Shown: in pieces, positions 1-64,000 of the stretch
Position numbering within the stretch: position 1 is the first letter of the stretch
Layout: each line of letters opens with the position of its first letter
NCBI RefSeq assembly: GCF_039830135.1
Contig: NZ_CP156081.1
Location: 4,110,818 to 4,174,817, forward strand
DNA from: Defluviimonas sp. SAOS-178_SWC
GTDB lineage: Bacteria > Pseudomonadota > Alphaproteobacteria > Rhodobacterales > Rhodobacteraceae
Length of the DNA: 64,000 nt
Direction of reading: 5' to 3'
Position numbers and translations under genes: made by a program
Notes under the pieces: model-generated
Database searches by the model: none
Told to the model about the DNA's origin: nothing
The model's input: only the letters and a program-made list of their open reading frames with translations

Positions 1-981
1 AGCTTTCCGTTCGCGATCTATGAAACGATCACGGGGAAGTTCGTCATCCCGCATCTTTTCGAAAAGATACCCGGCGTGACGAGCGTCAAGGACGTGAACT
101 ACATGCGGCGCATGGGGATGGACCGGGTGCAGTTCGTCTTCGTCCACCCGATTCACTACGGATTGTTCTGTTCGCTCGCACTTTCCGTCTATTTCATCGG
201 CTTGAGAGGCGTGATTTCCGGGTTCTGGCGCTGGATCGGGATGTTCATCATCATCGCGTGCTGCCTCATGTCGGTGTCGAGCGGCCCGTTCCTGTCGACG
301 ATGGCGCAGGTCGGACTGATTTTCTATGCGTTCTTGTTTCGCAACGTCGACCGGCGCTGGCTCTATTTCGGTCTCTTCTTCGCGTTCTCGTACACGGTCA
401 TCGAGCTCGGCTCCAACCGGCCCGGCATCGTCGCCCTGATGTCCCTGCTGACCTTCTCCGCCTCGACGGCGAATGTCCGTTTTGTCCTCTTCGAATATGG
501 CATGGCGCAGATTATGCGGACGCCGCTGTTTGGCATTGGGTTCCGCCAATGGGACCTGCCGTCCTGGATGACCGGCAGCATGGACAACTTCTGGCTTGGC
601 CTCGCCCTCATCTTCGGATTGCCGGCATTTCTGTTCATGTTCGGTGCCGTCGTCGCTGGTCTCGTCGGCATTGGCAAACGCGCCTTCAAGCCGGGCGGCG
701 TACTGTCGAATGTCCGGCTGGGATGGGGCATCATGCTTGTCAGCCTGACGCTCACACTCGCCACCGTCTATATCTGGAGCGAGGTCGCGTCGCTCACCAT
801 GTTCATGATCGGGAGCGGCGTCTTCTTGCTTCACGCACGGGAGGCCGACGAGGGAGACACGCCGCCGCCGGCCGAGGTCGACGGCCGGGCCGGGCCGACC
901 TATTCGCGGTTCGCGCCCGAAGTGTCACGCACGGCTTCCGCCCCGCCTGCGCGGCAACGGTTTGACAAGGGACGACGATGA
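1..981 (+). CDS. O-antigen ligase / EPS polymerase-like membrane protein (5' end outside window)
   Basis: Polytopic membrane protein that probably polymerises or ligates polysaccharide repeat units at the periplasmic face (Wzy/WaaL-type). The frame is open from base 1 through an internal GTG at 76, so the true start lies left of the window. At least seven hydrophobic segments are visible, with a Wzy-like extended loop (VHPIHYG near the start, then a GIGFRQWDLPSW segment) and a short charged cytoplasmic tail rich in Glu, Pro and Arg. It overlaps the next gene by ATGA at 978-981, so the two are translationally coupled in one EPS operon. The family is divergent in sequence; assignment rests on topology and neighbours. 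Confidence 0.7.
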   Translation, partial: SFPFAIYETITGKFVIPHLFEKIPGVTSVKDVNYMRRMGMDRVQFVFVHPIHYGLFCSLALSVYFIGLRGVISGFWRWIGMFIIIACCLMSVSSGPFLSTMAQVGLIFYAFLFRNVDRRWLYFGLFFAFSYTVIELGSNRPGIVALMSLLTFSASTANVRFVLFEYGMAQIMRTPLFGIGFRQWDLPSWMTGSMDNFWLGLALIFGLPAFLFMFGAVVAGLVGIGKRAFKPGGVLSNVRLGWGIMLVSLTLTLATVYIWSEVASLTMFMIGSGVFLLHAREADEGDTPPPAEVDGRAGPTYSRFAPEVSRTASAPPARQRFDKGRR

Positions 982-2054
982 AACCCGCGCTGTTCGCCAA
1001 CCGGTCGAACCTTCTCGACACGATCCGGGCCATCGCGGTGACGATGGTGGTGCTGTTTCATGTCGCCACCCGATACCCGGTGGCGGACCTCGACCTGGTC
1101 GCGCGGCAATTCCTGCGCTACGGATTCCTCGGCGTCGACATCTTCTATCCGCTCAGCGGCTTTCTCATCACCCGGTTCCTTCTCGGCCATAGCGAGCGCG
1201 GCTCGATCAAGGCCTTCTTCCTGCGCAGGTTGTTCCGGATCGTGCCGCTCTACGCGGTCGCGGTGACCATCTTCTTCTTCGCGGCAACCGTCATGCAGTA
1301 CGAGGCGGAAAGCCTAGACAAGATCTGGGTGACCTACCTCTTCCTGACCGGCTGGTTCGCCTTCTTCACCGGCCCGGACAGCATTCCGTACACGATCACC
1401 TGGTCGCTGTCGGTCGAGGAGTTTGCCTATATCCTTTTCGGCTTGTCCGCCTTTCTGCTGCGACGGTCGTTTCCGGCGATCCTCGTCTGCCTCGCCATCG
1501 CGCCGTTCGTTCTGCGTGTCTACCTATACGCAGAGGGGTATGAGAACATCTACTACTTCCCTCTCGCGCGGCTCGACAGCATCGCAAGCGGCGGGCTGGT
1601 GGCGGTGCTGATCGGGCGGGTGCGGCATCTCTGGGCACTGCTGGCAGCCGGAACGGTCGCCTCGATGCTGGTCTGGAAAGCGGGCGGGCCGGTCGGGTCG
1701 GCGGCGCTCTTCACGACGGTAACCCTTGCGACCTGCACCACGATCGCGGCCTGCGAGACGGTGCTCAGCGCCCTTCGCGGGCGGATCCTCGATGCGGCGG
1801 CGCGGGTCGGGCTTTATTCCTACTTCATCTACCTCTTCCACTTCTTCTTTCTTTACGCCCTCTTCATGGTGGTCGGAAAACTCGGCATCGCAATGCCGTC
1901 GTTCTGGATCATGGGGCTGTTGTGCATGGCGACAACCTATGTCGCGGCCTGGATCTCGTTCACCTGGTTCGAAGCGCCGCTGATGCAGTTCGGCAGGCGG
2001 CTTGAAAGGGGGGCGCCCTCCCGCCCGGTGATCGCCGAAGGGCAGAAGCCGTGA
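978..2054 (+). CDS. Acyltransferase family 3 (OafA/YrhL-like) membrane protein
   Basis: Predicted integral membrane O-acyltransferase that transfers acetyl or another acyl group to a sugar of the surface polysaccharide. The N-terminus LLDTIRAIAVTMVVLFHV matches the first conserved segment of the family, with the conserved Arg and His, followed by GVDIFYPLSGFLI and about ten hydrophobic helices. At 358 residues it has typical length for the transmembrane domain alone; no SGNH domain is fused. Instead a separate SGNH protein is encoded 41 bp downstream, so this pair may split the two domains that are joined in OafA-type enzymes (inference). The start overlaps the stop of the polymerase gene. 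Confidence 0.85.
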   Translation: MKPALFANRSNLLDTIRAIAVTMVVLFHVATRYPVADLDLVARQFLRYGFLGVDIFYPLSGFLITRFLLGHSERGSIKAFFLRRLFRIVPLYAVAVTIFFFAATVMQYEAESLDKIWVTYLFLTGWFAFFTGPDSIPYTITWSLSVEEFAYILFGLSAFLLRRSFPAILVCLAIAPFVLRVYLYAEGYENIYYFPLARLDSIASGGLVAVLIGRVRHLWALLAAGTVASMLVWKAGGPVGSAALFTTVTLATCTTIAACETVLSALRGRILDAAARVGLYSYFIYLFHFFFLYALFMVVGKLGIAMPSFWIMGLLCMATTYVAAWISFTWFEAPLMQFGRRLERGAPSRPVIAEGQKP

Positions 2055-2095
2055 AAGATCCGGCCATGTCGTTCAGCCGCCGGGCCTGAACCCGG

Positions 2096-2776
2096 ATGGG
2101 ACGGCGGGCGGCCCTTTTCATCCTGTTCGCCGCCACCGCGCTTGCCGTCATGGCGGCACTGTCCCGGCCCGGCGTCCCGCAAGATCGCGCATTGGCCCCC
2201 GGCCCGCGGGGAACGGGGCCGATCATCGTGGCGGTTCTCGGCACCAGCCTGACGAAGCGGGCAAGCTGGCCCGATCGTTTCGCAGGAGGTCTGAGCGAGT
2301 GCCTTGGCCGCGAGGTTCAGGTGACGAGGGTCGCCCGCGCCAACGCCAACTCGCGCTGGGGGCTTGCCGAGGCGGAGAGGGTGGCGGCGTCCCGACCAGA
2401 CCTCGTCCTCATCGAATTCGCTCTCGCAGATGCTGATCTGACCGACGGCGTCTGGCCCGGTGAGAGCCGATCAAACCACCGCGCGATCATCGAGGCGATC
2501 CGCGAACGGCGGCCGGATGTGCGGATCGTGCTCATGACGACCAATCCGGTCGGCGGGCTGCACCGGCTGAAGCGGGCATTCCTCGGCCCCTACTACCGCG
2601 TCTACCGCGATCTCGCGGACGAACTCGGCGCCGGCCTTCTGGACGCCTGGCCGCGCTGGCCGGGGACGGCGTCCATCCCCGACGGCGTTCACCCCGCGCC
2701 CGAGGCGGAGGCGCAGATTGTCGTCTCGCCGCTGCTGACGCTCGTCGCGCCAGGCTTCGGCGCCGTTTGCGGCTAG
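2096..2776 (+). CDS. SGNH/GDSL-family hydrolase, probable secreted or membrane-anchored esterase
   Basis: 226-residue protein with an N-terminal hydrophobic segment (residues 5-22), then an SGNH hydrolase fold. The nucleophile block is AVLGTSLT with Ser51, and the C-terminal catalytic pair is IPDGVHP with Asp196 and His199. The block III Asn is not obvious (EFALADAD occupies that place), so the oxyanion hole may differ. It follows the acyltransferase-3 gene by 41 bp in the same direction, suggesting acylation or deacylation of the polysaccharide. The ATG at 2096 has a poor Shine-Dalgarno sequence, so the start is moderately sure. Confidence 0.75.
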   Translation: MGRRAALFILFAATALAVMAALSRPGVPQDRALAPGPRGTGPIIVAVLGTSLTKRASWPDRFAGGLSECLGREVQVTRVARANANSRWGLAEAERVAASRPDLVLIEFALADADLTDGVWPGESRSNHRAIIEAIRERRPDVRIVLMTTNPVGGLHRLKRAFLGPYYRVYRDLADELGAGLLDAWPRWPGTASIPDGVHPAPEAEAQIVVSPLLTLVAPGFGAVCG

Positions 2777-3008
2777 CTTAACAACCGGCTGACCTGGCGC
2801 GCGCGGGAACCCGCCGGAGCGCAACGCGCCTGTGCGGGATGGTATTCCCCGGGGGCAATTTGCCGGCACCGGTGTGGACGGACCCTCCGCCGCTGCGGCG
2901 GAGGCGGGTTCCGCCCGGTCCGGTTGACGCCACCGGACGAGCGCCGCCAGCACCTCCGGTACCGATCGGCCGGACCGGCGGCACCGTCCCGCAAGACGGG
3001 AATACGCC

Positions 3009-5249
3009 ATGATCTCGCTATCTGCCGTGACACTCTACCTGAATCCCAAGCGGGCTTCCGGCCCCGGCCCCGCACCAGGCGCCGTGTCGCTCGCGGCGTT
3101 CAGCCGCGACCGGACGCTCTTCGACAGCGGCGCCGGCTTCGATCTGGCGATGGCCGACATTCCGCTTTCGGGCACCGGCACGGCGGGCGAGGTCGTGCAG
3201 GCGCGGGCGGTATCGCTTGACGATGGCGGCGCCACGACGACGGCATGGGTGGACGTCGCGACGGTTGACGGTGGCGGGACCTGGGCCGGGGCGATCACCG
3301 CACCGCGCAGTTCGTCCTGGTTCCGGCCCGAAGTGCGGCTGAAAACCCAACCCGCTGTCACGGCACAGGGCGCGAACCGGTTCGGCGTCGGCCATGTGAT
3401 CGCGATCTGGGGCCAGTCGGAGCCGGACCGCATCCTCTCGGCATTCTACGACAACACGCCTGCGCCGGCCGTCACCGACCCCGAGGCGGTGCAGGTCTTC
3501 GATGGCGCGGCGACCACGCCGGCGCGGCACTTCATCACCGACGCGCAGCCGCTGACCGCCGCCGTCGCCGCAATGGCCGCCACCTTCATTGCCGAACGGC
3601 CGGGCGAGAAATTCGCGGTCATCTTCCAGACGGTTCCCGGCAGCGATCCGCGCGGCCTCGTCAATGACGGCGATCTCACCCGGAACTGGGCCGACGACAA
3701 GGCCCTGCACGAATTCGCGACGGCGGACGGCCAGCATGTGGGCCTTGCGGCAATCTCCTGGTTCGCCTCGCCCGGCAGTTTCGGACTGAGCTATGGCGAG
3801 GCGATGTTCCCGCTGTTCGCCGGCCAGACGACCGCCGGAGTGCCAATCACCTTCCCGGCAACGATCAGCTACGGCACGGGCCTGAGCTATCAGGCCGATC
3901 ATTGGTTCGGCGAGCTCTACGATTATACCAGGACGCGGTGGGTGCCTTACGGGCCGCACCGCTTCGACATCGACGCCGACATGCGCGACGCGACCCACTA
4001 CGCCAACGGCAGCCAGCAGTTCAACCTCGTCAACAAGGAGGCCGTCCGCCAGAGCTGGCGCGACATGCTCGCCCTGCCCGCCGCGACGATGTTCCTGCCG
4101 CTGTCGATCGAACCCGTCACCTATGTGAACGGCTATGACGACGGCGCGGGCGGCTGGTCCGACTTCGCCCATCCCGCCGGCAATTCGGCTGATGGCACCT
4201 CGGCCTCGGCGCGGCTGACCGCCCACGCGGTGTTGCAATCGGCAGGGCTTTCCGGCTGGTCCGCACCGGAATTCGACGCCTGCCTTTGGGAGCCTTCCGG
4301 CGCCTGGGTGGAGGTCTGGTCCTCGGCCGGGCCGGTCACGACGACGCGGCTTGCGCGGGCCGAGGCGCCGATCGGGACGGCGCAGGCGCATTGGACCGAA
4401 GCGATGGGGTTCCAGATCAACGGTCTTCCGGCCAGAAACGCCCAGATCGTCGCGGGCCGGGTCCGGATCTTCCCGAACGGCGGCAGTTTCACCCATGCCG
4501 ATGCGATCCAGTATGGCGAGGGCGGGGCGACCGGCATGATCGCCTTTCCGGAAGATTTCTTCGCGGAGACATGGAAGAACCTCCCGATCGTCGATGTCGG
4601 TGCGGCGGGCCTGAACGGCGTGCCGGTGCGACCGCTCGCCGACCCCGCGGTGCTGGCCAACACCCTTCCCGCAGCAGCGCCGAGTTTCACGACATCGGCC
4701 ACCGGGCCCTACTTCCTGAATCCGATCAACGTGCCCGCTGGCGTGTCGGCCATCACCTTTGCCGGCCGGTTCCGCTTTTCCCTGCCGACCAACACGACCT
4801 ACATCCTCTTTTCTCAGACCAGCACCGGCTTCGACGTGGAATTGATGAACACCGGCAACCTGCGGGTCACGATCGAGGACGGGACCGGCGCCAAGATGCT
4901 GTCGTCGAGTATCATCTCGACGGCGTTGGTTTCCGGGGTCTGGTACGACATCGTCTGTTCGGCGGATCAGGTTGCCAATGTCCTGCGGGTGGCGATCAAC
5001 GGAACACTTGTGGCCACGGTCCCGTTCACCGCCACCGGCAACGGTCTTTTCCAGAGCAGCCGGGCGATCGGCTTCCTCGGGCGAAACACCGGCACACTGC
5101 AATATCTCGGGGATGTGGAATACCTGCGCGCCTGGTACAGCGCCACGACGACCGGCGCCCCCCCGGCCGCGACACCCTTCAAGGAGATCCTGGGACCGGC
5201 AACCGTCGCCAATGCCGACCTATGGAAGCTTGGGGCCGACGCCGTTTAG
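3009..5249 (+). CDS. SGNH-like plus lectin-like protein, candidate head-spike fibre / capsule-binding esterase
   Basis: 746-residue protein with no signal peptide or membrane segment. Residues 1-120 look like a beta-rich N-terminal module. Residues 128-360 resemble an SGNH/sialate-O-acetylesterase fold, with VIAIWGQSE giving a nucleophile candidate Ser137 and MRDATHYANGSQ giving Asp327/His330. The last ~200 residues read as a concanavalin/LamG-like jelly-roll (AITFAGRFRFSLP, WYDIVCSADQ, LRVAINGTLVATV, AIGFLGRNTG, VEYLRAWYSA). Lack of an export signal argues against an ordinary secreted esterase. The facing gene at 5360-5620 belongs to the spike-base family of the Rhodobacter GTA; in R. capsulatus the base and fibre of the capsule-binding head spike are adjacent genes. 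I infer a spike-fibre role, unproven. A hairpin terminator follows. Confidence 0.6.
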   Translation: MISLSAVTLYLNPKRASGPGPAPGAVSLAAFSRDRTLFDSGAGFDLAMADIPLSGTGTAGEVVQARAVSLDDGGATTTAWVDVATVDGGGTWAGAITAPRSSSWFRPEVRLKTQPAVTAQGANRFGVGHVIAIWGQSEPDRILSAFYDNTPAPAVTDPEAVQVFDGAATTPARHFITDAQPLTAAVAAMAATFIAERPGEKFAVIFQTVPGSDPRGLVNDGDLTRNWADDKALHEFATADGQHVGLAAISWFASPGSFGLSYGEAMFPLFAGQTTAGVPITFPATISYGTGLSYQADHWFGELYDYTRTRWVPYGPHRFDIDADMRDATHYANGSQQFNLVNKEAVRQSWRDMLALPAATMFLPLSIEPVTYVNGYDDGAGGWSDFAHPAGNSADGTSASARLTAHAVLQSAGLSGWSAPEFDACLWEPSGAWVEVWSSAGPVTTTRLARAEAPIGTAQAHWTEAMGFQINGLPARNAQIVAGRVRIFPNGGSFTHADAIQYGEGGATGMIAFPEDFFAETWKNLPIVDVGAAGLNGVPVRPLADPAVLANTLPAAAPSFTTSATGPYFLNPINVPAGVSAITFAGRFRFSLPTNTTYILFSQTSTGFDVELMNTGNLRVTIEDGTGAKMLSSSIISTALVSGVWYDIVCSADQVANVLRVAINGTLVATVPFTATGNGLFQSSRAIGFLGRNTGTLQYLGDVEYLRAWYSATTTGAPPAATPFKEILGPATVANADLWKLGADAV

Positions 5250-5273
5250 GACGGTGCGCAGCACCAAAAAAGA

Positions 5274-5295
5274 AGGGGCCGCGAGGCCCCTTTTT
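5274..5295. terminator. Bidirectional intrinsic terminator between convergent spike genes
   Basis: A perfect 7-bp stem AGGGGCC / GGCCCCT with a GCGA tetraloop is followed by a T run on the plus strand and preceded by an A-rich run (T-rich on the minus strand). It lies 24 bp after the 746-residue protein and can also stop transcription of the convergent small gene that ends at 5360. Confidence 0.8.
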
Positions 5296-5359
5296 CGTGC
5301 CGCTCTTTCGGCCCGCCGGGCGCGTGCCGGCATGCGTTAACGCCGGCGGCGGCTTTGCC

Positions 5360-5620
5360 CTACCAAAGCGCAACAATGCCGGCGGCGGTGGTCCCGGTTG
5401 CATTGACGCCTCTGGTCCGGATCGGGAGAACGCTGCCGGCCTGCACGTTCTGGAGCAGCACACTCTGGCCACCGGCCAGGCGGGCGGAGACGTCGCCGGT
5501 CTGACCGACGAAGAGCGCGCGTGGCAGCACCGGCAGGTCGGTCGCGTCATTCGGCACGACCGTTTGGGCGTCGCGCGCTGGTGCCGTGAGGCTCGTCGGG
5601 TAGTCGGAAAATTTGTCCAT
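5360..5620 (-). CDS. Spike base protein, Rcc01079 family (GTA/phage head-spike base)
   Basis: 86-residue protein that I recognise by pattern as the small spike-base family named after R. capsulatus Rcc01079: a leading DKFSDYPTSLTAPARDA, then NDATDLPVLPRALFVGQTGD and the closing AGSVLPIRTRGVNATGTTAAG. In R. capsulatus this family forms the base of the GTA head spike that binds the cell capsule. The ATG at 5620 is preferred because AGGA lies at good spacing upstream; the in-frame ATG at 5629 would put that AGG against the start codon. A much longer upstream extension of the frame is non-coding. It converges on the 746-residue candidate fibre gene, sharing its terminator. No other phage structural gene is present in the window. 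Confidence 0.75.
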   Translation of the reverse strand: MDKFSDYPTSLTAPARDAQTVVPNDATDLPVLPRALFVGQTGDVSARLAGGQSVLLQNVQAGSVLPIRTRGVNATGTTAAGIVALW

Positions 5621-5998
5621 CTTTCTCATCCTGATCGCCCTCGCCTCCGGCCCGCGGCGGCCGGGCGATCCGGCCGGGCTCCGCAATCCGGCGATGCGTG
5701 GGGGTTGCATGGCCAAGTTCGGGCGACCGACCCTCGCGGCGGGCACCCGAGCGCGGATTTTTGGGCAACGTGCATGAAGATCGGAACAAACAACCGCACG
5801 CTGAGCATTGTTTCCCACGAAGTGCGCGGGATTCACCCTGATCGGCGGAATCGTGCCGTTTTCCTTAACAATTCCCTTGGGGAACCCGGTGAATTCACCG
5901 TCCAGGACACATCGCAACTACAATTGTGCCCAATCTTTGCCATGTTGTCCCGCATTGTTCGGATTGTCGATACACTCGCGATGCGAAGGATAGCTGTT
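5621..5998. other. Divergent intergenic region between spike-base and beta-helix genes
   Basis: A 378-bp stretch without a credible gene. It should carry the promoters of the minus-strand spike-base gene and of the plus-strand beta-helix gene. The part from about 5850 to 5990 is clearly more AT-rich than its surroundings. I cannot assign -35 or -10 elements with confidence. Confidence 0.4.
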
Positions 5999-7759
5999 AT
6001 GAAACTTGCTCGCTCACTCGTCCTGCTCGGGCTGAGCACGGCTCTGTATGCGTCAGAGGCCAGTGCAACCGACTTCTTTGTCAAGGCCGTCACGGCTGGT
6101 CCCGTTACCGGTACTCCGTTGGCAATCGTCACCCTGCAGTCTGGCGAGACCACGACAACGGAATCCAAAGTGCTGGCGACGGGCAAGAACAAAACGTTCG
6201 AAAGCTCGTTGAAGCTAAAGACCGGGAAAGAGACCTCCGTCAGCGACCGGGCCGGGAAGTGGGTCACCGCGCCAAGCAAGACCGACACCAGCGGGACGTC
6301 AGGCGAGACGACAACTGTGGCCGAGACGCCCACGGGGTCCACGACCGAATCCGGAACGACGAGCGGATCGGGCACGGAAGGCGGCGCCACCACGACGACG
6401 TCAACGACAACCAGCGGCACCGGCACGGAGAGCGGCACGACCACCACGACAAGCGGCACGACCACCACCACATCGACAACGCCCACGACGACAACAACCC
6501 CCTCCCCAACGACCACAACTTCTACGACGACAACGACCGCGCCGGCCCCCACGACATCGCCGACGACCACGACGGGAACGGTTTGGGCGAGCTTCGATAC
6601 GCTGATGCAATCGGGGAAAGTCGCCGGCGGCGACCGGGTCTTCCTGATGGACGGGTATCATGGCGCCTTGGTGATCCGCGACATGAACTTCACCTCGCCG
6701 GTGGTGATCGCGCCGATGTCGGGTGCGGTGGCCCATGCCGATTCTATCCTGATCAGCAACTCTCACAACGTCTTCGTCCAGGGTTTGAAGGTCTGGGCAC
6801 GCTCGACGAATGCCGGTAACGGCGCGCTGGTGCGGTCCTATTCGAACAACAGTGACATTGCTTTCACCGACCTCGACGTTCGCGCCGTCGCCAACTCCGG
6901 CAACTACGCGCAGTGGACGCTGACCGACTGGACCAACAACCAGCGAGAGGGCATCCTCGCCGACGGGAACCGGGTCACCGTCGCCAGGAACCGGGTGACG
7001 GGGGTCTATCACGGCATTCAGGCTGCCGGTGCGAACGCGCTCGTCGAAGAGAACATCGTCGATGGCTTTTCCGGCGACGGCATGCGCGCACTTGGGGATA
7101 ATTCGATCGTCCGCCGCAACAAGGTGCAGAACTGCTACCAGATCAACGCGAACCATGCAGACGCGTTCCAGTCGTTCTCGCGCGGGGCGGGTGGTACGGC
7201 AGGCACCGGTACTGTTCGTGGCCTGACCATCGTGGACAACAAGTTCTTCGAATGGACCCTTCCCACCACCAACCCGCTGCGTTGCAAGCTTCAGGGCATC
7301 GGGATGTTCGACGGCATGTACGACAACGTGAAGATCCACAACAACGTGATCGCCGTTTCAGCCGGTCACGGCATCGCGCTCGCCGGCCCGCTGAACTCGA
7401 TCATCTCCAACAACACGGTGATCAACCCCGATCCGAACACCACCAACCGTTACCCCTGGATCCGGATTTCGCCGCACAAGAACGGGACGCCGCCGAAGAA
7501 CGTGGTGTTCGCCAACAACATGACGATGGCGCTGTACGTGTACAACAACGCGACGAACAATGTGTCCGAGACAAACAACATCATCGTGACCAACGCCTCG
7601 AACGAGTTCAACTCGGTCTCAAATCGGGACTTCACGCTCAAGTCCACCTCCAAGGGCGTCGATGCGGGTGATCCGGCCTATGCGCCCGGAAAGGACATCA
7701 CCGGCGCAGCCCGGCCGAAGGGCAAGGCGCCTGACGCAGGGGCATACGAGAACTTCTGA
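5999..7759 (+). CDS. Secreted right-handed parallel beta-helix protein with Thr-rich linker
   Basis: 586-residue exported protein. A signal peptide covers residues 1-23 (cleavage after ASEASA). A beta-type segment up to about residue 95 is followed by a Thr/Ser/Gly linker (97-194) and a right-handed beta-helix domain (about 205-586) with repeated NNXV/NXI turns such as VTVARNRVTGVYHGI, ALVEENIVDGF, SIVRRNKVQN, VKIHNNVI and SIISNNTVI. This fold is shared by pectate lyases, alginate lyases and C5-epimerases, so the protein may cleave or modify the locus polysaccharide; the exact reaction cannot be read. The ATG at 5999 has AAGGA 8 nt upstream and begins the signal peptide. The frame stays open far upstream to 4286, but that part overlaps another gene out of frame. 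A terminator follows. Confidence 0.8.
   Translation: MKLARSLVLLGLSTALYASEASATDFFVKAVTAGPVTGTPLAIVTLQSGETTTTESKVLATGKNKTFESSLKLKTGKETSVSDRAGKWVTAPSKTDTSGTSGETTTVAETPTGSTTESGTTSGSGTEGGATTTTSTTTSGTGTESGTTTTTSGTTTTTSTTPTTTTTPSPTTTTSTTTTTAPAPTTSPTTTTGTVWASFDTLMQSGKVAGGDRVFLMDGYHGALVIRDMNFTSPVVIAPMSGAVAHADSILISNSHNVFVQGLKVWARSTNAGNGALVRSYSNNSDIAFTDLDVRAVANSGNYAQWTLTDWTNNQREGILADGNRVTVARNRVTGVYHGIQAAGANALVEENIVDGFSGDGMRALGDNSIVRRNKVQNCYQINANHADAFQSFSRGAGGTAGTGTVRGLTIVDNKFFEWTLPTTNPLRCKLQGIGMFDGMYDNVKIHNNVIAVSAGHGIALAGPLNSIISNNTVINPDPNTTNRYPWIRISPHKNGTPPKNVVFANNMTMALYVYNNATNNVSETNNIIVTNASNEFNSVSNRDFTLKSTSKGVDAGDPAYAPGKDITGAARPKGKAPDAGAYENF
6287..6580 (+). repeat. Thr-codon low-complexity tract (protein linker)
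   Basis: About 98 codons dominated by ACN (Thr) with Ser, Gly and Pro, forming ACGAC/ACCAC-type imperfect short repeats. It encodes the flexible linker between the N-terminal part and the beta-helix domain of the exported protein. Such tracts are prone to slippage and length change between strains. Confidence 0.85.
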
Positions 7760-7786
7760 CCGGTCCTTGCGACCACGAGCGCTCCG

Positions 7787-7813
7787 CCCCGCCGGCCACG
7801 CCGGCGGGGTTTT
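7787..7813. terminator. Strong bidirectional terminator
   Basis: A 10-bp perfect stem CCCCGCCGGC / GCCGGCGGGG with a CAC loop is followed by TTTT. It separates the plus-strand beta-helix gene from the convergent minus-strand glycosyltransferase gene. Confidence 0.85.
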
Positions 7814-7824
7814 CATTTTCGGGA

Positions 7825-8694
7825 TCAGAACTCGCCCCCGAACGCCTGGCGAAACATCCATGCTGAGCGCAGGAGGCGGAGCCGGATCAGCACCACAGCG
7901 CCACGGAACCGCTCCCCGCTACCGGAGAGCTTCGGGCTGAAAAGCAGCCTGGGAAGATGGGCCGGCGCACTCGCCGCCATCGCGACGGCGCGCAGCGCCC
8001 ACCGCAGGCGCCCGCCACCGTCATGTGCGGCCAGATGCAGGCCATGCATCTCGCGCGCGATACGGCGCCACTTGCGTTCCAGCGCGGGCCAGTCCGATCG
8101 GGTCGGATGGGCAACGCGGAGCGTTTCGTCCAGCACCAGACGAAAGCCCTTCGCCCGGGCGCGCTGGCACCATTCCGCATCTTCGGAAAGGCCGTTGATG
8201 AAGGGGCCGACCGCGTCGAAGACGGCCCGCGTCGTTACAAGGTTCGCGGTCACCGAGAAGCCTTTTTTCTCGATGTATTCCTTGTAGTTGAAGGCAAAGA
8301 CCGTTTCAAACGCCTCAGCGCCGGAGCGTGGCGGCGGCGTTTCGTCGAAGACGTCAATCGCACCCCCGATGATATCGGCCCGGCCACAGGCGCGTTTCGC
8401 CGCAGCCAGCCAGTCCGACGCCGGGACGCAGTCGGCATCCAGGAAGATCAGGCCATCCGCACTGCTTTCCCGGACGCCCCGGTTTCTGGCCAGTGCAGCG
8501 CCCTTGCCGGGCTCCGACACGAAACGGACCTGGGGAAACTCCGCCTTGACGGCGTCGATCGGTTCGCTCGATCCGTTATCGACGACGAGAATGTCGACGC
8601 CACTGGTGTCAGCTGCGGTCAGGGCGGTCAGGCAACGACGCAGCCGCGCGACATCGTTGTAGTGCGGGATGATGACGACGTGATCGGCGCTCAT
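7825..8694 (-). CDS. Glycosyltransferase family 2
   Basis: 289-residue GT-A fold glycosyltransferase adding a sugar to the EPS repeat unit at the cytoplasmic membrane face. The nucleotide-sugar motif VVDNGSS (residues 37-43), the metal-binding DADC (86-89) and the later GLSEDAEWCQRA acidic motif are all present. The C-terminal ~80 residues are Arg-rich and amphipathic, consistent with membrane association. Start taken at the ATG at 8694 (MSADHVVIIPHYN), which directly begins the Rossmann strand; an upstream ATG at 8874 would add 60 unconserved residues without a Shine-Dalgarno sequence. It stands alone on the minus strand, convergent with the beta-helix gene. Confidence 0.85.
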   Translation of the reverse strand: MSADHVVIIPHYNDVARLRRCLTALTAADTSGVDILVVDNGSSEPIDAVKAEFPQVRFVSEPGKGAALARNRGVRESSADGLIFLDADCVPASDWLAAAKRACGRADIIGGAIDVFDETPPPRSGAEAFETVFAFNYKEYIEKKGFSVTANLVTTRAVFDAVGPFINGLSEDAEWCQRARAKGFRLVLDETLRVAHPTRSDWPALERKWRRIAREMHGLHLAAHDGGGRLRWALRAVAMAASAPAHLPRLLFSPKLSGSGERFRGAVVLIRLRLLRSAWMFRQAFGGEF

Positions 8695-9016
8695 GCGTGG
8701 TTTGATTCCCCATTCGGCGAACCAGTCCTGCCATGGCGCGGGCGCCGAACTGAACCCCAAACGGGGCGCCGCGAAACGATGGTTGCTTTTTGGACCTATA
8801 GGTGAGCAATCGCGCAACAATATTCGTATCCAAATCGGCAACGATTTCCGCATGAAGCGGTAACATTTGCGCAAATCTGAAACAGAATCATCTTAAGGTT
8901 GAGTTTCGGGGAATGTGGAAAAAAAAAGGCGTGCATATGTTCCAATGAGGGTAAAACGTGATACAAGTATCGCTATGGTAATTTGTACCGGCTGATTTTG
9001 ATGTGAAGGGGTGGAA
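8695..9016. promoter_or_regulatory. Divergent intergenic region with two small inverted repeats
   Basis: A 322-bp region between the minus-strand glycosyltransferase and the plus-strand VPLPA-CTERM gene. It holds an A9 run near 8925 and two neighbouring inverted repeats, GATAC-AA-GTATC at 8960-8971 and GGTA-ATTTG-TACC at 8977-8989, about 30 bp before the start of the exported protein. These could be operator or promoter elements; no known operator consensus was recognised. Confidence 0.3.
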
Positions 9017-9682
9017 ATGCTTGGGATGAAATGGTGCGCAGGGGCCATCGCGGGCTTGGCACTTGCGGCGGGCGCCTCGGTGGCGAACGCCTATGTTATT
9101 GATTTCACGGATTCGTCGACCGGGACATCCGGGACGCTTTTCCAGGGCACCGTGTCGTGGACGCTCACCTCTAACGGCATCCTGAACAACTCGCAGAGCT
9201 TCGATGGCACTTCGACGCCCTCCGGCACCGGCCTGTCTTTCGAGACAGACGGCTACGGTGTGGGGGCGCATGACGACGAAATCACGACTTCGCCGATGCG
9301 CCAGGAATGGATCGAGCTCACCTTCAGCGCTCCAGTGCTTATCGACGCAATCTACTTCCTCGACCTGTTCGTCTCTCCGGACCGTTCTTCGGTCGAAGTT
9401 GGTCAGGCGTCGATCAACGGCGGCAACCCGCTTCTGACGTTGACTGCGACCGATGTCGCACGCACTGGTGCGCCTGGTTTTGTCGGAGCGACCTTCGCGC
9501 CGATCTACGCCACAGTCATCCGCTTCACCGTGCTCAGCTCCAATGATAGCTTCGGCTATGCCGACGGCGCGCTGGCGGGTGTGGGTATCGCCCCGATCCC
9601 GGTTCCGGCCGCGGGCGCCCTGCTCCTTGGCGGTCTCGGTGGTCTGGCGGCTCTGCGCCGCCGCCGTCGCAAGGCGAACTGA
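9017..9682 (+). CDS. VPLPA-CTERM-type exosortase substrate protein
   Basis: 221-residue exported protein. Residues 1-24 are a signal peptide ending in ASVANA. The body is beta-rich and Thr/Ser-rich. The C-terminus has the three-part sorting signal of exosortase substrates: the short motif IPVPAAG, a hydrophobic helix (ALLLGGLGGLAAL) and a basic tail RRRRRKAN. This is the VPLPA-CTERM arrangement known from Rhodobacterales, cut by exosortase XrtD, which is encoded about 10 kb downstream. The ATG at 9017 is chosen over GTG at 9011 because GAAGGGG sits at good spacing. The protein body is of unknown function, likely a matrix or surface protein. A terminator follows. Confidence 0.8.
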   Translation: MLGMKWCAGAIAGLALAAGASVANAYVIDFTDSSTGTSGTLFQGTVSWTLTSNGILNNSQSFDGTSTPSGTGLSFETDGYGVGAHDDEITTSPMRQEWIELTFSAPVLIDAIYFLDLFVSPDRSSVEVGQASINGGNPLLTLTATDVARTGAPGFVGATFAPIYATVIRFTVLSSNDSFGYADGALAGVGIAPIPVPAAGALLLGGLGGLAALRRRRRKAN

Positions 9683-9700
9683 GCCGGCGATCAGAATTCG

Positions 9701-9729
9701 AAAAGGCCGGGCAGTCGCCCGGCCTTTTT
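9701..9729. terminator. Bidirectional intrinsic terminator
   Basis: Stem AAAAGGCCGGGC / GCCCGGCCTTTT with loop AGTC and a T run. It ends the VPLPA-CTERM gene and can also serve the convergent kinase operon on the minus strand. Confidence 0.85.
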
Positions 9730-9766
9730 CGTTATGCGCCTTTCGGGCACACCCGGTGAGGGTCGA

Positions 9767-10591
9767 TCACCCGTAGGTGCCGTAGCTGTAGCCCACGGAA
9801 TCGTCGGCATAGCGGCACTTGTTCAGGACCACGCCGAGCACATTGGTCAGCTGCGCCAGTTCCTTCTCGCAGATGTCGATGTTCGGGAGCGTCGTGCTTT
9901 CCGCGGCCGCAACGAGAAGTGCGCAATCGACGTTGCCGAGGAAGCCGACATTGTCGTCGCTCGCGAGCATCGGCGACATGTCGAAGATCATGATGTCCGG
10001 CTGCCAACGCCGCTCGATCTCGTCCAGCTTCTCGCGGGTGGAGGCACTTTGCAGAAGCTCCGCTGGATGCCGGCTCGCGGCGCTGTTCATGCAGACGATC
10101 AGGTTCGTGCCGATCCGGACCGCGATATCGTCGAATGACGCGTTGCCGTCGAGCACCTCGTGGAACGATGCGGAGAGACTGTGCCCCAGCGTCTTGTGCA
10201 AGGCCGGACGCCGCAGGTCGAGGTCGATCAGCATGACCTTGAGGTCTTTCTGCCGCGACAGGCTGAGCGCCAGATTGATGGCAATCGTGGTCTTGCCGCA
10301 GGCCGCACCGGGCGAGGTGATCGCCAGACGGCTCCAGCCCTTCTCTTTCATCTGCCGGATCGTGCGCGAACGGAGCATGTCGTAGGGCGTCGCGTCCTTG
10401 CCTCCGGACAGCGCCGTGATGCGGTGGCGGAGCGCGGTGCCGGACGATACCGTGATCTCGCGCAGACCTTCCCAGGAAGCGGCCCCGCGTCCGGCTTTCT
10501 GGACGACGTTTTCCCGCACGGTTTCCGGCGCCCCGAGGGCCGCCTTGCGCATCTCCCGCGCCTTGGCCAGTGCGGCTTCAAGCTTTTCCAT
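9767..10591 (-). CDS. Tyrosine-protein kinase / CpsD-type EPS autokinase
   Basis: 274-residue cytoplasmic P-loop protein of the bacterial tyrosine kinase family that works with a Wzz-type membrane partner to control EPS chain length and export. The Walker A region is SPGAACGKTT (residues 93-102) and the Walker A' motif is LIDLDLRR (121-128). A Tyr-containing tail (YSYGTYG) at the extreme C-terminus fits an autophosphorylation cluster. The kinase is separate from the chain-length protein encoded 43 bp upstream in the same operon, as in XrtA-type EPS loci. Confidence 0.85.
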   Translation of the reverse strand: MEKLEAALAKAREMRKAALGAPETVRENVVQKAGRGAASWEGLREITVSSGTALRHRITALSGGKDATPYDMLRSRTIRQMKEKGWSRLAITSPGAACGKTTIAINLALSLSRQKDLKVMLIDLDLRRPALHKTLGHSLSASFHEVLDGNASFDDIAVRIGTNLIVCMNSAASRHPAELLQSASTREKLDEIERRWQPDIMIFDMSPMLASDDNVGFLGNVDCALLVAAAESTTLPNIDICEKELAQLTNVLGVVLNKCRYADDSVGYSYGTYG

Positions 10592-10634
10592 CGTTCCCGT
10601 TACCCCTGCGCATACTTTTGAACGTCAGCCGCTG

Positions 10635-12170
10635 TCACAGCCGGATGCCGAACTTCGCCGCCACCTTGCCGACGATAATGTCGAGCGGAAGGTAGTAAAC
10701 GTGAACGGCATAAATAATCGCCGGAATGCCGACGACGGCGACCAGCAGCAACGCGGCGAACCCGGACCGCCGCATCATCGTTTCAGAAGGCGTGCGCATG
10801 TAGGGGATCGTCGCGATCGGCGTGATGCCGAACGTCTTGATGAGGTCCTTCGGCCGCCGCACCGCGCGGTTCAGAAGCTCCAGAAGGATGATCACGCCAA
10901 TGCCGAGCGCCGCGCCGGAAAAGATGCCGCCACCTGCGATCAGAATCCGGTTCGGGCTCGACGGGCGGTCGGGGACTGTCGCTGCGTCCACGACCGAAAT
11001 GCGCTCGCCCTTGGAACGGATCTCGATCTGCTCGCCCGCGGCTGCCTGCGCCTGTCGGGCCACGGCGGTGTTGTACTGCTGCTGGATGTTCGCATAGTCG
11101 CGGTTCAGCGCGTCGAGCGCGACCTGGTTCGCGGGCGTGCGGTCGATCGAATCCTTCAGGACGGCAAGCTGGTCGATCAGCTGCAGGCGCTGTTCTTCGA
11201 GGATCTGGATCCGGGTATCGAGGTCGGCGATCTGCACGTCGAGCATCGTCGCAGCGGGATTACCGGTCGTATCCGGCGGCAACTGCGCCTTCACCACCTC
11301 TTCGAGCTGCGCGATCTGCAATTGCAGCATCTTCACCTTCGGGTTCTCCGGGGTGAAAACGGCGAGCATGCCGTTCAGTTGCTGACGCAACTGGTCGAGT
11401 TGCCTGGCCTCCGGCGTCTGGTTTGCGGTTGCGGCGGCATTGACCTGGCCGGTCGAATTGAAGATCGCGATCATCCGCGCCTTCTGGTCCTTCAGCGTGG
11501 CGATATCGCGCTCAGCCGTCGCCAGCCGGTCCTGCAGCAGCGTCTGCTGGCTCAGCCGGAAGTTCAGGGTGTTCGGCAGCGCGTCGGCATTCTTGTTCTG
11601 GAAGTCGAGAATCTTCTCGCTCATGATGTCGATCTCGCCCGACAGCCGCTTCACTTCCTGATTGAAGAACTCCAGCGTGTCCTCGGCGCGGCCCGTCCTG
11701 ATCTCCACATCGGCATTCAGGATGAGTGTGACGTATTCATTCACCACGCCCGCCGCGATCCGCCCGGTTTCGCCGTCGAAGGCGATGGTCATGATTGTCG
11801 CCGCCCCACGTCCGGCATTCTTGCCGATGCGCGTGTTCTGGCGCATCCCCCGTACGATGTCGTCCGGGGACATTTTCGGCATGTCGCGGAACACCTTCAG
11901 CTTCTGGGCAATCTCCAGAAGGTTGGCGCGGGTCATGAGTCGGTTCTCGATCGTCTGGAGCTTTTCCAGCGCCTGCGCCTGCACCGTGGGGGCCGCGAGT
12001 GGGCCGGGAATCTGCGAGGATTCGACTATGAGCACCGAGTTCGCGGTATAGACCGCCGGCAGCAGGAAAGCCGCGGCGATGGACCCTGCCGACACCAGCG
12101 CGAAAATGATGACGAAGTAATGAAGCCGCCGCAGGAAGACAGCAAAGTAGAAAGACAGGTCCAGGTTCAT
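10635..12170 (-). CDS. Wzz/GumC-type chain-length determinant protein
   Basis: 511-residue polysaccharide copolymerase of the inner membrane. Transmembrane segments lie at about 17-37, 409-432 and 470-490, with a long periplasmic coiled-coil region (roughly 170-400) between the first two. The periplasmic part begins with AVYTANSVLIVESSQIPG, typical of Wzz domains. It lacks a fused kinase; the kinase is the next gene. The extra third membrane segment fits the XrtA-associated chain-length family better than classic Wzz. The start overlaps the upstream ATPase stop by 4 bp (12167-12170). Confidence 0.88.
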   Translation of the reverse strand: MNLDLSFYFAVFLRRLHYFVIIFALVSAGSIAAAFLLPAVYTANSVLIVESSQIPGPLAAPTVQAQALEKLQTIENRLMTRANLLEIAQKLKVFRDMPKMSPDDIVRGMRQNTRIGKNAGRGAATIMTIAFDGETGRIAAGVVNEYVTLILNADVEIRTGRAEDTLEFFNQEVKRLSGEIDIMSEKILDFQNKNADALPNTLNFRLSQQTLLQDRLATAERDIATLKDQKARMIAIFNSTGQVNAAATANQTPEARQLDQLRQQLNGMLAVFTPENPKVKMLQLQIAQLEEVVKAQLPPDTTGNPAATMLDVQIADLDTRIQILEEQRLQLIDQLAVLKDSIDRTPANQVALDALNRDYANIQQQYNTAVARQAQAAAGEQIEIRSKGERISVVDAATVPDRPSSPNRILIAGGGIFSGAALGIGVIILLELLNRAVRRPKDLIKTFGITPIATIPYMRTPSETMMRRSGFAALLLVAVVGIPAIIYAVHVYYLPLDIIVGKVAAKFGIRL

Positions 12171-13063
12171 TTACGCTTCTCTTCCTCGGCCGCGATCTGG
12201 GCAGCAAAGAATACCCCATCATCCAGAACGGACTGCACCACATGTTCGTCAACATGGTGGTTATCCATACTCCAAGCGTAGAGTAATGCCATGTCGCACA
12301 GCTGGTTGACCAGACGCGGAACGCCGTGGGTCACCCGATAGACCATCCGCGCCGCCGGTTCGGTCACCTCCTCGCCGGTGCCGCCAGCCGCTTTCAGCCG
12401 GTGCGCGATCAGTTCGATCACCGCCCGTTCGTCGAGCGGCATGAGATGGAAACTCGCCGCGATCCGCTGGGCAAGCTGGCGCAGCGCGGGGTCAAGCACC
12501 ATGTCGCGCAACTCTGGCTGACCGACCAGCACAAGCTGGATGACCTCGTCCTTGCCGGAGTTGATATTGGTCAGCATCCGCAGCTCTTCAAGACTTTCTG
12601 GCGAGAGGTTCTGCGCCTCGTCGAAGATCAGCACGACCCGTCGTCCGGCGGCGTATTCCTCGATCAGATAGTCCTGAAGCTTCTGGAAAAGCTGGACGTA
12701 ACCGACCCCTGTCTCGAAGGGCAGGCCGAGCGAGTTCAGCACCCACTGGATCAGTTCCCCGCGTCCGCCCTGGGCATTCGAGATCAGGCCGACCGTGACC
12801 TTGGAGCCGAACTGGCGCAGAAGCTCACGCAGGAGCGTGGTCTTGCCGCAGCCCACACCGCCGGTGACGAGCGTGATCGGCGCACGGCTGAGGATGCCGA
12901 ATTCGAGAACCGAATAGGCACGCCGATGCTGCGCGGACCAGAACAGGAAATCCGGGTCCGGAACGAGCGTGAAGGGACGCTCGCGGAACCCGAAGAAATC
13001 CATGTAGAAGCCGACGCTGTTCGTTTCGTCCGTGTTGGTCTCCACGACCTTGTTCATCCGCAA
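12167..13063 (-). CDS. ExeA-like AAA ATPase of the exosortase/EPS locus
   Basis: 298-residue AAA-type ATPase resembling ExeA and the ATPase found beside XrtA exosortases. The N-terminus FYMDFFGFRERPFTLVPDPD is the family signature; Walker A is GGVGCGKT (68-75) and Walker B LIFDEAQ (145-151), followed by a GQPELR sensor region. Its role in EPS secretion is not established in the family; it probably energises or assembles the export apparatus. First gene of a three-gene minus-strand operon (ATPase, chain-length protein, kinase). ATG at 13057 is an alternative start. Confidence 0.85.
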   Translation of the reverse strand: MRMNKVVETNTDETNSVGFYMDFFGFRERPFTLVPDPDFLFWSAQHRRAYSVLEFGILSRAPITLVTGGVGCGKTTLLRELLRQFGSKVTVGLISNAQGGRGELIQWVLNSLGLPFETGVGYVQLFQKLQDYLIEEYAAGRRVVLIFDEAQNLSPESLEELRMLTNINSGKDEVIQLVLVGQPELRDMVLDPALRQLAQRIAASFHLMPLDERAVIELIAHRLKAAGGTGEEVTEPAARMVYRVTHGVPRLVNQLCDMALLYAWSMDNHHVDEHVVQSVLDDGVFFAAQIAAEEEKRK

Positions 13064-13551
13064 TCCATTTCACACAATGCCGTCCCGGGCCCCGCCCGTG
13101 CCGTCAAGGACTTGTTACCCCGGTGTAGCCCGGAACTCACGGGGTTAAATAGTCACACGACTTCGGCAACTTAATGGCGGTCCCCGTCAGTACTTCCGAC
13201 GCTTTCTATATGCGCTTCGAATCGATGTCCCGCATGATGCAACGCAATCGCGCCCGGAAACACGACAAATGGCGAGAACCGATCAACTGTTGCGGGCGGG
13301 GAAACAAAATTCCGCGATCCGCCGCCGCTGTGCCCCTTTCGCTGCCTTCGTTTCGGGCAGATATCCCGGCCGGCGGCAGAAAAACCCTTTAGATTCGAAA
13401 TCTTGATTCCTCGGTCAGCCGTATGATGGTAAGTAGGTGTGGGTGGATGTTGCCGCATCCAGGAATCGAGATTACTGACGCCGGGCGCAACGGACGCGTC
13501 CTATTTTATTGATTGTGGGTGAGTAATGGGTGTTCCGGGCGGAGCTTGGAT
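13064..13551. promoter_or_regulatory. Divergent control region between the ATPase operon and the sugar transferase
   Basis: A 488-bp gene-free stretch that should hold the promoters of both EPS operons. It is comparatively AT-rich at 13380-13440 and 13500-13530. A perfect inverted repeat AGATT-CGA-AATCT lies at 13391-13403. No convincing ORF or known operator was recognised. Confidence 0.4.
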
Positions 13552-14241
13552 ATGACGTTGCAGATCAATGACCTTTCCGATGATTTTGGCATGGCAAGCG
13601 CTCCGGTGGGTCTTGTGAACGTTTCGGACCGCCGGGGATTCTACCGGAATTACATCAAGCGGGTATTTGACGTCGCCGCCGTTCTGCTGGCCAGCATCAT
13701 CGTCGTTCCGGTCATCGGCGCGCTCGCGATCCTCGTCGCCCTCGACGGTTCTGCGCCGTTCTACTGGAGCGATAGAGTCGGACGGCGCGGGCGGACATTC
13801 AGGATGCTGAAGCTGCGGACGATGGTGCCGCAGGCGGATCGCCTTCTCGAGGAATATCTTTCGCGCAACGCCGAGGCTCGGCTGGAATGGAACAGCACCC
13901 AGAAGCTCAAATCCGATCCCCGGATCACCAAGGTCGGCAGGTTGCTCCGCAAGACGTCGCTCGATGAATTGCCCCAGCTCTGGAATGTTCTGATCGGCGA
14001 CATGTCGCTGGTCGGGCCGCGGCCGATGATGCCGAACCAGAGGGCGCTCTACAGCGGGATCGCCTACTACGCGCTCCGGCCCGGGATCACCGGGCCCTGG
14101 CAGGTTTCGGACCGAAACGAGTCCGAATTCTCCAAGCGCGCCGAATTCGACCGCGAGTATGACGAAACCCTATCGTTGGCGGCCGACGTGAAGCTGCTCT
14201 TCGCCACGATCAGGGTTGTCGTCAAAGGCACAGGTTATTGA
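13552..14241 (+). CDS. Undecaprenyl-phosphate sugar phosphotransferase (ExoY/WbaP C-terminal type)
   Basis: 229-residue monotopic membrane enzyme that starts EPS repeat-unit synthesis by moving a sugar-1-phosphate from a nucleotide sugar to undecaprenyl phosphate. One hydrophobic re-entrant segment lies at 41-63, followed by the conserved KLRTM (87-91), DELPQLWNVLIGDMSLVGPRP (138-158, given here as the family signature region) and RPGITGPWQVS (176-186). The length is that of the minimal ExoY type without the N-terminal five-helix domain. ATG at 13552 is preferred because GGAG lies upstream; a TTG at 13513 would add 13 residues. Confidence 0.9.
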   Translation: MTLQINDLSDDFGMASAPVGLVNVSDRRGFYRNYIKRVFDVAAVLLASIIVVPVIGALAILVALDGSAPFYWSDRVGRRGRTFRMLKLRTMVPQADRLLEEYLSRNAEARLEWNSTQKLKSDPRITKVGRLLRKTSLDELPQLWNVLIGDMSLVGPRPMMPNQRALYSGIAYYALRPGITGPWQVSDRNESEFSKRAEFDREYDETLSLAADVKLLFATIRVVVKGTGY

Positions 14242-14363
14242 TTTGACCACCACCTCCCGTTTCAGGCAGTAGCCGCGTAGCGCAATAACGTCGCGTGACC
14301 CATCGCCTTGGAATAGTCCAAGTTCCACGGCATAGGGTATGAGGCATCCATCGAGGATAACGA

Positions 14364-16814
14364 ATGGCCCTTCGCAAGACCCTGACAGCCATCGCGCTGG
14401 GTATCAGCCTGACGGCCCTTTCGGGCTGCGACTCGGCCGAAGAACGTGCCGAGAAGTTCTACCAGTCCGGCCTGCAATACCTCGAAGCCGGCGATATCGA
14501 TCGCGCGCTGGTGGAGTTTCGCAACGTATTCAAGCTGAACGGCCAACACCACGACGCGCGCCGCGCCTATGCAGAGGCGGAACGCGGCCGTGGCAACCTG
14601 CGCGAGGCGTTTTCGCAGTATCTGCGGCTGGCCGAGCAATACCCGGATGACATCGATGCGCAGCGGGCCCTTGCCGAGATCGCGGCGCAGGGCGGCGACT
14701 GGGCCACGGCATCGCGGTATTCTGCCGCCGTTCTGGAGAAATCCCCGGATGAACTGGCCCTCCAGGCCGTGAAACTGGCGGCGGATTACGGCCAGGCGAC
14801 CGAGGAGAACGATGTCAGCGGCCAGATCGCGGCCGCAACAGGAGCGCGGGCACTTCACGCGAAGCTGCCGGACAACCTGCTGCTCGCCAGGGTCATCATC
14901 GACGACCTGATCCGCGGCCAGAACTACGACGACGCGCTCGTCGAACTGAACAGGGCCATCGAGGTCGCCCCAACCGACCGCGCGCTCCTGGCACAACGGC
15001 TGTCGGTCCACGCCGCCCTCGGCGACGACGCGGCGGTGGAGGAAGGGCTGCGCGACATGGTCGCCCTCTTTCCGGATTCACCGGAGATGGGGCAGGCGCT
15101 CGTCCGTTGGTATGTGTCGCGGGGCGAAACCGACAAGGCCGAGGCCCATCTGCGCGCCCGGATCAAGGCGGGAAGCGAGGATCAGGGGCCGACGCTCGAA
15201 CTCGTGCGTTTTCTCGCCGAACAGCGCGGTCCCGAAGCCGCCGTGGCCGAGCTGGAGCGGGTGATTGCCTCCGGCGCGTCAACGTCGGTCTACCGGGCTG
15301 CACGGGCCGGGTTCATCTTCGACCTCGGCCAACGGGATGCCGCGATCGCCGAGATGCAGGAACTCGTCAAGGATGCCCCGCCGTCGGACGAATCGCGGCG
15401 GACCAAGGTAGGCCTTGCCCGCATGCTGACGATCACCGGCAATGCCGTCGGTGCCCGCGCGCTGGTCGAGGAAGTTCTGGCCGAGGATGCGGGCGATGCC
15501 GAGGCTCTGAAACTCAAGGCCGGCTGGCTGATCCTCGACGACGAGGTCGGAGACGCGGTGGCGATCCTGCGCAGGGCCTACGACCAGAATCCGCGCGACG
15601 CCTCGATTCTGACGCTGATGGCACAGGCCTATGAACGCGACGGCAACCGGGACCTGATGCGCGAGACGCTGTCTCTTGCCGTCTCGGCCTCGAACCGGGC
15701 GCCTGCGGAGTCCTTGCGTTATGCACAACTCCTGGCGTCCGAGAACAAGCTGATTCCGGCAGAAGGTGTGCTTATCGACGCCCTCAGGATCGCGCCGGGC
15801 ACCACGTCGCTCCTCGTTCCGCTGGGCCAGATCTACGTGCGGGTCCAGGACTGGTCGCGCGCCGAGGCCGTTGCCACCGAACTCGAGGCGCAGAAAGACC
15901 CTGCGGCGCGACCGGCGGCGCAATCCCTGCGGGCCGCGATCCTGGCGGGTCAGCAAAAGACCGATCAGGCGATCGGCTATCTTCAGGGCCTCGTCGATCA
16001 GGGTGCCGGCGGCCTTGACGCCAAGGTCGCCATCCTGCGCGCCCATCTCGCCGGCGGCCGCACCGGGAATGCGCTGGCCTATTCGGAAAGCCTTCTGGCC
16101 GAGGATCCGGACAACCCCGATCTGCGATTCATCGACGCCTCCGTGCGGGCGCTCGCCGGCCAGGCCGACGCGGCCGAGGCCGCCTATCGGCAACTCGTCG
16201 CGGAAGACAAGAGCCGCCTGCCGGTCTGGCTCGCGCTGGCGCGCACCGTCCTTTCCAACCCCGCCCGCGCGAGCGAGGCCTCGGCCCTGATCGACGAAGC
16301 GCTCGTCGCGCTGCCCGATTCAGCAGAGTTGAAATGGGCGAAGGCCGGTTTCCTCGAACGCGCCGGCGATGTCGATGGCGCCATCGCGATCTATGAAGGG
16401 CTCTACAAGGATAACAGCGCCAACCCCATCATCGCCAACAATCTGGCGAGCCTCCTGTCGACCTATCGCAGCGATCCCGACAGCCTTGCCCGGGCCGAAG
16501 TCATCGCCCGGCGCCTCCGCGGCAGTACGCTCGCGCCCTATCAGGACACCTACGGCTGGATCGCCTATCAGCGCGGCCATTTCGACGATGCCGTCGACGA
16601 GCTTGAGAAGGCGGTATCCGTTCTGGGCCACGATCCGATGGTGCGCTACCATCTGGCGATGACCTACCTCGCGCTCGATCGCAAGCCGGAGGCGCTGGCG
16701 CAATTTCGCGAAACCCTGGCGCGCGCCGGCCAAGACGATTCGCGCGACTTCGTTCTCACGGCGCGGAAAGAGGCGGAGCGTCTGGAAACAGAAGGCGTCA
16801 CAGTCGGGAACTGA
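14364..16814 (+). CDS. prsT: PrsT-like TPR lipoprotein of the exosortase/EPS system
   Basis: 816-residue lipoprotein: lipobox LSGC with Cys22, then tandem TPR-like helices through almost the whole length (for example YQSGLQYLEAGDIDRALVEF at the start and AYRQLVAEDKS, FLERAGDVDGAIAIYEGLY later). PrsT-type proteins accompany PEP-CTERM/exosortase EPS loci and are thought to scaffold periplasmic or outer-membrane assembly. It stands between the initiating sugar transferase and the Wza-like export protein, all on the plus strand. Assignment to PrsT rests on length, lipobox, TPRs and context. Confidence 0.82.
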   Translation: MALRKTLTAIALGISLTALSGCDSAEERAEKFYQSGLQYLEAGDIDRALVEFRNVFKLNGQHHDARRAYAEAERGRGNLREAFSQYLRLAEQYPDDIDAQRALAEIAAQGGDWATASRYSAAVLEKSPDELALQAVKLAADYGQATEENDVSGQIAAATGARALHAKLPDNLLLARVIIDDLIRGQNYDDALVELNRAIEVAPTDRALLAQRLSVHAALGDDAAVEEGLRDMVALFPDSPEMGQALVRWYVSRGETDKAEAHLRARIKAGSEDQGPTLELVRFLAEQRGPEAAVAELERVIASGASTSVYRAARAGFIFDLGQRDAAIAEMQELVKDAPPSDESRRTKVGLARMLTITGNAVGARALVEEVLAEDAGDAEALKLKAGWLILDDEVGDAVAILRRAYDQNPRDASILTLMAQAYERDGNRDLMRETLSLAVSASNRAPAESLRYAQLLASENKLIPAEGVLIDALRIAPGTTSLLVPLGQIYVRVQDWSRAEAVATELEAQKDPAARPAAQSLRAAILAGQQKTDQAIGYLQGLVDQGAGGLDAKVAILRAHLAGGRTGNALAYSESLLAEDPDNPDLRFIDASVRALAGQADAAEAAYRQLVAEDKSRLPVWLALARTVLSNPARASEASALIDEALVALPDSAELKWAKAGFLERAGDVDGAIAIYEGLYKDNSANPIIANNLASLLSTYRSDPDSLARAEVIARRLRGSTLAPYQDTYGWIAYQRGHFDDAVDELEKAVSVLGHDPMVRYHLAMTYLALDRKPEALAQFRETLARAGQDDSRDFVLTARKEAERLETEGVTVGN

Positions 16815-16950
16815 AGACGCCGCCTGTTGCCTCCGGGGCACTTTGCCCGGCATTGGGCCGCCCGGAGCGTGAGCTTTGCAAGTTAACGTTTTGATTCAGT
16901 GTCGATCCCTCGTAACCTTGTATCGATTCGAATGTGATTGGGGATCCGAA

Positions 16951-17586
16951 ATGTTTAGAGCCCTGCTGGGCCTTTTTCTGGCCGTTCTTCTCGTTCCTGC
17001 TGCGTGGGCCCAAAGCGGCTATCGCATCCAGCCGGGTGACGTGTTGCAGATGGAGGTCCTGGAAGACCCGAGCCTCAACCGCAGCCTTCTCGTTCTCCCC
17101 GACGGCAGGGTGAGCCTGCCGCTCGTCGGCACGGTGCGCGCCTCGGGCCAGAGCGTCGAAGGTCTGCGCAACGCGATCTCGTCCGCGCTCGCGCCGAATT
17201 TCGCGTCGCCTCCGACGGTGTTCCTGTCGGTTGGCCAGCTGAACCCGGTCACGTCGGCCGTCAACACCGCGGTGGCGCAGGCCGCCGCCGCGAATGTCGC
17301 GACCTACGGCACGGTTGCTGTCTATGCCCTTGGCGAAGTGACCAATCAGGGCCGGGTGGATGTCAAGACGGGCACGACGCTTCTTCAGTTCCTGGCCGAA
17401 AGCGGCGGCCTGACCCGGTTCGCGGCCACCAAGCGGATTCAGCTGCGCCGTCCGGATGCGAAGACCGGGACCGAGACGGTCTACAAATACAACTACAAGG
17501 CCGTGCAGGCTGGCGCCAAAGCACCGGTGATCGTGTTGCGTGAAGGCGATGTGATCGTGGTACCGGAGCGCAAACTCTTCGAATAA
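16951..17586 (+). CDS. Wza-like polysaccharide export protein
   Basis: 211-residue periplasmic/outer-membrane export protein with a signal peptide (1-20, cleavage after AWAQ or AWA). The polysaccharide export domain starts at GYRIQPGDVLQMEV, and an SLBB-like domain follows (VAVYALGEVTNQGRVDV, LLQFLAESGGLTRFA). It lacks a lipobox Cys and the long C-terminal helix of Wza, as in the short exporters of exosortase-associated EPS loci. ATG at 16951 (GGGAT upstream) begins the signal peptide; the frame is open to 16876. A barrel-protein gene follows after 12 bp. Confidence 0.87.
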   Translation: MFRALLGLFLAVLLVPAAWAQSGYRIQPGDVLQMEVLEDPSLNRSLLVLPDGRVSLPLVGTVRASGQSVEGLRNAISSALAPNFASPPTVFLSVGQLNPVTSAVNTAVAQAAAANVATYGTVAVYALGEVTNQGRVDVKTGTTLLQFLAESGGLTRFAATKRIQLRRPDAKTGTETVYKYNYKAVQAGAKAPVIVLREGDVIVVPERKLFE

Positions 17587-17598
17587 AAGGCGGACAAG

Positions 17599-19083
17599 GT
17601 GGGGACGAGCAGCAGAACGATCGCGGTAATCGCGGCAATCTCGACAATCTGGCCCAATGCCGCGCTCCCTCAGGGGAGCGCTGGCACAATCGGGACCGGC
17701 ACGAATGTCGCAGGCACAACGGCCACGACCGGGGCGCGGGCGGCGGCGGGCGCGACCGCTCCCGCACCGGCGCAGGGCGGCCTCCAGTTCGACATCGGCG
17801 TCAGTTCGAAACTGACGGTCGATGACAACTTCCAGCTCAAGCAGACCAGCACCGGCACCTCGACCATCTGGGACAACCGGGTCGATCTGAACCTGAGCAG
17901 CGTCACCGGCGTTCAGGATTTCAGCCTGAACGGTTCCGGCGTCTTTCGTTATGCCGACATCCCCGGACGCTCGATCTCCGGCTTCGAGGATCCGACGATC
18001 CGGCTCCGGTACAGGCTCGACGGTGTCAACAGCCGGCTGACCCTCACCGGGCGCTACCGGTTCGTCGACCGGGAGTTCCTCGATCCGTTCCAGATCGAGC
18101 AGGAAGAAACCAACTTCAACGGCCTCTATGCCGGCGGCGGCACCGTGACGTTCAAGAACGCCGCCTTGAACTACGTCACCGGAATCAACGACCCGCTGAC
18201 CTTCACGCTCGACCTCGGGCATGACGAGAAGGACTACGACTCGACCGCGGTCGCATCGAACCCGCGGCTCTTCGATACCGAGAGCGACAGCATCGACGCG
18301 AATGTGTCGATGAAGGTCTCGCCGCTCACCAGCCTGCGGCTCAGCGCCGGGCTGACGGATTACAGCGCGAACGACCCGAACCAGACCCGGCGGAAGACCA
18401 CCGACTACGCCATTGGCGTCGTTCAGGACATCAACCCGGTTCTCGTTCTCGACGCCCAGGTTGGCTATACCGAAGTGGAGACCGACACGGTCCTGGGGAC
18501 GCGACGGCGCGACGGCGCGACCGGGGCTGTCACGCTGACCCAGACCCTTCCGAACGGTTCCGTCTTCGCCGCGCTCGACTCGGCACTCAACCAGAACGGC
18601 ACGCGCACGACCCTGCGCTTCGGCCGCGACCTGCAATTGCCGCTCGGGAACTTGCGCGCCTCGGTCGGCGGCACGAAGACGCCGGGCGGCGACACCTATG
18701 TCGTGGCCACCGTGGCCTACAGCCGCCAGCTGAAGTCGTCCGACATCACGGTCTCGCTGAACCGCGCGGTCTCGACCAACAACATCAACGAGGATGTTCT
18801 CGATACCCGTCTGACCGTCGGCTACGGCTACGAGATCGACGCCAATTCGCGGATCAATCTCGCGCTGAACTGGGGCCGGTCGGAAAGCGCCGGAATCGGC
18901 GCCGCCCCGACGATCGAGCGGACGACGCTGCGCGCCTCCTATTCGCGCGACTTGACGCAGGACTGGGCGATGACGGGTGGCGTTCAACTGCGCAAGCGGA
19001 CCGATTCCACGCCGGGCGTCGGCGACGCGGACTCGAACTCGGTCTTCCTGAGCCTCGACCGGACCTTCAATTTCCGGCCCTGA
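17599..19083 (+). CDS. Outer-membrane beta-barrel protein of the EPS export locus
   Basis: 494-residue protein with a weak signal-like N-terminus (TIAVIAAISTIWPNAALPQ), a Gly/Thr/Ala-rich stretch to about residue 60, then a long series of alternating-polarity strands (for example LRYRLDGVNSRLTLTGRYRFV, TVSLNRAVS, LRASYSRDLTQDWAMTGGVQLRKR) ending SLDRTFNFRP. This pattern is a large outer-membrane barrel. Its place directly after the Wza-like gene fits the barrel proteins seen in exosortase EPS loci, probably the outer-membrane passage or attachment for the polymer. Start is a GTG at 17599. Confidence 0.75.
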   Translation: MGTSSRTIAVIAAISTIWPNAALPQGSAGTIGTGTNVAGTTATTGARAAAGATAPAPAQGGLQFDIGVSSKLTVDDNFQLKQTSTGTSTIWDNRVDLNLSSVTGVQDFSLNGSGVFRYADIPGRSISGFEDPTIRLRYRLDGVNSRLTLTGRYRFVDREFLDPFQIEQEETNFNGLYAGGGTVTFKNAALNYVTGINDPLTFTLDLGHDEKDYDSTAVASNPRLFDTESDSIDANVSMKVSPLTSLRLSAGLTDYSANDPNQTRRKTTDYAIGVVQDINPVLVLDAQVGYTEVETDTVLGTRRRDGATGAVTLTQTLPNGSVFAALDSALNQNGTRTTLRFGRDLQLPLGNLRASVGGTKTPGGDTYVVATVAYSRQLKSSDITVSLNRAVSTNNINEDVLDTRLTVGYGYEIDANSRINLALNWGRSESAGIGAAPTIERTTLRASYSRDLTQDWAMTGGVQLRKRTDSTPGVGDADSNSVFLSLDRTFNFRP

Positions 19084-19260
19084 CGGTGCGGATCGGGCCG
19101 GAATCCGGCTTGCTGTTCCGAAGGGGTTTGGAACGGGCATGCGCAACGGCAGATCCCACGCATGGGAACGTGTACGTGTGCGGCTCCGATTCCAATTCAA
19201 CGCGGCGCCGAAACACTATAGGTTCACGAGAGTTGCAGAGTACCCGCGGGCAATCGGAAG

Positions 19261-20862
19261 ATGACGCAGTCGACCAGTCCTGACCAAAGCGCCGGTTTCC
19301 CGGTGGGTGTCATTCGCCCGGCGGGTCTTGGGCTTTTCGTCCTTCTTCTCATCGCATCTCTGCCCATCTTCTGGATCGGCTTCGTCTCGCTCGCGCAGGC
19401 CTGGTCGACGGCGGAATACAGCCACGGTCCATTGATCCCGCTGATCTCGCTCTACCTGTTCCTGCGCGAACAGCGGCGGATGCCTCTTCCCGAAGCCGGG
19501 GCACGCTTGCGCTGGCCCGGCCTTCTGGTCATCGCCGGATCCCTTGCGCTTGCCGCCCTCGGCAACCTGATGCGGGTGCCCGACATTGTCACCTACGCGT
19601 TCATTCTCTGGGTCTCTGGCGTGGTGCTGACGATCTTCGGCTGGGATCGCGGCCGCCGGCACCAGTTGCCGGTCTTTCACCTGATCTTCATGCTGCCGCT
19701 GCCGCAAATGCTTTACTGGAAGCTGACGATCTTCCTGCAGTGGGTGTCCTCGGCGCTCGGCGTCTGGTTCGTCAGCCTCGCCGGTGTGGCTGTCTATCTT
19801 GAAGGCAACGTGATCGACCTCGGCATCTACAAGCTTCAGGTGGCCGAGGCCTGTTCGGGCCTGCGCTACCTCTTCCCGATCCTGAGCTTCTCCTACCTCT
19901 TCGCGATCCTCTATCGCGGGCCGTTCTGGCACAAGGCCGTGCTTCTCCTCTCGGCGGCACCGCTTACCGTCCTGATGAATTCGGTCCGGATCGGCATCAT
20001 CGGCATCCTTGTCGACCGCTACGGGATCGAACAGGCGGAGGGCTTCCTGCACTTCTTCGAAGGCTGGGTGATCTTTCTCATCTGCGTCGCGATCCTTTTC
20101 GGCATGGCGATGGCGTTGCAACGCCTGACGCCGAAGCCGATGCCGCTGGCCGAGGCGATCGACCTCGATTTCGAGGGTTTCGGCGGTATCCTCGCACGCG
20201 TCCTCGCGATCCGCGCGGCGCCCGCACTGGCGGCGGCCGTCATCCTGACCGGCGCCGCCTCGACCGCCTGGCATACGCTGCCGGCACCCGAAGCCGTGGC
20301 GCCGGCGCGCGATCCGCTGCTGCTGTTTCCGCGCAATGTCGAGGGTTGGCAGAGCTACACCGTCGATCTGGAACCGGATGTGGAGCGGGTTCTGGCCGCC
20401 GACGATTACCTCAATGCCTTCTACCAGAAGCCGGGCGAACGCAGCGTGGTGAGCTTCTTCGTCGCCTGGTATGCCAAGCAGACCGAAGGCCAGGGCATCC
20501 ACTCGCCCGAAGTTTGCCTGCCGACCGGCGGATGGGAAGTGTTCTCGCTGGAGGAAGTGCCGCTCGACCTCGACGCGGTCGGCTACGGAACCTTCCGCGC
20601 GAACCGGGCCGTGATCCAGAAGGGGTTGTCAAAGCAACTCGTCTACTACTGGTTCGAGGGGCGCGGCAAACGCGTGGCCAACGACTTCCGCGCCAAGCTG
20701 AGCGTGCTGACCGACAGTCTGACGCTCGGCCGGACTGACGGAGCACTCGTCCGCTACGTCACCCCGATCGAGGCGGACGAGACCGAAGCCGATGCCGAAG
20801 CGCGGCTGAAAAGCTTCATGTTGCTGAGCCTCGCCAACCTGTCGCGCTACGTGCCGTTCTGA
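19261..20862 (+). CDS. xrtD: Exosortase XrtD with C-terminal EpsI domain
   Basis: 533-residue polytopic protein. Residues 1-285 form the exosortase membrane domain with the proposed catalytic residues Cys198 ([10 protein letters not shown]), Arg243 (MNSVRIG) and His264 (LHFFEGW). After a further membrane helix (about 318-335), residues 345-520 are an EpsI domain with [12 protein letters not shown] (His414, Cys419). This fused form is what is known for the VPLPA-CTERM exosortase XrtD. It cleaves the C-terminal sorting signal of exported substrates at the inner membrane; one such substrate is encoded at 9017-9682. The 177-bp gap upstream may hold its own promoter. Confidence 0.88.
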
Positions 20863-20872
20863 CGGAGATGCG

Positions 20873-21568
20873 ATGCACGTTCTTGCATCCGATCCGTCCC
20901 GTCGGGGCACCGAGATGACCTCGCACGATGAACGTTTTGCCGGATCGGGCCGCATTCCGCGCGCCGTCTGGATCGTCGTCTCCCTGTCGGTTCTGCCGGA
21001 GCTCATCCTTCAGGGGGCCGATCTCGATCTCTGGGGACGGCCCGGATGGCGGTCGGTCGCCTATGAATATGCCGGGTTCTGGGCGGGGCTATTGGGCGAT
21101 TGGCGGCCGAACTACACGCTCCAGCCGATCCTGATGTTCGTCACCTACGGGTTCCTGCATGCCGGCATCTGGCACCTCGTGCTGAACATGACGACGCTGC
21201 TCGCACTGACCCCGCCCCTGGTCGCGCAGGTCGGAACCGGCCGGTTCCTCGCGCTTTACGGGGTTTCGATCCTCGGCGGCGCGGTGGGATTCGCCGCCCT
21301 GACGCGCGCGACCGCCCCCATGGTCGGGGCTTCGGGAGCCCTCTTTGGACTTGTCGGCGCGCTCATGTCGCTCGATTTTCGCCGGCGGATCGACACCGGG
21401 CGGCCGGTTGCGCCGCTGGCCGGGACGGCGCTTGCGCTGATCCTTGGCAATGCGCTGGTCTGGTGGGCGACGAACGGGCGGCTCGCCTGGGAAACCCATC
21501 TCGGCGGATTTCTGGCCGGCTGGATAGCCGCAATGGCCGTGCCCGACCGCCGCGCGGACCGGGCCTGA
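20873..21568 (+). CDS. Rhomboid-family intramembrane serine protease
   Basis: 231-residue six-helix rhomboid. The helix-2 motif is HAGIWHLVLNM (His96, His101, Asn105), the nucleophile is Ser154 in GASGALFG, and the partner His209 lies in ETHLGGF. All catalytic elements are intact. The gene begins 10 bp after the exosortase stop, so the two are probably co-transcribed; ATG at 20873 has GGAG at good spacing. Some rhomboid relatives (rhombosortases) process C-terminal sorting tags, so a role in surface-protein maturation together with XrtD is plausible but inferred. Confidence 0.85.
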   Translation: MHVLASDPSRRGTEMTSHDERFAGSGRIPRAVWIVVSLSVLPELILQGADLDLWGRPGWRSVAYEYAGFWAGLLGDWRPNYTLQPILMFVTYGFLHAGIWHLVLNMTTLLALTPPLVAQVGTGRFLALYGVSILGGAVGFAALTRATAPMVGASGALFGLVGALMSLDFRRRIDTGRPVAPLAGTALALILGNALVWWATNGRLAWETHLGGFLAGWIAAMAVPDRRADRA

Positions 21569-21594
21569 TCCCATCCGATCCGGGTGGCGCCCGC

Positions 21595-22806
21595 TCAGCC
21601 GCGCCCCATGCTGGCGAAGATCCTGTCATAGGCCGCAAGGAGATGCGGCACCGAATGGGCCCAGCTCAGGCGCTCGGTCACCCGCGCCCGCCCGATCCGG
21701 CCCATCTCCAGCCGCCGCTCCGGCGCATCCATCAATTCGGCGATCTTCGCCGCGAAATCCTGCGGGTCGTTCGCGCGGGCGTAAAGCGCGGCATCGCCCG
21801 CCGACGCCCGCCCCTCTTTCAGATCGAACTGCACCACCGGTTTTTCCAGCGTCATGTATTCCATGACCTTGTTCATGGTGGAGATGTCGTTCATCGCGTT
21901 CTTCGGATCCGGGCTCACCCCGATATCGCAGCTGTTGAGCGCACGCAGCATATCCTCGTCATAAAGGGCACCGGTGAAGGTGAAGTGGTCGCCCAGTCCG
22001 CGCCGCGCCACGTCGGCCTCGACGTTCGGCAATTCCGGGCCGAAGCCGACGATGATGAAATGCACATCCGGGCGGCCCGTGTCGCGGATCAGGTGGTCCG
22101 CCGCGGCGACGAGAAGGTCCATCCCCTCCTGCTGGCCGATCACCCCGATATAGCCAAGGACGGTCCCCGCCCCCTTCCGCATCGCCGGATCGGCGGGCCG
22201 GATCTCGAACTTCTCGATCTTGGGCGCAGACCGCACGACGAACACGTCCTCCGGCGCCATACCGCCGCGCCGGATGGCGATCTCGCGGAAGCTTTCGTTC
22301 GTGGCGATGGAGACGGAGGCACAGGCAAAGGTCATGCGCTCCCAGATCAGCATGATCTTGTAGAGCAGGCCCTTCCTGTCGAACTTGGCCTCGAAAAGCT
22401 CCGGGCAGACATCGTGGTGGTCGAAGAGGTATCGCACACCCGCAAGCCGATACCGCAGCGCCAGAAGAAAGACGAGGTCGGGCGGGTTGCAGCCGTGGAT
22501 GACATCGAATCCCCTTTCGCGCCGGACACGGCGGGCGAGCCGGAACCAGTGCCAGAGCGACCAGAGATATTCCTTCGCGTAGGCCACGGCACCGGAATGC
22601 GCCTCGTCAGGTTCGGGATACCGGTAGATATGGATCCCGTCGATGACCTCGTAATGCTTGTCCCAGCCGCGCCCCGTCGGGCAGATCACGCTGACGTCGT
22701 AGCCCGCCTGGTTCAACGTCGTCGCCTCAAGCCAGACACGCCGGTCAAGCGGCACGGGGAGGTTCTCGACGACGATCAAGACCCGCCGTTTCGCCTTCGC
22801 TGTCAT
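21595..22806 (-). CDS. Glycosyltransferase family 4
   Basis: 403-residue GT-B fold glycosyltransferase using a nucleotide sugar in EPS assembly. The N-terminal domain begins RRVLIVVENLPVPLDRRVW; the C-terminal domain has GYIGVIGQQEGMD, IIVGFGPE and the acidic pocket NKVMEYMTLEKPVV (an E-X7-E-like region). Two ATGs lie 6 nt apart; the downstream one (22806) is preferred since AGGAG then sits 6 nt upstream, while it would abut the ATG at 22812. Convergent with the rhomboid gene. Confidence 0.88.
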   Translation of the reverse strand: MTAKAKRRVLIVVENLPVPLDRRVWLEATTLNQAGYDVSVICPTGRGWDKHYEVIDGIHIYRYPEPDEAHSGAVAYAKEYLWSLWHWFRLARRVRRERGFDVIHGCNPPDLVFLLALRYRLAGVRYLFDHHDVCPELFEAKFDRKGLLYKIMLIWERMTFACASVSIATNESFREIAIRRGGMAPEDVFVVRSAPKIEKFEIRPADPAMRKGAGTVLGYIGVIGQQEGMDLLVAAADHLIRDTGRPDVHFIIVGFGPELPNVEADVARRGLGDHFTFTGALYDEDMLRALNSCDIGVSPDPKNAMNDISTMNKVMEYMTLEKPVVQFDLKEGRASAGDAALYARANDPQDFAAKIAELMDAPERRLEMGRIGRARVTERLSWAHSVPHLLAAYDRIFASMGRG

Positions 22807-22918
22807 CGTCATCTCCTGCCCCGGCCGCGCGGTCCTGCTGATAAAGGTTTCGCGGCCGGTTCGCAAAGCCACGGGCGATCCCTGCCCCCGGTGACAACCG
22901 ATCTGTGCCCGCTTCTCC

Positions 22919-23800
22919 TCACTCGACCACCTCGTACTCGGCGAGGATGGTTTTCTGGACGAAAAGGAAATTGTCGTCCGAGATCAGGCTGACGATCAAC
23001 CGGCCTTCCGGGTCGACCCAAAGGCTCATGCCCTCCATGTTGTCGAGCGTTCCGGCGCGCGTTTCCAACAACGTCTCGGGCGCACCGAAACCGGCGCCGT
23101 CATAGGCAAAGCGGCGAATGTGCGTGGCGAAGCCGGTTGCCGCAAGCCGGCGTTCGAGGAGCCAGAGCTTTCCGTCCGGGCCAAAGACCGCATCGGCAGC
23201 GTCGAACCCGTCCTCGGCGGGAAGCGGCGGGCCGGGCTGCCAATCGCCCTTGCGGCCGATGTAGGTGCCGAACGTCGCACCGTCGCCGGGCGTTTCAAGA
23301 ATCGCGATCAAACCGCCATCGGGAAGGATCGCCAGCCCCTCGAACCCGGCATTGCCCCAGAGGTCGCGGAACCGGTCCCATCGGTGAAGCGTCACCGGCA
23401 TCAAGTCCGGAAGGCTGACCGAGGTGATCCGCGTATAGCTTTCATAGCCGACATAGACCGATCCGTCCGGCCCGACGCTGAGCGCCTCGGCGTCGGCGGT
23501 GAAGCCATGAACCGGCTTGCCGGAATTATCGAGGAGCCGCGCCTGCCAGTCGCTTTCGACATTCGTGATCTGGCCCTTGTCATCGCGGCTGACTTTGGCG
23601 CGGAACATCTCGCCCTCATCCGTGACCGCGAGGAAAGAGGCACCGTCCCCGGCCATCGCCAGACCGGAAAAGCCGCCAAAGCCCTCATGGTCTTCCTGCC
23701 ACTCGTAGATCCCGCGCGGGATCAATTCGGTGGCGCCGGCATGTCCGGCCAGAAGGACGGCAAGCAGGCCAAGGCCAGCTGCCGCGTCAACTCCCCGCAC
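22919..23800 (-). CDS. Esterase-like activity of phytase family protein (exported)
   Basis: 293-residue exported protein with a signal peptide (about 1-23) and a six-bladed propeller-like body with repeated FGGFSGLAM, ALSVGPDGSVYVGYE, NAGFEGLAILPDGG and LWVDPEGRLIVSLISDDN. The family is named for similarity to phytases and esterases, but substrates are unknown. GTG start at 23800, overlapping the stop of the upstream glycosyltransferase gene by 14 bp, so the two are in one operon. A paralogue is encoded about 5.7 kb away at 28617-29501; both end with SDDNFL followed by a Tyr-X-Val-X-Glu tail. Confidence 0.8.
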   Translation of the reverse strand: MRGVDAAAGLGLLAVLLAGHAGATELIPRGIYEWQEDHEGFGGFSGLAMAGDGASFLAVTDEGEMFRAKVSRDDKGQITNVESDWQARLLDNSGKPVHGFTADAEALSVGPDGSVYVGYESYTRITSVSLPDLMPVTLHRWDRFRDLWGNAGFEGLAILPDGGLIAILETPGDGATFGTYIGRKGDWQPGPPLPAEDGFDAADAVFGPDGKLWLLERRLAATGFATHIRRFAYDGAGFGAPETLLETRAGTLDNMEGMSLWVDPEGRLIVSLISDDNFLFVQKTILAEYEVVE

Positions 23801-24803
23801 GGCCGAACGCGATCCGCCGCGCCTCGGGTGAAAGCCGCTCGCGCACCGATTTCGGCGGGCCGAGCCCCCAGACAGCGCGCAGAAGCGCGCCGGCCTGCGG
23901 CAGCGCCCCTCTCAGCACGAGCTGTCCCGCCTTCGCCGTCGCATAGGCCATCGCGACCGGCAGGCCGATCGGGTTGAAGCGGCGCACGAAGAGCATGCGG
24001 CTGTGATACTTGAACCAGAAAGAGAACGGTGAGGCGAGGCGTTCGAGCGTTGGTGATCCTATCGCGGTGCCGGCATGGTGGTAGACGACAAGCCCGGGTG
24101 CCACGACGAGGGGCATGTCACCGCGCCGGAGCGCCCAGTCGGCCTCTTCGTAATAGAGAAAGTAATCCTCGCGCATCGGACCGACCGCTTCGTAAAAAGA
24201 GCGCGAGGCGACCATGCTGGCCCCGGTGATGAAATCGAGATCCGCACCCCTCGGCAGGACCGCCTCGGCCGCGGCCCGACCGAGATTGACGTTGCCCGAG
24301 ACGCCGGTCCAGAGATTGACGAGTCCGCCGTCGATCTGCACGCGGTGCGGCGGCTCCGCGAAACAGACCCGCCCCCCCATCAAGGCGTAATCCGGCGTCT
24401 CCTTCGCGGCGGAAAGGATCGCGCGGCAGGCTCCCTTGTCGGCGAAAGCGTCCGGGTTCAACACCCAGAAATGGTCGATCCCGGACATCGCCGCCGCGAC
24501 GGCGAGGCCGACATTGACGCCACCGGCGAAGCCCCGGTTGGCCCCGGAATGGACCAGCGTCACTGCCCCCGCCTCGGCGCGCGCCGGTCGTTCCTCGCCC
24601 CCGAATTCCCGTAGATCGACACCTTTGGTGGCGGCCCAGCCGCGCAAGGTGGAGACGGTGTCGTCGGTTGACGCGTTATCCACCACGATCACCGCCGGCC
24701 GGCCGCCTTCCTGTTCGAGAAGGCTTTCCACACAGCCGAGGATGACGTCGGCGGATTGGAAGGCAACGACGATCACGCCGATCGGAAAGTCAGGTTCGGA
24801 CAT
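23787..24803 (-). CDS. Glycosyltransferase family 2, rhamnosyltransferase-like
   Basis: 338-residue GT-A enzyme. Motifs: [11 protein letters not shown] at the first strand, [11 protein letters not shown] (about 41-51), [13 protein letters not shown], the metal-binding VLNPDAF and the later [14 protein letters not shown]. This combination is common in rhamnosyltransferase-type GT2 proteins of EPS clusters, though the donor sugar cannot be fixed from sequence. First gene of a two-gene minus-strand unit with the phytase-like protein. Confidence 0.85.
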
Positions 24804-24953
24804 GTCAACTCACTCAGAACAGGGATGGCGGCGGGGTACCCCCGGAAAGTGGTAGCAATTTGGCGGGGATCGGGCCAGTCCCGAAAGACCGGCGGAATTG
24901 CGCCCAAGGCTTCGGGATGCTTAATGTCGGATCAACCGCAGAAGGAGACCGGG

Positions 24954-25496
24954 ATGGCCGTTGCCAGAAGATCGCTGCTTTCGCGCCTCACCCGGGCGGT
25001 CCGGTCGTTCCTCGACCCTGCCGTGCTCGTTCACCCGTTCCGGATCCTGCACTATTACGGCTACACCCATGTCAAGCAGCGCCGGCTCCTGACACTCGGC
25101 CGGGACGTGCGTCTCGCGCCCAATGTCTCCTTCGCGAACGGCGAGCGGATCGCGCTTGGCGATCAGGTCCAGGTCGGTGCGCGGTGTTCTCTCTGGGCGG
25201 GCAAGACGACGAGCTGGATCCGGGTCGGCGCGCGCACCACGTTCGGGCCGGAATGCTTCGTCACGGCGGCCGACTATGGCCTCGCCGCCGGCACCCGCAT
25301 CACCGACCAGGAGATGGTGGAGCGCGACATCATCATCGGCGAGGATTGCTGGATCGGCACGCGGGCGATCCTGACCGCGGGCGTTACGATCGGCGACGGC
25401 GCGGTGATCGGGGCGGGATCCGTCGTCACCCGCGATGTGCCCGCCGGCGCGATCGCCGTCGGCGTTCCGGCGAAGGTCGTGAAGATGCGGCAGTGA
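24954..25496 (+). CDS. Left-handed beta-helix (hexapeptide) acyltransferase
   Basis: 180-residue acyltransferase of the WcaF/LbH type. Hexapeptide repeats run from about residue 50 ([23 protein letters not shown]) through [15 protein letters not shown] to [48 protein letters not shown]. It likely moves an acetyl group from acetyl-CoA to a sugar of the EPS. ATG at 24954 has AAGGAG 6 nt upstream; earlier in-frame ATGs lack this. It sits alone on the plus strand between minus-strand genes. Confidence 0.87.
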
Positions 25497-25497
25497 C

Positions 25498-26904
25498 CTA
25501 ACGGACCACCCGCCGCCAGAGATAGCCCCGAAGCGCCGACATCGAGGCCAGCGCGGCAAGGCAAACGGCCACCACGGCCCAGCGCGACCAGTCGAGATGG
25601 GCGATCAACCCGGTCTGTGGCGGATAATACCGCGCGTCGATCAGGGCGGCGACACAGGCCATCGCCGTCAGGGCGGAGGGCAGCACCAGCGGCTTGAGCG
25701 GGAGTCCGGTCCGCCGGGCCGCGAGGTTCAGCGAAACCAGGTATCCCAGAAGCTCCGCCACCATCGCGATGTAGATCACGGTCATCACCGTGCCGGTATG
25801 GGTCACGGCATACCATGAGACCGGCAGGGACAAGACCCGGAACAGGTTCGCCACCGCCGCATTGCCCGACCGTTCTTTCGACAAAGCGACCGTCGATCCG
25901 CCGGTTTTCGCGACGCGCAGGGCCTGCACCACAGTCATAGGCACCAGAATCTCGAGAATTGCCGCGTATTTCGGTCCGAGCAGAAGATGGATCACCGGCC
26001 CGCCCAGAAGCACCACGCCGATAAGCAGGACGATGCCGATCGCAAGGCCCGCCTCGGTCGCCGCGACTCCGAGCCAGCGAAACGACTCGTCGCGGTCCCG
26101 CGCCGCGCCGAGCTGCGGCAGGAAGAGCGACTGGACGGCCCCCGCGAGGACCAGCGTCGGGGTCAGCGTCAGGGTGATCGACATGGAAAAGATGGCAAGC
26201 TGGCTCATCCCCAATTCGCGCCCGACGATCAGCCTTTCGCCGTTGAAGACGCCGAAAAGCAGGATGCCGTTCAGGAGAAGCGGCCAGCCGAACACCGTTG
26301 CGCGCCGGATCAACCCGAAATCGAAGGTCACGCCATACCGCCGCTCGGCCATCAGATGCGACAGGATCACCATCGCGCCCGCCTGCACGAAAAGGGCGAT
26401 CAGCATGATCCGGTAGTCGCCGAAATAAAGCGCCAGCGGCCAGACGGACAGGACGGAGATCAGCGGCGGAACCGCCTGTGTCACGATCCAGGGGGTGAAA
26501 TTCAGATGCCGCTTGAGCCGATGCATGTCGAAATGCTGCAACCCGTTCACGAGGGGGATGAAGGCGATAGCCTGATATGCCCAGGCGATCTCCTCGATGC
26601 CGAGAAAGCGCGCGTAAGGATAGGCGATGGCGAAGAGCAGGATACTCGACGTTACGCCGCGGATCAGTTGAAAGCCCTGTAGCGCCTTCTGGACGCCGGG
26701 ATCGTCGCCATCCTTATCGACGACGATCATCTGGTTCAGACCGAAATAGGAGAACATCTCCACGATCGACATCGCGATCGCGAAGGTGGAGGCGATGCCG
26801 TAATCCTCTGGGCTGATCAGACGCGCAATGATCAGATTGCGCAGCAGCAGCAGCGCCGAGCCAAAGGCGTTGCCCGACACGAGCATGAAGGCTTTCCTCA
26901 GCAT
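25498..26904 (-). CDS. Wzx-type polysaccharide flippase (MOP superfamily)
   Basis: 468-residue membrane protein with about twelve to fourteen hydrophobic helices, starting MLRKAFMLVSGNAFGSALLLLRNLIIARLISPEDYGIAS, the usual N-terminal helix and loop of the family. It flips undecaprenyl-linked repeat units to the periplasm for the Wzy polymerase encoded at the left edge. The start at 26904 matches where homology-like sequence begins; the frame is open 141 bp further upstream. Its stop lies 1 bp past the convergent acyltransferase stop. Confidence 0.88.
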   Translation of the reverse strand: MLRKAFMLVSGNAFGSALLLLRNLIIARLISPEDYGIASTFAIAMSIVEMFSYFGLNQMIVVDKDGDDPGVQKALQGFQLIRGVTSSILLFAIAYPYARFLGIEEIAWAYQAIAFIPLVNGLQHFDMHRLKRHLNFTPWIVTQAVPPLISVLSVWPLALYFGDYRIMLIALFVQAGAMVILSHLMAERRYGVTFDFGLIRRATVFGWPLLLNGILLFGVFNGERLIVGRELGMSQLAIFSMSITLTLTPTLVLAGAVQSLFLPQLGAARDRDESFRWLGVAATEAGLAIGIVLLIGVVLLGGPVIHLLLGPKYAAILEILVPMTVVQALRVAKTGGSTVALSKERSGNAAVANLFRVLSLPVSWYAVTHTGTVMTVIYIAMVAELLGYLVSLNLAARRTGLPLKPLVLPSALTAMACVAALIDARYYPPQTGLIAHLDWSRWAVVAVCLAALASMSALRGYLWRRVVR

Positions 26905-27175
26905 GATGCGCTTGTCTCGACCCCTTCTGCCGGCGCGTGCAGTTTTCGGCCCGAATGCCCCGAACCGCAAGGCTTGACTTGGCGAAAGGGGGAGGTTGCA
27001 GGCGGATGAGAGGGAAATTGGCCACGGATCATCCGACCGTCTCAAATCCAGTCAGAACGTTACAGAAGCCGGGTTCCGGAGCCGCAACAAATCGCCCTCT
27101 GCGGCCGCATGGTCGCCGTTGCGGAAACTGCGCGCCGACGGATCTTCCCTGCAATCGGCCAAAGCCGCCGCGAGA

Positions 27176-27598
27176 TCAGTCCTCGTCCTCGACCTTGCCG
27201 CGCAGGCTCTTGACCGCGCCGCGCGCCGTCTTGGCCTTCAGCCGGCGTTTCTGGCTGCCGAGCGTCGGGCGCGTGGCGATCCGCCGCTTCGGTGCGACGA
27301 GGGCGGCGCGGATCAGGTCGGCCAGACGCTCGCGTGCGAGTTCGCGGTTGCGGGCCTGGCTCCGGGTTTCCTCCGCCCGGATCACGATGGCACCGTCCAG
27401 GGTCCAGCGCCGCCCGGCCAGCCGCTTCAACCGCCTCTTGACCGGATCGGGCAGGTTCGGGCTCCGCTCCGCCTCGAACCGCAATTCGACGGCGGTCGAG
27501 ACCTTGTTGACGTTTTGCCCCCCCGGACCGGAGGAGCGGATGAAGCTTTCGGTCATCTCCCAGTCGGCGATGGTGAGTTCGTCGGTGATATGCAGCAT
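27176..27598 (-). CDS. arfB: Ribosome-rescue peptidyl-tRNA hydrolase ArfB (YaeJ)
   Basis: 140-residue release-factor-like protein that hydrolyses peptidyl-tRNA on stalled ribosomes. The catalytic GGQ is at residues 26-28 in RSSGPGGQNVNKVSTAVELRF, and the basic C-terminal tail (KRRIATRPTLGSQKRRLKAKTARGA and onward) matches the part that enters the mRNA channel. Length and both regions are typical and intact. It marks the end of the EPS region. Confidence 0.93.
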   Translation of the reverse strand: MLHITDELTIADWEMTESFIRSSGPGGQNVNKVSTAVELRFEAERSPNLPDPVKRRLKRLAGRRWTLDGAIVIRAEETRSQARNRELARERLADLIRAALVAPKRRIATRPTLGSQKRRLKAKTARGAVKSLRGKVEDED

Positions 27599-27660
27599 CG
27601 GGCCAGCTTTCGGATGGGCAGGCGGGGAGGATAACGCAATCTTCGGGCGATTTCCGGAAC

Positions 27661-27690
27661 AGAAAGGGCCGCTCCGATTTGGAGCGGCCC
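27661..27690 (-). terminator. Intrinsic terminator of the small-RNA-like locus
   Basis: On the minus strand a 10-bp perfect stem GGGCCGCTCC / GGAGCGGCCC with a five-base loop is followed by TTTCT. It closes the structured region upstream of arfB. Confidence 0.7.
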
Positions 27691-27772
27691 TCCGAGATCT
27701 ACGGAGATGGGCCAGTTAGGGTGTCGAAGATCGACTAGGCCCAGTCAGGGTTTGAAACCCTTGGGTTTGCCC

Positions 27773-27829
27773 TCAGGCCACGGCCCCCCTGACTGTCCCG
27801 ACACCTCTCTCCAATATCACTCTAGACAC
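27773..27829 (-). CDS. 18-residue small ORF with exceptionally strong ribosome-binding site
   Basis: GTG-start ORF encoding MSRVILERGVGTVRGAVA, preceded by AGAAAGGAGGTGATCCA, with seven bases between AGGAGG and the start codon. The ribosome-binding site pairs with the whole anti-Shine-Dalgarno tail. The stop codon lies inside the loop of the following nested hairpin. Translation could control the folding of the RNA. The peptide has no recognised family; it is proposed from the signal, not from homology. Confidence 0.4.
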   Translation of the reverse strand: MSRVILERGVGTVRGAVA

Positions 27830-27899
27830 TGGATCACCTCCTTTCTCTGCGTTGCCGTTATCCACAGGCTGCCACAGATTTTGTGTTTGTCAAAAGTTT

Positions 27900-28523
27900 T
27901 TACGCAACTTTTGCTGTCAACCTTGTAACAATTACGCGGAAGGGTATGAGTGCCACAATTGCGAGCGAAAGTTTGACGAGCCAGTCCGCGCTGGCAAGCG
28001 ACACCCAGAGCGGTACTTCGGGGCCGGTTCCGAGAAGCGGCAGCACTTCGCCGGCCCAGCTCACGTCATTGGCCGGTTCAAGGAAGACCAGCGCGGCGGA
28101 AAAGGCCACGGAGAAGAAGATCGCGGTGTCGAGCGAGGCCCCGATCAGCGTCGAGACGAGCGGCGCCCGCCACCAGCCCCGGCCGCGCAGCCGGTTGAAG
28201 ACGTGAACGTCCATGAGCTGGGCGACGAGGAACGCAAGGCCGGAGCCGAGCGCGATCCTGAGCGTCACGAGCGGGCCGAACTCGCCCATGATCTGGGTGC
28301 CGATCAGCGAGCAGAACACGCCCACGACAAAGCCGGCGACGACGACCTTGCGGGCGGCAGCCGGGCCCTGGATGCGGTTCGTCAGGTCGGTGACGAGGAA
28401 GGCGAAAGGATAGGTGAAGGCGCCCCAGGTCAGCCACTGACCGAAGAGGAACTGCACGAGGATGTTGGAAGCCACCACGATGGCGGCCATGGCGAGAATG
28501 CCAGGGATCAGGTTGCGGGTCAT
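27900..28523 (-). CDS. yhhQ: Queuosine precursor transporter (YhhQ / VUT family)
   Basis: 207-residue inner-membrane protein with about six helices, importing a 7-deazaguanine precursor of queuosine. The family features are NILVQFLFGQWLTWGAFTYPFAFLVTDLTNRIQGP near the N-terminus, GSGLAFLVAQLMDVHVFNRLR, and WWRAPLVSTLIGASLDTAIFF. Start is ATG at 28523. No preQ1 riboswitch could be confirmed in the leader. The stop lies just upstream of the small-RNA-like locus on the same strand. Confidence 0.9.
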   Translation of the reverse strand: MTRNLIPGILAMAAIVVASNILVQFLFGQWLTWGAFTYPFAFLVTDLTNRIQGPAAARKVVVAGFVVGVFCSLIGTQIMGEFGPLVTLRIALGSGLAFLVAQLMDVHVFNRLRGRGWWRAPLVSTLIGASLDTAIFFSVAFSAALVFLEPANDVSWAGEVLPLLGTGPEVPLWVSLASADWLVKLSLAIVALIPFRVIVTRLTAKVA

Positions 28524-28616
28524 GTCATATCCGTTTTTTACAAGGTCGCGGCGACTTGGTCCGCCGTTCCTGCGGCGAACGGGCGGCCCTTACGCCCTCG
28601 GCGCGGCCCGGTCAAG

Positions 28617-29501
28617 TCACTCGGTCACGCGGTAATCGACGATTTCGGTGCGCTGGGTCGGCAGGAAATTGTCGTCCGAGATCATCGTCAGCCGGATCGC
28701 GCCTTCGGAATCCTGCCACACCGCGAGGCCTTCGAGGTTGTCATGCGTGCCGGCATGGGTCTGCAACAGAACCTCGTCGCCCGCGACCCGATCACCATCG
28801 AGCGTGATCCGGCGCACCCTGCTCATGAACCCGACAAGGCCCCAATAATCCCGCTCCAGCAGATAGAGCCGCCCGTCGGGGCCGAAATCCGCGCCGACCG
28901 GCCGCCAGCTACCGTCACGGCGGAGCGTGAAGGGCCGATCCCAGACGCCGTTCCGGCCACGAAAGACCGGGATCGTGTCGCGACCCGAGAGTTCGGGCAT
29001 CGCGTAAAGCGCGCCTGAGGTGTCGATCGCCAAGGCCTCGATGCCCGCGTTCACTTCGAAGTTCCTGAAGGCCTCCGGCCAGTCCTCGGACAGCCATTTG
29101 CGCCCTTCGGGTCCGTAGCGGACGACCCGGTCCTCGGTCTCGTAGGAGACGTAGAGCCCGCCGTCGGGGGCGAAGGCGACGCCTTCGGCGTCGTCCATCG
29201 GATCCTGCACCGGGGTTCCGTGATGCGAGAGCGGGATCACAGGCGCCCCGACCTCCACCGCGACGACCGCGCCGTCGGCACCGCGCGTGAAACGGCCAGT
29301 GAAGATAGCGGCGCTGTCGGAAACGGCAACGAAGCCGAGACCGTCCGGACGCAGGTCCAGCGCGGAAAAGCCGCCGAATTTCGGCGACGGGTCGGTCCAG
29401 ACGAAGGTTCCGACATATTCCGCATGCGGGGTGGCTGAAACCGCCCCGGTCACGGCGACAACCGCCGCGAGGATCAGTCCGAGACGAGAACGGCGGAACA
29501 T
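28617..29501 (-). CDS. Esterase-like activity of phytase family protein (exported), second copy
   Basis: 294-residue exported protein with signal peptide (about 1-23) and propeller-like repeats: FGGFSALDLRPDG, GVAFAPDGGLYVSYE, NAGIEALAIDTSGALYA, ADFGPDGRLYLLERDYWG and LAVWQDSEGAIRLTMISDDN. Paralogue of the protein at 22919-23800, with the same order of motifs and a shared 22-bp identical stretch encoding part of the SDDNFL region. It overlaps the upstream mepA stop by 28 bp, so the two are co-transcribed. Substrate unknown. Confidence 0.8.
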   Translation of the reverse strand: MFRRSRLGLILAAVVAVTGAVSATPHAEYVGTFVWTDPSPKFGGFSALDLRPDGLGFVAVSDSAAIFTGRFTRGADGAVVAVEVGAPVIPLSHHGTPVQDPMDDAEGVAFAPDGGLYVSYETEDRVVRYGPEGRKWLSEDWPEAFRNFEVNAGIEALAIDTSGALYAMPELSGRDTIPVFRGRNGVWDRPFTLRRDGSWRPVGADFGPDGRLYLLERDYWGLVGFMSRVRRITLDGDRVAGDEVLLQTHAGTHDNLEGLAVWQDSEGAIRLTMISDDNFLPTQRTEIVDYRVTE

Positions 29502-30373
29502 TGTCTGGGCAGGTCGGCCATCGTGTATTCGCGCGGACCCCGCTTTCGCGGCCCTTTAGGTTTGGTCTGTTTCGGCGGGTTCTTCAACTCGTCGAGATAG
29601 GTCGTGACCCACCAGGTCAGAGTCTCGTCACAACCGTCCCCGCCTTTCGACAGATCGGCGACGGTCGGGGTCTGGGTCTGGCAGTCCCGCGACCCGGCGG
29701 GGCATTTCAGGCGGACATGGAAATGCGTGTTGTGGCCGTAAAGCGGGCGGATCTTCTGTAGCCACGCCTTGTCTGAGGCCCGCGCGGTCTTGCACATCTC
29801 GACCTTGACGGCGGCGGCCACGAAGATCCGGTCCACCCTCGGGTCCGATGCGGCGGCCCGCATCAATTGGTAATGCGTCGCGGTCCAGTTGCCATTCACC
29901 CGCTTCTGATCATTGGTGCGGACCGAGATGGAGCTGATCTTCTCGCGCTCGCCCCGGCTGAGGTCGAGGCGCCGCGGCGGCAGCATCCATATGTCGGCGT
30001 CGAGGCCGATCTGGTGGCTGGCATGGCCGGAGGTCATCGGCCCGCCGCGCGGCTGGCTCATGTCGCCGATGTAGAGACCGGCCCAGCCAAGCTGGCGCGC
30101 GGTCGCGGACAGGTCGGCCACGAACTGCACGAGTGCCGGATGACCCCAGTTGCGGTTGCGGCTGAGCCGCATCGCCTGCCAGGTCGGCCCGCTTTCGGGC
30201 AGTTCGACAAAACCGGCGCCACATCCCTTGGCGTAGGTGCCGATCGACGCCGGCGCCTGCCGCGACGCAGCTTTGGTCGCACCGAAAAGCTGGTTCGCGA
30301 GCGGCTCAGCGCCGGCAATGCCGCCGAACGAGATCGCCGCCAGAATGGCAAGGAGCAGTCCTGTGCGTCTCAC
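29474..30373 (-). CDS. mepA: Penicillin-insensitive murein endopeptidase MepA
   Basis: 299-residue periplasmic zinc endopeptidase of the LAS fold that cuts cross-links in peptidoglycan. The signal peptide is MRRTGLLLAILAAISFGG and onward (cleavage after GIAGA). The zinc-site motifs SGHASHQIGLDADIW and NTHFHVRLKCP are present. The GTG at 30373 forms a GTGA overlap with the upstream transporter stop and has GGAG upstream, so it is preferred to ATG at 30400, which would add nine residues before the signal peptide. Confidence 0.9.
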   Translation of the reverse strand: MRRTGLLLAILAAISFGGIAGAEPLANQLFGATKAASRQAPASIGTYAKGCGAGFVELPESGPTWQAMRLSRNRNWGHPALVQFVADLSATARQLGWAGLYIGDMSQPRGGPMTSGHASHQIGLDADIWMLPPRRLDLSRGEREKISSISVRTNDQKRVNGNWTATHYQLMRAAASDPRVDRIFVAAAVKVEMCKTARASDKAWLQKIRPLYGHNTHFHVRLKCPAGSRDCQTQTPTVADLSKGGDGCDETLTWWVTTYLDELKNPPKQTKPKGPRKRGPREYTMADLPRQCSAVLVSD

Positions 30374-31737
30374 ATCCGCTCTCCGTAAGGCTTGACCCAT
30401 CTGAGGATGATCATGCCGATCAGGAAGAGTGCGATCAACGGGATCGAGATGCCGATCCGCTGCGATCCGCTGATCGTTGTGAAAACGGCGATGGAAAAGG
30501 GCGCGATGAAGGCCGTTGCCTTCCCTGAAAGCGCGTAGAGGCCAAAGGCCTCCGTCGCGCGCGCCTGCGTCGTGTGGAAGACCATCATCGTGCGGCTCGC
30601 CGCCTGGATGGACCCGCCGGCGGCGCCGATCAGGATGCCGCAGGCGTAGAAGATGTAGTCGGGCATCGAAGATCCGGCCGCGAAGGGCATGCCGTAGAAC
30701 GCATCCCGAGACATGCCGGCGATGACGAGGCAGACCGCGATCAGCACGTACATCGCGAGGTTGATGACCGGCTTCGGACCGCGCGCACTATCCATCTTGC
30801 CACCGAGCCAGGCGAAGAGCGCGCCGGAAATCGCGCCGACAATGCCGAAGACCCCGATCTTCGTCACCGACCACCCCAGGACGCCGGACGCATAGACGCC
30901 GCCGAACCCGTAAAGCGCGTTCAGCGCGTCGCGGTAGAACATCGAACTGAGGAGATGGGCGGCCAGACTCTGCCGGCCCTTCAGCGACTTCAGAAGCCGC
31001 CAGAGATCGGCCATCGCGGTGCCGAAGCTGAACCCGCGCACCGGAGCTTTCGGTTCGCGCACCCAGGCGAAGAACGGGATCATGAAGACGGCATACCAGA
31101 CCGCCGTCAGCGGCCCGACGGCCCGCGTCCCTTCGCGCGTGGCAGCGTCGAGACCGAAGAGTGGGTCGAGCCCGATCAGGGTTTTCCCGGTCGCGGCGCT
31201 TTCGTTGAAGAAAAGAAGCATGATGATCAGTGCCACGATCCCGCCGACATAGCCGAAGGCGAAGCCGGAGCCGGACACCTTGCCCATATCGGCGTCGCCG
31301 GTCAGGTCCGGCATCAGCGAATTGGTGAAAATCGTCGCGAATTCCATGCCGATCAGGCCGATCCCGAACCAGATCATCGCGCGGAGAAGATCCGGCTCGC
31401 CCGGCACCAGCGTCCAGAGCATCCAGGACCCGACGACATAGAAGGCCGAGAACAGCCAGATCCACACCATGCGCTTTCCCGATCCGTCGGCGATGGCGCC
31501 GAGGATCGGCGCGAGGACGGCGATGACGATGCCGGAGGCCGTCTGCCCCCAGCCCCAATAGGCCTGCGCCGCCGCTCCCGCCGCCTCGGCGTCGAGCCCC
31601 TGTCCGGTGAAATGCGCGCGCGCCACTTCGGCGAAATAGGGGCCGAAGACGAAGGTCAGGCAGAGCGTGTTGTAGGGCTGGCTCGCCCAGTCGAAGAACC
31701 ACCAGCCCCAGATGCGCTTCTTCGCCGATACGGTCAT
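30370..31737 (-). CDS. MFS transporter, UMF1 / Atg22-like family
   Basis: 455-residue membrane transporter with twelve predicted helices. The start MTVSAKKRIWGWWFFDWASQPYNTL and the loop MVWIWLFSAFYVVGSWMLW match the UMF1 (Atg22-like) branch of the major facilitator superfamily. The substrate is unknown. It is the first gene of a three-gene unit with mepA and the phytase-like protein, joined by a GTGA overlap and a 28-bp overlap. Confidence 0.85.
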   Translation of the reverse strand: MTVSAKKRIWGWWFFDWASQPYNTLCLTFVFGPYFAEVARAHFTGQGLDAEAAGAAAQAYWGWGQTASGIVIAVLAPILGAIADGSGKRMVWIWLFSAFYVVGSWMLWTLVPGEPDLLRAMIWFGIGLIGMEFATIFTNSLMPDLTGDADMGKVSGSGFAFGYVGGIVALIIMLLFFNESAATGKTLIGLDPLFGLDAATREGTRAVGPLTAVWYAVFMIPFFAWVREPKAPVRGFSFGTAMADLWRLLKSLKGRQSLAAHLLSSMFYRDALNALYGFGGVYASGVLGWSVTKIGVFGIVGAISGALFAWLGGKMDSARGPKPVINLAMYVLIAVCLVIAGMSRDAFYGMPFAAGSSMPDYIFYACGILIGAAGGSIQAASRTMMVFHTTQARATEAFGLYALSGKATAFIAPFSIAVFTTISGSQRIGISIPLIALFLIGMIILRWVKPYGERM

Positions 31738-31830
31738 TTACCTGCCCTCGCCTGTTGCCGGGATGAAGCCCGAAAACCCATGCGGGCGCAAGCGCCGGTT
31801 GATTGCCGGCCGACTTGAGCGGCGCGGGGT

Positions 31831-32361
31831 TCAGCGACGGGGCGGCCAGAGCCGTTCGGCATCGGCCGCGATCCAGGCCTTGACCCAGTCTGGCAGTTCC
31901 GGGCTTGCCTCAGCCCGTCCGAGCGCGGCCAGAACCTCTGGCGGCGCCACGATCCCGGATTTGGAGGTGACGGCAGAGCGCAGGAGCATGTGGCTGGTGC
32001 ATTCGCCCGCCCGCCACATGCTCTGCTCCATGTAGATGAAGCGGTGATCCCAGCCAATGCAGCGGCTAACGATCTCTACCCGGTCGAACATCCGAACCCG
32101 GCGGCGGTATCGCAGCGTGTTGCCCGCGACCGTAATCCCCCAGCGGTGCTTGCGGATGACATCGCCGAGGCCGGTCCGCATGGCCAGCGGAATGCGCCCA
32201 AGATCGAAAAGGGTCAGCGTCCGGCCATTGTTGAGTTCCGCCCAAAAATCGAGGTCCCAGGGCCAGCAGATGTGATGTGACACATGCGCATCGGTGATCC
32301 CTAGGGGCGCCGCGCGGCGGTTCTTCCAGATCTCTTTCGCCATGCGGACAAAGGGATACAT
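31831..32361 (-). CDS. Thioesterase-like protein (THEM6 / 4HBT-type hot-dog)
   Basis: 176-residue single-domain protein of the acyl-CoA thioesterase-like hot-dog group: VSHHICWPWDLDFWAELNNGRTLTLFDLGR near the N-terminus corresponds to the catalytic-helix region, followed by GNTLRYRRRVRMFDRVEIVSRCIGWDHRFIYMEQ. Probably hydrolyses an acyl-CoA, substrate unknown. The start at 32361 has AAAGGAG 5 nt upstream; the frame extends 138 bp further without support. Confidence 0.85.
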   Translation of the reverse strand: MYPFVRMAKEIWKNRRAAPLGITDAHVSHHICWPWDLDFWAELNNGRTLTLFDLGRIPLAMRTGLGDVIRKHRWGITVAGNTLRYRRRVRMFDRVEIVSRCIGWDHRFIYMEQSMWRAGECTSHMLLRSAVTSKSGIVAPPEVLAALGRAEASPELPDWVKAWIAADAERLWPPRR

Positions 32362-32497
32362 CGGCGCTCCTTTCGCGTGATTGTGTGAGCCGTGTATCAG
32401 GGTGACGCTCGCGTCAACCGGCGACGTTGCGTTAGACGGTTGCGGAAGCGGGGCGCGGGACTTACCTGTGGTCCGACTTTTTTGGCCGGAGAATTCC

Positions 32498-32791
32498 ATG
32501 GTTTCGCTCTTTCAGGCGCTGATGCTGATCCTCAACGTGGTCTGGTTCATCATGATCACGCATATCATCATGTCCTGGCTCCTGAACTTTCAGGTCCTGA
32601 ACATCCGCCAGCCGATGGTCAGCCAGATCTGGTATGGCCTGAACCGGCTGCTGGAGCCGATCTACGCGCCGATCCGCCGCATCCTGCCAAATACGCCGGG
32701 GCTCGACCTTGCGCCGCTGGTCGCATTCATCGTTCTGATCATCGTCCAGAGAGTGCTGATCAACAACGCGGGCTTCTTCTACGGCTACTGA
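32498..32791 (+). CDS. YggT family membrane protein
   Basis: 97-residue protein with two membrane helices (about 5-28 and 70-92) separated by VLNIRQPMVSQIWYGLNRLLEPIYAPIRRILP, the family signature with its RxLP end. YggT proteins are linked to cell envelope and osmotic functions, not resolved. ATG at 32498 has GGAG upstream; the frame is open earlier but unlike the family. recQ follows on the same strand after 65 bp. Confidence 0.9.
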   Translation: MVSLFQALMLILNVVWFIMITHIIMSWLLNFQVLNIRQPMVSQIWYGLNRLLEPIYAPIRRILPNTPGLDLAPLVAFIVLIIVQRVLINNAGFFYGY

Positions 32792-32856
32792 GCCTTGCCC
32801 GCGGCGGGCGGCTGTGACAGGGTCGCCGGCAATCGAGCAACAAGAACCCGCGAGCC

Positions 32857-34899
32857 ATGACCCGCGCAGAGGATCTCCTCTCCTCCGTCTTCGGATTCTC
32901 CGCCTTTCGGCCCGGACAGGCCGAGATCGTGTCGGCCGTGGCCGAGGGACGGAACGCGCTCGCAATCATGCCGACGGGCGGAGGCAAGTCGCTCTGCTTC
33001 CAGCTTCCGGCGCTGATGCGCGAGGGTGTGACCGTGGTCATCTCGCCCCTCATCGCGCTGATGCGCGATCAGGTCCGGGCCCTGCGGGAAGCCGGGGTTG
33101 AGGCCGGCGCGCTGACGTCCGGAAATACCGAGGAAGAGACCGAAGGCGTCTTCGCCGCGCTCGACGAAGGCCGGCTGAAACTTCTCTACATGGCACCCGA
33201 GCGGCTGGCGTCCGGCGGCACGCTCACGCTCCTCCGCCGCATCGGCACCAGCCTGATCGCAGTCGACGAAGCCCATTGCGTCAGCCAGTGGGGCCACGAT
33301 TTCCGCCCCGATTACCTGCGCATCGGAGAGTTGCGCCGCGCCCTCAACGTGCCTCTTGCCGCCTTCACCGCCACGGCGGACGAGGAGACGCGGGCCGAGA
33401 TCGTCACACGGCTCTTTGGCGGGGCCGAACCCCAGACCTTCCTGCGCGGCTTCGACCGGCCGAACATCCACCTTGCCTTCGAGGTGAAGGACCAGCCGCG
33501 CCGGCAGATCCTGGGCTTCGCCGCCGCCCGCAAGGGCCAGTCGGGCATCGTCTATGCCGGAACCCGCGCCAAGACCGAAACGCTCGCCGCCGCCCTGCGC
33601 GAGGCCGGTCATTCTGCCTGCCACTATCACGGCGGCATGGACCCGGACGACCGGCGCGAGGTCGAGGCGCGGTTCCAGCGCGAGGACGGATTGATCGTCG
33701 TCGCCACGGTCGCCTTCGGGATGGGGATCGACAAACCCGACATCCGCTGGGTCGCCCATGCCGACCTGCCGAAGTCGATCGAAGCCTATTACCAGGAGAT
33801 CGGCCGCGCCGGTCGCGACGGCGCACCGGCCGAGACGCTGACGCTTTACGGCCCCGACGACATCCGCTTCCGCCGCACGCAGATCGACGAGGGGTTGGCC
33901 CCCGCCGACCGCAAGGCCGCCGATCACGCCCGGCTGAATGCGCTTCTCGGTCTCGCCGAGGCGACGGAATGCCGGCGCCAGCGCTTGCTGGCCTATTTCG
34001 GCGAGGCGGCGGAACCTTGCGGCAACTGCGACCTCTGCGGCACGCCGCCCGAGATTTTCGACGGGACGGAGGCAGTCAGGAAAGCGCTGTCGGCGATCCT
34101 GCGGACCGGCGAGAGCTTCGGAGCCGGCCATCTCATCGACATCCTCACGGGAGCCGAGACCGAGAAGGTCCGCGAACGCCGGCATGACGAATTGCCGACC
34201 TACGGAGTGGGGCGCGATCTGCCGAAGCCCCAGTGGCAGGCGGTGTTCCGTCAGATGATGGGGCACGACCTGATCCGGCCCGACCCCGAGCGGCATGGCG
34301 CCTTCCGGATGACAGAGGCAGCTCGGCCGATCCTGCGGGGGGAAGCCTCGATCACGCTTCGCCGCGACACGATCCGCAAGGCCGCGGGGAAGCCCGCGCT
34401 GAAGATGCTCGTGTCGGACGAGGACGCGCCGCTTCTCTCTGCGCTGAAAGCCAAGCGGCGGGCTTTGGCGGAGGCGGCGCGGGTGCCGGCTTATGTGATC
34501 TTCCCCGACCGCACCCTGATCGAGATGGCAGAGACGCGGCCGGCGACGCTTGACCAGATGGCACGGGTCAGCGGGGTCGGCGCGAAGAAGCTCGAAAGCT
34601 ACGGCGCGGCCTTTCTGGAAGTCATCACCGGTGCAGCGGAGGCACTCCATCCGGCGCGGATGAAGCTGGCCGGACGGGCAGAGGGGGCGCTCTTCGACCG
34701 ACTGCTGGCGGCACAGACCGACCTTTCCCGGGGCGAGGACGGCACCGGGAAATACCTTTCCTGCACCCCTGCGACGCTCAGGAAGATCGCCGAGTCGCGG
34801 CCAGGATCGCTGGCCGAGCTAGAGCGGATCGGTGGCATGGGCGACCAGAAGGCGGAACGATTCGGATCGGCCTTCCTTGCGATCCTCGAAGAGGGGTGA
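32857..34899 (+). CDS. recQ: ATP-dependent DNA helicase RecQ
   Basis: 680-residue 3'-5' helicase. Helicase core with Walker A PTGGGKS (39-45), DEAH box (137-140) and FGMGIDKPDIRWVAHADLPKSIEAYYQEIGRAGRDG; then the zinc-binding region with Cys at CRRQRLLAYF and CGNCDLC; then the RQC winged helix. The C-terminus carries one clear HRDC domain (YVIFPDRTLIEMAETRP, VSGVGAKKLESYGAAF) and a second HRDC-like repeat (TPATLRKIAESRPGSLAELERIGGMGDQKAERFG). Tandem HRDC domains occur in some bacterial RecQs. Longer than E. coli RecQ because of this. Confidence 0.95.
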   Translation: MTRAEDLLSSVFGFSAFRPGQAEIVSAVAEGRNALAIMPTGGGKSLCFQLPALMREGVTVVISPLIALMRDQVRALREAGVEAGALTSGNTEEETEGVFAALDEGRLKLLYMAPERLASGGTLTLLRRIGTSLIAVDEAHCVSQWGHDFRPDYLRIGELRRALNVPLAAFTATADEETRAEIVTRLFGGAEPQTFLRGFDRPNIHLAFEVKDQPRRQILGFAAARKGQSGIVYAGTRAKTETLAAALREAGHSACHYHGGMDPDDRREVEARFQREDGLIVVATVAFGMGIDKPDIRWVAHADLPKSIEAYYQEIGRAGRDGAPAETLTLYGPDDIRFRRTQIDEGLAPADRKAADHARLNALLGLAEATECRRQRLLAYFGEAAEPCGNCDLCGTPPEIFDGTEAVRKALSAILRTGESFGAGHLIDILTGAETEKVRERRHDELPTYGVGRDLPKPQWQAVFRQMMGHDLIRPDPERHGAFRMTEAARPILRGEASITLRRDTIRKAAGKPALKMLVSDEDAPLLSALKAKRRALAEAARVPAYVIFPDRTLIEMAETRPATLDQMARVSGVGAKKLESYGAAFLEVITGAAEALHPARMKLAGRAEGALFDRLLAAQTDLSRGEDGTGKYLSCTPATLRKIAESRPGSLAELERIGGMGDQKAERFGSAFLAILEEG

Positions 34900-35111
34900 G
34901 TCAACGCATCCGGTCTGGCAGGAACCGGGCATTCGGGGTCCGCAGATGGGAAGTCTACCGCCACGCCCCCAACGCCTTGCGCCCCCAGAAAGACCAATCC
35001 TGGCGGTGAATTCCATTAAAGTTCGATGGGCGAACAGCGCTTCGTTCAATGCCCCTGCCGTCCGGAAGTCTGCTACCATCCCATGATCGCAACTCACACG
35101 GGGGAAGAGCG

Positions 35112-35513
35112 ATGAGTTACACACGTCAACTGATCTCCAACGGGAACCCGATGGAGGAAATCGTCGGGTTCAGCCGCGCCGTTCGGGTTGGCCCCTATAT
35201 CTCGGTCGGGGGAACGGCGCCCGTCGATGCCGCGGGCAAGACCGTCGGCCCCGGCGACGTCTTCGCACAAACGACGCGATGCTTCGAAATCATACGGTCG
35301 GCTTTGGAACAGGCCGGTTCCGGCCTGCATGACATCGTGCGGACCAGGGTGATCCTGACCGATATCGACAACTGGAAACAAGCGATCGAGGCGCGGAAAG
35401 GGTTCTGTCGTGACGTGCGTCCCGTCGACACCATCATGGCCATAAACCGCTTCGTGAACCCGGAATGGCTTGTCGAGATTGAAGTCGACGCGGTCGTCGC
35501 CGATCATGTTTGA
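35112..35513 (+). CDS. RidA-family (YjgF/YER057c/UK114) protein
   Basis: 133-residue protein of the RidA superfamily, whose founding members deaminate reactive enamines/imines. Seen are VGPYISVGGTAPVDAAGKTVGPGDVFAQTTRCFEII, LHDIVRTRVILTDI and VDTIMAINRFVNPEWLVEIEVDAVV, the last containing the usual C-terminal E-V-D strand. The catalytic Arg of canonical RidA (in the TRV context) is represented by the RTRV segment. ATG at 35112 follows GAAGAG. Confidence 0.88.
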   Translation: MSYTRQLISNGNPMEEIVGFSRAVRVGPYISVGGTAPVDAAGKTVGPGDVFAQTTRCFEIIRSALEQAGSGLHDIVRTRVILTDIDNWKQAIEARKGFCRDVRPVDTIMAINRFVNPEWLVEIEVDAVVADHV

Positions 35514-35575
35514 CGCCTGCCGGCGGGTTTCGTGAGCTGGCACCGGATTGCGCGTCTGATCGCGTCGACCCGCGA

Positions 35576-37792
35576 TCAACCCGGCCGTCCTGACGGAATC
35601 GGGACCGCCGGGCGCGCAGTTGCGGGGCAATGCTCGGCAATTTTGGCGGCGATGACCGCCTTCTTCAGCGGTTTGGTCAGACAGTGGTCGATCCCGGAGT
35701 CGAGAATCGACACCCGATCCCCGTCCATGGCATGCGCGGTCAAGGCAACGATGGGCACCGCAGGAAGACCGCGTTCCGTCTCGATCGCACGGATCGCCCG
35801 GGCGGCCTCGCGGCCGTCCATTTCAGGCATGGAAATGTCCATGAAGATCATGTCGGGCCGGAAGCTTCGCCACAATTCGACCGTTTCGCGGCCATTTCCG
35901 GCGAACCGAAGCTCGATATCGAAACCGGCGACCATCTTCCGGAACACAAGCCGATTGGTGCGGTTGTCCTCGGCGGCGAGCACCCGCATCGTCCGCCCGT
36001 CGCCGCCGAGCGGCTCGGCCGCCGCGACGGGTACGATCTCGGCCGCTTTGGCGGGGTAAGAGAGTTCCAGCAAGACCTTTAGCAACTGGCTCCGCAAGAT
36101 CGGTTTTTGCATCACCGCGGTCATGTCGGCCGTCCGGTCGGCCGCCGCGTCGGGCCGGGACGACAAGAGCAGAATCGGCACCGTCACGCCCGCCGCACGG
36201 ATTCGCGCGGCAAGGTCCGGCCCGTCGATCTCGGGCATGTCGTGATCGGTCAGGATCACCTCAAAGGCGGGGCCGGCAGCGAGCGCCTCCAGGGCTTCGG
36301 CGGGTGTTCGGCAATTCGTCACCTCCAGCCCGTAGGTCTCGAGCTGCCGCTCAAGGATCACCCGGTTGATCTGCACATCGTCGACAATCAGCGCCCGTTT
36401 CAGAAGCACCGGACGGTCGGGATGCATTGCCGCGCCCGTCGGTTCGGCCGGGGCGAAGTTCACCTTGAAACCGAAGCACGATCCCTGGCCCGGTTCACTG
36501 TCGACCCAGATCGTTCCGCCCATCAGCCGCACCAATTGCCGGGTAATCGGAAGGCCGAGGCCCGTCCCCTCGAACTTGCGGGTCGACTGATCCTCGACCT
36601 GGTTGAACTCTCCGAAAATAAGGTCGACGTGATCGGGCGCGATGCCGATGCCGGTATCCTCGATCGAGACATGAAGATCGTAGCTGTGATCGGTCCGCTC
36701 GATCCCGACGACACGCGCCAAGACGTGCCCATCGGCGGTGAATTTCACCGCATTTCCAATCAGATTGGTCAGTATCTGCCGCACCCGGCCCGGATCGGCG
36801 ATGTAGCGCGTGGGCAGGAACAGGTCGAAATCGACGAGGAGTTTCAGCCCCTTCTCGCGCGCCTTGGGTTGCAGGAGCAGCATCACCTCATGGAGGCAGC
36901 GTTCCAGATCGAAGGGCTCGGGGTAGAGCCGCATCTTCTCCGCCTCGATCTTGGAGTAATCGAGCACGTCGTTGATGATCACCAGAAGCGCCTCGCCCGA
37001 CGACTTGATCGTCTCGGCGAAGAGCTTCTGTTCCTCGGTCAGCGCGGTCTCGCACAGGAGTTCGGCCATGCCCACGACACCGTTCATCGGAGTCCTGATC
37101 TCGTGGCTCATATTGGCGAGAAAGGCCGACTTGGCGCGGTTCGCCGCCTCGGCCCTTTCGCGCGCCTCCTCCAGTTCGGCCTCGCGCTGCATCGCCTCGG
37201 TGATGTCGAGCGCCATCGAGACGAGATCGCCGGCTTCGCCCCGGCGGTCGAGAAAGCGGATATGGCGCCCGTCGCGAAGCAGGACCACCGTCGGCTCGAT
37301 GACGTCGCGCCCCAGCCGTTCGATCATCTCGTGACACCAGTCCTGCACGTCCTCGCCCTCAAGGTCCGCCACACCTTCGGCAAGCACCGCCAGCACCTTG
37401 AGATAGGGATCGCCGAGCGCGACGCCGCCTGCCCCGAAGAGATCGAGATAGGCCCGGTTCGCGGTGACGAGCCGTGCCGCGGCATCGAACACAGCAAAAC
37501 CATCCTCGATGGTCTCGATCGCCTCCCAGAGCTGGCGTTGGGCAACCTCGGCTTCGCAGTTGGCGCGTTCGAGATCATGCAGGACCTGACTGTTCTGATC
37601 TTTCAGCGATTCGGCTTCGCACCGGGCAAGTTCGAGACCTTGGCGTTGTTCGACGATCTGGTCGGAGAGGCTGCGCGCGTGGCGGGAAAGCTGCGAGTTC
37701 GCGGCGAAGAGTTCGCGTTTCTTCTGCTCCAGAAGCCGCTCGGCAGCGAGTCTTGACCGCCGTTCCCGCGCCAGTTTCTCGACAATGCTCAC
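35576..37792 (-). CDS. Soluble hybrid sensor histidine kinase with two receiver domains
   Basis: 738-residue cytoplasmic signalling protein. Residues 1-90 are a long charged helix/coiled coil; a PAS-like domain follows (about 88-205); HisKA has the phospho-acceptor His230 in NMSHEIRTPMNG; the ATPase domain has NLIGNAVKF, DTGIGIA (379-385) and GTGLGLP (409-415). Two receivers follow: Asp516 in LTDHDMP and Asp652 in FMDISMP. No HPt domain is fused, so the phosphate must leave through another protein. No membrane segment. GTG start at 37792 with AAGGAAGGA upstream. It is divergent from the alpha-2-macroglobulin gene. Confidence 0.9.
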   Translation of the reverse strand: MSIVEKLARERRSRLAAERLLEQKKRELFAANSQLSRHARSLSDQIVEQRQGLELARCEAESLKDQNSQVLHDLERANCEAEVAQRQLWEAIETIEDGFAVFDAAARLVTANRAYLDLFGAGGVALGDPYLKVLAVLAEGVADLEGEDVQDWCHEMIERLGRDVIEPTVVLLRDGRHIRFLDRRGEAGDLVSMALDITEAMQREAELEEARERAEAANRAKSAFLANMSHEIRTPMNGVVGMAELLCETALTEEQKLFAETIKSSGEALLVIINDVLDYSKIEAEKMRLYPEPFDLERCLHEVMLLLQPKAREKGLKLLVDFDLFLPTRYIADPGRVRQILTNLIGNAVKFTADGHVLARVVGIERTDHSYDLHVSIEDTGIGIAPDHVDLIFGEFNQVEDQSTRKFEGTGLGLPITRQLVRLMGGTIWVDSEPGQGSCFGFKVNFAPAEPTGAAMHPDRPVLLKRALIVDDVQINRVILERQLETYGLEVTNCRTPAEALEALAAGPAFEVILTDHDMPEIDGPDLAARIRAAGVTVPILLLSSRPDAAADRTADMTAVMQKPILRSQLLKVLLELSYPAKAAEIVPVAAAEPLGGDGRTMRVLAAEDNRTNRLVFRKMVAGFDIELRFAGNGRETVELWRSFRPDMIFMDISMPEMDGREAARAIRAIETERGLPAVPIVALTAHAMDGDRVSILDSGIDHCLTKPLKKAVIAAKIAEHCPATARPAVPIPSGRPG

Positions 37793-37952
37793 GCTTTCCT
37801 TCCTTTCGTCGGCCCGCAGCGTTCGTGCGCGCGACCCACCATCGCGACACGATGTGAACGAAGGCTTAAATCGAACCGCCCCCGGCGCTGCGCTTGCAAA
37901 TGCGGCGATGGGCGTGTCAGCATCCCCGCATTGACCGAGACTGGAGATTTCA

Positions 37953-40900
37953 ATGCGCAGGTTTCAGATCGCAGCCCTAATCGCGGGACTTCTGCTTCCC
38001 CTTGGCGCCCAGGCGCAGGACCGGACCTACATCCCCGAGCGCCGCGCGATTCTGGTCGAGGATCTCGATTTTTACGGCTCCGATCTCCGGGCAATCTTCG
38101 ATGTCGGCTTCGACTCCTGCGAGGCCGCTTGCCTGGCGGATTTGGCCTGCAAGGCCTTTACCTACAACCGCCGGGCCGGGTCCTGCTTCCCCAAATCCGA
38201 CGTCACCGACCAGAAGCCCTATCAGGGCGCGCTGTCGGGATGGGTGCGTGGGGCCGATCCGCAGGCGCTTGCCGGTGCGGCGGCGCGCGCTGCTGAACTG
38301 TCCTTCCTCAGAGACGAGGATTTCGATGCCGCTCTGGCGCAGGCGCGCGGATTGGGGGCCGAGCATGTGACCGGAACCGCGACAGAGGACGAGCTTCTCG
38401 CCGCCGCCAACGCAGCGCGGGCGGCGGGCGACGCGGCGGGGACGTTGCGCTACCTCGGCGCGGCGCTCAGCCTCTCGGATGCGGCCGACCGCTGGTCGGA
38501 CTATGCGGACGCGCTTCTGGCGCTTCCGACCAATGACCGAAACGTCCGACGCGGCTATGCCGAACGTGCGGCGGCGGCGGCGGTAAACGCCTATCTGCGC
38601 GGCCAGAATGCCGGGCTGAGGGCGACCGCGCTTGCCACGCTTGCGCGCGGGTTCGAGGTGGCCGGGCGCGGCCGCGACATGATCCCGGCTTTGCGGCTGG
38701 CGCAGTCGCTGCAACCGCGCGACGACACGGCCGCGGCTCTGGAGGATGCCATCGGCAAGTACGGCTTCCGTATCGCCGAGACGCAGGTCGAGAGCGACAG
38801 CGCCTCCCCGCGGATCTGCGCGGTCTTCACCGAGGATCTCGTGCGGGCGGGCACCGACTACGCCACCTTCGTCAGGCTGCCTGCGCCGGGCCTGGCCGTG
38901 GACGCATCAGGCCGGCAGATCTGCGTCACCGGCGTTAACCACGGCAACCGCTATGCGCTGACCTTCCGCGAAGGCCTGCCCTCGGCCACGGGGGAGACTT
39001 TGGCGAAAGACGTGACCGTTACCCAGTATGTCCGCGACCGCAGCGCCGCGGTGCGGTTCCCCGGCCGCGCCTATGTTCTGCCGAAGGTTGGGCAAAAGGG
39101 CATTCCGGTGGAGACGGTCAACACCGACACCCTCGACCTGACGCTCCTGCGCATCTCGGACCGCAACCTGATCCGGGCGATCCAGAGCGACTATTTCGGC
39201 CGGCCGCTGAATTACTGGTCGTCCGAACAGCTGAAGAACGAGGTGACGGAAGAGGTCTGGAACGGCACGGGCGCAGTCGCGAAGGATCTGAACCGCGATG
39301 TGACGACACTTTTGCCCCTCGACGGGGTGCTGGCCGATCTAGGACCCGGGATCTATGCGTTGCAGGCGGCGGTTCCGGGGCTCGACCCCTACGACCATCC
39401 CGCCGCTACGCAGTGGTTCGTGATCTCCGACCTCGGGATGACCGCGATGGAGGGGGTGGACGGGCTCCATGTCTTTGTCCGCGCGCTGTCGGACGCGGCG
39501 GCCAGCGAAGGGGCGACCGCGACGCTTCTCTCACGGGCCAATGCGGTGATCGGAACGGCGACGACCGATGCGGCGGGCTACGCGCATTTCGCCCCCGGGC
39601 TGACGGCCGGGACGGGGGGCGCGGCGCCGGCGCTGGTGACGGTGGAAAAGGGCGACGACTTCGCCTTCCTGTCGCTGACCGAGCCGGAATTCGATCTTTC
39701 CGATCGGGGCGTCGCGGGGCGCGAGGCCGCGCCTCCGATTGACGTCTTCCTTTCGACCGACCGGGGCGCCTATCGCGCCGGTGAGACGGTGAACGCGACG
39801 TTGCTGGCGCGCGATGCGACGATGGACGCGCTCGACGGGCTGCCGATCTCGGCGCGGCTGATGCGGCCGGACGGCGTCGAATATTCGCGCGCCCTTCTCG
39901 CGGGGGCCGGCGCGGGCGGGTTCGTCGCCACCATGCCGCTCGCCGGGAATGCGCCGCGCGGGACCTGGCGGATCGAGGGTTTCGTCGAAGAGGGCAAGGT
40001 GCTGGCAAGCCAGAGCTTCCTCGTCGAGGATTTCCTGCCCGAACGCATCGACTTCGAGCTTGCCCTGCCCGAGGGCGCGATCCGGCTCTCGGACACACCG
40101 CCCCTCTCCATCGAAGCGCGCTACCTGTTCGGCGCGTCCGGCGCCGGGCTCGACATCGAGGGCGACATTCGCATCTCGGCGCTGACCGCGCTCGATGCCT
40201 ACCCGGGCTATGTCTTCAGCCGTTATGATGAGCCCTTCTCACCTTACCGCGATGCCCTCTACGATACGCAGCCGACCGACGCAGACGGCAAGGCCACGGT
40301 TCCGGTCGCCTTCCCCGATCTCGACGAGGCGGCGAACCGGCCGCTGGAGGCGCGGATCTCGGTGCGTTTGAAGGAAGGATCGGGCCGGCCGGTGGAGCGG
40401 GAGATCACGCGGCGCATCCTGCCCGACGCGCCGGTGATCGGGATCAAACCGCTCTTTGAAGGTGGCACGGTGCCCGAAGGGGCGGAAGCGCGGTTCGACC
40501 TGATCGCGGTGGGAGCGGACGAGGCCCCGGCGGCCCGGCAGGTCCACTGGACGCTGAACCGGATCGAGACGAACTACCAATGGTATTCGCTCTACGGTGA
40601 CTGGAACTGGGAGGTCACGACGACCCGGTCGCGCGTCGCCGAGGGCGATGCGAGCCTGACCGCCACCGGAGCCACGGGGATTTCCGCCGCCGTCGGCTGG
40701 GGCAATTACGAACTGGTGGTGGAGGCCACGGACGGCGCCTATTCCGCCGCCTCGATGGAATTCTACGCCGGCTGGTACGCGCCCGCCGACGCGGCGGAAA
40801 CGCCGGACACACTGACCGTCGCGCTCGACAGGGAGGCCTATCGGCCAGGCGACACCGCGCGGTTGAAGATCGAGCCGAGGGCGGCGGGCGTGGCGCTGGT

Positions 40901-43394
40901 CACCGTGCTGTCGAACCGGCTCATCGACATGAAGGCGGTCGAGGTCACGGCGGGCGAAAACGTGATCGAGCTGCCGGTGACGGATGACTGGGGCGCGGGG
41001 GCCTATGTCACCGCCTCGGTCGTGAGGCCGCTTGCCGAGGAAGCGGGCCGGGTTCCGGCACGGGCGCTCGGCCTCTCCTACGCGCCGGTCGATCCCGGCG
41101 CGCGGAAACTTGCGGCATCGTTCGCGGTCGCGGCGGAGGCCGACCCGCGCGCGCCGTTGCCGGTGGCGCTGAAGGTCGATGGCGCGGAAGGCGCAGAGGT
41201 CTACGCCACCATCGCCGCCGTTGATGTGGGTATTCTCAACCTCACCGGCTTCACCTCCCCCGACCCCGAGGCGCACTATTTCGGACAACGAAAACTCGGC
41301 ATCGGCATCCGTGACCTCTACGGGCGGTTGATCGACGGGCGGACCGGCGTCATGGGCGCCGTTCGGTCGGGCGGCGATGCGGCGACCGGCCTCAGGATGC
41401 AGGCGCCGCCGCCGACAGAGGAACTGGTCGCCTATTTCTCCGGCCCGCTCATGGTCGGCGCGGACGGCTATGCGCGGACCGAGTTCCAGCTTCCGAGCTT
41501 CAACGGAACGGTGCGGCTGATGGCCGTTGTCTGGTCCGGCAAGGCCGTCGGACAAGCCGAGGCAGAGGTGCTGGTGCGCGATCCGGTCGTCGTGACGGCC
41601 TCCGTGCCGCGCTTCCTCGCCCCCGGCGACGAGGCGCGGCTGCTCCTCGAGATCGTCCATGCGACGGGACCGGCGGGGCGGATGGGATTGGACGTGACGG
41701 CCGAGGGGTTGGTGACCGGCCCCGCGCCGTCGGGCGTCGATCTGGCCGAGAAGGGCAAGGCGGTGGTCAATGTGCCGCTCGCTTCGGGGCTCGCCGAGGG
41801 GGTCGGGACCATTCGCATCGCGCTGACGACGCCGGACGGGCGGCAACTGGTGAAGGACCTGACGATCCCGGTTCAGGCCAACGACCCGCAGATCGCGCGG
41901 CAGAACCGGTTCGACCTGGCCGCCGGGGCGAATTTCACTCTGGATGAGAACGTCTTTGCGGGCCTCCTGCCCGGATCGGGCCGCGCCACGCTCGCCGTCG
42001 GGCCTCTCGCCCGCTTCGATGCGCCGGGTCTTCTCGCCACGCTCGACGCCTACCCCTATGGCTGCACCGAGCAACTCACCTCGAAGGCGCTGCCGCTGCT
42101 CTATTTCGATGAGGTAGCGGCGGCGATGGGCGCGGGAGGCCGCGACGATATCGCCAAGCGGGTCGAAGAGAGCATCGCTGAGATCCTGCTCAACCAGTCC
42201 TCCAACGGCGCCTTCGGGCTCTGGTACGCGGATGCGGGGGATCTCTGGCTCGATGCCTATGTCACCGACTTCCTCAGCCGGGCGAAGGCGCAGGGCTACG
42301 CGGTGCCGGATGTGGCCTTCCGAAACGCGATGGACAACCTCAGGAACCAGATCAACTACGCCCCGGATTTCGACGAAGGCGGCGGGGCCTATGCCTACGC
42401 GCTGATGGTTCTCGCCCGCGAGGGGGCGGCGGCTGTGGGCGATCTGCGCTACTATGCCGATGTGAAGGTCGAGGCTTTCGATACGCCCATTGCTGCCGCG
42501 CAACTCGGCGCGGCGCTCGCCTCATACGGCGACCAGCGCCGGGCGGATGCGATGTTCGCGCGGGCGGCGGACCTCCTGGCCCGGCGTGGGCCGGAGACAC
42601 AGCTCTGGCGCGCCGACTACGGCACCGACCTGCGCGACGCGACGGCGCTGCTCGCGCTGGCGTCGGAGGCGGGATCGACAGCGGTCGATCCGGATGCGCT
42701 TGGCGACAGGGTAGCGTCGGGGATTGCCGGCCAACGGCTCTCGACGCAGGAGGCGACCTGGGCGTTGCTCGCGACCCATGCGCTGATCGACCGCCCGGGG
42801 GCGGACGGGTTCACCGTCAACGGCGCGCCCGTCACCGGGCCCCTCGTGCGGGTGCTGGAGGCCGAAACCGCGACCGCGCAAGTCATAGCCAACGGCACGG
42901 ACAGCGCTGCGACGGTGACGCTGACCACCTTCGGCGTTCCGGTGGAACCGGAGCCGGCGGGCGGCAAGGGCTATTCCATTGAGCGGCGCTATTTCACGAT
43001 GGCGGGGGAGCCCGTCGACATCGCGTCCGTCTCTCAAGGCGCCCGCCTTGTCGCGGTGATACAGGTCACGCCGCACGGCTCCGACGAGGCGCGACTGATG
43101 GTCAGCGATCCCCTGCCCGCAGGGTTCGAGATCGACAACCCGTCGCTGGTCCGCGCCGGGGATATCGCGGCGCTTGACTGGATCGACACGGTCGAGACGC
43201 GCAATGTGGAGTTCCGGCAGGACCGCTTTCTCGCCGCGGTCGACTGGACCTCGGACGACCCGTTCCGGCTGGCCTACATCGTCCGTGCAATCTCGCCCGG
43301 AACGTTCCACCAGCCGGCGGCTGCGGTCGAGGACATGTATCGGCCCGACTACCGGGCGCGCACGGCGACGGGCCGGATCACGGTGACGGAGTGA
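37953..43394 (+). CDS. Alpha-2-macroglobulin family protein (YfhM-like) with N-terminal PAN/Apple domain
   Basis: 1813-residue periplasmic protease inhibitor. A classic signal peptide (1-22, GAQAQ) without lipobox, unlike the lipoprotein of E. coli. Residues about 25-95 form a Cys-rich PAN/Apple domain (DSCEAACLADLACKAFTYN, SCFPKSDVTD). The macroglobulin domains follow, with bait-like region, and the thioester motif is GCTEQ (Cys1371 to Gln1374), so covalent trapping of proteases is expected. The gene overlaps pbpC by GTGA, the known A2M/PBP1C pair thought to protect and repair the cell wall. Confidence 0.93.
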   Translation: MRRFQIAALIAGLLLPLGAQAQDRTYIPERRAILVEDLDFYGSDLRAIFDVGFDSCEAACLADLACKAFTYNRRAGSCFPKSDVTDQKPYQGALSGWVRGADPQALAGAAARAAELSFLRDEDFDAALAQARGLGAEHVTGTATEDELLAAANAARAAGDAAGTLRYLGAALSLSDAADRWSDYADALLALPTNDRNVRRGYAERAAAAAVNAYLRGQNAGLRATALATLARGFEVAGRGRDMIPALRLAQSLQPRDDTAAALEDAIGKYGFRIAETQVESDSASPRICAVFTEDLVRAGTDYATFVRLPAPGLAVDASGRQICVTGVNHGNRYALTFREGLPSATGETLAKDVTVTQYVRDRSAAVRFPGRAYVLPKVGQKGIPVETVNTDTLDLTLLRISDRNLIRAIQSDYFGRPLNYWSSEQLKNEVTEEVWNGTGAVAKDLNRDVTTLLPLDGVLADLGPGIYALQAAVPGLDPYDHPAATQWFVISDLGMTAMEGVDGLHVFVRALSDAAASEGATATLLSRANAVIGTATTDAAGYAHFAPGLTAGTGGAAPALVTVEKGDDFAFLSLTEPEFDLSDRGVAGREAAPPIDVFLSTDRGAYRAGETVNATLLARDATMDALDGLPISARLMRPDGVEYSRALLAGAGAGGFVATMPLAGNAPRGTWRIEGFVEEGKVLASQSFLVEDFLPERIDFELALPEGAIRLSDTPPLSIEARYLFGASGAGLDIEGDIRISALTALDAYPGYVFSRYDEPFSPYRDALYDTQPTDADGKATVPVAFPDLDEAANRPLEARISVRLKEGSGRPVEREITRRILPDAPVIGIKPLFEGGTVPEGAEARFDLIAVGADEAPAARQVHWTLNRIETNYQWYSLYGDWNWEVTTTRSRVAEGDASLTATGATGISAAVGWGNYELVVEATDGAYSAASMEFYAGWYAPADAAETPDTLTVALDREAYRPGDTARLKIEPRAAGVALVTVLSNRLIDMKAVEVTAGENVIELPVTDDWGAGAYVTASVVRPLAEEAGRVPARALGLSYAPVDPGARKLAASFAVAAEADPRAPLPVALKVDGAEGAEVYATIAAVDVGILNLTGFTSPDPEAHYFGQRKLGIGIRDLYGRLIDGRTGVMGAVRSGGDAATGLRMQAPPPTEELVAYFSGPLMVGADGYARTEFQLPSFNGTVRLMAVVWSGKAVGQAEAEVLVRDPVVVTASVPRFLAPGDEARLLLEIVHATGPAGRMGLDVTAEGLVTGPAPSGVDLAEKGKAVVNVPLASGLAEGVGTIRIALTTPDGRQLVKDLTIPVQANDPQIARQNRFDLAAGANFTLDENVFAGLLPGSGRATLAVGPLARFDAPGLLATLDAYPYGCTEQLTSKALPLLYFDEVAAAMGAGGRDDIAKRVEESIAEILLNQSSNGAFGLWYADAGDLWLDAYVTDFLSRAKAQGYAVPDVAFRNAMDNLRNQINYAPDFDEGGGAYAYALMVLAREGAAAVGDLRYYADVKVEAFDTPIAAAQLGAALASYGDQRRADAMFARAADLLARRGPETQLWRADYGTDLRDATALLALASEAGSTAVDPDALGDRVASGIAGQRLSTQEATWALLATHALIDRPGADGFTVNGAPVTGPLVRVLEAETATAQVIANGTDSAATVTLTTFGVPVEPEPAGGKGYSIERRYFTMAGEPVDIASVSQGARLVAVIQVTPHGSDEARLMVSDPLPAGFEIDNPSLVRAGDIAALDWIDTVETRNVEFRQDRFLAAVDWTSDDPFRLAYIVRAISPGTFHQPAAAVEDMYRPDYRARTATGRITVTE

Positions 43395-45424
43395 GGCGCC
43401 ACGCGCTTTTCCTCCTCGCCGCGGTCCTTCTTGCCGGGGCGACGGCAAGGGACGCGCTCGACCTCTGGGTCGCGCGAACGGATCTGCCGGCGCTGACGAT
43501 CGACACCGGCACCGAGGTCGTGGCACGCGACGGGACGCTTTTGCGGGCCTTCACGGTCGCCGACGGGCGCTGGCGCCTCGATCCCGGACCGGTCGATCCC
43601 CTCTTCCTCGACCTGCTCATCGGCTATGAGGATCGGCGCTTCCGCGACCATCCCGGGGTCGACCCCTTGGCGCTTCTGCGCGCCGCATGGCAGGCCGCGT
43701 GGAGCGGGCGGATCGTCTCGGGCGGGTCGACCCTGACGATGCAGGTCGCTCGGTTGCTGGAGGACAGCGGCACCGGGCGGGTCGCCGGCAAGCTCCGCCA
43801 GATGCGCGTGGCACTGGCGCTGGAGCGGCGGCTGAGCAAGGACCAGATCCTCGGGCTCTACCTCCGGCTTGCGCCCTATGGCGGCAATCTCGAGGGCATC
43901 CGCGCGGCGTCGCTCGCCTATCTCGGCAAGGAACCGCGACGGCTGACGCCGGCGGAGGCCGCTCTTCTGGTAGCGCTGCCGCAATCGCCCGAAACCCGGC
44001 GACCCGACCGCCATCCCGACGCCGCACGCGCGGCGCGGGCGCGGGTGCTCGCGCGCATGGTCGAGGGCGGCGTGATCGGCGCCGACCGCGCGACCGCTGC
44101 GTTGAGCGAGGCGGTGCCCACGGCGCGCCGGCCCTTCCCGGCCCTCAGCCCCCATCTCGCCGAACGGCAGCGCCGGGACCACCCGGGCGCTGCCCGGATC
44201 GCGACGACGATCGACCCGCGCCTGCAACGCGGCCTGGAAGCTCTTGCGGCCCGGACGGCGGCGGGCGGCGCCAGCCGCGTGTCGCTCGCCATCGTCGTCG
44301 CCGACCACCGGACCGGGGAAATTCTGGCCAGCGTTGGTTCGCCCGACTGGACCGACGACCGGCGCGCCGGCTTCGTCGACATGACCCGCGCCACCCGCTC
44401 GCCTGGCTCGACCCTGAAACCGTTCGTCTACGCCCTCGCATTCGACGAAGGACTTGCCCATCCCGAAACGCTGATCGAAGACCGTCCAACGGCATTCGGC
44501 ACCTACGCACCGCAAAACTTCGATCGGACCTTCCGCGGGACGATCCCCGTGCGACAGGCGCTGCAACTCTCGCTGAACATCCCGGTCGTCAGCCTGACCG
44601 AGGCGCTCGGCCCCGCGCGCCTAATCGCCACCTTACGTCGCGCCGGGGCCGACCCGGTCGTGCCCGGCGGCCAACCCGGTCTCGCCGTGGCGCTCGGCGG
44701 GGTCGGCGTGACGCTGGAAGAGCTTGTGCAAGGCTACGCCGCCCTTGCGCGCCTCGGGGCGCCGGTCCGGCTTTCGGCCGAACCCGGGCAGGCGGGGCCG
44801 CTCGACCAACGGCTCTTCGGGGCCGAAGCGGCCTGGCTCACCGCCGATATCCTCGCCGGACTGCCACCGCCGCCCAACGCCCCCGCAAACCGGCTCGCCT
44901 ACAAGACCGGCACCAGCTATGGCCACCGGGATGCCTGGGCGATCGGTTTCGACGGGGGGCATGTGGCGGGCGTGTGGCTGGGCCGGGCCGACGGCGCCTC
45001 GGTCCCCGGCGCGTTCGGCGGCGATCTCGCCGCGCCGATCCTCTTTGAGACCTTCGCGCGTCTCAAACCCGCTCTCGATCCCCTGCCGCCGCCACCGCCG
45101 ACGACGCTGATCCTGCCGAATGCGCGCCTGCCGCTGCCGCTGCAACGCTTCCGCCCGCGCGGCGCCGTCTTCGCCGCCGCCCCGGACGGCCCGGAAATCG
45201 CCTTTCCCCCCGACGGGGCCGAGGTTGAGACCGCCGAGCATCTCGCCCTGAAGGTCCGGGGCGGTACGCCGCCCTTCACCTGGCTCGCCAACGGCGCGCC
45301 GCTGGTCCTCGCCGACCGCAGCCGCGAAACCGCCCTCACCGCGCCCGGCGAAGGCTACCTCAGCCTCTCCGTCATCGACGGCAAAGGGCGAAGCGCCACA
45401 TCGACCGTGACCCTCCGCCCCTGA
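43391..45424 (+). CDS. pbpC: Penicillin-binding protein 1C
   Basis: 677-residue bifunctional peptidoglycan synthase. One N-terminal membrane helix, then the glycosyltransferase domain (GYEDRRFRDHPGVDP, GGSTLTMQVARLLED, QILGLYLRLAPYGGNLEGI) and the transpeptidase-like domain with SxxK S340-T-L-K343, an SLN motif and KTGTS. The C-terminal BiPBP_C domain (FPPDGAEV, GTPPFTWLANGAPL) completes the PBP1C layout. GTG start overlapping the A2M stop (43391-43394). No terminator was recognised downstream. Confidence 0.94.
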   Translation: MRRHALFLLAAVLLAGATARDALDLWVARTDLPALTIDTGTEVVARDGTLLRAFTVADGRWRLDPGPVDPLFLDLLIGYEDRRFRDHPGVDPLALLRAAWQAAWSGRIVSGGSTLTMQVARLLEDSGTGRVAGKLRQMRVALALERRLSKDQILGLYLRLAPYGGNLEGIRAASLAYLGKEPRRLTPAEAALLVALPQSPETRRPDRHPDAARAARARVLARMVEGGVIGADRATAALSEAVPTARRPFPALSPHLAERQRRDHPGAARIATTIDPRLQRGLEALAARTAAGGASRVSLAIVVADHRTGEILASVGSPDWTDDRRAGFVDMTRATRSPGSTLKPFVYALAFDEGLAHPETLIEDRPTAFGTYAPQNFDRTFRGTIPVRQALQLSLNIPVVSLTEALGPARLIATLRRAGADPVVPGGQPGLAVALGGVGVTLEELVQGYAALARLGAPVRLSAEPGQAGPLDQRLFGAEAAWLTADILAGLPPPPNAPANRLAYKTGTSYGHRDAWAIGFDGGHVAGVWLGRADGASVPGAFGGDLAAPILFETFARLKPALDPLPPPPPTTLILPNARLPLPLQRFRPRGAVFAAAPDGPEIAFPPDGAEVETAEHLALKVRGGTPPFTWLANGAPLVLADRSRETALTAPGEGYLSLSVIDGKGRSATSTVTLRP

Positions 45425-45518
45425 ACTTCTTCGTTGCCGATATTCCCCCGCCGGGGGCCGGCCGCGCCCGGCGCGGCGCCGGCGAGCGGGGGCTCGATGC
45501 CCCCCGAGACGGCCTTCC

Positions 45519-46697
45519 TCAGACCCGCTCGATAGCGAGCGCGATGCCCTGACCGCCGCCGATGCACATCGTGACCAGCGCCCGCTTGCCGCCGATGCGC
45601 TCAAGCTCGTAGAGCGCTTTCACGGTGATGATCGCGCCGGTGGCGCCGACCGGGTGACCGAGCGCGATGGCGCCGCCATTGGGGTTGACCCTGGCCGGAT
45701 CGAAGCCGAGCCCCTTCGAGACCGCAAGCGCCTGCGCCGCGAAGGCCTCGTTCGATTCGATCACGTCGAAATCGCCGACCGTCAACCCGGTGCGTTTCAA
45801 CAACGCCTCAACGGCCGGAACCGGGCCGATGCCCATCACCTCGGGACGCACTCCGGCATGGGCGTAGCCGATGACCCGGGCGCGGGGCTTCAACCCGGCC
45901 TGTTCCGCCGCCGAGGCCCTCGCCAGCACCACCGCCCCGGCACCGTCGTTGATCCCCGAGGCATTCCCGGCCGTCACCGTGCCGTCCTTCTGGAACACCG
46001 TCTTCAACCCCGCCAGCGCCTCGAGGCTCGTCGCCTTCGGGTGCTCGTCGGTGTCGAAGACAACGGTGCCCTTGCGGGTCTGCATCTCGATCGGAGCGAT
46101 CTGGTCCTTGAACCGGCCCTCGGCGATGGCCTTGGCGGCCCGCACCTGGCTTTCCATCGCGAACGCGTCCTGATCGGCGCGGGAAATGTCATGCTCCTTC
46201 GCGACATTCTCCGCCGTGACGCCCATGTGACCGGTCCCGAACGGACAGGTCAGCGCCCCGGTCATCATGTCGAGCGCCTTGGTGTCGCCCATCTTCTGAC
46301 CCCAGCGCGCGGCCTGCAGCGCGTAGGGCGACCGGCTCATGTTCTCCGCCCCGCCGGCGAGCGCGAAATCGGCATCGCCGAGCATCAGCGACTGAACACA
46401 GGAGACGATGGCCTGCACGCCGGATCCGCAAAGGCGGTTCACGTTCATCGCCGGCGTGCCGTTCGGCACCCCCGCCTGGATCGCGGCGACGCGGCTCAGA
46501 TACATGTCGCGCGGTTCGGTGTTGATCACATGGCCGAAGGCCACGTGGCCGATCCGGTCACCGTCGACTCCCGCCCGTTCCAGCGCCGCCTTCGCGGCAA
46601 CGGTGGCGATGTCGATGGGGGCCATCCCGGCAAGGGCCCCGCCGAATGTGCCGATCGCGGTGCGCGCACCGGACAGTATGACGATATCGTCGCTCAT
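45519..46697 (-). CDS. Acetyl-CoA C-acetyltransferase (beta-ketothiolase)
   Basis: 392-residue thiolase condensing two acetyl-CoA into acetoacetyl-CoA or the reverse. Catalytic Cys90 in NVNRLCGSGVQAI, the His in IALGHPVGATGA and the final CIGGGQGIALAIERV are intact, as is the GGAENMSRSPY loop. Length fits the biosynthetic PhaA/AtoB type, but no phaB is nearby, so PHB synthesis versus fatty-acid or amino-acid breakdown is open. ATG at 46697 has GGGGAG upstream. Confidence 0.92.
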   Translation of the reverse strand: MSDDIVILSGARTAIGTFGGALAGMAPIDIATVAAKAALERAGVDGDRIGHVAFGHVINTEPRDMYLSRVAAIQAGVPNGTPAMNVNRLCGSGVQAIVSCVQSLMLGDADFALAGGAENMSRSPYALQAARWGQKMGDTKALDMMTGALTCPFGTGHMGVTAENVAKEHDISRADQDAFAMESQVRAAKAIAEGRFKDQIAPIEMQTRKGTVVFDTDEHPKATSLEALAGLKTVFQKDGTVTAGNASGINDGAGAVVLARASAAEQAGLKPRARVIGYAHAGVRPEVMGIGPVPAVEALLKRTGLTVGDFDVIESNEAFAAQALAVSKGLGFDPARVNPNGGAIALGHPVGATGAIITVKALYELERIGGKRALVTMCIGGGQGIALAIERV

Positions 46698-46728
46698 GTG
46701 TCTCCCCTCAAGTAAATCATGCGGCAAC

Positions 46729-47565
46729 TTACACGCCGCGCTGCAGCAGGACTAGCGTAATCTCCGGTGGTTGCAGAATGCGCAAGGGCAGGCCGGAATA
46801 TCCGATCCCGCCGGAAACAACGAGATGCCGCCCCGCTTCGCGGATGTGGCCCCAACCGTATCGCGAGCCGAAGGCCGATGGCGTCAGCGGACGCCAGCCG
46901 CCGACGTTGATCTGGCCGCCATGGGTATGGCCACTCACCTGCAGGAAGGCGCGTGGATCGTTCTCGGCGAAATAATCCGGCTCATGCGCCATCAGGATCG
47001 CCGGGGCACCGGGCGGCACTTCGGCGAATGCGGCTTCGGGATCGTGAAGTCCGGGGTGGCCGTGCCGGCGCAGTGCGCGCTGGCTGTCGATTCCGGCCAG
47101 CCAGAAACGTCCGTTGCCGAAGTCGACCGGAATCGCGCTGTTGGACAATAGCGTGATCCGGCTTGCCTGGATGGCCTCGGCCACCGAGTTACGGGCAAAA
47201 CCGCTCTGGCGCGCCAGCGCGCAGTCCCACCAGTCGTGATTGCCAAGGACGGCCGCGATGCCCAAAGGCGCGGTCAGCGGCGCGAGTTCAGCGATGATCG
47301 CGCTGGCGGGAACGCTCCGTGCCGGCAGGTTTCTGTCGGCGATAAAGTCGCCCGGCAAGAGGATCAGGTCGGGCTTGAGCGCGTTGGTCATCGCCACGAT
47401 CCGGCGGAGTGCCGTCAGCGGCGTCCAGGGCCGGCAGATATGAAGATCCGACAGGACCACGATCGTCATGTCCGGCAGGGTCCAGCGTGGATCGGCGATC
47501 CGGTGCTGGACGATGCGCGGATGGCTGAAGAATGTGAGCGGGCCGTGCCGCCGACGCGAACTCAT
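46729..47565 (-). CDS. Metallophosphoesterase (YaeI-like calcineurin-type)
   Basis: 278-residue dimetal phosphohydrolase. The five motifs are seen: VVLSDLHIC (DXH), LLPGDFIAD (GD), VLGNHDWWD (GNHD), MAHEP and SGHTHGGQINVGG (GHTH). Its place among proteins acting on UDP-diacylglucosamine or similar lipid pyrophosphates is only by similarity. ATG at 47565 has GGAG at 8 nt; a GTG at 47661 would add 32 residues. Encoded directly downstream of another phosphoesterase gene. Confidence 0.82.
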   Translation of the reverse strand: MSSRRRHGPLTFFSHPRIVQHRIADPRWTLPDMTIVVLSDLHICRPWTPLTALRRIVAMTNALKPDLILLPGDFIADRNLPARSVPASAIIAELAPLTAPLGIAAVLGNHDWWDCALARQSGFARNSVAEAIQASRITLLSNSAIPVDFGNGRFWLAGIDSQRALRRHGHPGLHDPEAAFAEVPPGAPAILMAHEPDYFAENDPRAFLQVSGHTHGGQINVGGWRPLTPSAFGSRYGWGHIREAGRHLVVSGGIGYSGLPLRILQPPEITLVLLQRGV

Positions 47566-47663
47566 CCGCCGGCTCCGGTCAAGGCGATAGGGCGTGTCGG
47601 AAACGGGCACCGGGTCATGCTGGCGATCAAGCACCGAACGCGCGGCGGCATCAAGCCCCACGC

Positions 47664-48404
47664 TCAGGCCGGTGGCAGGATCGGCACCCGTCCGCCTTCG
47701 GTCAGATGCCAGACCTGGTGGCCCTCGATCACGACGGCCGTCAGGGGCTTTCCGTAACCGGCGCCCGTGTCGATGTTCAACCGGTTGCCGTAGTGGCAGG
47801 GGGCGTCGACCGGTGTATGGCCGTGGACGACGAGCATTCCGTGATCGCGCGGATCGTCAAGGAAGTCCCGGCGGATCCAGAGGAGATCGTCCTCTGCCTG
47901 CCGCTCGACGGGAATGCCGGGCCGGATGCCGGCATGGACAAAAAGCGCCGCACCGCGTTGGAAGTGCAGGTTCAGCCCGCCGAGAAAGGCAACATGCGCC
48001 TCCGGCACGGCCGCGACCGCCTCTTCGTGCAGATCGAAGAGCAGCCGCTCGCCGGTGCCGGCCACGCCATAGGACGCGAGCGTCGTACCGCCACCCAAGC
48101 GCGGGTCGGTCCAATGCAGACCCTCGCGAAGACCGGGGTCGTGGCTGTCGGGATCGACGAGGAAGTTCGCGAACATCCGGTCGTGATTGCCCTTGAGCAC
48201 GACCCAGGGCGCGCGCCCGGCAATTCCGCGCAGGAGGTAGTCGATCACGCCACAGCTGTCGGGACCGCGATCCACCAGGTCGCCTATATGGACGACCGGT
48301 GCTTCCCGATCACCGTTTTCCGCGCGATCCGCCGCGATCAGGCTGTGCGCCGCTTCGAGTTTGTCGAGATGGCCGTGAATGTCCCCGATCGCATAGGTGC
48401 GCAT
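47664..48404 (-). CDS. Serine/threonine phosphatase-like metallophosphoesterase
   Basis: 246-residue protein of the PrpA/ApaH-like group: GDIHGHLDKLE at the N-terminus, HIGDLVDRGPDS, LKGNHDRMFA, and VVHGHTPVDAP, giving the complete PPP-type motif series. It probably removes phosphate from proteins or small molecules. It precedes the YaeI-like gene on the minus strand, likely as one unit. Confidence 0.87.
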   Translation of the reverse strand: MRTYAIGDIHGHLDKLEAAHSLIAADRAENGDREAPVVHIGDLVDRGPDSCGVIDYLLRGIAGRAPWVVLKGNHDRMFANFLVDPDSHDPGLREGLHWTDPRLGGGTTLASYGVAGTGERLLFDLHEEAVAAVPEAHVAFLGGLNLHFQRGAALFVHAGIRPGIPVERQAEDDLLWIRRDFLDDPRDHGMLVVHGHTPVDAPCHYGNRLNIDTGAGYGKPLTAVVIEGHQVWHLTEGGRVPILPPA

Positions 48405-48471
48405 GATCCGTCCCGTCCTGAAACCGGGCGGACCCTATCGCGGGCGCGCGCGCGGATGCAATGCGGCAATG

Positions 48472-49080
48472 TCAGCCGGCAAGGGCCTGCGGATCCGGCA
48501 AGAAGGCATAGGAGTGGGTGTTCACGTCGCCGCTCCAGCGCCAGAGCGCGAGCATGCCCTCAGGGCCGGTGCGGAAGGCATGCGGCATCAGGCTCGGGTG
48601 ATGGATCATCTCACCGGCGCCGCGAATGCGCGTGTCTTCGCCCGCGGTCCAAAGCGCCCGCCCGGCGAGGATCACGTAGGTTTCATCCGCATCGTGATTG
48701 TGAAGTGCGTAGTAGGTGTCGGGCTGCTGGTAGAACAGGCCAAGCCTCAGGTCAGGCGCCGGGATCGGCCCCTCGGGGCCCATCAGCGTGGTCACGGCAC
48801 AGATCGCGGCGGCGTCGTCGCTCATCCGGTCGGCGACTGGGTTCGTGCCCCACGGAATGAGGCTCTGCGCCGCGAGGATCGCAGCTGTGGCCGGGTGGTC
48901 CGACGCGGCCAATATCTTGCGGATCTGGGCGTCGAGCGCCGTGGGCTCTTGGGGCGCAATCGGTTCCGGGGCGGGGGTGGTCAGCAGCGCCTGCGCGGTG
49001 CGGTCCGCGGCGTCACGCCCCTCGCCCCGGTAGATCGCGGCCAGCGCTTGAAGCAAAGCGTCGTATTCCGGTGCGTACAT
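48472..49080 (-). CDS. Dimethylsulfoniopropionate lyase family cupin
   Basis: 202-residue single-cupin protein resembling DMSP lyases of the DddL/DddQ/DddW group, which release dimethyl sulfide and acrylate. Metal-binding motif 1 is YALHNHDADETYVILAG and motif 2 is GAGEMIHHPSLMPHAFRT, with WGTNPVADR upstream as in this group. Active-site assignments within the family vary, and which substrate is used cannot be settled by reading. ATG at 49080 has AAGGA 8 nt upstream. The call suggests a marine or DMSP-exposed lifestyle. Confidence 0.75.
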   Translation of the reverse strand: MYAPEYDALLQALAAIYRGEGRDAADRTAQALLTTPAPEPIAPQEPTALDAQIRKILAASDHPATAAILAAQSLIPWGTNPVADRMSDDAAAICAVTTLMGPEGPIPAPDLRLGLFYQQPDTYYALHNHDADETYVILAGRALWTAGEDTRIRGAGEMIHHPSLMPHAFRTGPEGMLALWRWSGDVNTHSYAFLPDPQALAG

Positions 49081-49344
49081 GGCCGCGGTCCTTCCCAAAA
49101 GCCGATTGGATCGAGCTTCTATGGAAAATCATGGGGGCGACGCGAACGCGGGCGACATGCGGGTGTCGTATCCGGTCGGATCGTCGCCAAAGGCGCGGCG
49201 AAGGCATCCCGTTAAGGTCAGGCGACCGCTGTACGGGGGAAGCGGACACCAGAACTTGAACTCTGGTGATACTCGTTTGCGTTGACCGGCGATGCCTGCG
49301 GCCGCAGAAGGCGGCAACCCGAAAGAAACTGGCGGCGGCGCAAG

Positions 49345-49830
49345 ATGACGTTTCAGCCCAGAACGGAAATCACATTCTCTCGGCTGCCCGAGATCTCGGC
49401 AGACGAGATCATCGCACACATGTCCGACCCGCGCGTGGCCGAGCACATGCCGCTTCTGACCTTCGCGTGGGACCCGCAGGTTCTTTCCGGTTTCGTCGCC
49501 GCCAAGGAAGAATGCTGGCGCCGCGACGGACTCGGCCACTGGGCGATCCTCGCAGACGGGGCCTATGTCGGGTGGGGCGGTTTCCAGAAGGAGGGTGACG
49601 AGTGGGATTTCGGCCTGGTGCTGAAGCCGGAGGCCTTCGGGCTCGGGGTGCGGATCGCCCGGCAGGCACTCGCCTTCGCGAAAGCTGACGCACGGATTCC
49701 ATTCGTGACATTTCTTCTGCCGCCGTCGCGCCGAAACCTCGGCGCCCTCGCCCGGCTCGGCGCGCGCCTCGTCGGCGAAACCGAATATTCTGGCGCACGC
49801 TTCCTGAAATACCGCCTCGACACTCTTTGA
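49345..49830 (+). CDS. GNAT-family N-acetyltransferase
   Basis: 161-residue acetyltransferase of the GNAT fold, closest by pattern to RimJ/RimL-like enzymes: ITFSRLPEISADEIIAHMSDPRVAEHMPLL near the start, WAILADGAYVGWGGF as the beta-bulge region, and RRNLGALARLGARLVGE at the CoA-binding end. The substrate is unknown. ATG at 49345 is taken; the frame is open 63 bp earlier. Convergent with serA across a terminator hairpin. Confidence 0.82.
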   Translation: MTFQPRTEITFSRLPEISADEIIAHMSDPRVAEHMPLLTFAWDPQVLSGFVAAKEECWRRDGLGHWAILADGAYVGWGGFQKEGDEWDFGLVLKPEAFGLGVRIARQALAFAKADARIPFVTFLLPPSRRNLGALARLGARLVGETEYSGARFLKYRLDTL

Positions 49831-49845
49831 GCACGTCTGGATGGG

Positions 49846-49879
49846 CAAAAGAAAACCGGGCCGGCACTGCGGCCCGGTT
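49846..49879 (-). terminator. Intrinsic terminator after serA
   Basis: Stem AACCGGGCC / GGCCCGGTT (49854-49862 with 49871-49879) with an 8-nt loop. On the minus strand it is followed by TTTTCTTTT. It lies 17 bp past the serA stop. Confidence 0.75.
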
Positions 49880-49896
49880 CGGGGTGGTGAGACGCG

Positions 49897-51492
49897 TCAG
49901 GCGACGTCGAAGACCAGAGGTTTCACCTGCTGGAACAGCCCGGTCTTCATCAGCTTGTCGATCACCGGCTGCGGGATCGGATCGTCGACATAAAGCAGCG
50001 CGATCGCGTCCTTGCCGCGCGAAGACCGGCCGAGGGTAAAGTTCGCGATGTTCACGCCGTTTTCGCCCATCGTCTGGCCTAGCGTGCCGATGATGCCCGG
50101 CACGTCCTCGTTCGTCGTGTAGAGCATATGCGCCCCGATCTCGGCGTCGATATTGATGCCCTTGATCTGGATGAAGCGGGGCTTGCCGTCGGAAAAGACC
50201 GTCCCGGCGATCGACCGCTCGCGCTTGTCCGTCACCACGGTCAGCTTCATGTAGCCGTCGAAGACGCCTGCCTTGTCCTGCTGGGTGGTCGAGATCTGAA
50301 TGCCCCGCTCTTTCGCGACGATCGGGGCCGAGACCATGTTCACGTCCGGGTTCGTCGCCTTCATGATCCCGGCGATCGCACCGCAGTTCAGTGCCTGGAG
50401 GTTCATCTCGGACACCGTGCCGTCATAGAGGATGTTGATCGCCTTGATCGGCTCATCCGTCATCTGCCCGGCAAAGGCGCCGAGATGCTGGGCGAGCTTC
50501 AGCCACGGTCCCATGACGGCGGCTTCCTCGGCCGTGACCGAAGGCATGTTGAGCGCGTTCTGCACCGCGCCGGTCAGCAGGTAGTCCGACATCTGTTCGG
50601 CCACCTGAAGCGCAACGTTTTCCTGCGCCTCGGTCGTGGCGGCGCCAAGGTGCGGGGTCACGACAACGTTCGGCAGGTGGAAGAGCGGACTCGCCGTCGC
50701 CGGTTCCACCTCGAAGACGTCGAAGGCGGCGCCGGCGACATGGCCCGATTTCAGCGCCTCGGCCAGGGCGGCTTCGTCCACGAGGCCGCCACGGGCGCAG
50801 TTAACGATGCGCACGCCCTTCTTCGTCTTGGCGATGTTCTCCTTCGACAGGATATTGCGGGTCTTGTCGGTCAGGGGAACGTGGAGCGTGATGAAATCGG
50901 CGCGCGCCAGAAGCTCGTCAAGCTCCACCTTGGTCACGCCCATCGCCTTCGCGCGTTCTTCGGACAGGAACGGATCGTAGGCCACGACCTTCATGTGCAA
51001 GCCCAGCGCCCGGTCGCAGACGATGCCGCCGATATTGCCCGCGCCGATGACGCCAAGCGTCTTGTTGAACAGCTCGACCCCCATGAAGCGGTTCTTCTCC
51101 CACTTGCCGTCATGGGTCGAGGTCGAGGCCTCGGGCAACTGCCGCGCGACGGCGAACATCATCGCGATGGCGTGTTCGGCGGTCGTCACCGAGTTGCCGA
51201 AGGGCGTGTTCATCACGATCACGCCCTTCTTCGAGGCGGCGGGGATATCGACGTTGTCGACCCCGATCCCGGCGCGGCCGATGACCTTGAGATTGGTCGC
51301 GGCGGCAAGGATCTTTTCGGTGACCTTGGTCGCCGAGCGGATGGCGAGGCCGTCATACTGGTCGATCACTTCCAGAAGCTTGTCCTTGTCCTTGCCGAGA
51401 TCCGGCAGGTAATCCACATCGACGCCGCGGTCGCGGAAGATCTGCACGGCGGTTTCGCTCAGCTTGTCGGAAACCAGAACTTTGGGTGCCAT
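49897..51492 (-). CDS. serA: D-3-phosphoglycerate dehydrogenase
   Basis: 531-residue NAD-dependent enzyme of the first step of serine synthesis. Seen are KVTEKILAAATNLKVIGRAGIGVDN, the NAD-binding GVIGAGNIGGIVCDRALGL, NCARGGLVDEAALAEAL and the catalytic His region VVVTPHLGAAT. The long type with an intervening domain and a C-terminal ACT domain (about 455-527, MLYTTNEDVPGIIGTLGQTMGENGVNIANF) is present, so serine feedback is likely. It follows serC by 51 bp in one operon. Confidence 0.97.
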   Translation of the reverse strand: MAPKVLVSDKLSETAVQIFRDRGVDVDYLPDLGKDKDKLLEVIDQYDGLAIRSATKVTEKILAAATNLKVIGRAGIGVDNVDIPAASKKGVIVMNTPFGNSVTTAEHAIAMMFAVARQLPEASTSTHDGKWEKNRFMGVELFNKTLGVIGAGNIGGIVCDRALGLHMKVVAYDPFLSEERAKAMGVTKVELDELLARADFITLHVPLTDKTRNILSKENIAKTKKGVRIVNCARGGLVDEAALAEALKSGHVAGAAFDVFEVEPATASPLFHLPNVVVTPHLGAATTEAQENVALQVAEQMSDYLLTGAVQNALNMPSVTAEEAAVMGPWLKLAQHLGAFAGQMTDEPIKAINILYDGTVSEMNLQALNCGAIAGIMKATNPDVNMVSAPIVAKERGIQISTTQQDKAGVFDGYMKLTVVTDKRERSIAGTVFSDGKPRFIQIKGINIDAEIGAHMLYTTNEDVPGIIGTLGQTMGENGVNIANFTLGRSSRGKDAIALLYVDDPIPQPVIDKLMKTGLFQQVKPLVFDVA

Positions 51493-51543
51493 TTCAACAG
51501 GCTCCTTGATTTTCGGAAAATTCGGGAACGTTTCGGGACGGCG

Positions 51544-52698
<1,155 letters not shown>

Positions 52699-52800
52699 TG
52701 CTGGTATCCTTCCAGATATACGCCCCTCGTTGGGGAGGGGTGTCCCACCGCCGGAAATAGAGGGGGCCGGAGGCTGGCACAAGCGGAAAAAGTGATCTAA
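52699..52800 (-). promoter_or_regulatory. serC leader with tandem hairpins (candidate serC RNA motif)
   Basis: Upstream of serC, on the minus strand, lie GGTG-GGA-CACC (52749-52739) and CCCCTC-CCCAAC-GAGGGG (52740-52723), then GGAAGGAT before the start codon. Short hairpins immediately ahead of the ribosome-binding site are the form of the serC RNA motif described in alphaproteobacteria. The match is by layout only; no covariance search was done. Confidence 0.45.
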
Positions 52801-52856
52801 AGCGCCGCTTGAGCCACAAAAACCGACACCGCCCGTCCACTATCGGAAACTTCGCC

Positions 52857-53729
52857 ATGCACATCGCCACGCTTCTCGCCAACCCGACGCGCGCCAATCT
52901 CGACCGGGCAGCGGTGGAGGCCCTGCGTGACGCATGGGGTGGGGGGGCGGCAAACTGGCTGAACCCGGGCGTGGCGGCGGAATTCGCGGTCGATACGGTG
53001 CCCGCGAACCGCTGGGACGCCTGGGAGGGATTGCAGGGCATCGGCATCGACCTTGTCGTGCAGCCGGCCGAAGGGCGGCGCAAGGCGATGATTCTCGCGG
53101 ACATGGACTCCACCATGATCGGACAGGAATGCATCGACGAACTGGCCGATATGGCAGGCGTCGGCGCGCTCGTGGCCGGGATCACCCGGCGCGCGATGAA
53201 CGGGGAGCTGGACTTCGAGGGTGCGCTCCTCGAAAGGGTCGGCCTTCTCAAGGGCTTGCCTGCGGAGGTCATCGGGCAGGTCCTAGCCGAGCGCATCACC
53301 TACACGCCGGGGGGGCGCGAACTGATAGCGACGATGAAGGCAAATGGCGCATATGCGGCCCTCGTCTCGGGGGGCTTCACCGCGTTCACGACGGCGGTCG
53401 CCGCCCATCTCGGCTTTGACGAACACAGGGCCAACACCCTCCTCGTCGAAAACGGTGCGCTCACCGGCGATGTCGCCCGGCCGATCCTCGGGCGCGAAGC
53501 CAAGATGGCCGCGCTGCGAGAGATCAGCGATCGCCTTGGCATCCGCCACGACGACGTGATGGCGGTCGGAGACGGGGCCAACGATCTCGGGATGCTCGGC
53601 CTCGCCGGCGCCGGCGTGGCGCTCCACGCCAAGCCATCTGTTGCCGCCCAGTGCGACATCCGCATCAACCATGGCGACCTGACGGCGCTGCTCTACATCC
53701 AGGGCTATTCGACCGACGAGTTCGCCTGA
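52857..53729 (+). CDS. serB: Phosphoserine phosphatase
   Basis: 290-residue HAD-family enzyme for the last step of serine synthesis. The nucleophile motif is ILADMDSTMIG (Asp82, acid Asp84); later motifs are ALVSGGFTAF, KMAALREI (Lys) and VGDGANDLGML. The N-terminal ~70 residues form an ACT-like regulatory part. ATG at 52857. Divergent from serC-serA, so both arms share one control region. Confidence 0.95.
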   Translation: MHIATLLANPTRANLDRAAVEALRDAWGGGAANWLNPGVAAEFAVDTVPANRWDAWEGLQGIGIDLVVQPAEGRRKAMILADMDSTMIGQECIDELADMAGVGALVAGITRRAMNGELDFEGALLERVGLLKGLPAEVIGQVLAERITYTPGGRELIATMKANGAYAALVSGGFTAFTTAVAAHLGFDEHRANTLLVENGALTGDVARPILGREAKMAALREISDRLGIRHDDVMAVGDGANDLGMLGLAGAGVALHAKPSVAAQCDIRINHGDLTALLYIQGYSTDEFA

Positions 53730-53742
53730 CCCGGCGCCGCGA

Positions 53743-53768
53743 GTGCCCGCCGCACAAGCGGCGGGCAC
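53743..53768. other. Strong hairpin after serB without T run
   Basis: An 11-bp perfect stem GTGCCCGCCGC / GCGGCGGGCAC with an ACAA loop lies 13 bp past serB and between convergent genes. There is no T run on either side, so it may stabilise mRNA ends rather than terminate by itself. Confidence 0.5.
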
Positions 53769-53829
53769 GAGGGGAAAAGCTTGCGCCCGGAACGGGCGCT
53801 CAACTGGTTCACTTCCCGTTAGCGTCGGA

Positions 53830-54825
53830 CTAGGCGGCGAAGCCGGGAGAAAGCCGGATGTCACCCACGGCAAGGCCGCGCCGATTGGTGATCGGGCCCG
53901 TGAGATAGCGCGCGAGAACCGGGTCATCCGGCGCGATGGCTCCAAGCCGCCGCAAGAGCGCCGCGACGGCGGCTTCCGACGCACGGGTCCCGCCGTCCAT
54001 GATCTTCAGCGCGATGCCGCGTTTCTGCTTCGGCAGGATCGCCACGAACACCGCTTCGGCGCCGGTCTTGACGGCGACCGAACCGCCCATCGCGCGCATG
54101 AGTTTCGTGCATGCCCGGCCCTCGCCCGCGACAAGCTCGGGATGACGGGTCATGGCGGCGACGAGACGGGCCGCGGCGCGTTCGCGCGGGGTGCCCTCAA
54201 GGCGCCCCCCGGCGAAAAAGGCCATCGCGCGGGCAAGCCCATGGACGCTCGTGGCGAAATTCGGCGCCGAACAGCCGTCGATGCCGAAGCCGGGCGATGT
54301 CTCGCCCGTCACCTCTTCGAACGCGGCGCGCACCGCCCGCTGAACCGGGTGATCGACTTCATGGTATTCCGGCCCTGCCTTCAGATGCTTGGCTAGCGTC
54401 AGAAAACCCGCATGTTTCCCTGAACAGTTGTTGTGAATCTGGCAAGGCGACGTGTCGGAGCAGATCAACTCCTTCCTCGCCGCCGGATCGTCCGGCATCT
54501 GCACCCCGCAGCGCAGATCTTCTTCGCCAAGACCGAGGTCGGACAACCAGCGCGCAACCCGTTCCGTATGAATGGCGGCCCCATTGTGGCTGGCACAGGC
54601 CAAGGCAAGCTGCGGTTCGCCCAGCCGGGCCGCGTCCGCCGCTCCGCTTTCCAGAAGCGGCAGCGCCTGGATCATCTTGCAGGAGGAGCGCGGAAAGATC
54701 ACGGCGTCGGGATCGCCCCAGGCCTCGACGACCTCGCCCTTCTCGTCGCAAATCACCGCGTGGCCGAGATGCATGCTCTCGAGCATTCCGCCCCGCCACA
54801 GTTCGATCATCGGTACGGCTGGCAT
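53830..54825 (-). CDS. Asparaginase (Rhizobium-type, AnsA II-like)
   Basis: 331-residue protein of the rhizobial-type asparaginase family, hydrolysing asparagine to aspartate. Family stretches are VIFPRSSCKMIQALPLLESGAAD, ALACASHNGAAIHTERV, CSGKHAGFLTLAKHL, GIDGCSAPNFATSVHGLA and the C-terminal KIMDGGTRASEAAVAALL. This family is unrelated to the E. coli enzymes and has the S-X-X-K motif SSCK. ATG at 54825; the longer frame to 55179 overlaps the next gene and is not supported. Confidence 0.9.
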   Translation of the reverse strand: MPAVPMIELWRGGMLESMHLGHAVICDEKGEVVEAWGDPDAVIFPRSSCKMIQALPLLESGAADAARLGEPQLALACASHNGAAIHTERVARWLSDLGLGEEDLRCGVQMPDDPAARKELICSDTSPCQIHNNCSGKHAGFLTLAKHLKAGPEYHEVDHPVQRAVRAAFEEVTGETSPGFGIDGCSAPNFATSVHGLARAMAFFAGGRLEGTPRERAAARLVAAMTRHPELVAGEGRACTKLMRAMGGSVAVKTGAEAVFVAILPKQKRGIALKIMDGGTRASEAAVAALLRRLGAIAPDDPVLARYLTGPITNRRGLAVGDIRLSPGFAA

Positions 54826-55000
54826 CTTCCCCTCACCTTTGCGCGAATTTCTGCCTCCGGGGCTTTTCGCTCCTGTCGGATTCGCGTTAAGACGTGCATA
54901 TCGAGTTGACGCGCGCCCCGCCAAGCCAAAAAGCTGCCGTATCAAGGGCAGCACCTGCCGGGGCCGCCGAGGAATAAGACAGCTGGAGGCTGCGGCAAAG

Positions 55001-55528
55001 ATGACTTCACCGAGCTGGCGCGCCACGGGCGCATTTCTTCTGGCAGCGACGATGGCGACCACCGCCGCCGGGCAGGTATCCACGAACCGCGTGGCCGCCA
55101 ATACCGACTGGAGTGTCTTCGTCGAGGAGAACCCCAAGGAATGCTGGGGGGTCTCGGCGCCCAAGGAAACCGTGAACACGAAAGACGGTCAGGCGGTCTC
55201 GGTCCGGCGCGGCGATATCCTTCTGTTCGTGACCTACCGGCCCGGCTCCGCCGAAGGCGAGGTTTCGTTCACCGGCGGCTATCCCTTTGCGGGCGGTTCG
55301 ACCGTCGGGCTCGAGATCAGCGGCACCACGTTCGAGCTTTTTACTGACGGAGAGTGGGCCTGGTCGGGATCGAAGGACGATGACGGAAAGATCGTCGCGG
55401 CGCTGAAGGCCGGTGCATCGGCTGTTCTGACGGCGCATTCGAGCCGGGGAACCGAGACCAAGGATACGTTTTCGCTCCTCGGTGTCAGTGCCGCGCTCGA
55501 CGAGGCGGCGAAGCGCTGCGCCGGCTGA
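55001..55528 (+). CDS. Invasion-associated locus B (IalB) family protein
   Basis: 175-residue exported protein: signal peptide about 1-24 (MATTAAGQ), then WSVFVEENPKECWGVSAPKE with the family's conserved Trp and Cys, followed by beta-rich sequence and a C-terminal LDEAAKRCAG tail Cys. IalB-like proteins are common in alphaproteobacteria and their role outside Bartonella is unknown. The stop is followed by the flagellar remnant region. Confidence 0.85.
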   Translation: MTSPSWRATGAFLLAATMATTAAGQVSTNRVAANTDWSVFVEENPKECWGVSAPKETVNTKDGQAVSVRRGDILLFVTYRPGSAEGEVSFTGGYPFAGGSTVGLEISGTTFELFTDGEWAWSGSKDDDGKIVAALKAGASAVLTAHSSRGTETKDTFSLLGVSAALDEAAKRCAG

Positions 55529-55652
55529 CGCCGCGCCGTCTGCGCGTTGTTCGCGGTCGCCGGCGGGGACCCGACCAGCCATCCTGCCGGGGTTAGGCTG
55601 GTGTTAAGACACGGCTGATACCCATCACCTTGGGTGAAAAGAGGTTGGTGGG

Positions 55653-55823
55653 ATGGGTGCGCGATCAAACGCGACGCCAGTCATCATCAAGCGCAAGAAG
55701 GTCGTTGGCGGCGGCAGGCACCACGGTGGGGCGTGGAAGGTTGCCATAGTTACATCCTTCACAGATCGGCGCTTTGCGCCGGGTTTCACTTGCCGTCGCT
55801 TGACGGCGCCAGTGGCGTTCTGA
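55653..55823 (+). pseudogene. motB: motB 5' stub (flagellar motor protein, truncated)
   Basis: The first 31 codons read as an intact MotB N-terminus, with PVIIKRKKVVGGG and HHGGAWKVA. In functional MotB this runs directly into the YADFVTAMMAFF membrane helix; here the frame changes to unrelated sequence after KVA and stops at 55823. Neither other frame resumes MotB. The break is sharp, as expected of a deletion or rearrangement. A GGTGGG ribosome-binding site still precedes the ATG. No motA is adjacent. It is too short to have been expected as a gene and lies between an IalB-like gene and flgN-like/flgJ-like genes. Confidence 0.8.
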
Positions 55824-55960
55824 CCGATGCGGAGTCCCGGGATCGCTCCCCGTCCGCGCCATCCGGGTTTCGGATGCAGGGCCGACCATGCGGCCCAAAA
55901 TCTAATAGTTCGCTAAGGCAAGACGGTCATTGACGGCATTTTGAGACAATTTCGCCGGGA

Positions 55961-56317
55961 TCAGGCGCGCTTCTCGACGCCGCCGCCGCCGAAGGTGACG
56001 GATTGGGCACGGCCCGCGCTATCATAGGTGTCGAGCCGGGAGCCCGCGCGGCGGATCGCCTCGACGCGGGCCCGCGCCGCCTTCACGCCCTCGATAGCTG
56101 CCGACAGCAGCCGCTGGTTTGCCTCTGCGCGCGACCTCAGACGCGAAAGCGCACCGTCGGCATCGCGGCGCGGAAGGTCCGGGAGGCGGCCGACAAGGTC
56201 CGTCTTGCGGGCCGCAAGCGCCTCGAGAGACGTGAAGTTTCCGCGGCGGATGGCCTCTGCCTCGTCCCGGAGGAGCGCGTCGAGGGTCGCGATCAACGTC
56301 GTTTCGTCAGTTCGCAT
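55961..56317 (-). CDS. FlgN-like flagellar chaperone (candidate)
   Basis: 118-residue helical protein: LDALLRDEAEAIRRGNFTSLEALAARKTDLVGRL matches the charge and heptad pattern of FlgN-type chaperones for hook-filament junction proteins, and SRLRSRAEANQRLLSAAIEGVKAAR follows. The gene overlaps the flgJ-like gene by 11 bp (56307-56317) and lies next to fliK and flgD. The family is weakly conserved, so context carries much of the weight. Confidence 0.65.
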   Translation of the reverse strand: MRTDETTLIATLDALLRDEAEAIRRGNFTSLEALAARKTDLVGRLPDLPRRDADGALSRLRSRAEANQRLLSAAIEGVKAARARVEAIRRAGSRLDTYDSAGRAQSVTFGGGGVEKRA

Positions 56318-56594
56318 TGTCGGCCCTCCGCTTCAGGGCTTCGAAAATGCTCTCGGCAAGGCCAATGCCACCCGTCCGGGCCATCTCGGCCGCCTGCTCG
56401 CGCCTGAGGAACGAGGAGAACTGCTCCTCGCCCACGCCGCCGCCAAAGCTCTCGCGCGCTTCGCCGAGCCCGACGGATTTCAGCATTTCCGTCAGGAACT
56501 GGGCCTCGAGCGCTTCGGCCGCGGAACGCAGTGCCTGGTCTTTAGACTGTTCGGCCCGGAGCGGGGCAGACGTCACGGCGGAGATTGCATCCAT
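56307..56594 (-). CDS. flgJ: FlgJ-like rod-binding protein (muramidase-less)
   Basis: 95-residue protein equal to the N-terminal rod-binding domain of FlgJ only: LRSAAEALEAQFLTEMLKSVGLGEARESFGGGVGEEQFSSFLRREQAAEMARTGGIGLAESIFEALKRR. The C-terminal glucosaminidase domain of enterobacterial FlgJ is absent, as usual in alphaproteobacteria. ATG at 56594 has GGAGGG 7 nt upstream. Co-transcribed with the flgN-like gene, toward the motB stub. Confidence 0.82.
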   Translation of the reverse strand: MDAISAVTSAPLRAEQSKDQALRSAAEALEAQFLTEMLKSVGLGEARESFGGGVGEEQFSSFLRREQAAEMARTGGIGLAESIFEALKRRADNAN

Positions 56595-56705
56595 CGGCGA
56601 TCCCTCCAATTGCGGATATCTCAAGGACTATGGGAAGACCGGGGTAAAGGATCGGTAACCTCATGCTGAAATAGTCTTCCGCACACAGACAGAAGTCGTG
56701 AGCAC

Positions 56706-58316
56706 ATGGACCTGATTCCCCTCGCCGATCCCGTCCGGATCAGGACGACACAACGGGACGACCCGTGGGCCGATACCGGCATGGCCAGCGCTTTGGCCGC
56801 TTTCCTCGCGGTTCTCGGCGACCCGGCGTCGGCGGCCGACAGTGAGCCGCCGCAGCCGGCAATGTGGGCCGGGACGGCATTGCTCCCCGACAGATCGCTT
56901 CCTTTCCAAGGGCACACTCAGCCGCCATGGGACGGCGGGACAACCGAACAAGTGGCCGATTGGCTGCGTGGTCAGATCGCCGGGGCGGAACCGAGCTTGC
57001 CCGCAGCGGATGCCGGCGGGTCCGGCCCGAGCCTTGCGGCAACGGCCGGATACCCGGAGGCCGGGATCGCTCTGCCGGCCGGCCCATCGGATGCGGTCTC
57101 GGTCACGGCCGGTGCGCCGGCGTTGCGCACCGAAACGGCGGCAGCGGCCCTTGCGGGTTGGGCCATACCCGAGGCCGGCAGAAGGCTCGCCACTGGAGAC
57201 CGGGCCAACGGATCGGAACCGAGGACTGGGACGACAACCGCAATATCCGATGCAGCACCTACGCAAACCACCCTGCCGGCGACGCGGGCAGAGCCCGGCC
57301 GGAATGCATCGCTGCCCCTTCCGGGTCCGGGCGCACGCGGCATGGACAGCGCACTGCTGGCGCCTGAAGTGACGCCGGCCGTTCCAGCCGCGCGCGACGA
57401 CACGGCCGCGCCGCCGGGTCTTCCGCAGTTTACGGTTCCGGCCAGTGCCGCTGCGCCGCACGGCTTGGCAGCGATGGATCGCCCTTTCACGGGGAATTCG
57501 AACGGTGCCGAAACCGCCTCGGCCCGGACTCCGCCCCTCGCAGCGGACGCCCGGCCCGGCCCGGCGCGCACGGATGCCAGACCCGTCGCACAATCCCTGG
57601 CCGCGACGACCGTGGCACCGCCTGCGCCAGACGCTACGGCAGAAGCCATCGCCCCGACGCAGTCCGGGCGAGAAGGCGCCATGGTCGGGACGCCTTTCGC
57701 GGAGGGCGGCGGCACGACCGCCGGTACGGCGATATTGGAAGGCCAGCGGCCCGGCATCCCGGTCGTGACGCAGGCCAATCCCGACACGGATGCCAGGCCC
57801 AACCCGGCCGATATCCGGCTCGACCCCGGCGACCCGGTCGTATCGGCGAGCGACTCCGCGCCTCTCGCCCGGGGCGCAGACCGCGCATCCGCCACCCATG
57901 CCGCGGCCGTGACGCTGCCGGCGGGCCTTGGCCATCGGCTGGCCGAGGCGGTCGGCCAGTTTCCGGATCGGCCGGTGGAGATCACCCTTTCGCCGGAGGA
58001 ACTCGGCCGGGTTCGGCTGACGCTCGCCACCCATGACGGGGCGCTCACGATGATGATCCAGGCGGACCGGCAAGACACGCTCGACCTCCTGCGCCGGAAC
58101 ATCGGGTCGCTGGCGCAGGATTTCCGCGATCTCGGCTATCAGGATCTGAGCTTCAGCTTCGGGCAGGAGCGTGATCCGCGCCAGCCACAGGACACAGGCA
58201 CATCCGTTTCAGCGACCGAAAGCGACAGCCTTTCGGTCTCCGCCGCCGCCCCATCGTCCGGAGCAGACCGCGCCCGACCTCTGGCGGTGGATGGCGGGCT
58301 TGACCTCAGATTGTGA
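56706..58316 (+). CDS. fliK: Flagellar hook-length control protein FliK
   Basis: 536-residue protein with a long, poorly conserved Ala/Pro/Thr-rich ruler region (about 1-400) and the conserved C-terminal substrate-switching domain LPAGLGHRLAEAVGQFPDRPVEITLSPEELGRVRLTLATHDGALTMMIQADRQDTLDLLRRNIGSLAQDFRDLGYQDLSFSF (described here as the family domain). FliK measures the hook and switches export to filament proteins. It is 12 bp ahead of flgD. Divergent from the flgJ-flgN unit. Confidence 0.88.
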   Translation: MDLIPLADPVRIRTTQRDDPWADTGMASALAAFLAVLGDPASAADSEPPQPAMWAGTALLPDRSLPFQGHTQPPWDGGTTEQVADWLRGQIAGAEPSLPAADAGGSGPSLAATAGYPEAGIALPAGPSDAVSVTAGAPALRTETAAAALAGWAIPEAGRRLATGDRANGSEPRTGTTTAISDAAPTQTTLPATRAEPGRNASLPLPGPGARGMDSALLAPEVTPAVPAARDDTAAPPGLPQFTVPASAAAPHGLAAMDRPFTGNSNGAETASARTPPLAADARPGPARTDARPVAQSLAATTVAPPAPDATAEAIAPTQSGREGAMVGTPFAEGGGTTAGTAILEGQRPGIPVVTQANPDTDARPNPADIRLDPGDPVVSASDSAPLARGADRASATHAAAVTLPAGLGHRLAEAVGQFPDRPVEITLSPEELGRVRLTLATHDGALTMMIQADRQDTLDLLRRNIGSLAQDFRDLGYQDLSFSFGQERDPRQPQDTGTSVSATESDSLSVSAAAPSSGADRARPLAVDGGLDLRL

Positions 58317-58328
58317 AAGGAACCGACG

Positions 58329-59000
58329 ATGGACGCCGTGATATCGGCCACGACCCGGACCGGCATGACGAACGCTCAAGGTCAAAGCCAGCAGGGAACG
58401 CTGATCAACAGCGATTTCCAGACCTTCCTCCTGATGTTGACGACGCAGATGCAGAACCAGGATCCGCTCAACCCGATCGAATCCTCTGACTACGCCGTCC
58501 AGCTCGCCACCTTCTCGGGCGTCGAGCAGCAGGTGCGGACCAATGCGCTGATCGAAGCAATGTCGGCGCAGATGGGGCTCTCCGGAATGGCGCAGATGGC
58601 GTCCTGGGTCGGGATGGAGGCGCGGGTCGCAGCCCCCGTGGCATTCGACGGCGTCCCGTTGACGCTCTATCCCGAACCCTCGAATGGCGCCGATCAGGCG
58701 GTACTCGTGGTTCTTAACGCTGAAGGGCAGGAAGTCATGAGCGCGCAGGTCACGGTTTCGCATGATCCGGTCACCTGGGCGGGAACGGATGCGAACGGGG
58801 CACCACTCCCATCGGGCGTCTATACGTTCCGGTTGGAGAATTACAGCGAGGGAAAGCTGGTCGAGACGACAGCGGTCGAGGCCTATGGCCGCATCGAGGA
58901 AGTGCGCAACGGCACGGGCGGCGTTGCCTTGGTCATGGACGGCGGTGGCATCGTCGCGCCGTCCGACATCAAGGCCGTCCGCGAACCGTCCACGCCCTGA
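58329..59000 (+). CDS. flgD: Flagellar hook assembly protein FlgD
   Basis: 223-residue hook cap protein. The conserved N-terminal stretch is NSDFQTFLLMLTTQMQNQDP, followed by LNPIESSDYAVQLATFSGVEQQV, and the C-terminal FlgD Ig-like part has WAGTDANGAPLPSGVYTFRLENY. Intact in length. With FliK it is the only clearly whole hook-assembly pair here. Converges on ubiB with a 6-bp gap. Confidence 0.9.
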   Translation: MDAVISATTRTGMTNAQGQSQQGTLINSDFQTFLLMLTTQMQNQDPLNPIESSDYAVQLATFSGVEQQVRTNALIEAMSAQMGLSGMAQMASWVGMEARVAAPVAFDGVPLTLYPEPSNGADQAVLVVLNAEGQEVMSAQVTVSHDPVTWAGTDANGAPLPSGVYTFRLENYSEGKLVETTAVEAYGRIEEVRNGTGGVALVMDGGGIVAPSDIKAVREPSTP

Positions 59001-59006
59001 CGGCCG

Positions 59007-60536
59007 TCAAAGAAGCGTGGCCAGCGCGAACCCGAGGCCGGCGATGGCGGCACCGAGAGCAACGAGAAGGACCGTCCCAGTCAGCGACCGGCGCGGCGGC
59101 GGGGCTGGCACCTCTGTCTGGCGGGCAAGGAGCGCCTCGGCGATCTGCGGAAGGCGCGGGCCGAAGCGGCCGAGCACCCGGGCGGTCCGCACGAGATCGC
59201 GGATCAGAGCCTGCGGCCCGACATTCTCGCGGATATAGCGTTCGACGACGGGCCGCGCGACCTGCCACATGTTGATGTTGGAATTGAGCGAGCGCGCGAC
59301 GCCTTCGACTACGACCATCGTGCGTTGCAGAAGGATGAGTTCGGTCCGCGTCTCCATCCCGAACCGCTCGGTGACCTCGAAGAGGTAGGCCAGAAGCCGG
59401 GCCATCGAGATATGGGTCGCGTCCATGCCGAAGATCGGCTCCCCCACGGCCCTCAGCGCGCGGGCGAACTCGTCCACGTCGCGGTCGCGGGGAACGTAGC
59501 CCGCTTCGAAGTGCACTTCGGCGACGCGGCGATAATCCTTGCGGATGAAGCCGATCAGGATCTCGGCATAGACCCGGCGGGTATATTCGTCGATAGAGCC
59601 CATGATGCCGAAGTCATAGGCGATGATATCGCCGTTCGCCGCGACCTTGAGGTTGCCCTGATGCATGTCGGCGTGAAAGTAGCCGTCGCGCAGCGCATGG
59701 CTAAGGAAGAGCTGGAGAACCCGCTCGGACAAGGCCACGCAATCGTGTCCGGCCGCCCGGATCGCCGCGACATCGCCAAGCGGAATCCCCTCCGCCCATC
59801 CGAGCGTCATCACCCGGCGCGACGACAGGTTCCAAAACGGCTTCGGCACCTGGAAGCCTTCATCCTTTTCGGTATTCGCGGCGAATTCCGAGGCCGACGA
59901 GCTTTCGAGCCGGAGATCCAGTTCCCCCATCACCACGCTTTCGAAATGGCTGACCACGTCGGTGGGGCGCAACCGCCGCGAGGCGGGCGAAAGCACCTCG
60001 ATCAGCCCGGCGGCGAAGTGGAATGCGTCGATGTCGCGCTGGAAGGCACGCTCGATCCCTGGCCGCAGGACCTTGACCGCCACTTCCTCGCCGGTTCCTG
60101 CGAGCCTGGCGCGGTGAACCTGCGCGATCGAGGCCGCGGCGACCGGCTCGGAGAATTCGGAGAACAGCGTCTCCACGCCTTGGCCAAGCTCATCGGCAAC
60201 GGTTTGCTTGGCCACCTTTGTCGGGAAGGGCGGCAGCTTGTCCTGCAATACCCGAAGCTGGTCCGAAAGCTCGACTCCGACCACGTCGGGGCGGGTCGAA
60301 AGCACTTGGCCGAACTTGATATAGGCGGGGCCGAGCGCGGTCAGCGCCCGTGTCACCGGTGGTTGTGACGGGTCGCCGCGATAGCCGAGCCATTTGAAGG
60401 GCCAGCCGAAAATATGGGCGGCAAGGCGAAGGCGCGGCGGGACCTCCATCGCCTCGAGCGCAACCTTCATCGCGCCCGTGCGCTCGAAAGTCGCACCGGT
60501 GCGGATCAGCCGCCAGACGTTGTGCGGACCGCGCAA
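59007..60536 (-). CDS. ubiB: Ubiquinone biosynthesis kinase-like protein UbiB
   Basis: 509-residue protein kinase-like ATPase of ubiquinone synthesis. The KxGQ region is GPAYIKFGQVLSTRPDVV; ATP-binding and catalytic parts are AAASIAQVHRARL, EVAVKVLRPG, DGYFHADMHQGNLKV and IAYDFGIMG. A C-terminal membrane anchor (LTGTVLLVALGAAIAGLGFALATLL) ends it. The start appears to be a TTG at 60536, three bases after the ubiE stop, so it is translationally coupled to ubiE. Confidence 0.93.
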   Translation of the reverse strand: MRGPHNVWRLIRTGATFERTGAMKVALEAMEVPPRLRLAAHIFGWPFKWLGYRGDPSQPPVTRALTALGPAYIKFGQVLSTRPDVVGVELSDQLRVLQDKLPPFPTKVAKQTVADELGQGVETLFSEFSEPVAAASIAQVHRARLAGTGEEVAVKVLRPGIERAFQRDIDAFHFAAGLIEVLSPASRRLRPTDVVSHFESVVMGELDLRLESSSASEFAANTEKDEGFQVPKPFWNLSSRRVMTLGWAEGIPLGDVAAIRAAGHDCVALSERVLQLFLSHALRDGYFHADMHQGNLKVAANGDIIAYDFGIMGSIDEYTRRVYAEILIGFIRKDYRRVAEVHFEAGYVPRDRDVDEFARALRAVGEPIFGMDATHISMARLLAYLFEVTERFGMETRTELILLQRTMVVVEGVARSLNSNINMWQVARPVVERYIRENVGPQALIRDLVRTARVLGRFGPRLPQIAEALLARQTEVPAPPPRRSLTGTVLLVALGAAIAGLGFALATLL

Positions 60537-60539
60537 GGC

Positions 60540-61292
60540 TCAGATCTTCCAGCCGGAATGGAGGGCCGCGACCCCCATGGTGAGGTTGCGGTATTTCACC
60601 TGGCTGAACCCGGCTTTGCGGATCATCGCGGCGAAAGTCTCCTGGTCGGGAAACTTGCGGATCGATTCGACGAGGTATTGGTAGCTCTCGCGGTCGTTCG
60701 CGACGATCTGGCCCATCACCGGGATCACGTTGAAGGAATACTTGTCGTATGCCCATTGCATCGCGGGGTTCGGCAACTGGCTGAACTCCAGCACCATGAG
60801 CCGGCCTCCGGGCTTCAGGACGCGGAAGGCCTCCGACAGCGCATCGGGAATGCGCGTCACGTTCCGGATGCCGAAGCTGATCGTGTAGACGTCGAAGCTG
60901 TTGTTCGCGAAGGGCAGCGACATCGCATCGCCGACGACCCATGACAGCCTCTCGGCCATGTTTTCGGCCTCGGCACGCTTCTGGCCTTCGATCAGCATCG
61001 ATTCCGTCATGTCGAGAACCGTGGCCTCGGCCCCCGGTGCGCGCTTGAGGAAGCGGAAAGCTATATCGCCGGTTCCTCCGGCCACATCCAGAAGCTTCTG
61101 GCCCGGACGCGGCGCAAGCCAGTCCATCATCGCATCTTTCCAGAGGCGGTGGATACCGACGGACATCACGTCGTTCATGATGTCGTATTTGTTCGCCACA
61201 CGGGTGAAGACGCCGTGGACCATCCCGGCCTTCTCGCCCTCGGGCACGTCCTTGAACCCGAAATGGGTCGTGCGGGTATCGCTTTCGGTCAT
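60540..61292 (-). CDS. ubiE: Ubiquinone/menaquinone methyltransferase UbiE
   Basis: 250-residue SAM-dependent C-methyltransferase. Motifs are [24 protein letters not shown], the SAM-binding [15 protein letters not shown] and [20 protein letters not shown] at 61292 ([13 protein letters not shown]) matches the family start; the frame is open far upstream through the mutM region without meaning. Divergent from mutM, first gene of ubiE-ubiB. Confidence 0.96.
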
Positions 61293-61376
61293 TGGCCCTT
61301 GCCGTCCGATGGAACTCGTCCTTCTTATAGAAGCCTTGGCCGCAGAGACAATGCGGCGTTCACGCACCGGACGGAC

Positions 61377-62228
61377 ATGCCCGAACTGCCCGAAGTCGAA
61401 ACCGTGCGCCGGGGCCTTCTGCCCGCGATGAAGGGCAAGGCCGTCCTGGCCGCAGACATTCGAAGGCCCGATCTGCGCTTTCCCTTTCCCGAACGGATGG
61501 CCGAGCGACTGACCGGCGCGCGGGTATTGGGCCTGCACCGACGGTCGAAATACATTCTCGCCGACCTGTCGACGCGGGAGACGCTCCTGATCCACCTCGG
61601 CATGTCGGGTCGGATGCTGATTTCCGGCGTCATGCCGGGGGTGTTCCATCAGGAGCATCCAGCACCCGCCAAGCACGATCATGTCGTCCTCGACATGGAA
61701 GGGGGCGCCAGGGTGACGTTCAACGACGCGCGCCGGTTCGGCGCGATGGACCTGATGACAACGGCTTTGGCCGAGGAGCACTGGCTCCTTCGCGATATCG
61801 GGCCGGAGCCCTTGGGCAACACGTTCAACGAGGAATATCTGGTCGGGCGTCTGAAAGGCCGGACGATGCCGGTCAAGGCCGCGCTTCTCGATCAGAGGAT
61901 CGTCGCCGGGCTTGGCAATATCTATGTCTGCGAGGTGCTGCACCGTGCGCGGATCGACCCCCGCAGGAAGGCCGGGCAGATTTCGGCGGCGCGGGTCGCC
62001 GGGCTGGTCCCGATCATCCGCGACGTGCTGAACGAGGCCATCGAAGCGGGCGGATCGTCCCTTCGCGACTACCGCCAGGCCGATGGCGAATTGGGCTATT
62101 TCCAGCATGCGTTCCGCGCCTACGACCGCGAAGCGAAACCCTGCGTCACGCCGGGCTGCACCGGCACTGTCGCCCGAATCGTCCAGTCTGGGCGGTCCAC
62201 CTTCTTCTGCCCGCGCTGTCAAAGATGA
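61377..62228 (+). CDS. mutM: Formamidopyrimidine-DNA glycosylase (Fpg/MutM)
   Basis: 283-residue DNA repair glycosylase/AP lyase removing oxidised purines. [14 protein letters not shown] gives the catalytic Pro1 (after Met removal) and Glu2; Lys is at the [10 protein letters not shown] beta-turn; the helix-two-turn-helix is in [23 protein letters not shown]; the C-terminal zinc finger is CVTPGC and FCPRCQ. Full length. The enoyl-CoA hydratase follows after 61 bp. Confidence 0.97.
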
Positions 62229-62289
62229 CTTGATCCCGGCGACCGGGCTGGTAGGACTCTCCCTCGCATCTGCAGAAAGGCTCAGGTCC

Positions 62290-63066
62290 ATGGCTTACGA
62301 GACCCTGATCGTCGAGATCGAAGACAATGTCGCGCTTATCCGGCTGAACCGGCCCGATGCGCTGAATGCTCTCAACTCGAAGCTGATGGCGGAGCTTTCC
62401 GATGCTGTGACCGAGGCCGAGAACAACGACAAGGTGCGCTGCATCATCCTGACCGGCTCCGAAAAGGCCTTTGCCGCCGGCGCCGACATCAAGGAGATGT
62501 CGGAAAAGACCTTCGTCGAGGTCTTCACCGACGACCTTTTCGGTGCGAACGTCGAAGCGCTCCTGCGGTGCCGCAAGCCAATCATCGCGGCGGTGGCGGG
62601 ATATGCCCTTGGCGGTGGTTGTGAGCTTGCGATGATGTGCGATTTCATCATTGCCGCCGATACCGCCAAGTTCGGCCAGCCGGAGATCAATCTCGGCGTC
62701 GTCGCCGGGATCGGAGGCACCCAGCGGCTGACCCGCTTCGTCGGCAAGTCGAAGTCGATGGACATGCACCTGACCGGGCGCTTCATGGATGCGGCCGAGG
62801 CGGAGCGCTCGGGCCTCGTCAGCCGGGTCGTGCCGGCCAACAAGCTTCTGCCCGAGGCGATGGCCGCGGCGCGCAAGATCGCCGAGAAATCGGCGGTGGC
62901 GACGCTCGCCGTGAAGGAAGCGGTGAATCGCAGCTATGAGACGACGTTGCGCGAGGGGCTCTTGTTCGAACGCCGGCTGTTCCACGCGCTTTTCGCCACC
63001 GAGGACCAGAAGGAAGGCATGAGCGCCTTCCTCGAAAAGCGCCAGCCGCAATTCCGCGACCGCTGA
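62290..63066 (+). CDS. Enoyl-CoA hydratase
   Basis: 258-residue crotonase-fold hydratase. Typical parts are [20 protein letters not shown], the oxyanion stretches [10 protein letters not shown] and [16 protein letters not shown], and the catalytic Glu region [20 protein letters not shown]. The two active-site Glu positions (GCELAM and PEINLG) are kept. This gene between mutM and rpsT is a common Rhodobacterales arrangement next to dnaA. Confidence 0.95.
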
Positions 63067-63215
63067 AACCCCTTTCCTTTGTCCGCGTTTTCCCTTAAGG
63101 GACCGCGGTCACATGCGCGTGGAGCCCGCTCAGGCTGGAATCGACCGGTTCACTGGGAACCCGGGTTTTGTCGCGCTTAGGTATCGAAACAAACCCGGAA
63201 GTTGGGAAACCACAC

Positions 63216-63482
63216 ATGGCCAATACGCCCCAGTCCAAGAAACGCGCCCGCCAGTCCGAGCGCCGTCAAGACATCAACAAGGCCCGCCGCTCGCGGATCC
63301 GCACCTACCTGCGCAAGGTCGAAGAGGCGATTGCCTCGGGCAACCAGGAATCTGCGGCGGCCGCGCTCAAGGCCGCCCAGCCTGAACTGGCGCGCGGCGT
63401 GACCAAGGGCGTTCTGCACAAGAACACCGTTGCCCGCAAAATGTCGCGCCTCGCCGCGCGGGTGAAGGCGATCTCCGCCTGA
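63216..63482 (+). CDS. rpsT: 30S ribosomal protein S20
   Basis: 88-residue basic protein: [39 protein letters not shown] and the C-terminal [21 protein letters not shown] are standard. S20 binds 16S rRNA early in assembly. ATG at 63216. A clear terminator follows; dnaA is expected beyond the right edge. Confidence 0.98.
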
Positions 63483-63506
63483 TCCGACCCGCTTGACGAT
63501 TCGCGA

Positions 63507-63536
63507 AAAGGCGCAACCCAAGGTTGCGCCTTTCTG
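63507..63536 (+). terminator. Intrinsic terminator after rpsT
   Basis: Stem AAAGGCGCAACC / GGTTGCGCCTTT with a CAA loop, followed by CTGCATTTCTG. It lies 24 bp past the rpsT stop. Confidence 0.85.
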
Positions 63537-64000
63537 CATTTCTGACCCGTCTTGTGACCCCTGTGCCCCATTTGCACAGGCTCTCCGGATTCGCTGCGGC
63601 AAAGGGTGAGTCAAGCGCGAAGTTCTGTTGCGGCGCTGTCCCGGCCCTTGCTAGCGTCCTCTGGCGATTCACATCGTCTTGGGGGGACATGCGGTAACCA
63701 CGGGCCGAAGCAGGTGCTGCACCCTGCCGAGACCTGGAACGCGCGCCGGCAAATTCGGCGGGCGGGGTTGTGTTCGGACGCCGGAACCTTTCCGCGCGGG
63801 CCGGGCGGGGGGCCGGTTTCCGGTCGCTGCCATGTCCAAATAACCCGCGCTTCCCGGCGGAAGCGGCAAGAGTCCGGGGCTGCCCCCGGCTTCTTGACCG
63901 TTTTTGCGTGGAAGCAAGACAGGAGGAATCGCCGCGGGAACAAATGTATCGGCACAATCTGCATGTGCCGGACAGTGATAAAAGACGTGGACGGACACAA
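63537..64000. other. Gene-free region, probably upstream of dnaA
   Basis: 464 bp to the right edge without a credible ORF. It has an inverted repeat CCTGTGC-CCCATTT-GCACAGG at 63560-63580. The last ~110 bases are more AT-rich. In this clade dnaA usually follows rpsT, so this is the likely dnaA control region; no perfect DnaA box was seen. Confidence 0.45.

Follow-up and report, generated by a model that had tools for sequence, protein, structure and literature searches.

Putative head-spike base and fibre genes within an exosortase-type exopolysaccharide locus of Defluviimonas sp. and the recurrent linkage of spike bases to polysaccharide genes in Rhodobacteraceae

The window analyzed here, a stretch of 64,000 nucleotides from Defluviimonas sp. 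SAOS-178_SWC (contig NZ_CP156081.1), carries two convergent genes that encode proteins of 746 and 86 amino acids and were found at the coordinates given in the initial annotation (Table 1); the shorter ORF is part of a longer open frame. The placement of this pair in a capsule or exopolysaccharide locus, proposed in that annotation, is borne out by the surrounding genes, from the Wzy-like polymerase to the exosortase. As judged from profile matches, both genes sit inside an exopolysaccharide locus of the XrtD type, in which XrtD itself scores above its cut-off, and the sugar transferase, export and chain-length genes score below the respective NCBIfam cut-offs. The membrane acyltransferase encoded upstream of the pair could possibly O-acetylate the polysaccharide. 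The initial annotation further held that no other phage gene was present around the pair. When the 20 proteins encoded between positions 76 and 24803 were compared to PHROGs (E<=1e-5), 10 families were matched, and among these, only the 'tail fiber protein' family of the spike base carries the name of a phage structural component; four of the other families are without known function, and the rest are labelled O-acetyltransferase, DNA transposition, ParA-like and the like.

Table 1. Predicted genes and domains around the putative spike genes (positions in the window)
Feature	Position	Strand	Basis
Wzy/O-antigen-ligase-like polymerase	76..981	+	PF04932 2.2e-6, under gathering score; frame open to window start
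Membrane acyltransferase	978..2054	+	PF01757 1.4e-21
GDSL/SGNH hydrolase	2096..2776	+	PF13472 8e-16
Putative head-spike fibre, 746 aa	3009..5249	+	adjacency, co-occurrence with base, AF2
Fibre residues 1-16, disordered N-terminal tail, candidate peg for base pentamer	3009..3056	+	pLDDT under 50
Fibre residues ~23-548, carbohydrate acetylesterase/SIAE-like fold (predicted)	3075..4652	+	invariant G135-Q136-S137, D385..H388
Fibre residues ~553-746, LamG/pentraxin-like lectin domain (predicted)	4665..5246	+	
Head-spike base protein, RCAP_Rcc01079 family, 86 aa	5360..5620	-	NF048002, phrog_12296, 6tb9, 8cjz
Right-handed beta-helix protein, choice-of-anchor Q	5981..7759	+	PF13229 8.5e-9; NF041518 34.5 bits vs 25
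Family 2 glycosyltransferase	7825..8694	-	PF00535 2.5e-20, scanned as 7825-8874; shorter start from gene caller
VPLPA-CTERM protein	9011-9682		TIGR03370 29.2 vs 25.35
Tyrosine autokinase and Wzc-like chain-length protein	9767..12170	-	TIGR03018 3e-28, TIGR03007 8.7e-62, both under cut-offs
Undecaprenyl-phosphate sugar transferase	13552..14241	+	TIGR03022 9.5e-76, under cut-off
Wza-like exopolysaccharide export protein	16951..17586	+	TIGR03027 1.8e-25, under cut-off
Exosortase XrtD (VPLPA-CTERM)	19261..20862	+	TIGR04152 677.6 bits vs 400

The 86-aa protein, originally assigned to the Rcc01079 spike-base family by reading alone, matched the profile of this family far above the cut-off (NF048002, 'spike base protein, RCAP_Rcc01079 family'; 110.8 bits, cut-off 28, positions 1-85 of 85). 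Significant matches were also obtained with phrog_12296 (8e-22), the solved Rcc01079 chain 6tb9 (E 1.1e-9) and the phage spike base 8cjz (2.4e-6). By these sequence matches, it is a full-length member of the RCAP_Rcc01079 family. No other clear copy is encoded in the genome, where the next-best match has an E-value of 0.14. Rcc01079 is described from cryo-EM as a jellyroll pentamer located on the capsid vertices (PMC7296036). An N-terminal signature that was considered as a means to separate bases of the gene transfer agent (GTA) type from those of the phage type was discarded, the pattern being found in just one of the 37 bases linked to polysaccharide genes and in one of the 22 others.

The 746-aa protein starts with MISLSAVTLYLNPK..., which by inspection is not a signal peptide, in agreement with the export signal having been reported as lacking. 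The AF2 model (mean pLDDT of 90, under 50 for residues 1-16) predicts a SIAE-type esterase fold joined to a LamG/pentraxin lectin domain, giving substance to the SGNH-like core and lectin-like C-terminus discerned in the initial annotation. Residues ~23-548 are predicted to share their fold with XAC1771 (7kmm), CE20 (9ega) and SIAE (8f9p), and the model includes Ser and Asp/His residues of the catalytic type, with G135-Q136-S137 and D385..H388 being invariant. Of the 192 homologues found, 120 were listed and 74 of these were scanned. PF13385 was the sole Pfam family found in the fibre, SASA (PF03629) was not matched, and six tested fibre relatives yielded no Pfam family; the likeness to the esterases is claimed for the predicted fold, not for membership in the SASA family. 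Searches with the fibre gave no match in PDB sequences, NCBIfam or 50,697 phage records, and one weak match in PHROGs (E 0.37).

Rcc01080 is reported to possess an N-terminal peg, IALGLGLGL, in which hydrophobic residues alternate and which adopts a star shape within the pentameric base (PMC7296036). The tail of the window fibre, MISLSAVTLYL, fits a loose peg pattern and not the strict one; of 105 full-length fibre relatives, 56 agree with the loose pattern and 26 with the strict one. Some relatives start with MFSLSLSL or MINLLGLGL, and the one encoded on plasmid pSC52_6 (33% identity) starts with MLIGLGLGM. In other genera, 54 of 59 base loci contain a gene that lies at most 250 nt downstream of the base; of these genes, the 39 on the same strand include 16 with the loose peg, compared to a background of 17 of 769 other genes of the same loci and, among control genes, 4 of 307. 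The opposite-strand genes in this position had a peg in 0 of 15 cases, by the called starts, which come from a custom caller and are in some cases mis-set, the start of the window fibre among them. The peg reading thus holds well for the class as a whole; for the window's own fibre, it is no more than suggestive.

Within the genus, the base was detected in 21 and the fibre in 19 of the 22 genomes, and the two genes are adjacent and convergent in 17 (window included). Three genomes (G011, G015, G021) encode a base and lack such a fibre; in G006 and G007, the fibre lies at a contig end, and the sole base match in G007 is distant (35%) and located on another contig. In a family sample of 394 genomes, about one per genus, the fibre was found in 15 genomes at E<=1e-10, with at most two candidates scored per genome, so that relatives may be undercounted, and 139 genomes had a base (E<=0.001), 138 of them with a score above the cut-off. 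All 13 genomes of other genera with a fibre relative (E<=1e-10) also carry a base, compared to a background of 137 of 392 (hypergeometric 8e-7, uncorrected for kinship). The fibre adjoins the base in six of the 13 (G147, G151, G275, G317, G319, G324), and the two genes are at least 3 kb apart or on different contigs in another six (G107, G263, G270, G302, G351, G385); G138 was unplaced. The fibre gene of G324 contains an internal stop.

Given its constant place next to the base within the genus, its peg-like disordered N-terminus, the esterase-lectin body and the co-occurrence with the base, the 746-aa protein is best read as a spike fibre, the role for which the initial annotation had considered it suited. 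Alternatively, this protein could be a cellular polysaccharide-editing esterase that is close to the spike base incidentally, as would fit its predicted carbohydrate esterase fold with conserved catalytic-type residues, the polysaccharide genes around it and the SGNH and acyltransferase genes that adjoin it. Against it stand the absence of a signal peptide by inspection, the presence of a spike base in all 13 other-genus carriers, a plasmid relative that starts with MLIGLGLGM, and a Thioclava gene of similar build that also adjoins a base; we regard this alternative as very unlikely.

An RcGTA-type cluster, the presence of which elsewhere in the genome had been raised as a check in the initial annotation, was found at C2:1602500-1622400. 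It encodes terminase, portal, protease, capsid, tail tube, hub and a DUF2793 protein, followed by a serine acetyltransferase gene. The megatron gene of this cluster is truncated: codons 1-518 are missing, the start corresponding to codon 519 of relatives, and ~1.5 kb is gone between short similar stretches. In view of this truncation, GTA function is doubtful here; the strain probably has a damaged GTA, and the system may be idle in it and working in relatives. In three further genomes (G001, G006, G007), most of the cluster has been deleted at one common junction. Altogether, the cluster is damaged in 4 of the 22 same-genus genomes, and an open fibre gene is kept in 4 of these 4.

The retention of open fibre genes in these genomes, along with the fibre dN/dS of 0.115 between G001 and G006, would be compatible with the pair being a relic or having been newly put to use where the GTA is broken, for example, as a free decoy or as a slime-loosening enzyme released on lysis. 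However, in the trees, G001 groups with the intact G002 and G007 with the intact G005, and the megatron tree puts G006 next to G001 and G002; for G006 and G007, a single gene supplies the host-gene data, and G006 has no clear place in the host-gene tree. At least two of the GTA losses are thus apparently recent, and the low dN/dS could date from before them, so that the retained fibre does not show a GTA-free role, which makes such reuse or decay unlikely. An old GTA loss with a retained spike was not accepted either, given that two of the three deleted genomes sit beside intact sisters. The other dN/dS values are 0.158 (against G012) and 0.085 (G001-G002) for the fibre and 0.088 (against G012) for the base, and both genes are under purifying selection over the spans compared. 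Of the 14 other genomes in the family sample that match GTA_TIM, only 2 carry a base that could be recognised, so that the spike is not a fixed part of such GTAs. A promoter motif shared by GTA and spike genes was sought and rejected, as no 8-mer occurred in more than 30% of both sets of upstream regions (20 base genes, 16 GTA clusters). The 8-mers common to the two sets are mostly G+C-rich.

The capsid decorated by the pair might instead belong to a prophage or a helper phage. The base family is found in phages as well, with relatives in 85 phage records; one base locus (L047) reads as a prophage by inspection; and the genome encodes a second, more distant HK97-type capsid at C2:3889058 (38% identity). 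Against this origin, the pair is kept together in most genomes of the genus, host polysaccharide genes lie beside it in all eleven same-genus pairs for which 20-kb surroundings were examined, named phage structural proteins other than the base are missing from its vicinity in the window, and the fibre matched nothing in the phage records. Decoration of a phage capsid therefore seems rather improbable.

The linkage to polysaccharide genes was found to extend beyond the genus. A polysaccharide-type gene lies within 9 kb of the base in 37 of 59 loci, and two or more such genes in 31; the loci, one per genome and each from another genus, are the best-scoring of a longer list and not a random draw. 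The corresponding count in control regions, drawn from 20 of the 59 genomes, was 1 of 20 for both one and at least two genes (Fisher 4e-6). The lone positive control region, L131, contains its genome's own fibre relative. Of the 35 reference proteins used in this count, 29 come from seven plasmid loci, five from the window and one from a test locus, L061, so that the figure of 37 of 59 leans towards such genes, the plasmid loci having been opened for a spike base or fibre relative. Four genomes of the same score range (G158, G063, G022, G032) were left out; the base loci of G022 and G032 looked polysaccharide-linked by inspection, and hence the omission of these two does not favour linkage. 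The 22 loci without a polysaccharide match were pooled, whether of prophage or other origin. With Pfam as a neutral library, counted at the level of families, the 108 proteins neighbouring bases (106 second neighbours excluded) included GT2 (6), hexapeptide (5), GT1 (4), GT4 (4), UDP-sugar dehydrogenase (3), epimerase (3) and sulfotransferase (3); these families were absent among the 25 listed of the 179 families in 108 control proteins (of 120 sampled). The base is also carried by 27 plasmid records. In six of the seven examined, from Roseobacter litoralis, two Rhodovulum, Sulfitobacter, Roseivivax and Roseinatronobacter, it lies among annotated polysaccharide genes, and in the seventh, from Thioclava, a YjbH-domain gene is located ~6 kb away; an eighth record (SC52) was examined for its fibre relative. 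Judging by gene content, the linkage of the pair to the polysaccharide locus is real and recurrent.

Within the genus, fibre divergence tracks the host genes (r 0.72-0.74) and not the polysaccharide genes. Partial Mantel correlations were not notable either for fibre versus Wzy (10 genomes; r 0.03) or for fibre versus GT, Wzc and tyrosine kinase (12 genomes each; r 0.04, 0.07 and -0.22, respectively). This absence of covariation speaks against fine matching of alleles. A single outlier was observed, G008 compared with its sister G020 (fibre 58%, Wzy 40%, host genes 88%). The suggestion that receptor and ligand are inherited together is accordingly upheld at the level of recurrent gene linkage; covariation at the allele level was not seen within the genus.

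Taking all this evidence into consideration, we find it likely that the pair encodes the head spike of the RcGTA-type GTA of this genome, which would bind the exopolysaccharide made by the surrounding locus. Under this scenario, five copies of the 86-aa base would occupy each capsid vertex, where one 746-aa fibre would be held in the base by its unstructured N-terminal tail; the lectin and acetylesterase domains would recognise, and perhaps de-acetylate, the exopolysaccharide of the XrtD-type locus, and particles from lysed cells would stick to sister cells bearing that polysaccharide. Assembly on the GTA capsid, peg docking, the identity of the ligand, the enzyme activity and O-acetylation by the neighbouring acyltransferase are the steps that we infer. 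Against the head-spike reading are the damaged GTAs, the base-poor GTA relatives, the degenerate peg of the window fibre, the lack of a shared promoter and of matches to phage records or RcapMu58, the three same-genus genomes with the base only, and the fibre distances that track host genes.

Far more tentatively, and with more doubt than confidence, we propose that, throughout Rhodobacteraceae, the GTA spike and the polysaccharide receptor locus make up one linked, partly plasmid-borne, greenbeard-like recognition module that steers DNA exchange to cells sharing the slime of the donor and travels along with the polysaccharide locus; a cell that switches to another slime would thereby retain a spike that fits it. 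If the ligand is regularly inherited with the receptor genes, gene exchange would be directed to kin or to cells that have this polysaccharide in common; such co-inheritance bears on why bacteria keep gene transfer agents. The proposed enzyme-plus-lectin fibre could both hold and remodel slime.

Linkage of head-spike and capsule genes has already been published for R. capsulatus (PMC10218006), where Rcc01079/Rcc01080 (GhsA/GhsB) are reported to lie beside the capsule genes rcc01081-01086, unlinked to the main GTA cluster (PMC10218006, PMC7296036); in the openly licensed PMC papers searched, spike-polysaccharide linkage beyond R. capsulatus was not found. Like the RcGTA spike as described in these reports, the window pair combines a base of the same family with an adjacent fibre, away from the main GTA cluster and beside surface-polysaccharide genes. 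Unlike in R. capsulatus, the two genes converge, the polysaccharide locus is of the exosortase XrtD type, and the fibre has 746 aa with predicted esterase and LamG domains, compared to 325 aa in Rcc01080. The likeness of the fibre to Rcc01080 holds for place and build; in sequence, no match (E<=1) was obtained with RcapMu58, the phage relative of Rcc01080. In phage RcapMu, where RcapMu58 is also encoded, the gene of the base RcapMu57 is directly flanked by that of a SASA acetylesterase, RcapMu56, an arrangement reminiscent of the window; however, this is a phage genome, and the esterase is a separate 443-aa protein that does not match the 746-aa protein. On a plasmid of Thioclava sp. FTW29 (L157), the base is likewise followed by a 757-aa protein with SASA and LamG domains, although the genes are on the same strand and the SASA-LamG protein does not match the 746-aa protein at E<=1. 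In the predicted fold shared with XAC1771, CE20 and SIAE, identity amounts to 9-14% in the aligned parts. By analogy only, the lectin-plus-esterase build recalls hemagglutinin-esterases, which are described with reversible attachment. Thus, spike-capsule linkage as a kind is known from R. capsulatus; the putative esterase-lectin fibre, the XrtD locus and the counts over genera and plasmids are new, with the linkage counted, along with control regions, in 59 additional genomes that each represent another genus.

The gene transfer agent (GTA) cluster of the window genome contains a truncated copy of the megatron gene: alignment with the GTA genes of a relative shows that its first 518 codons are missing, whereas for the remaining compared genes the alignment spans the full or almost full length. 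A serine acetyltransferase gene follows this cluster; in R. capsulatus, cysE1 is tied to GTA function (PMC9552610).

Three other species of the genus (G001, locus L164; G006, L163; and G007, L165) have in common one deletion junction, which fuses the start of the terminase to the end of the megatron, and in two of the three the fusion is a single open frame of 810 amino acids. Yet the GTA cluster is intact in the nearest sampled relatives of both G001 and G007, which leaves two readings of the shared junction: a hotspot for deletion, or recombination that has spread a deletion allele.

Coordinates of the features discussed
Feature	Position	Genomic position
Truncated megatron gene	L054:14549-17356	G000:C2, about 1617048-1619855
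Serine acetyltransferase gene	L054:18439-19248	
Beta-helix gene	window 5981-7759	
Fibre relative in G263	L131:15819-17999	
SASA acetylesterase gene, phage RcapMu	L168:1133-2464	

Three same-genus genomes, G011 (L033), G015 (L036) and G021 (L038), encode the spike base immediately behind a tyrosine kinase gene, and no fibre of the 746-amino-acid type was found in them. In G263, of another genus, about 90 kb separate the spike base from the fibre relative, although polysaccharide-type genes adjoin the latter there too. The beta-helix gene adjoining the base in the window is variable or absent in related species (L037, L041). In phage RcapMu, a gene for an acetylesterase of the SASA family immediately precedes the spike base gene.
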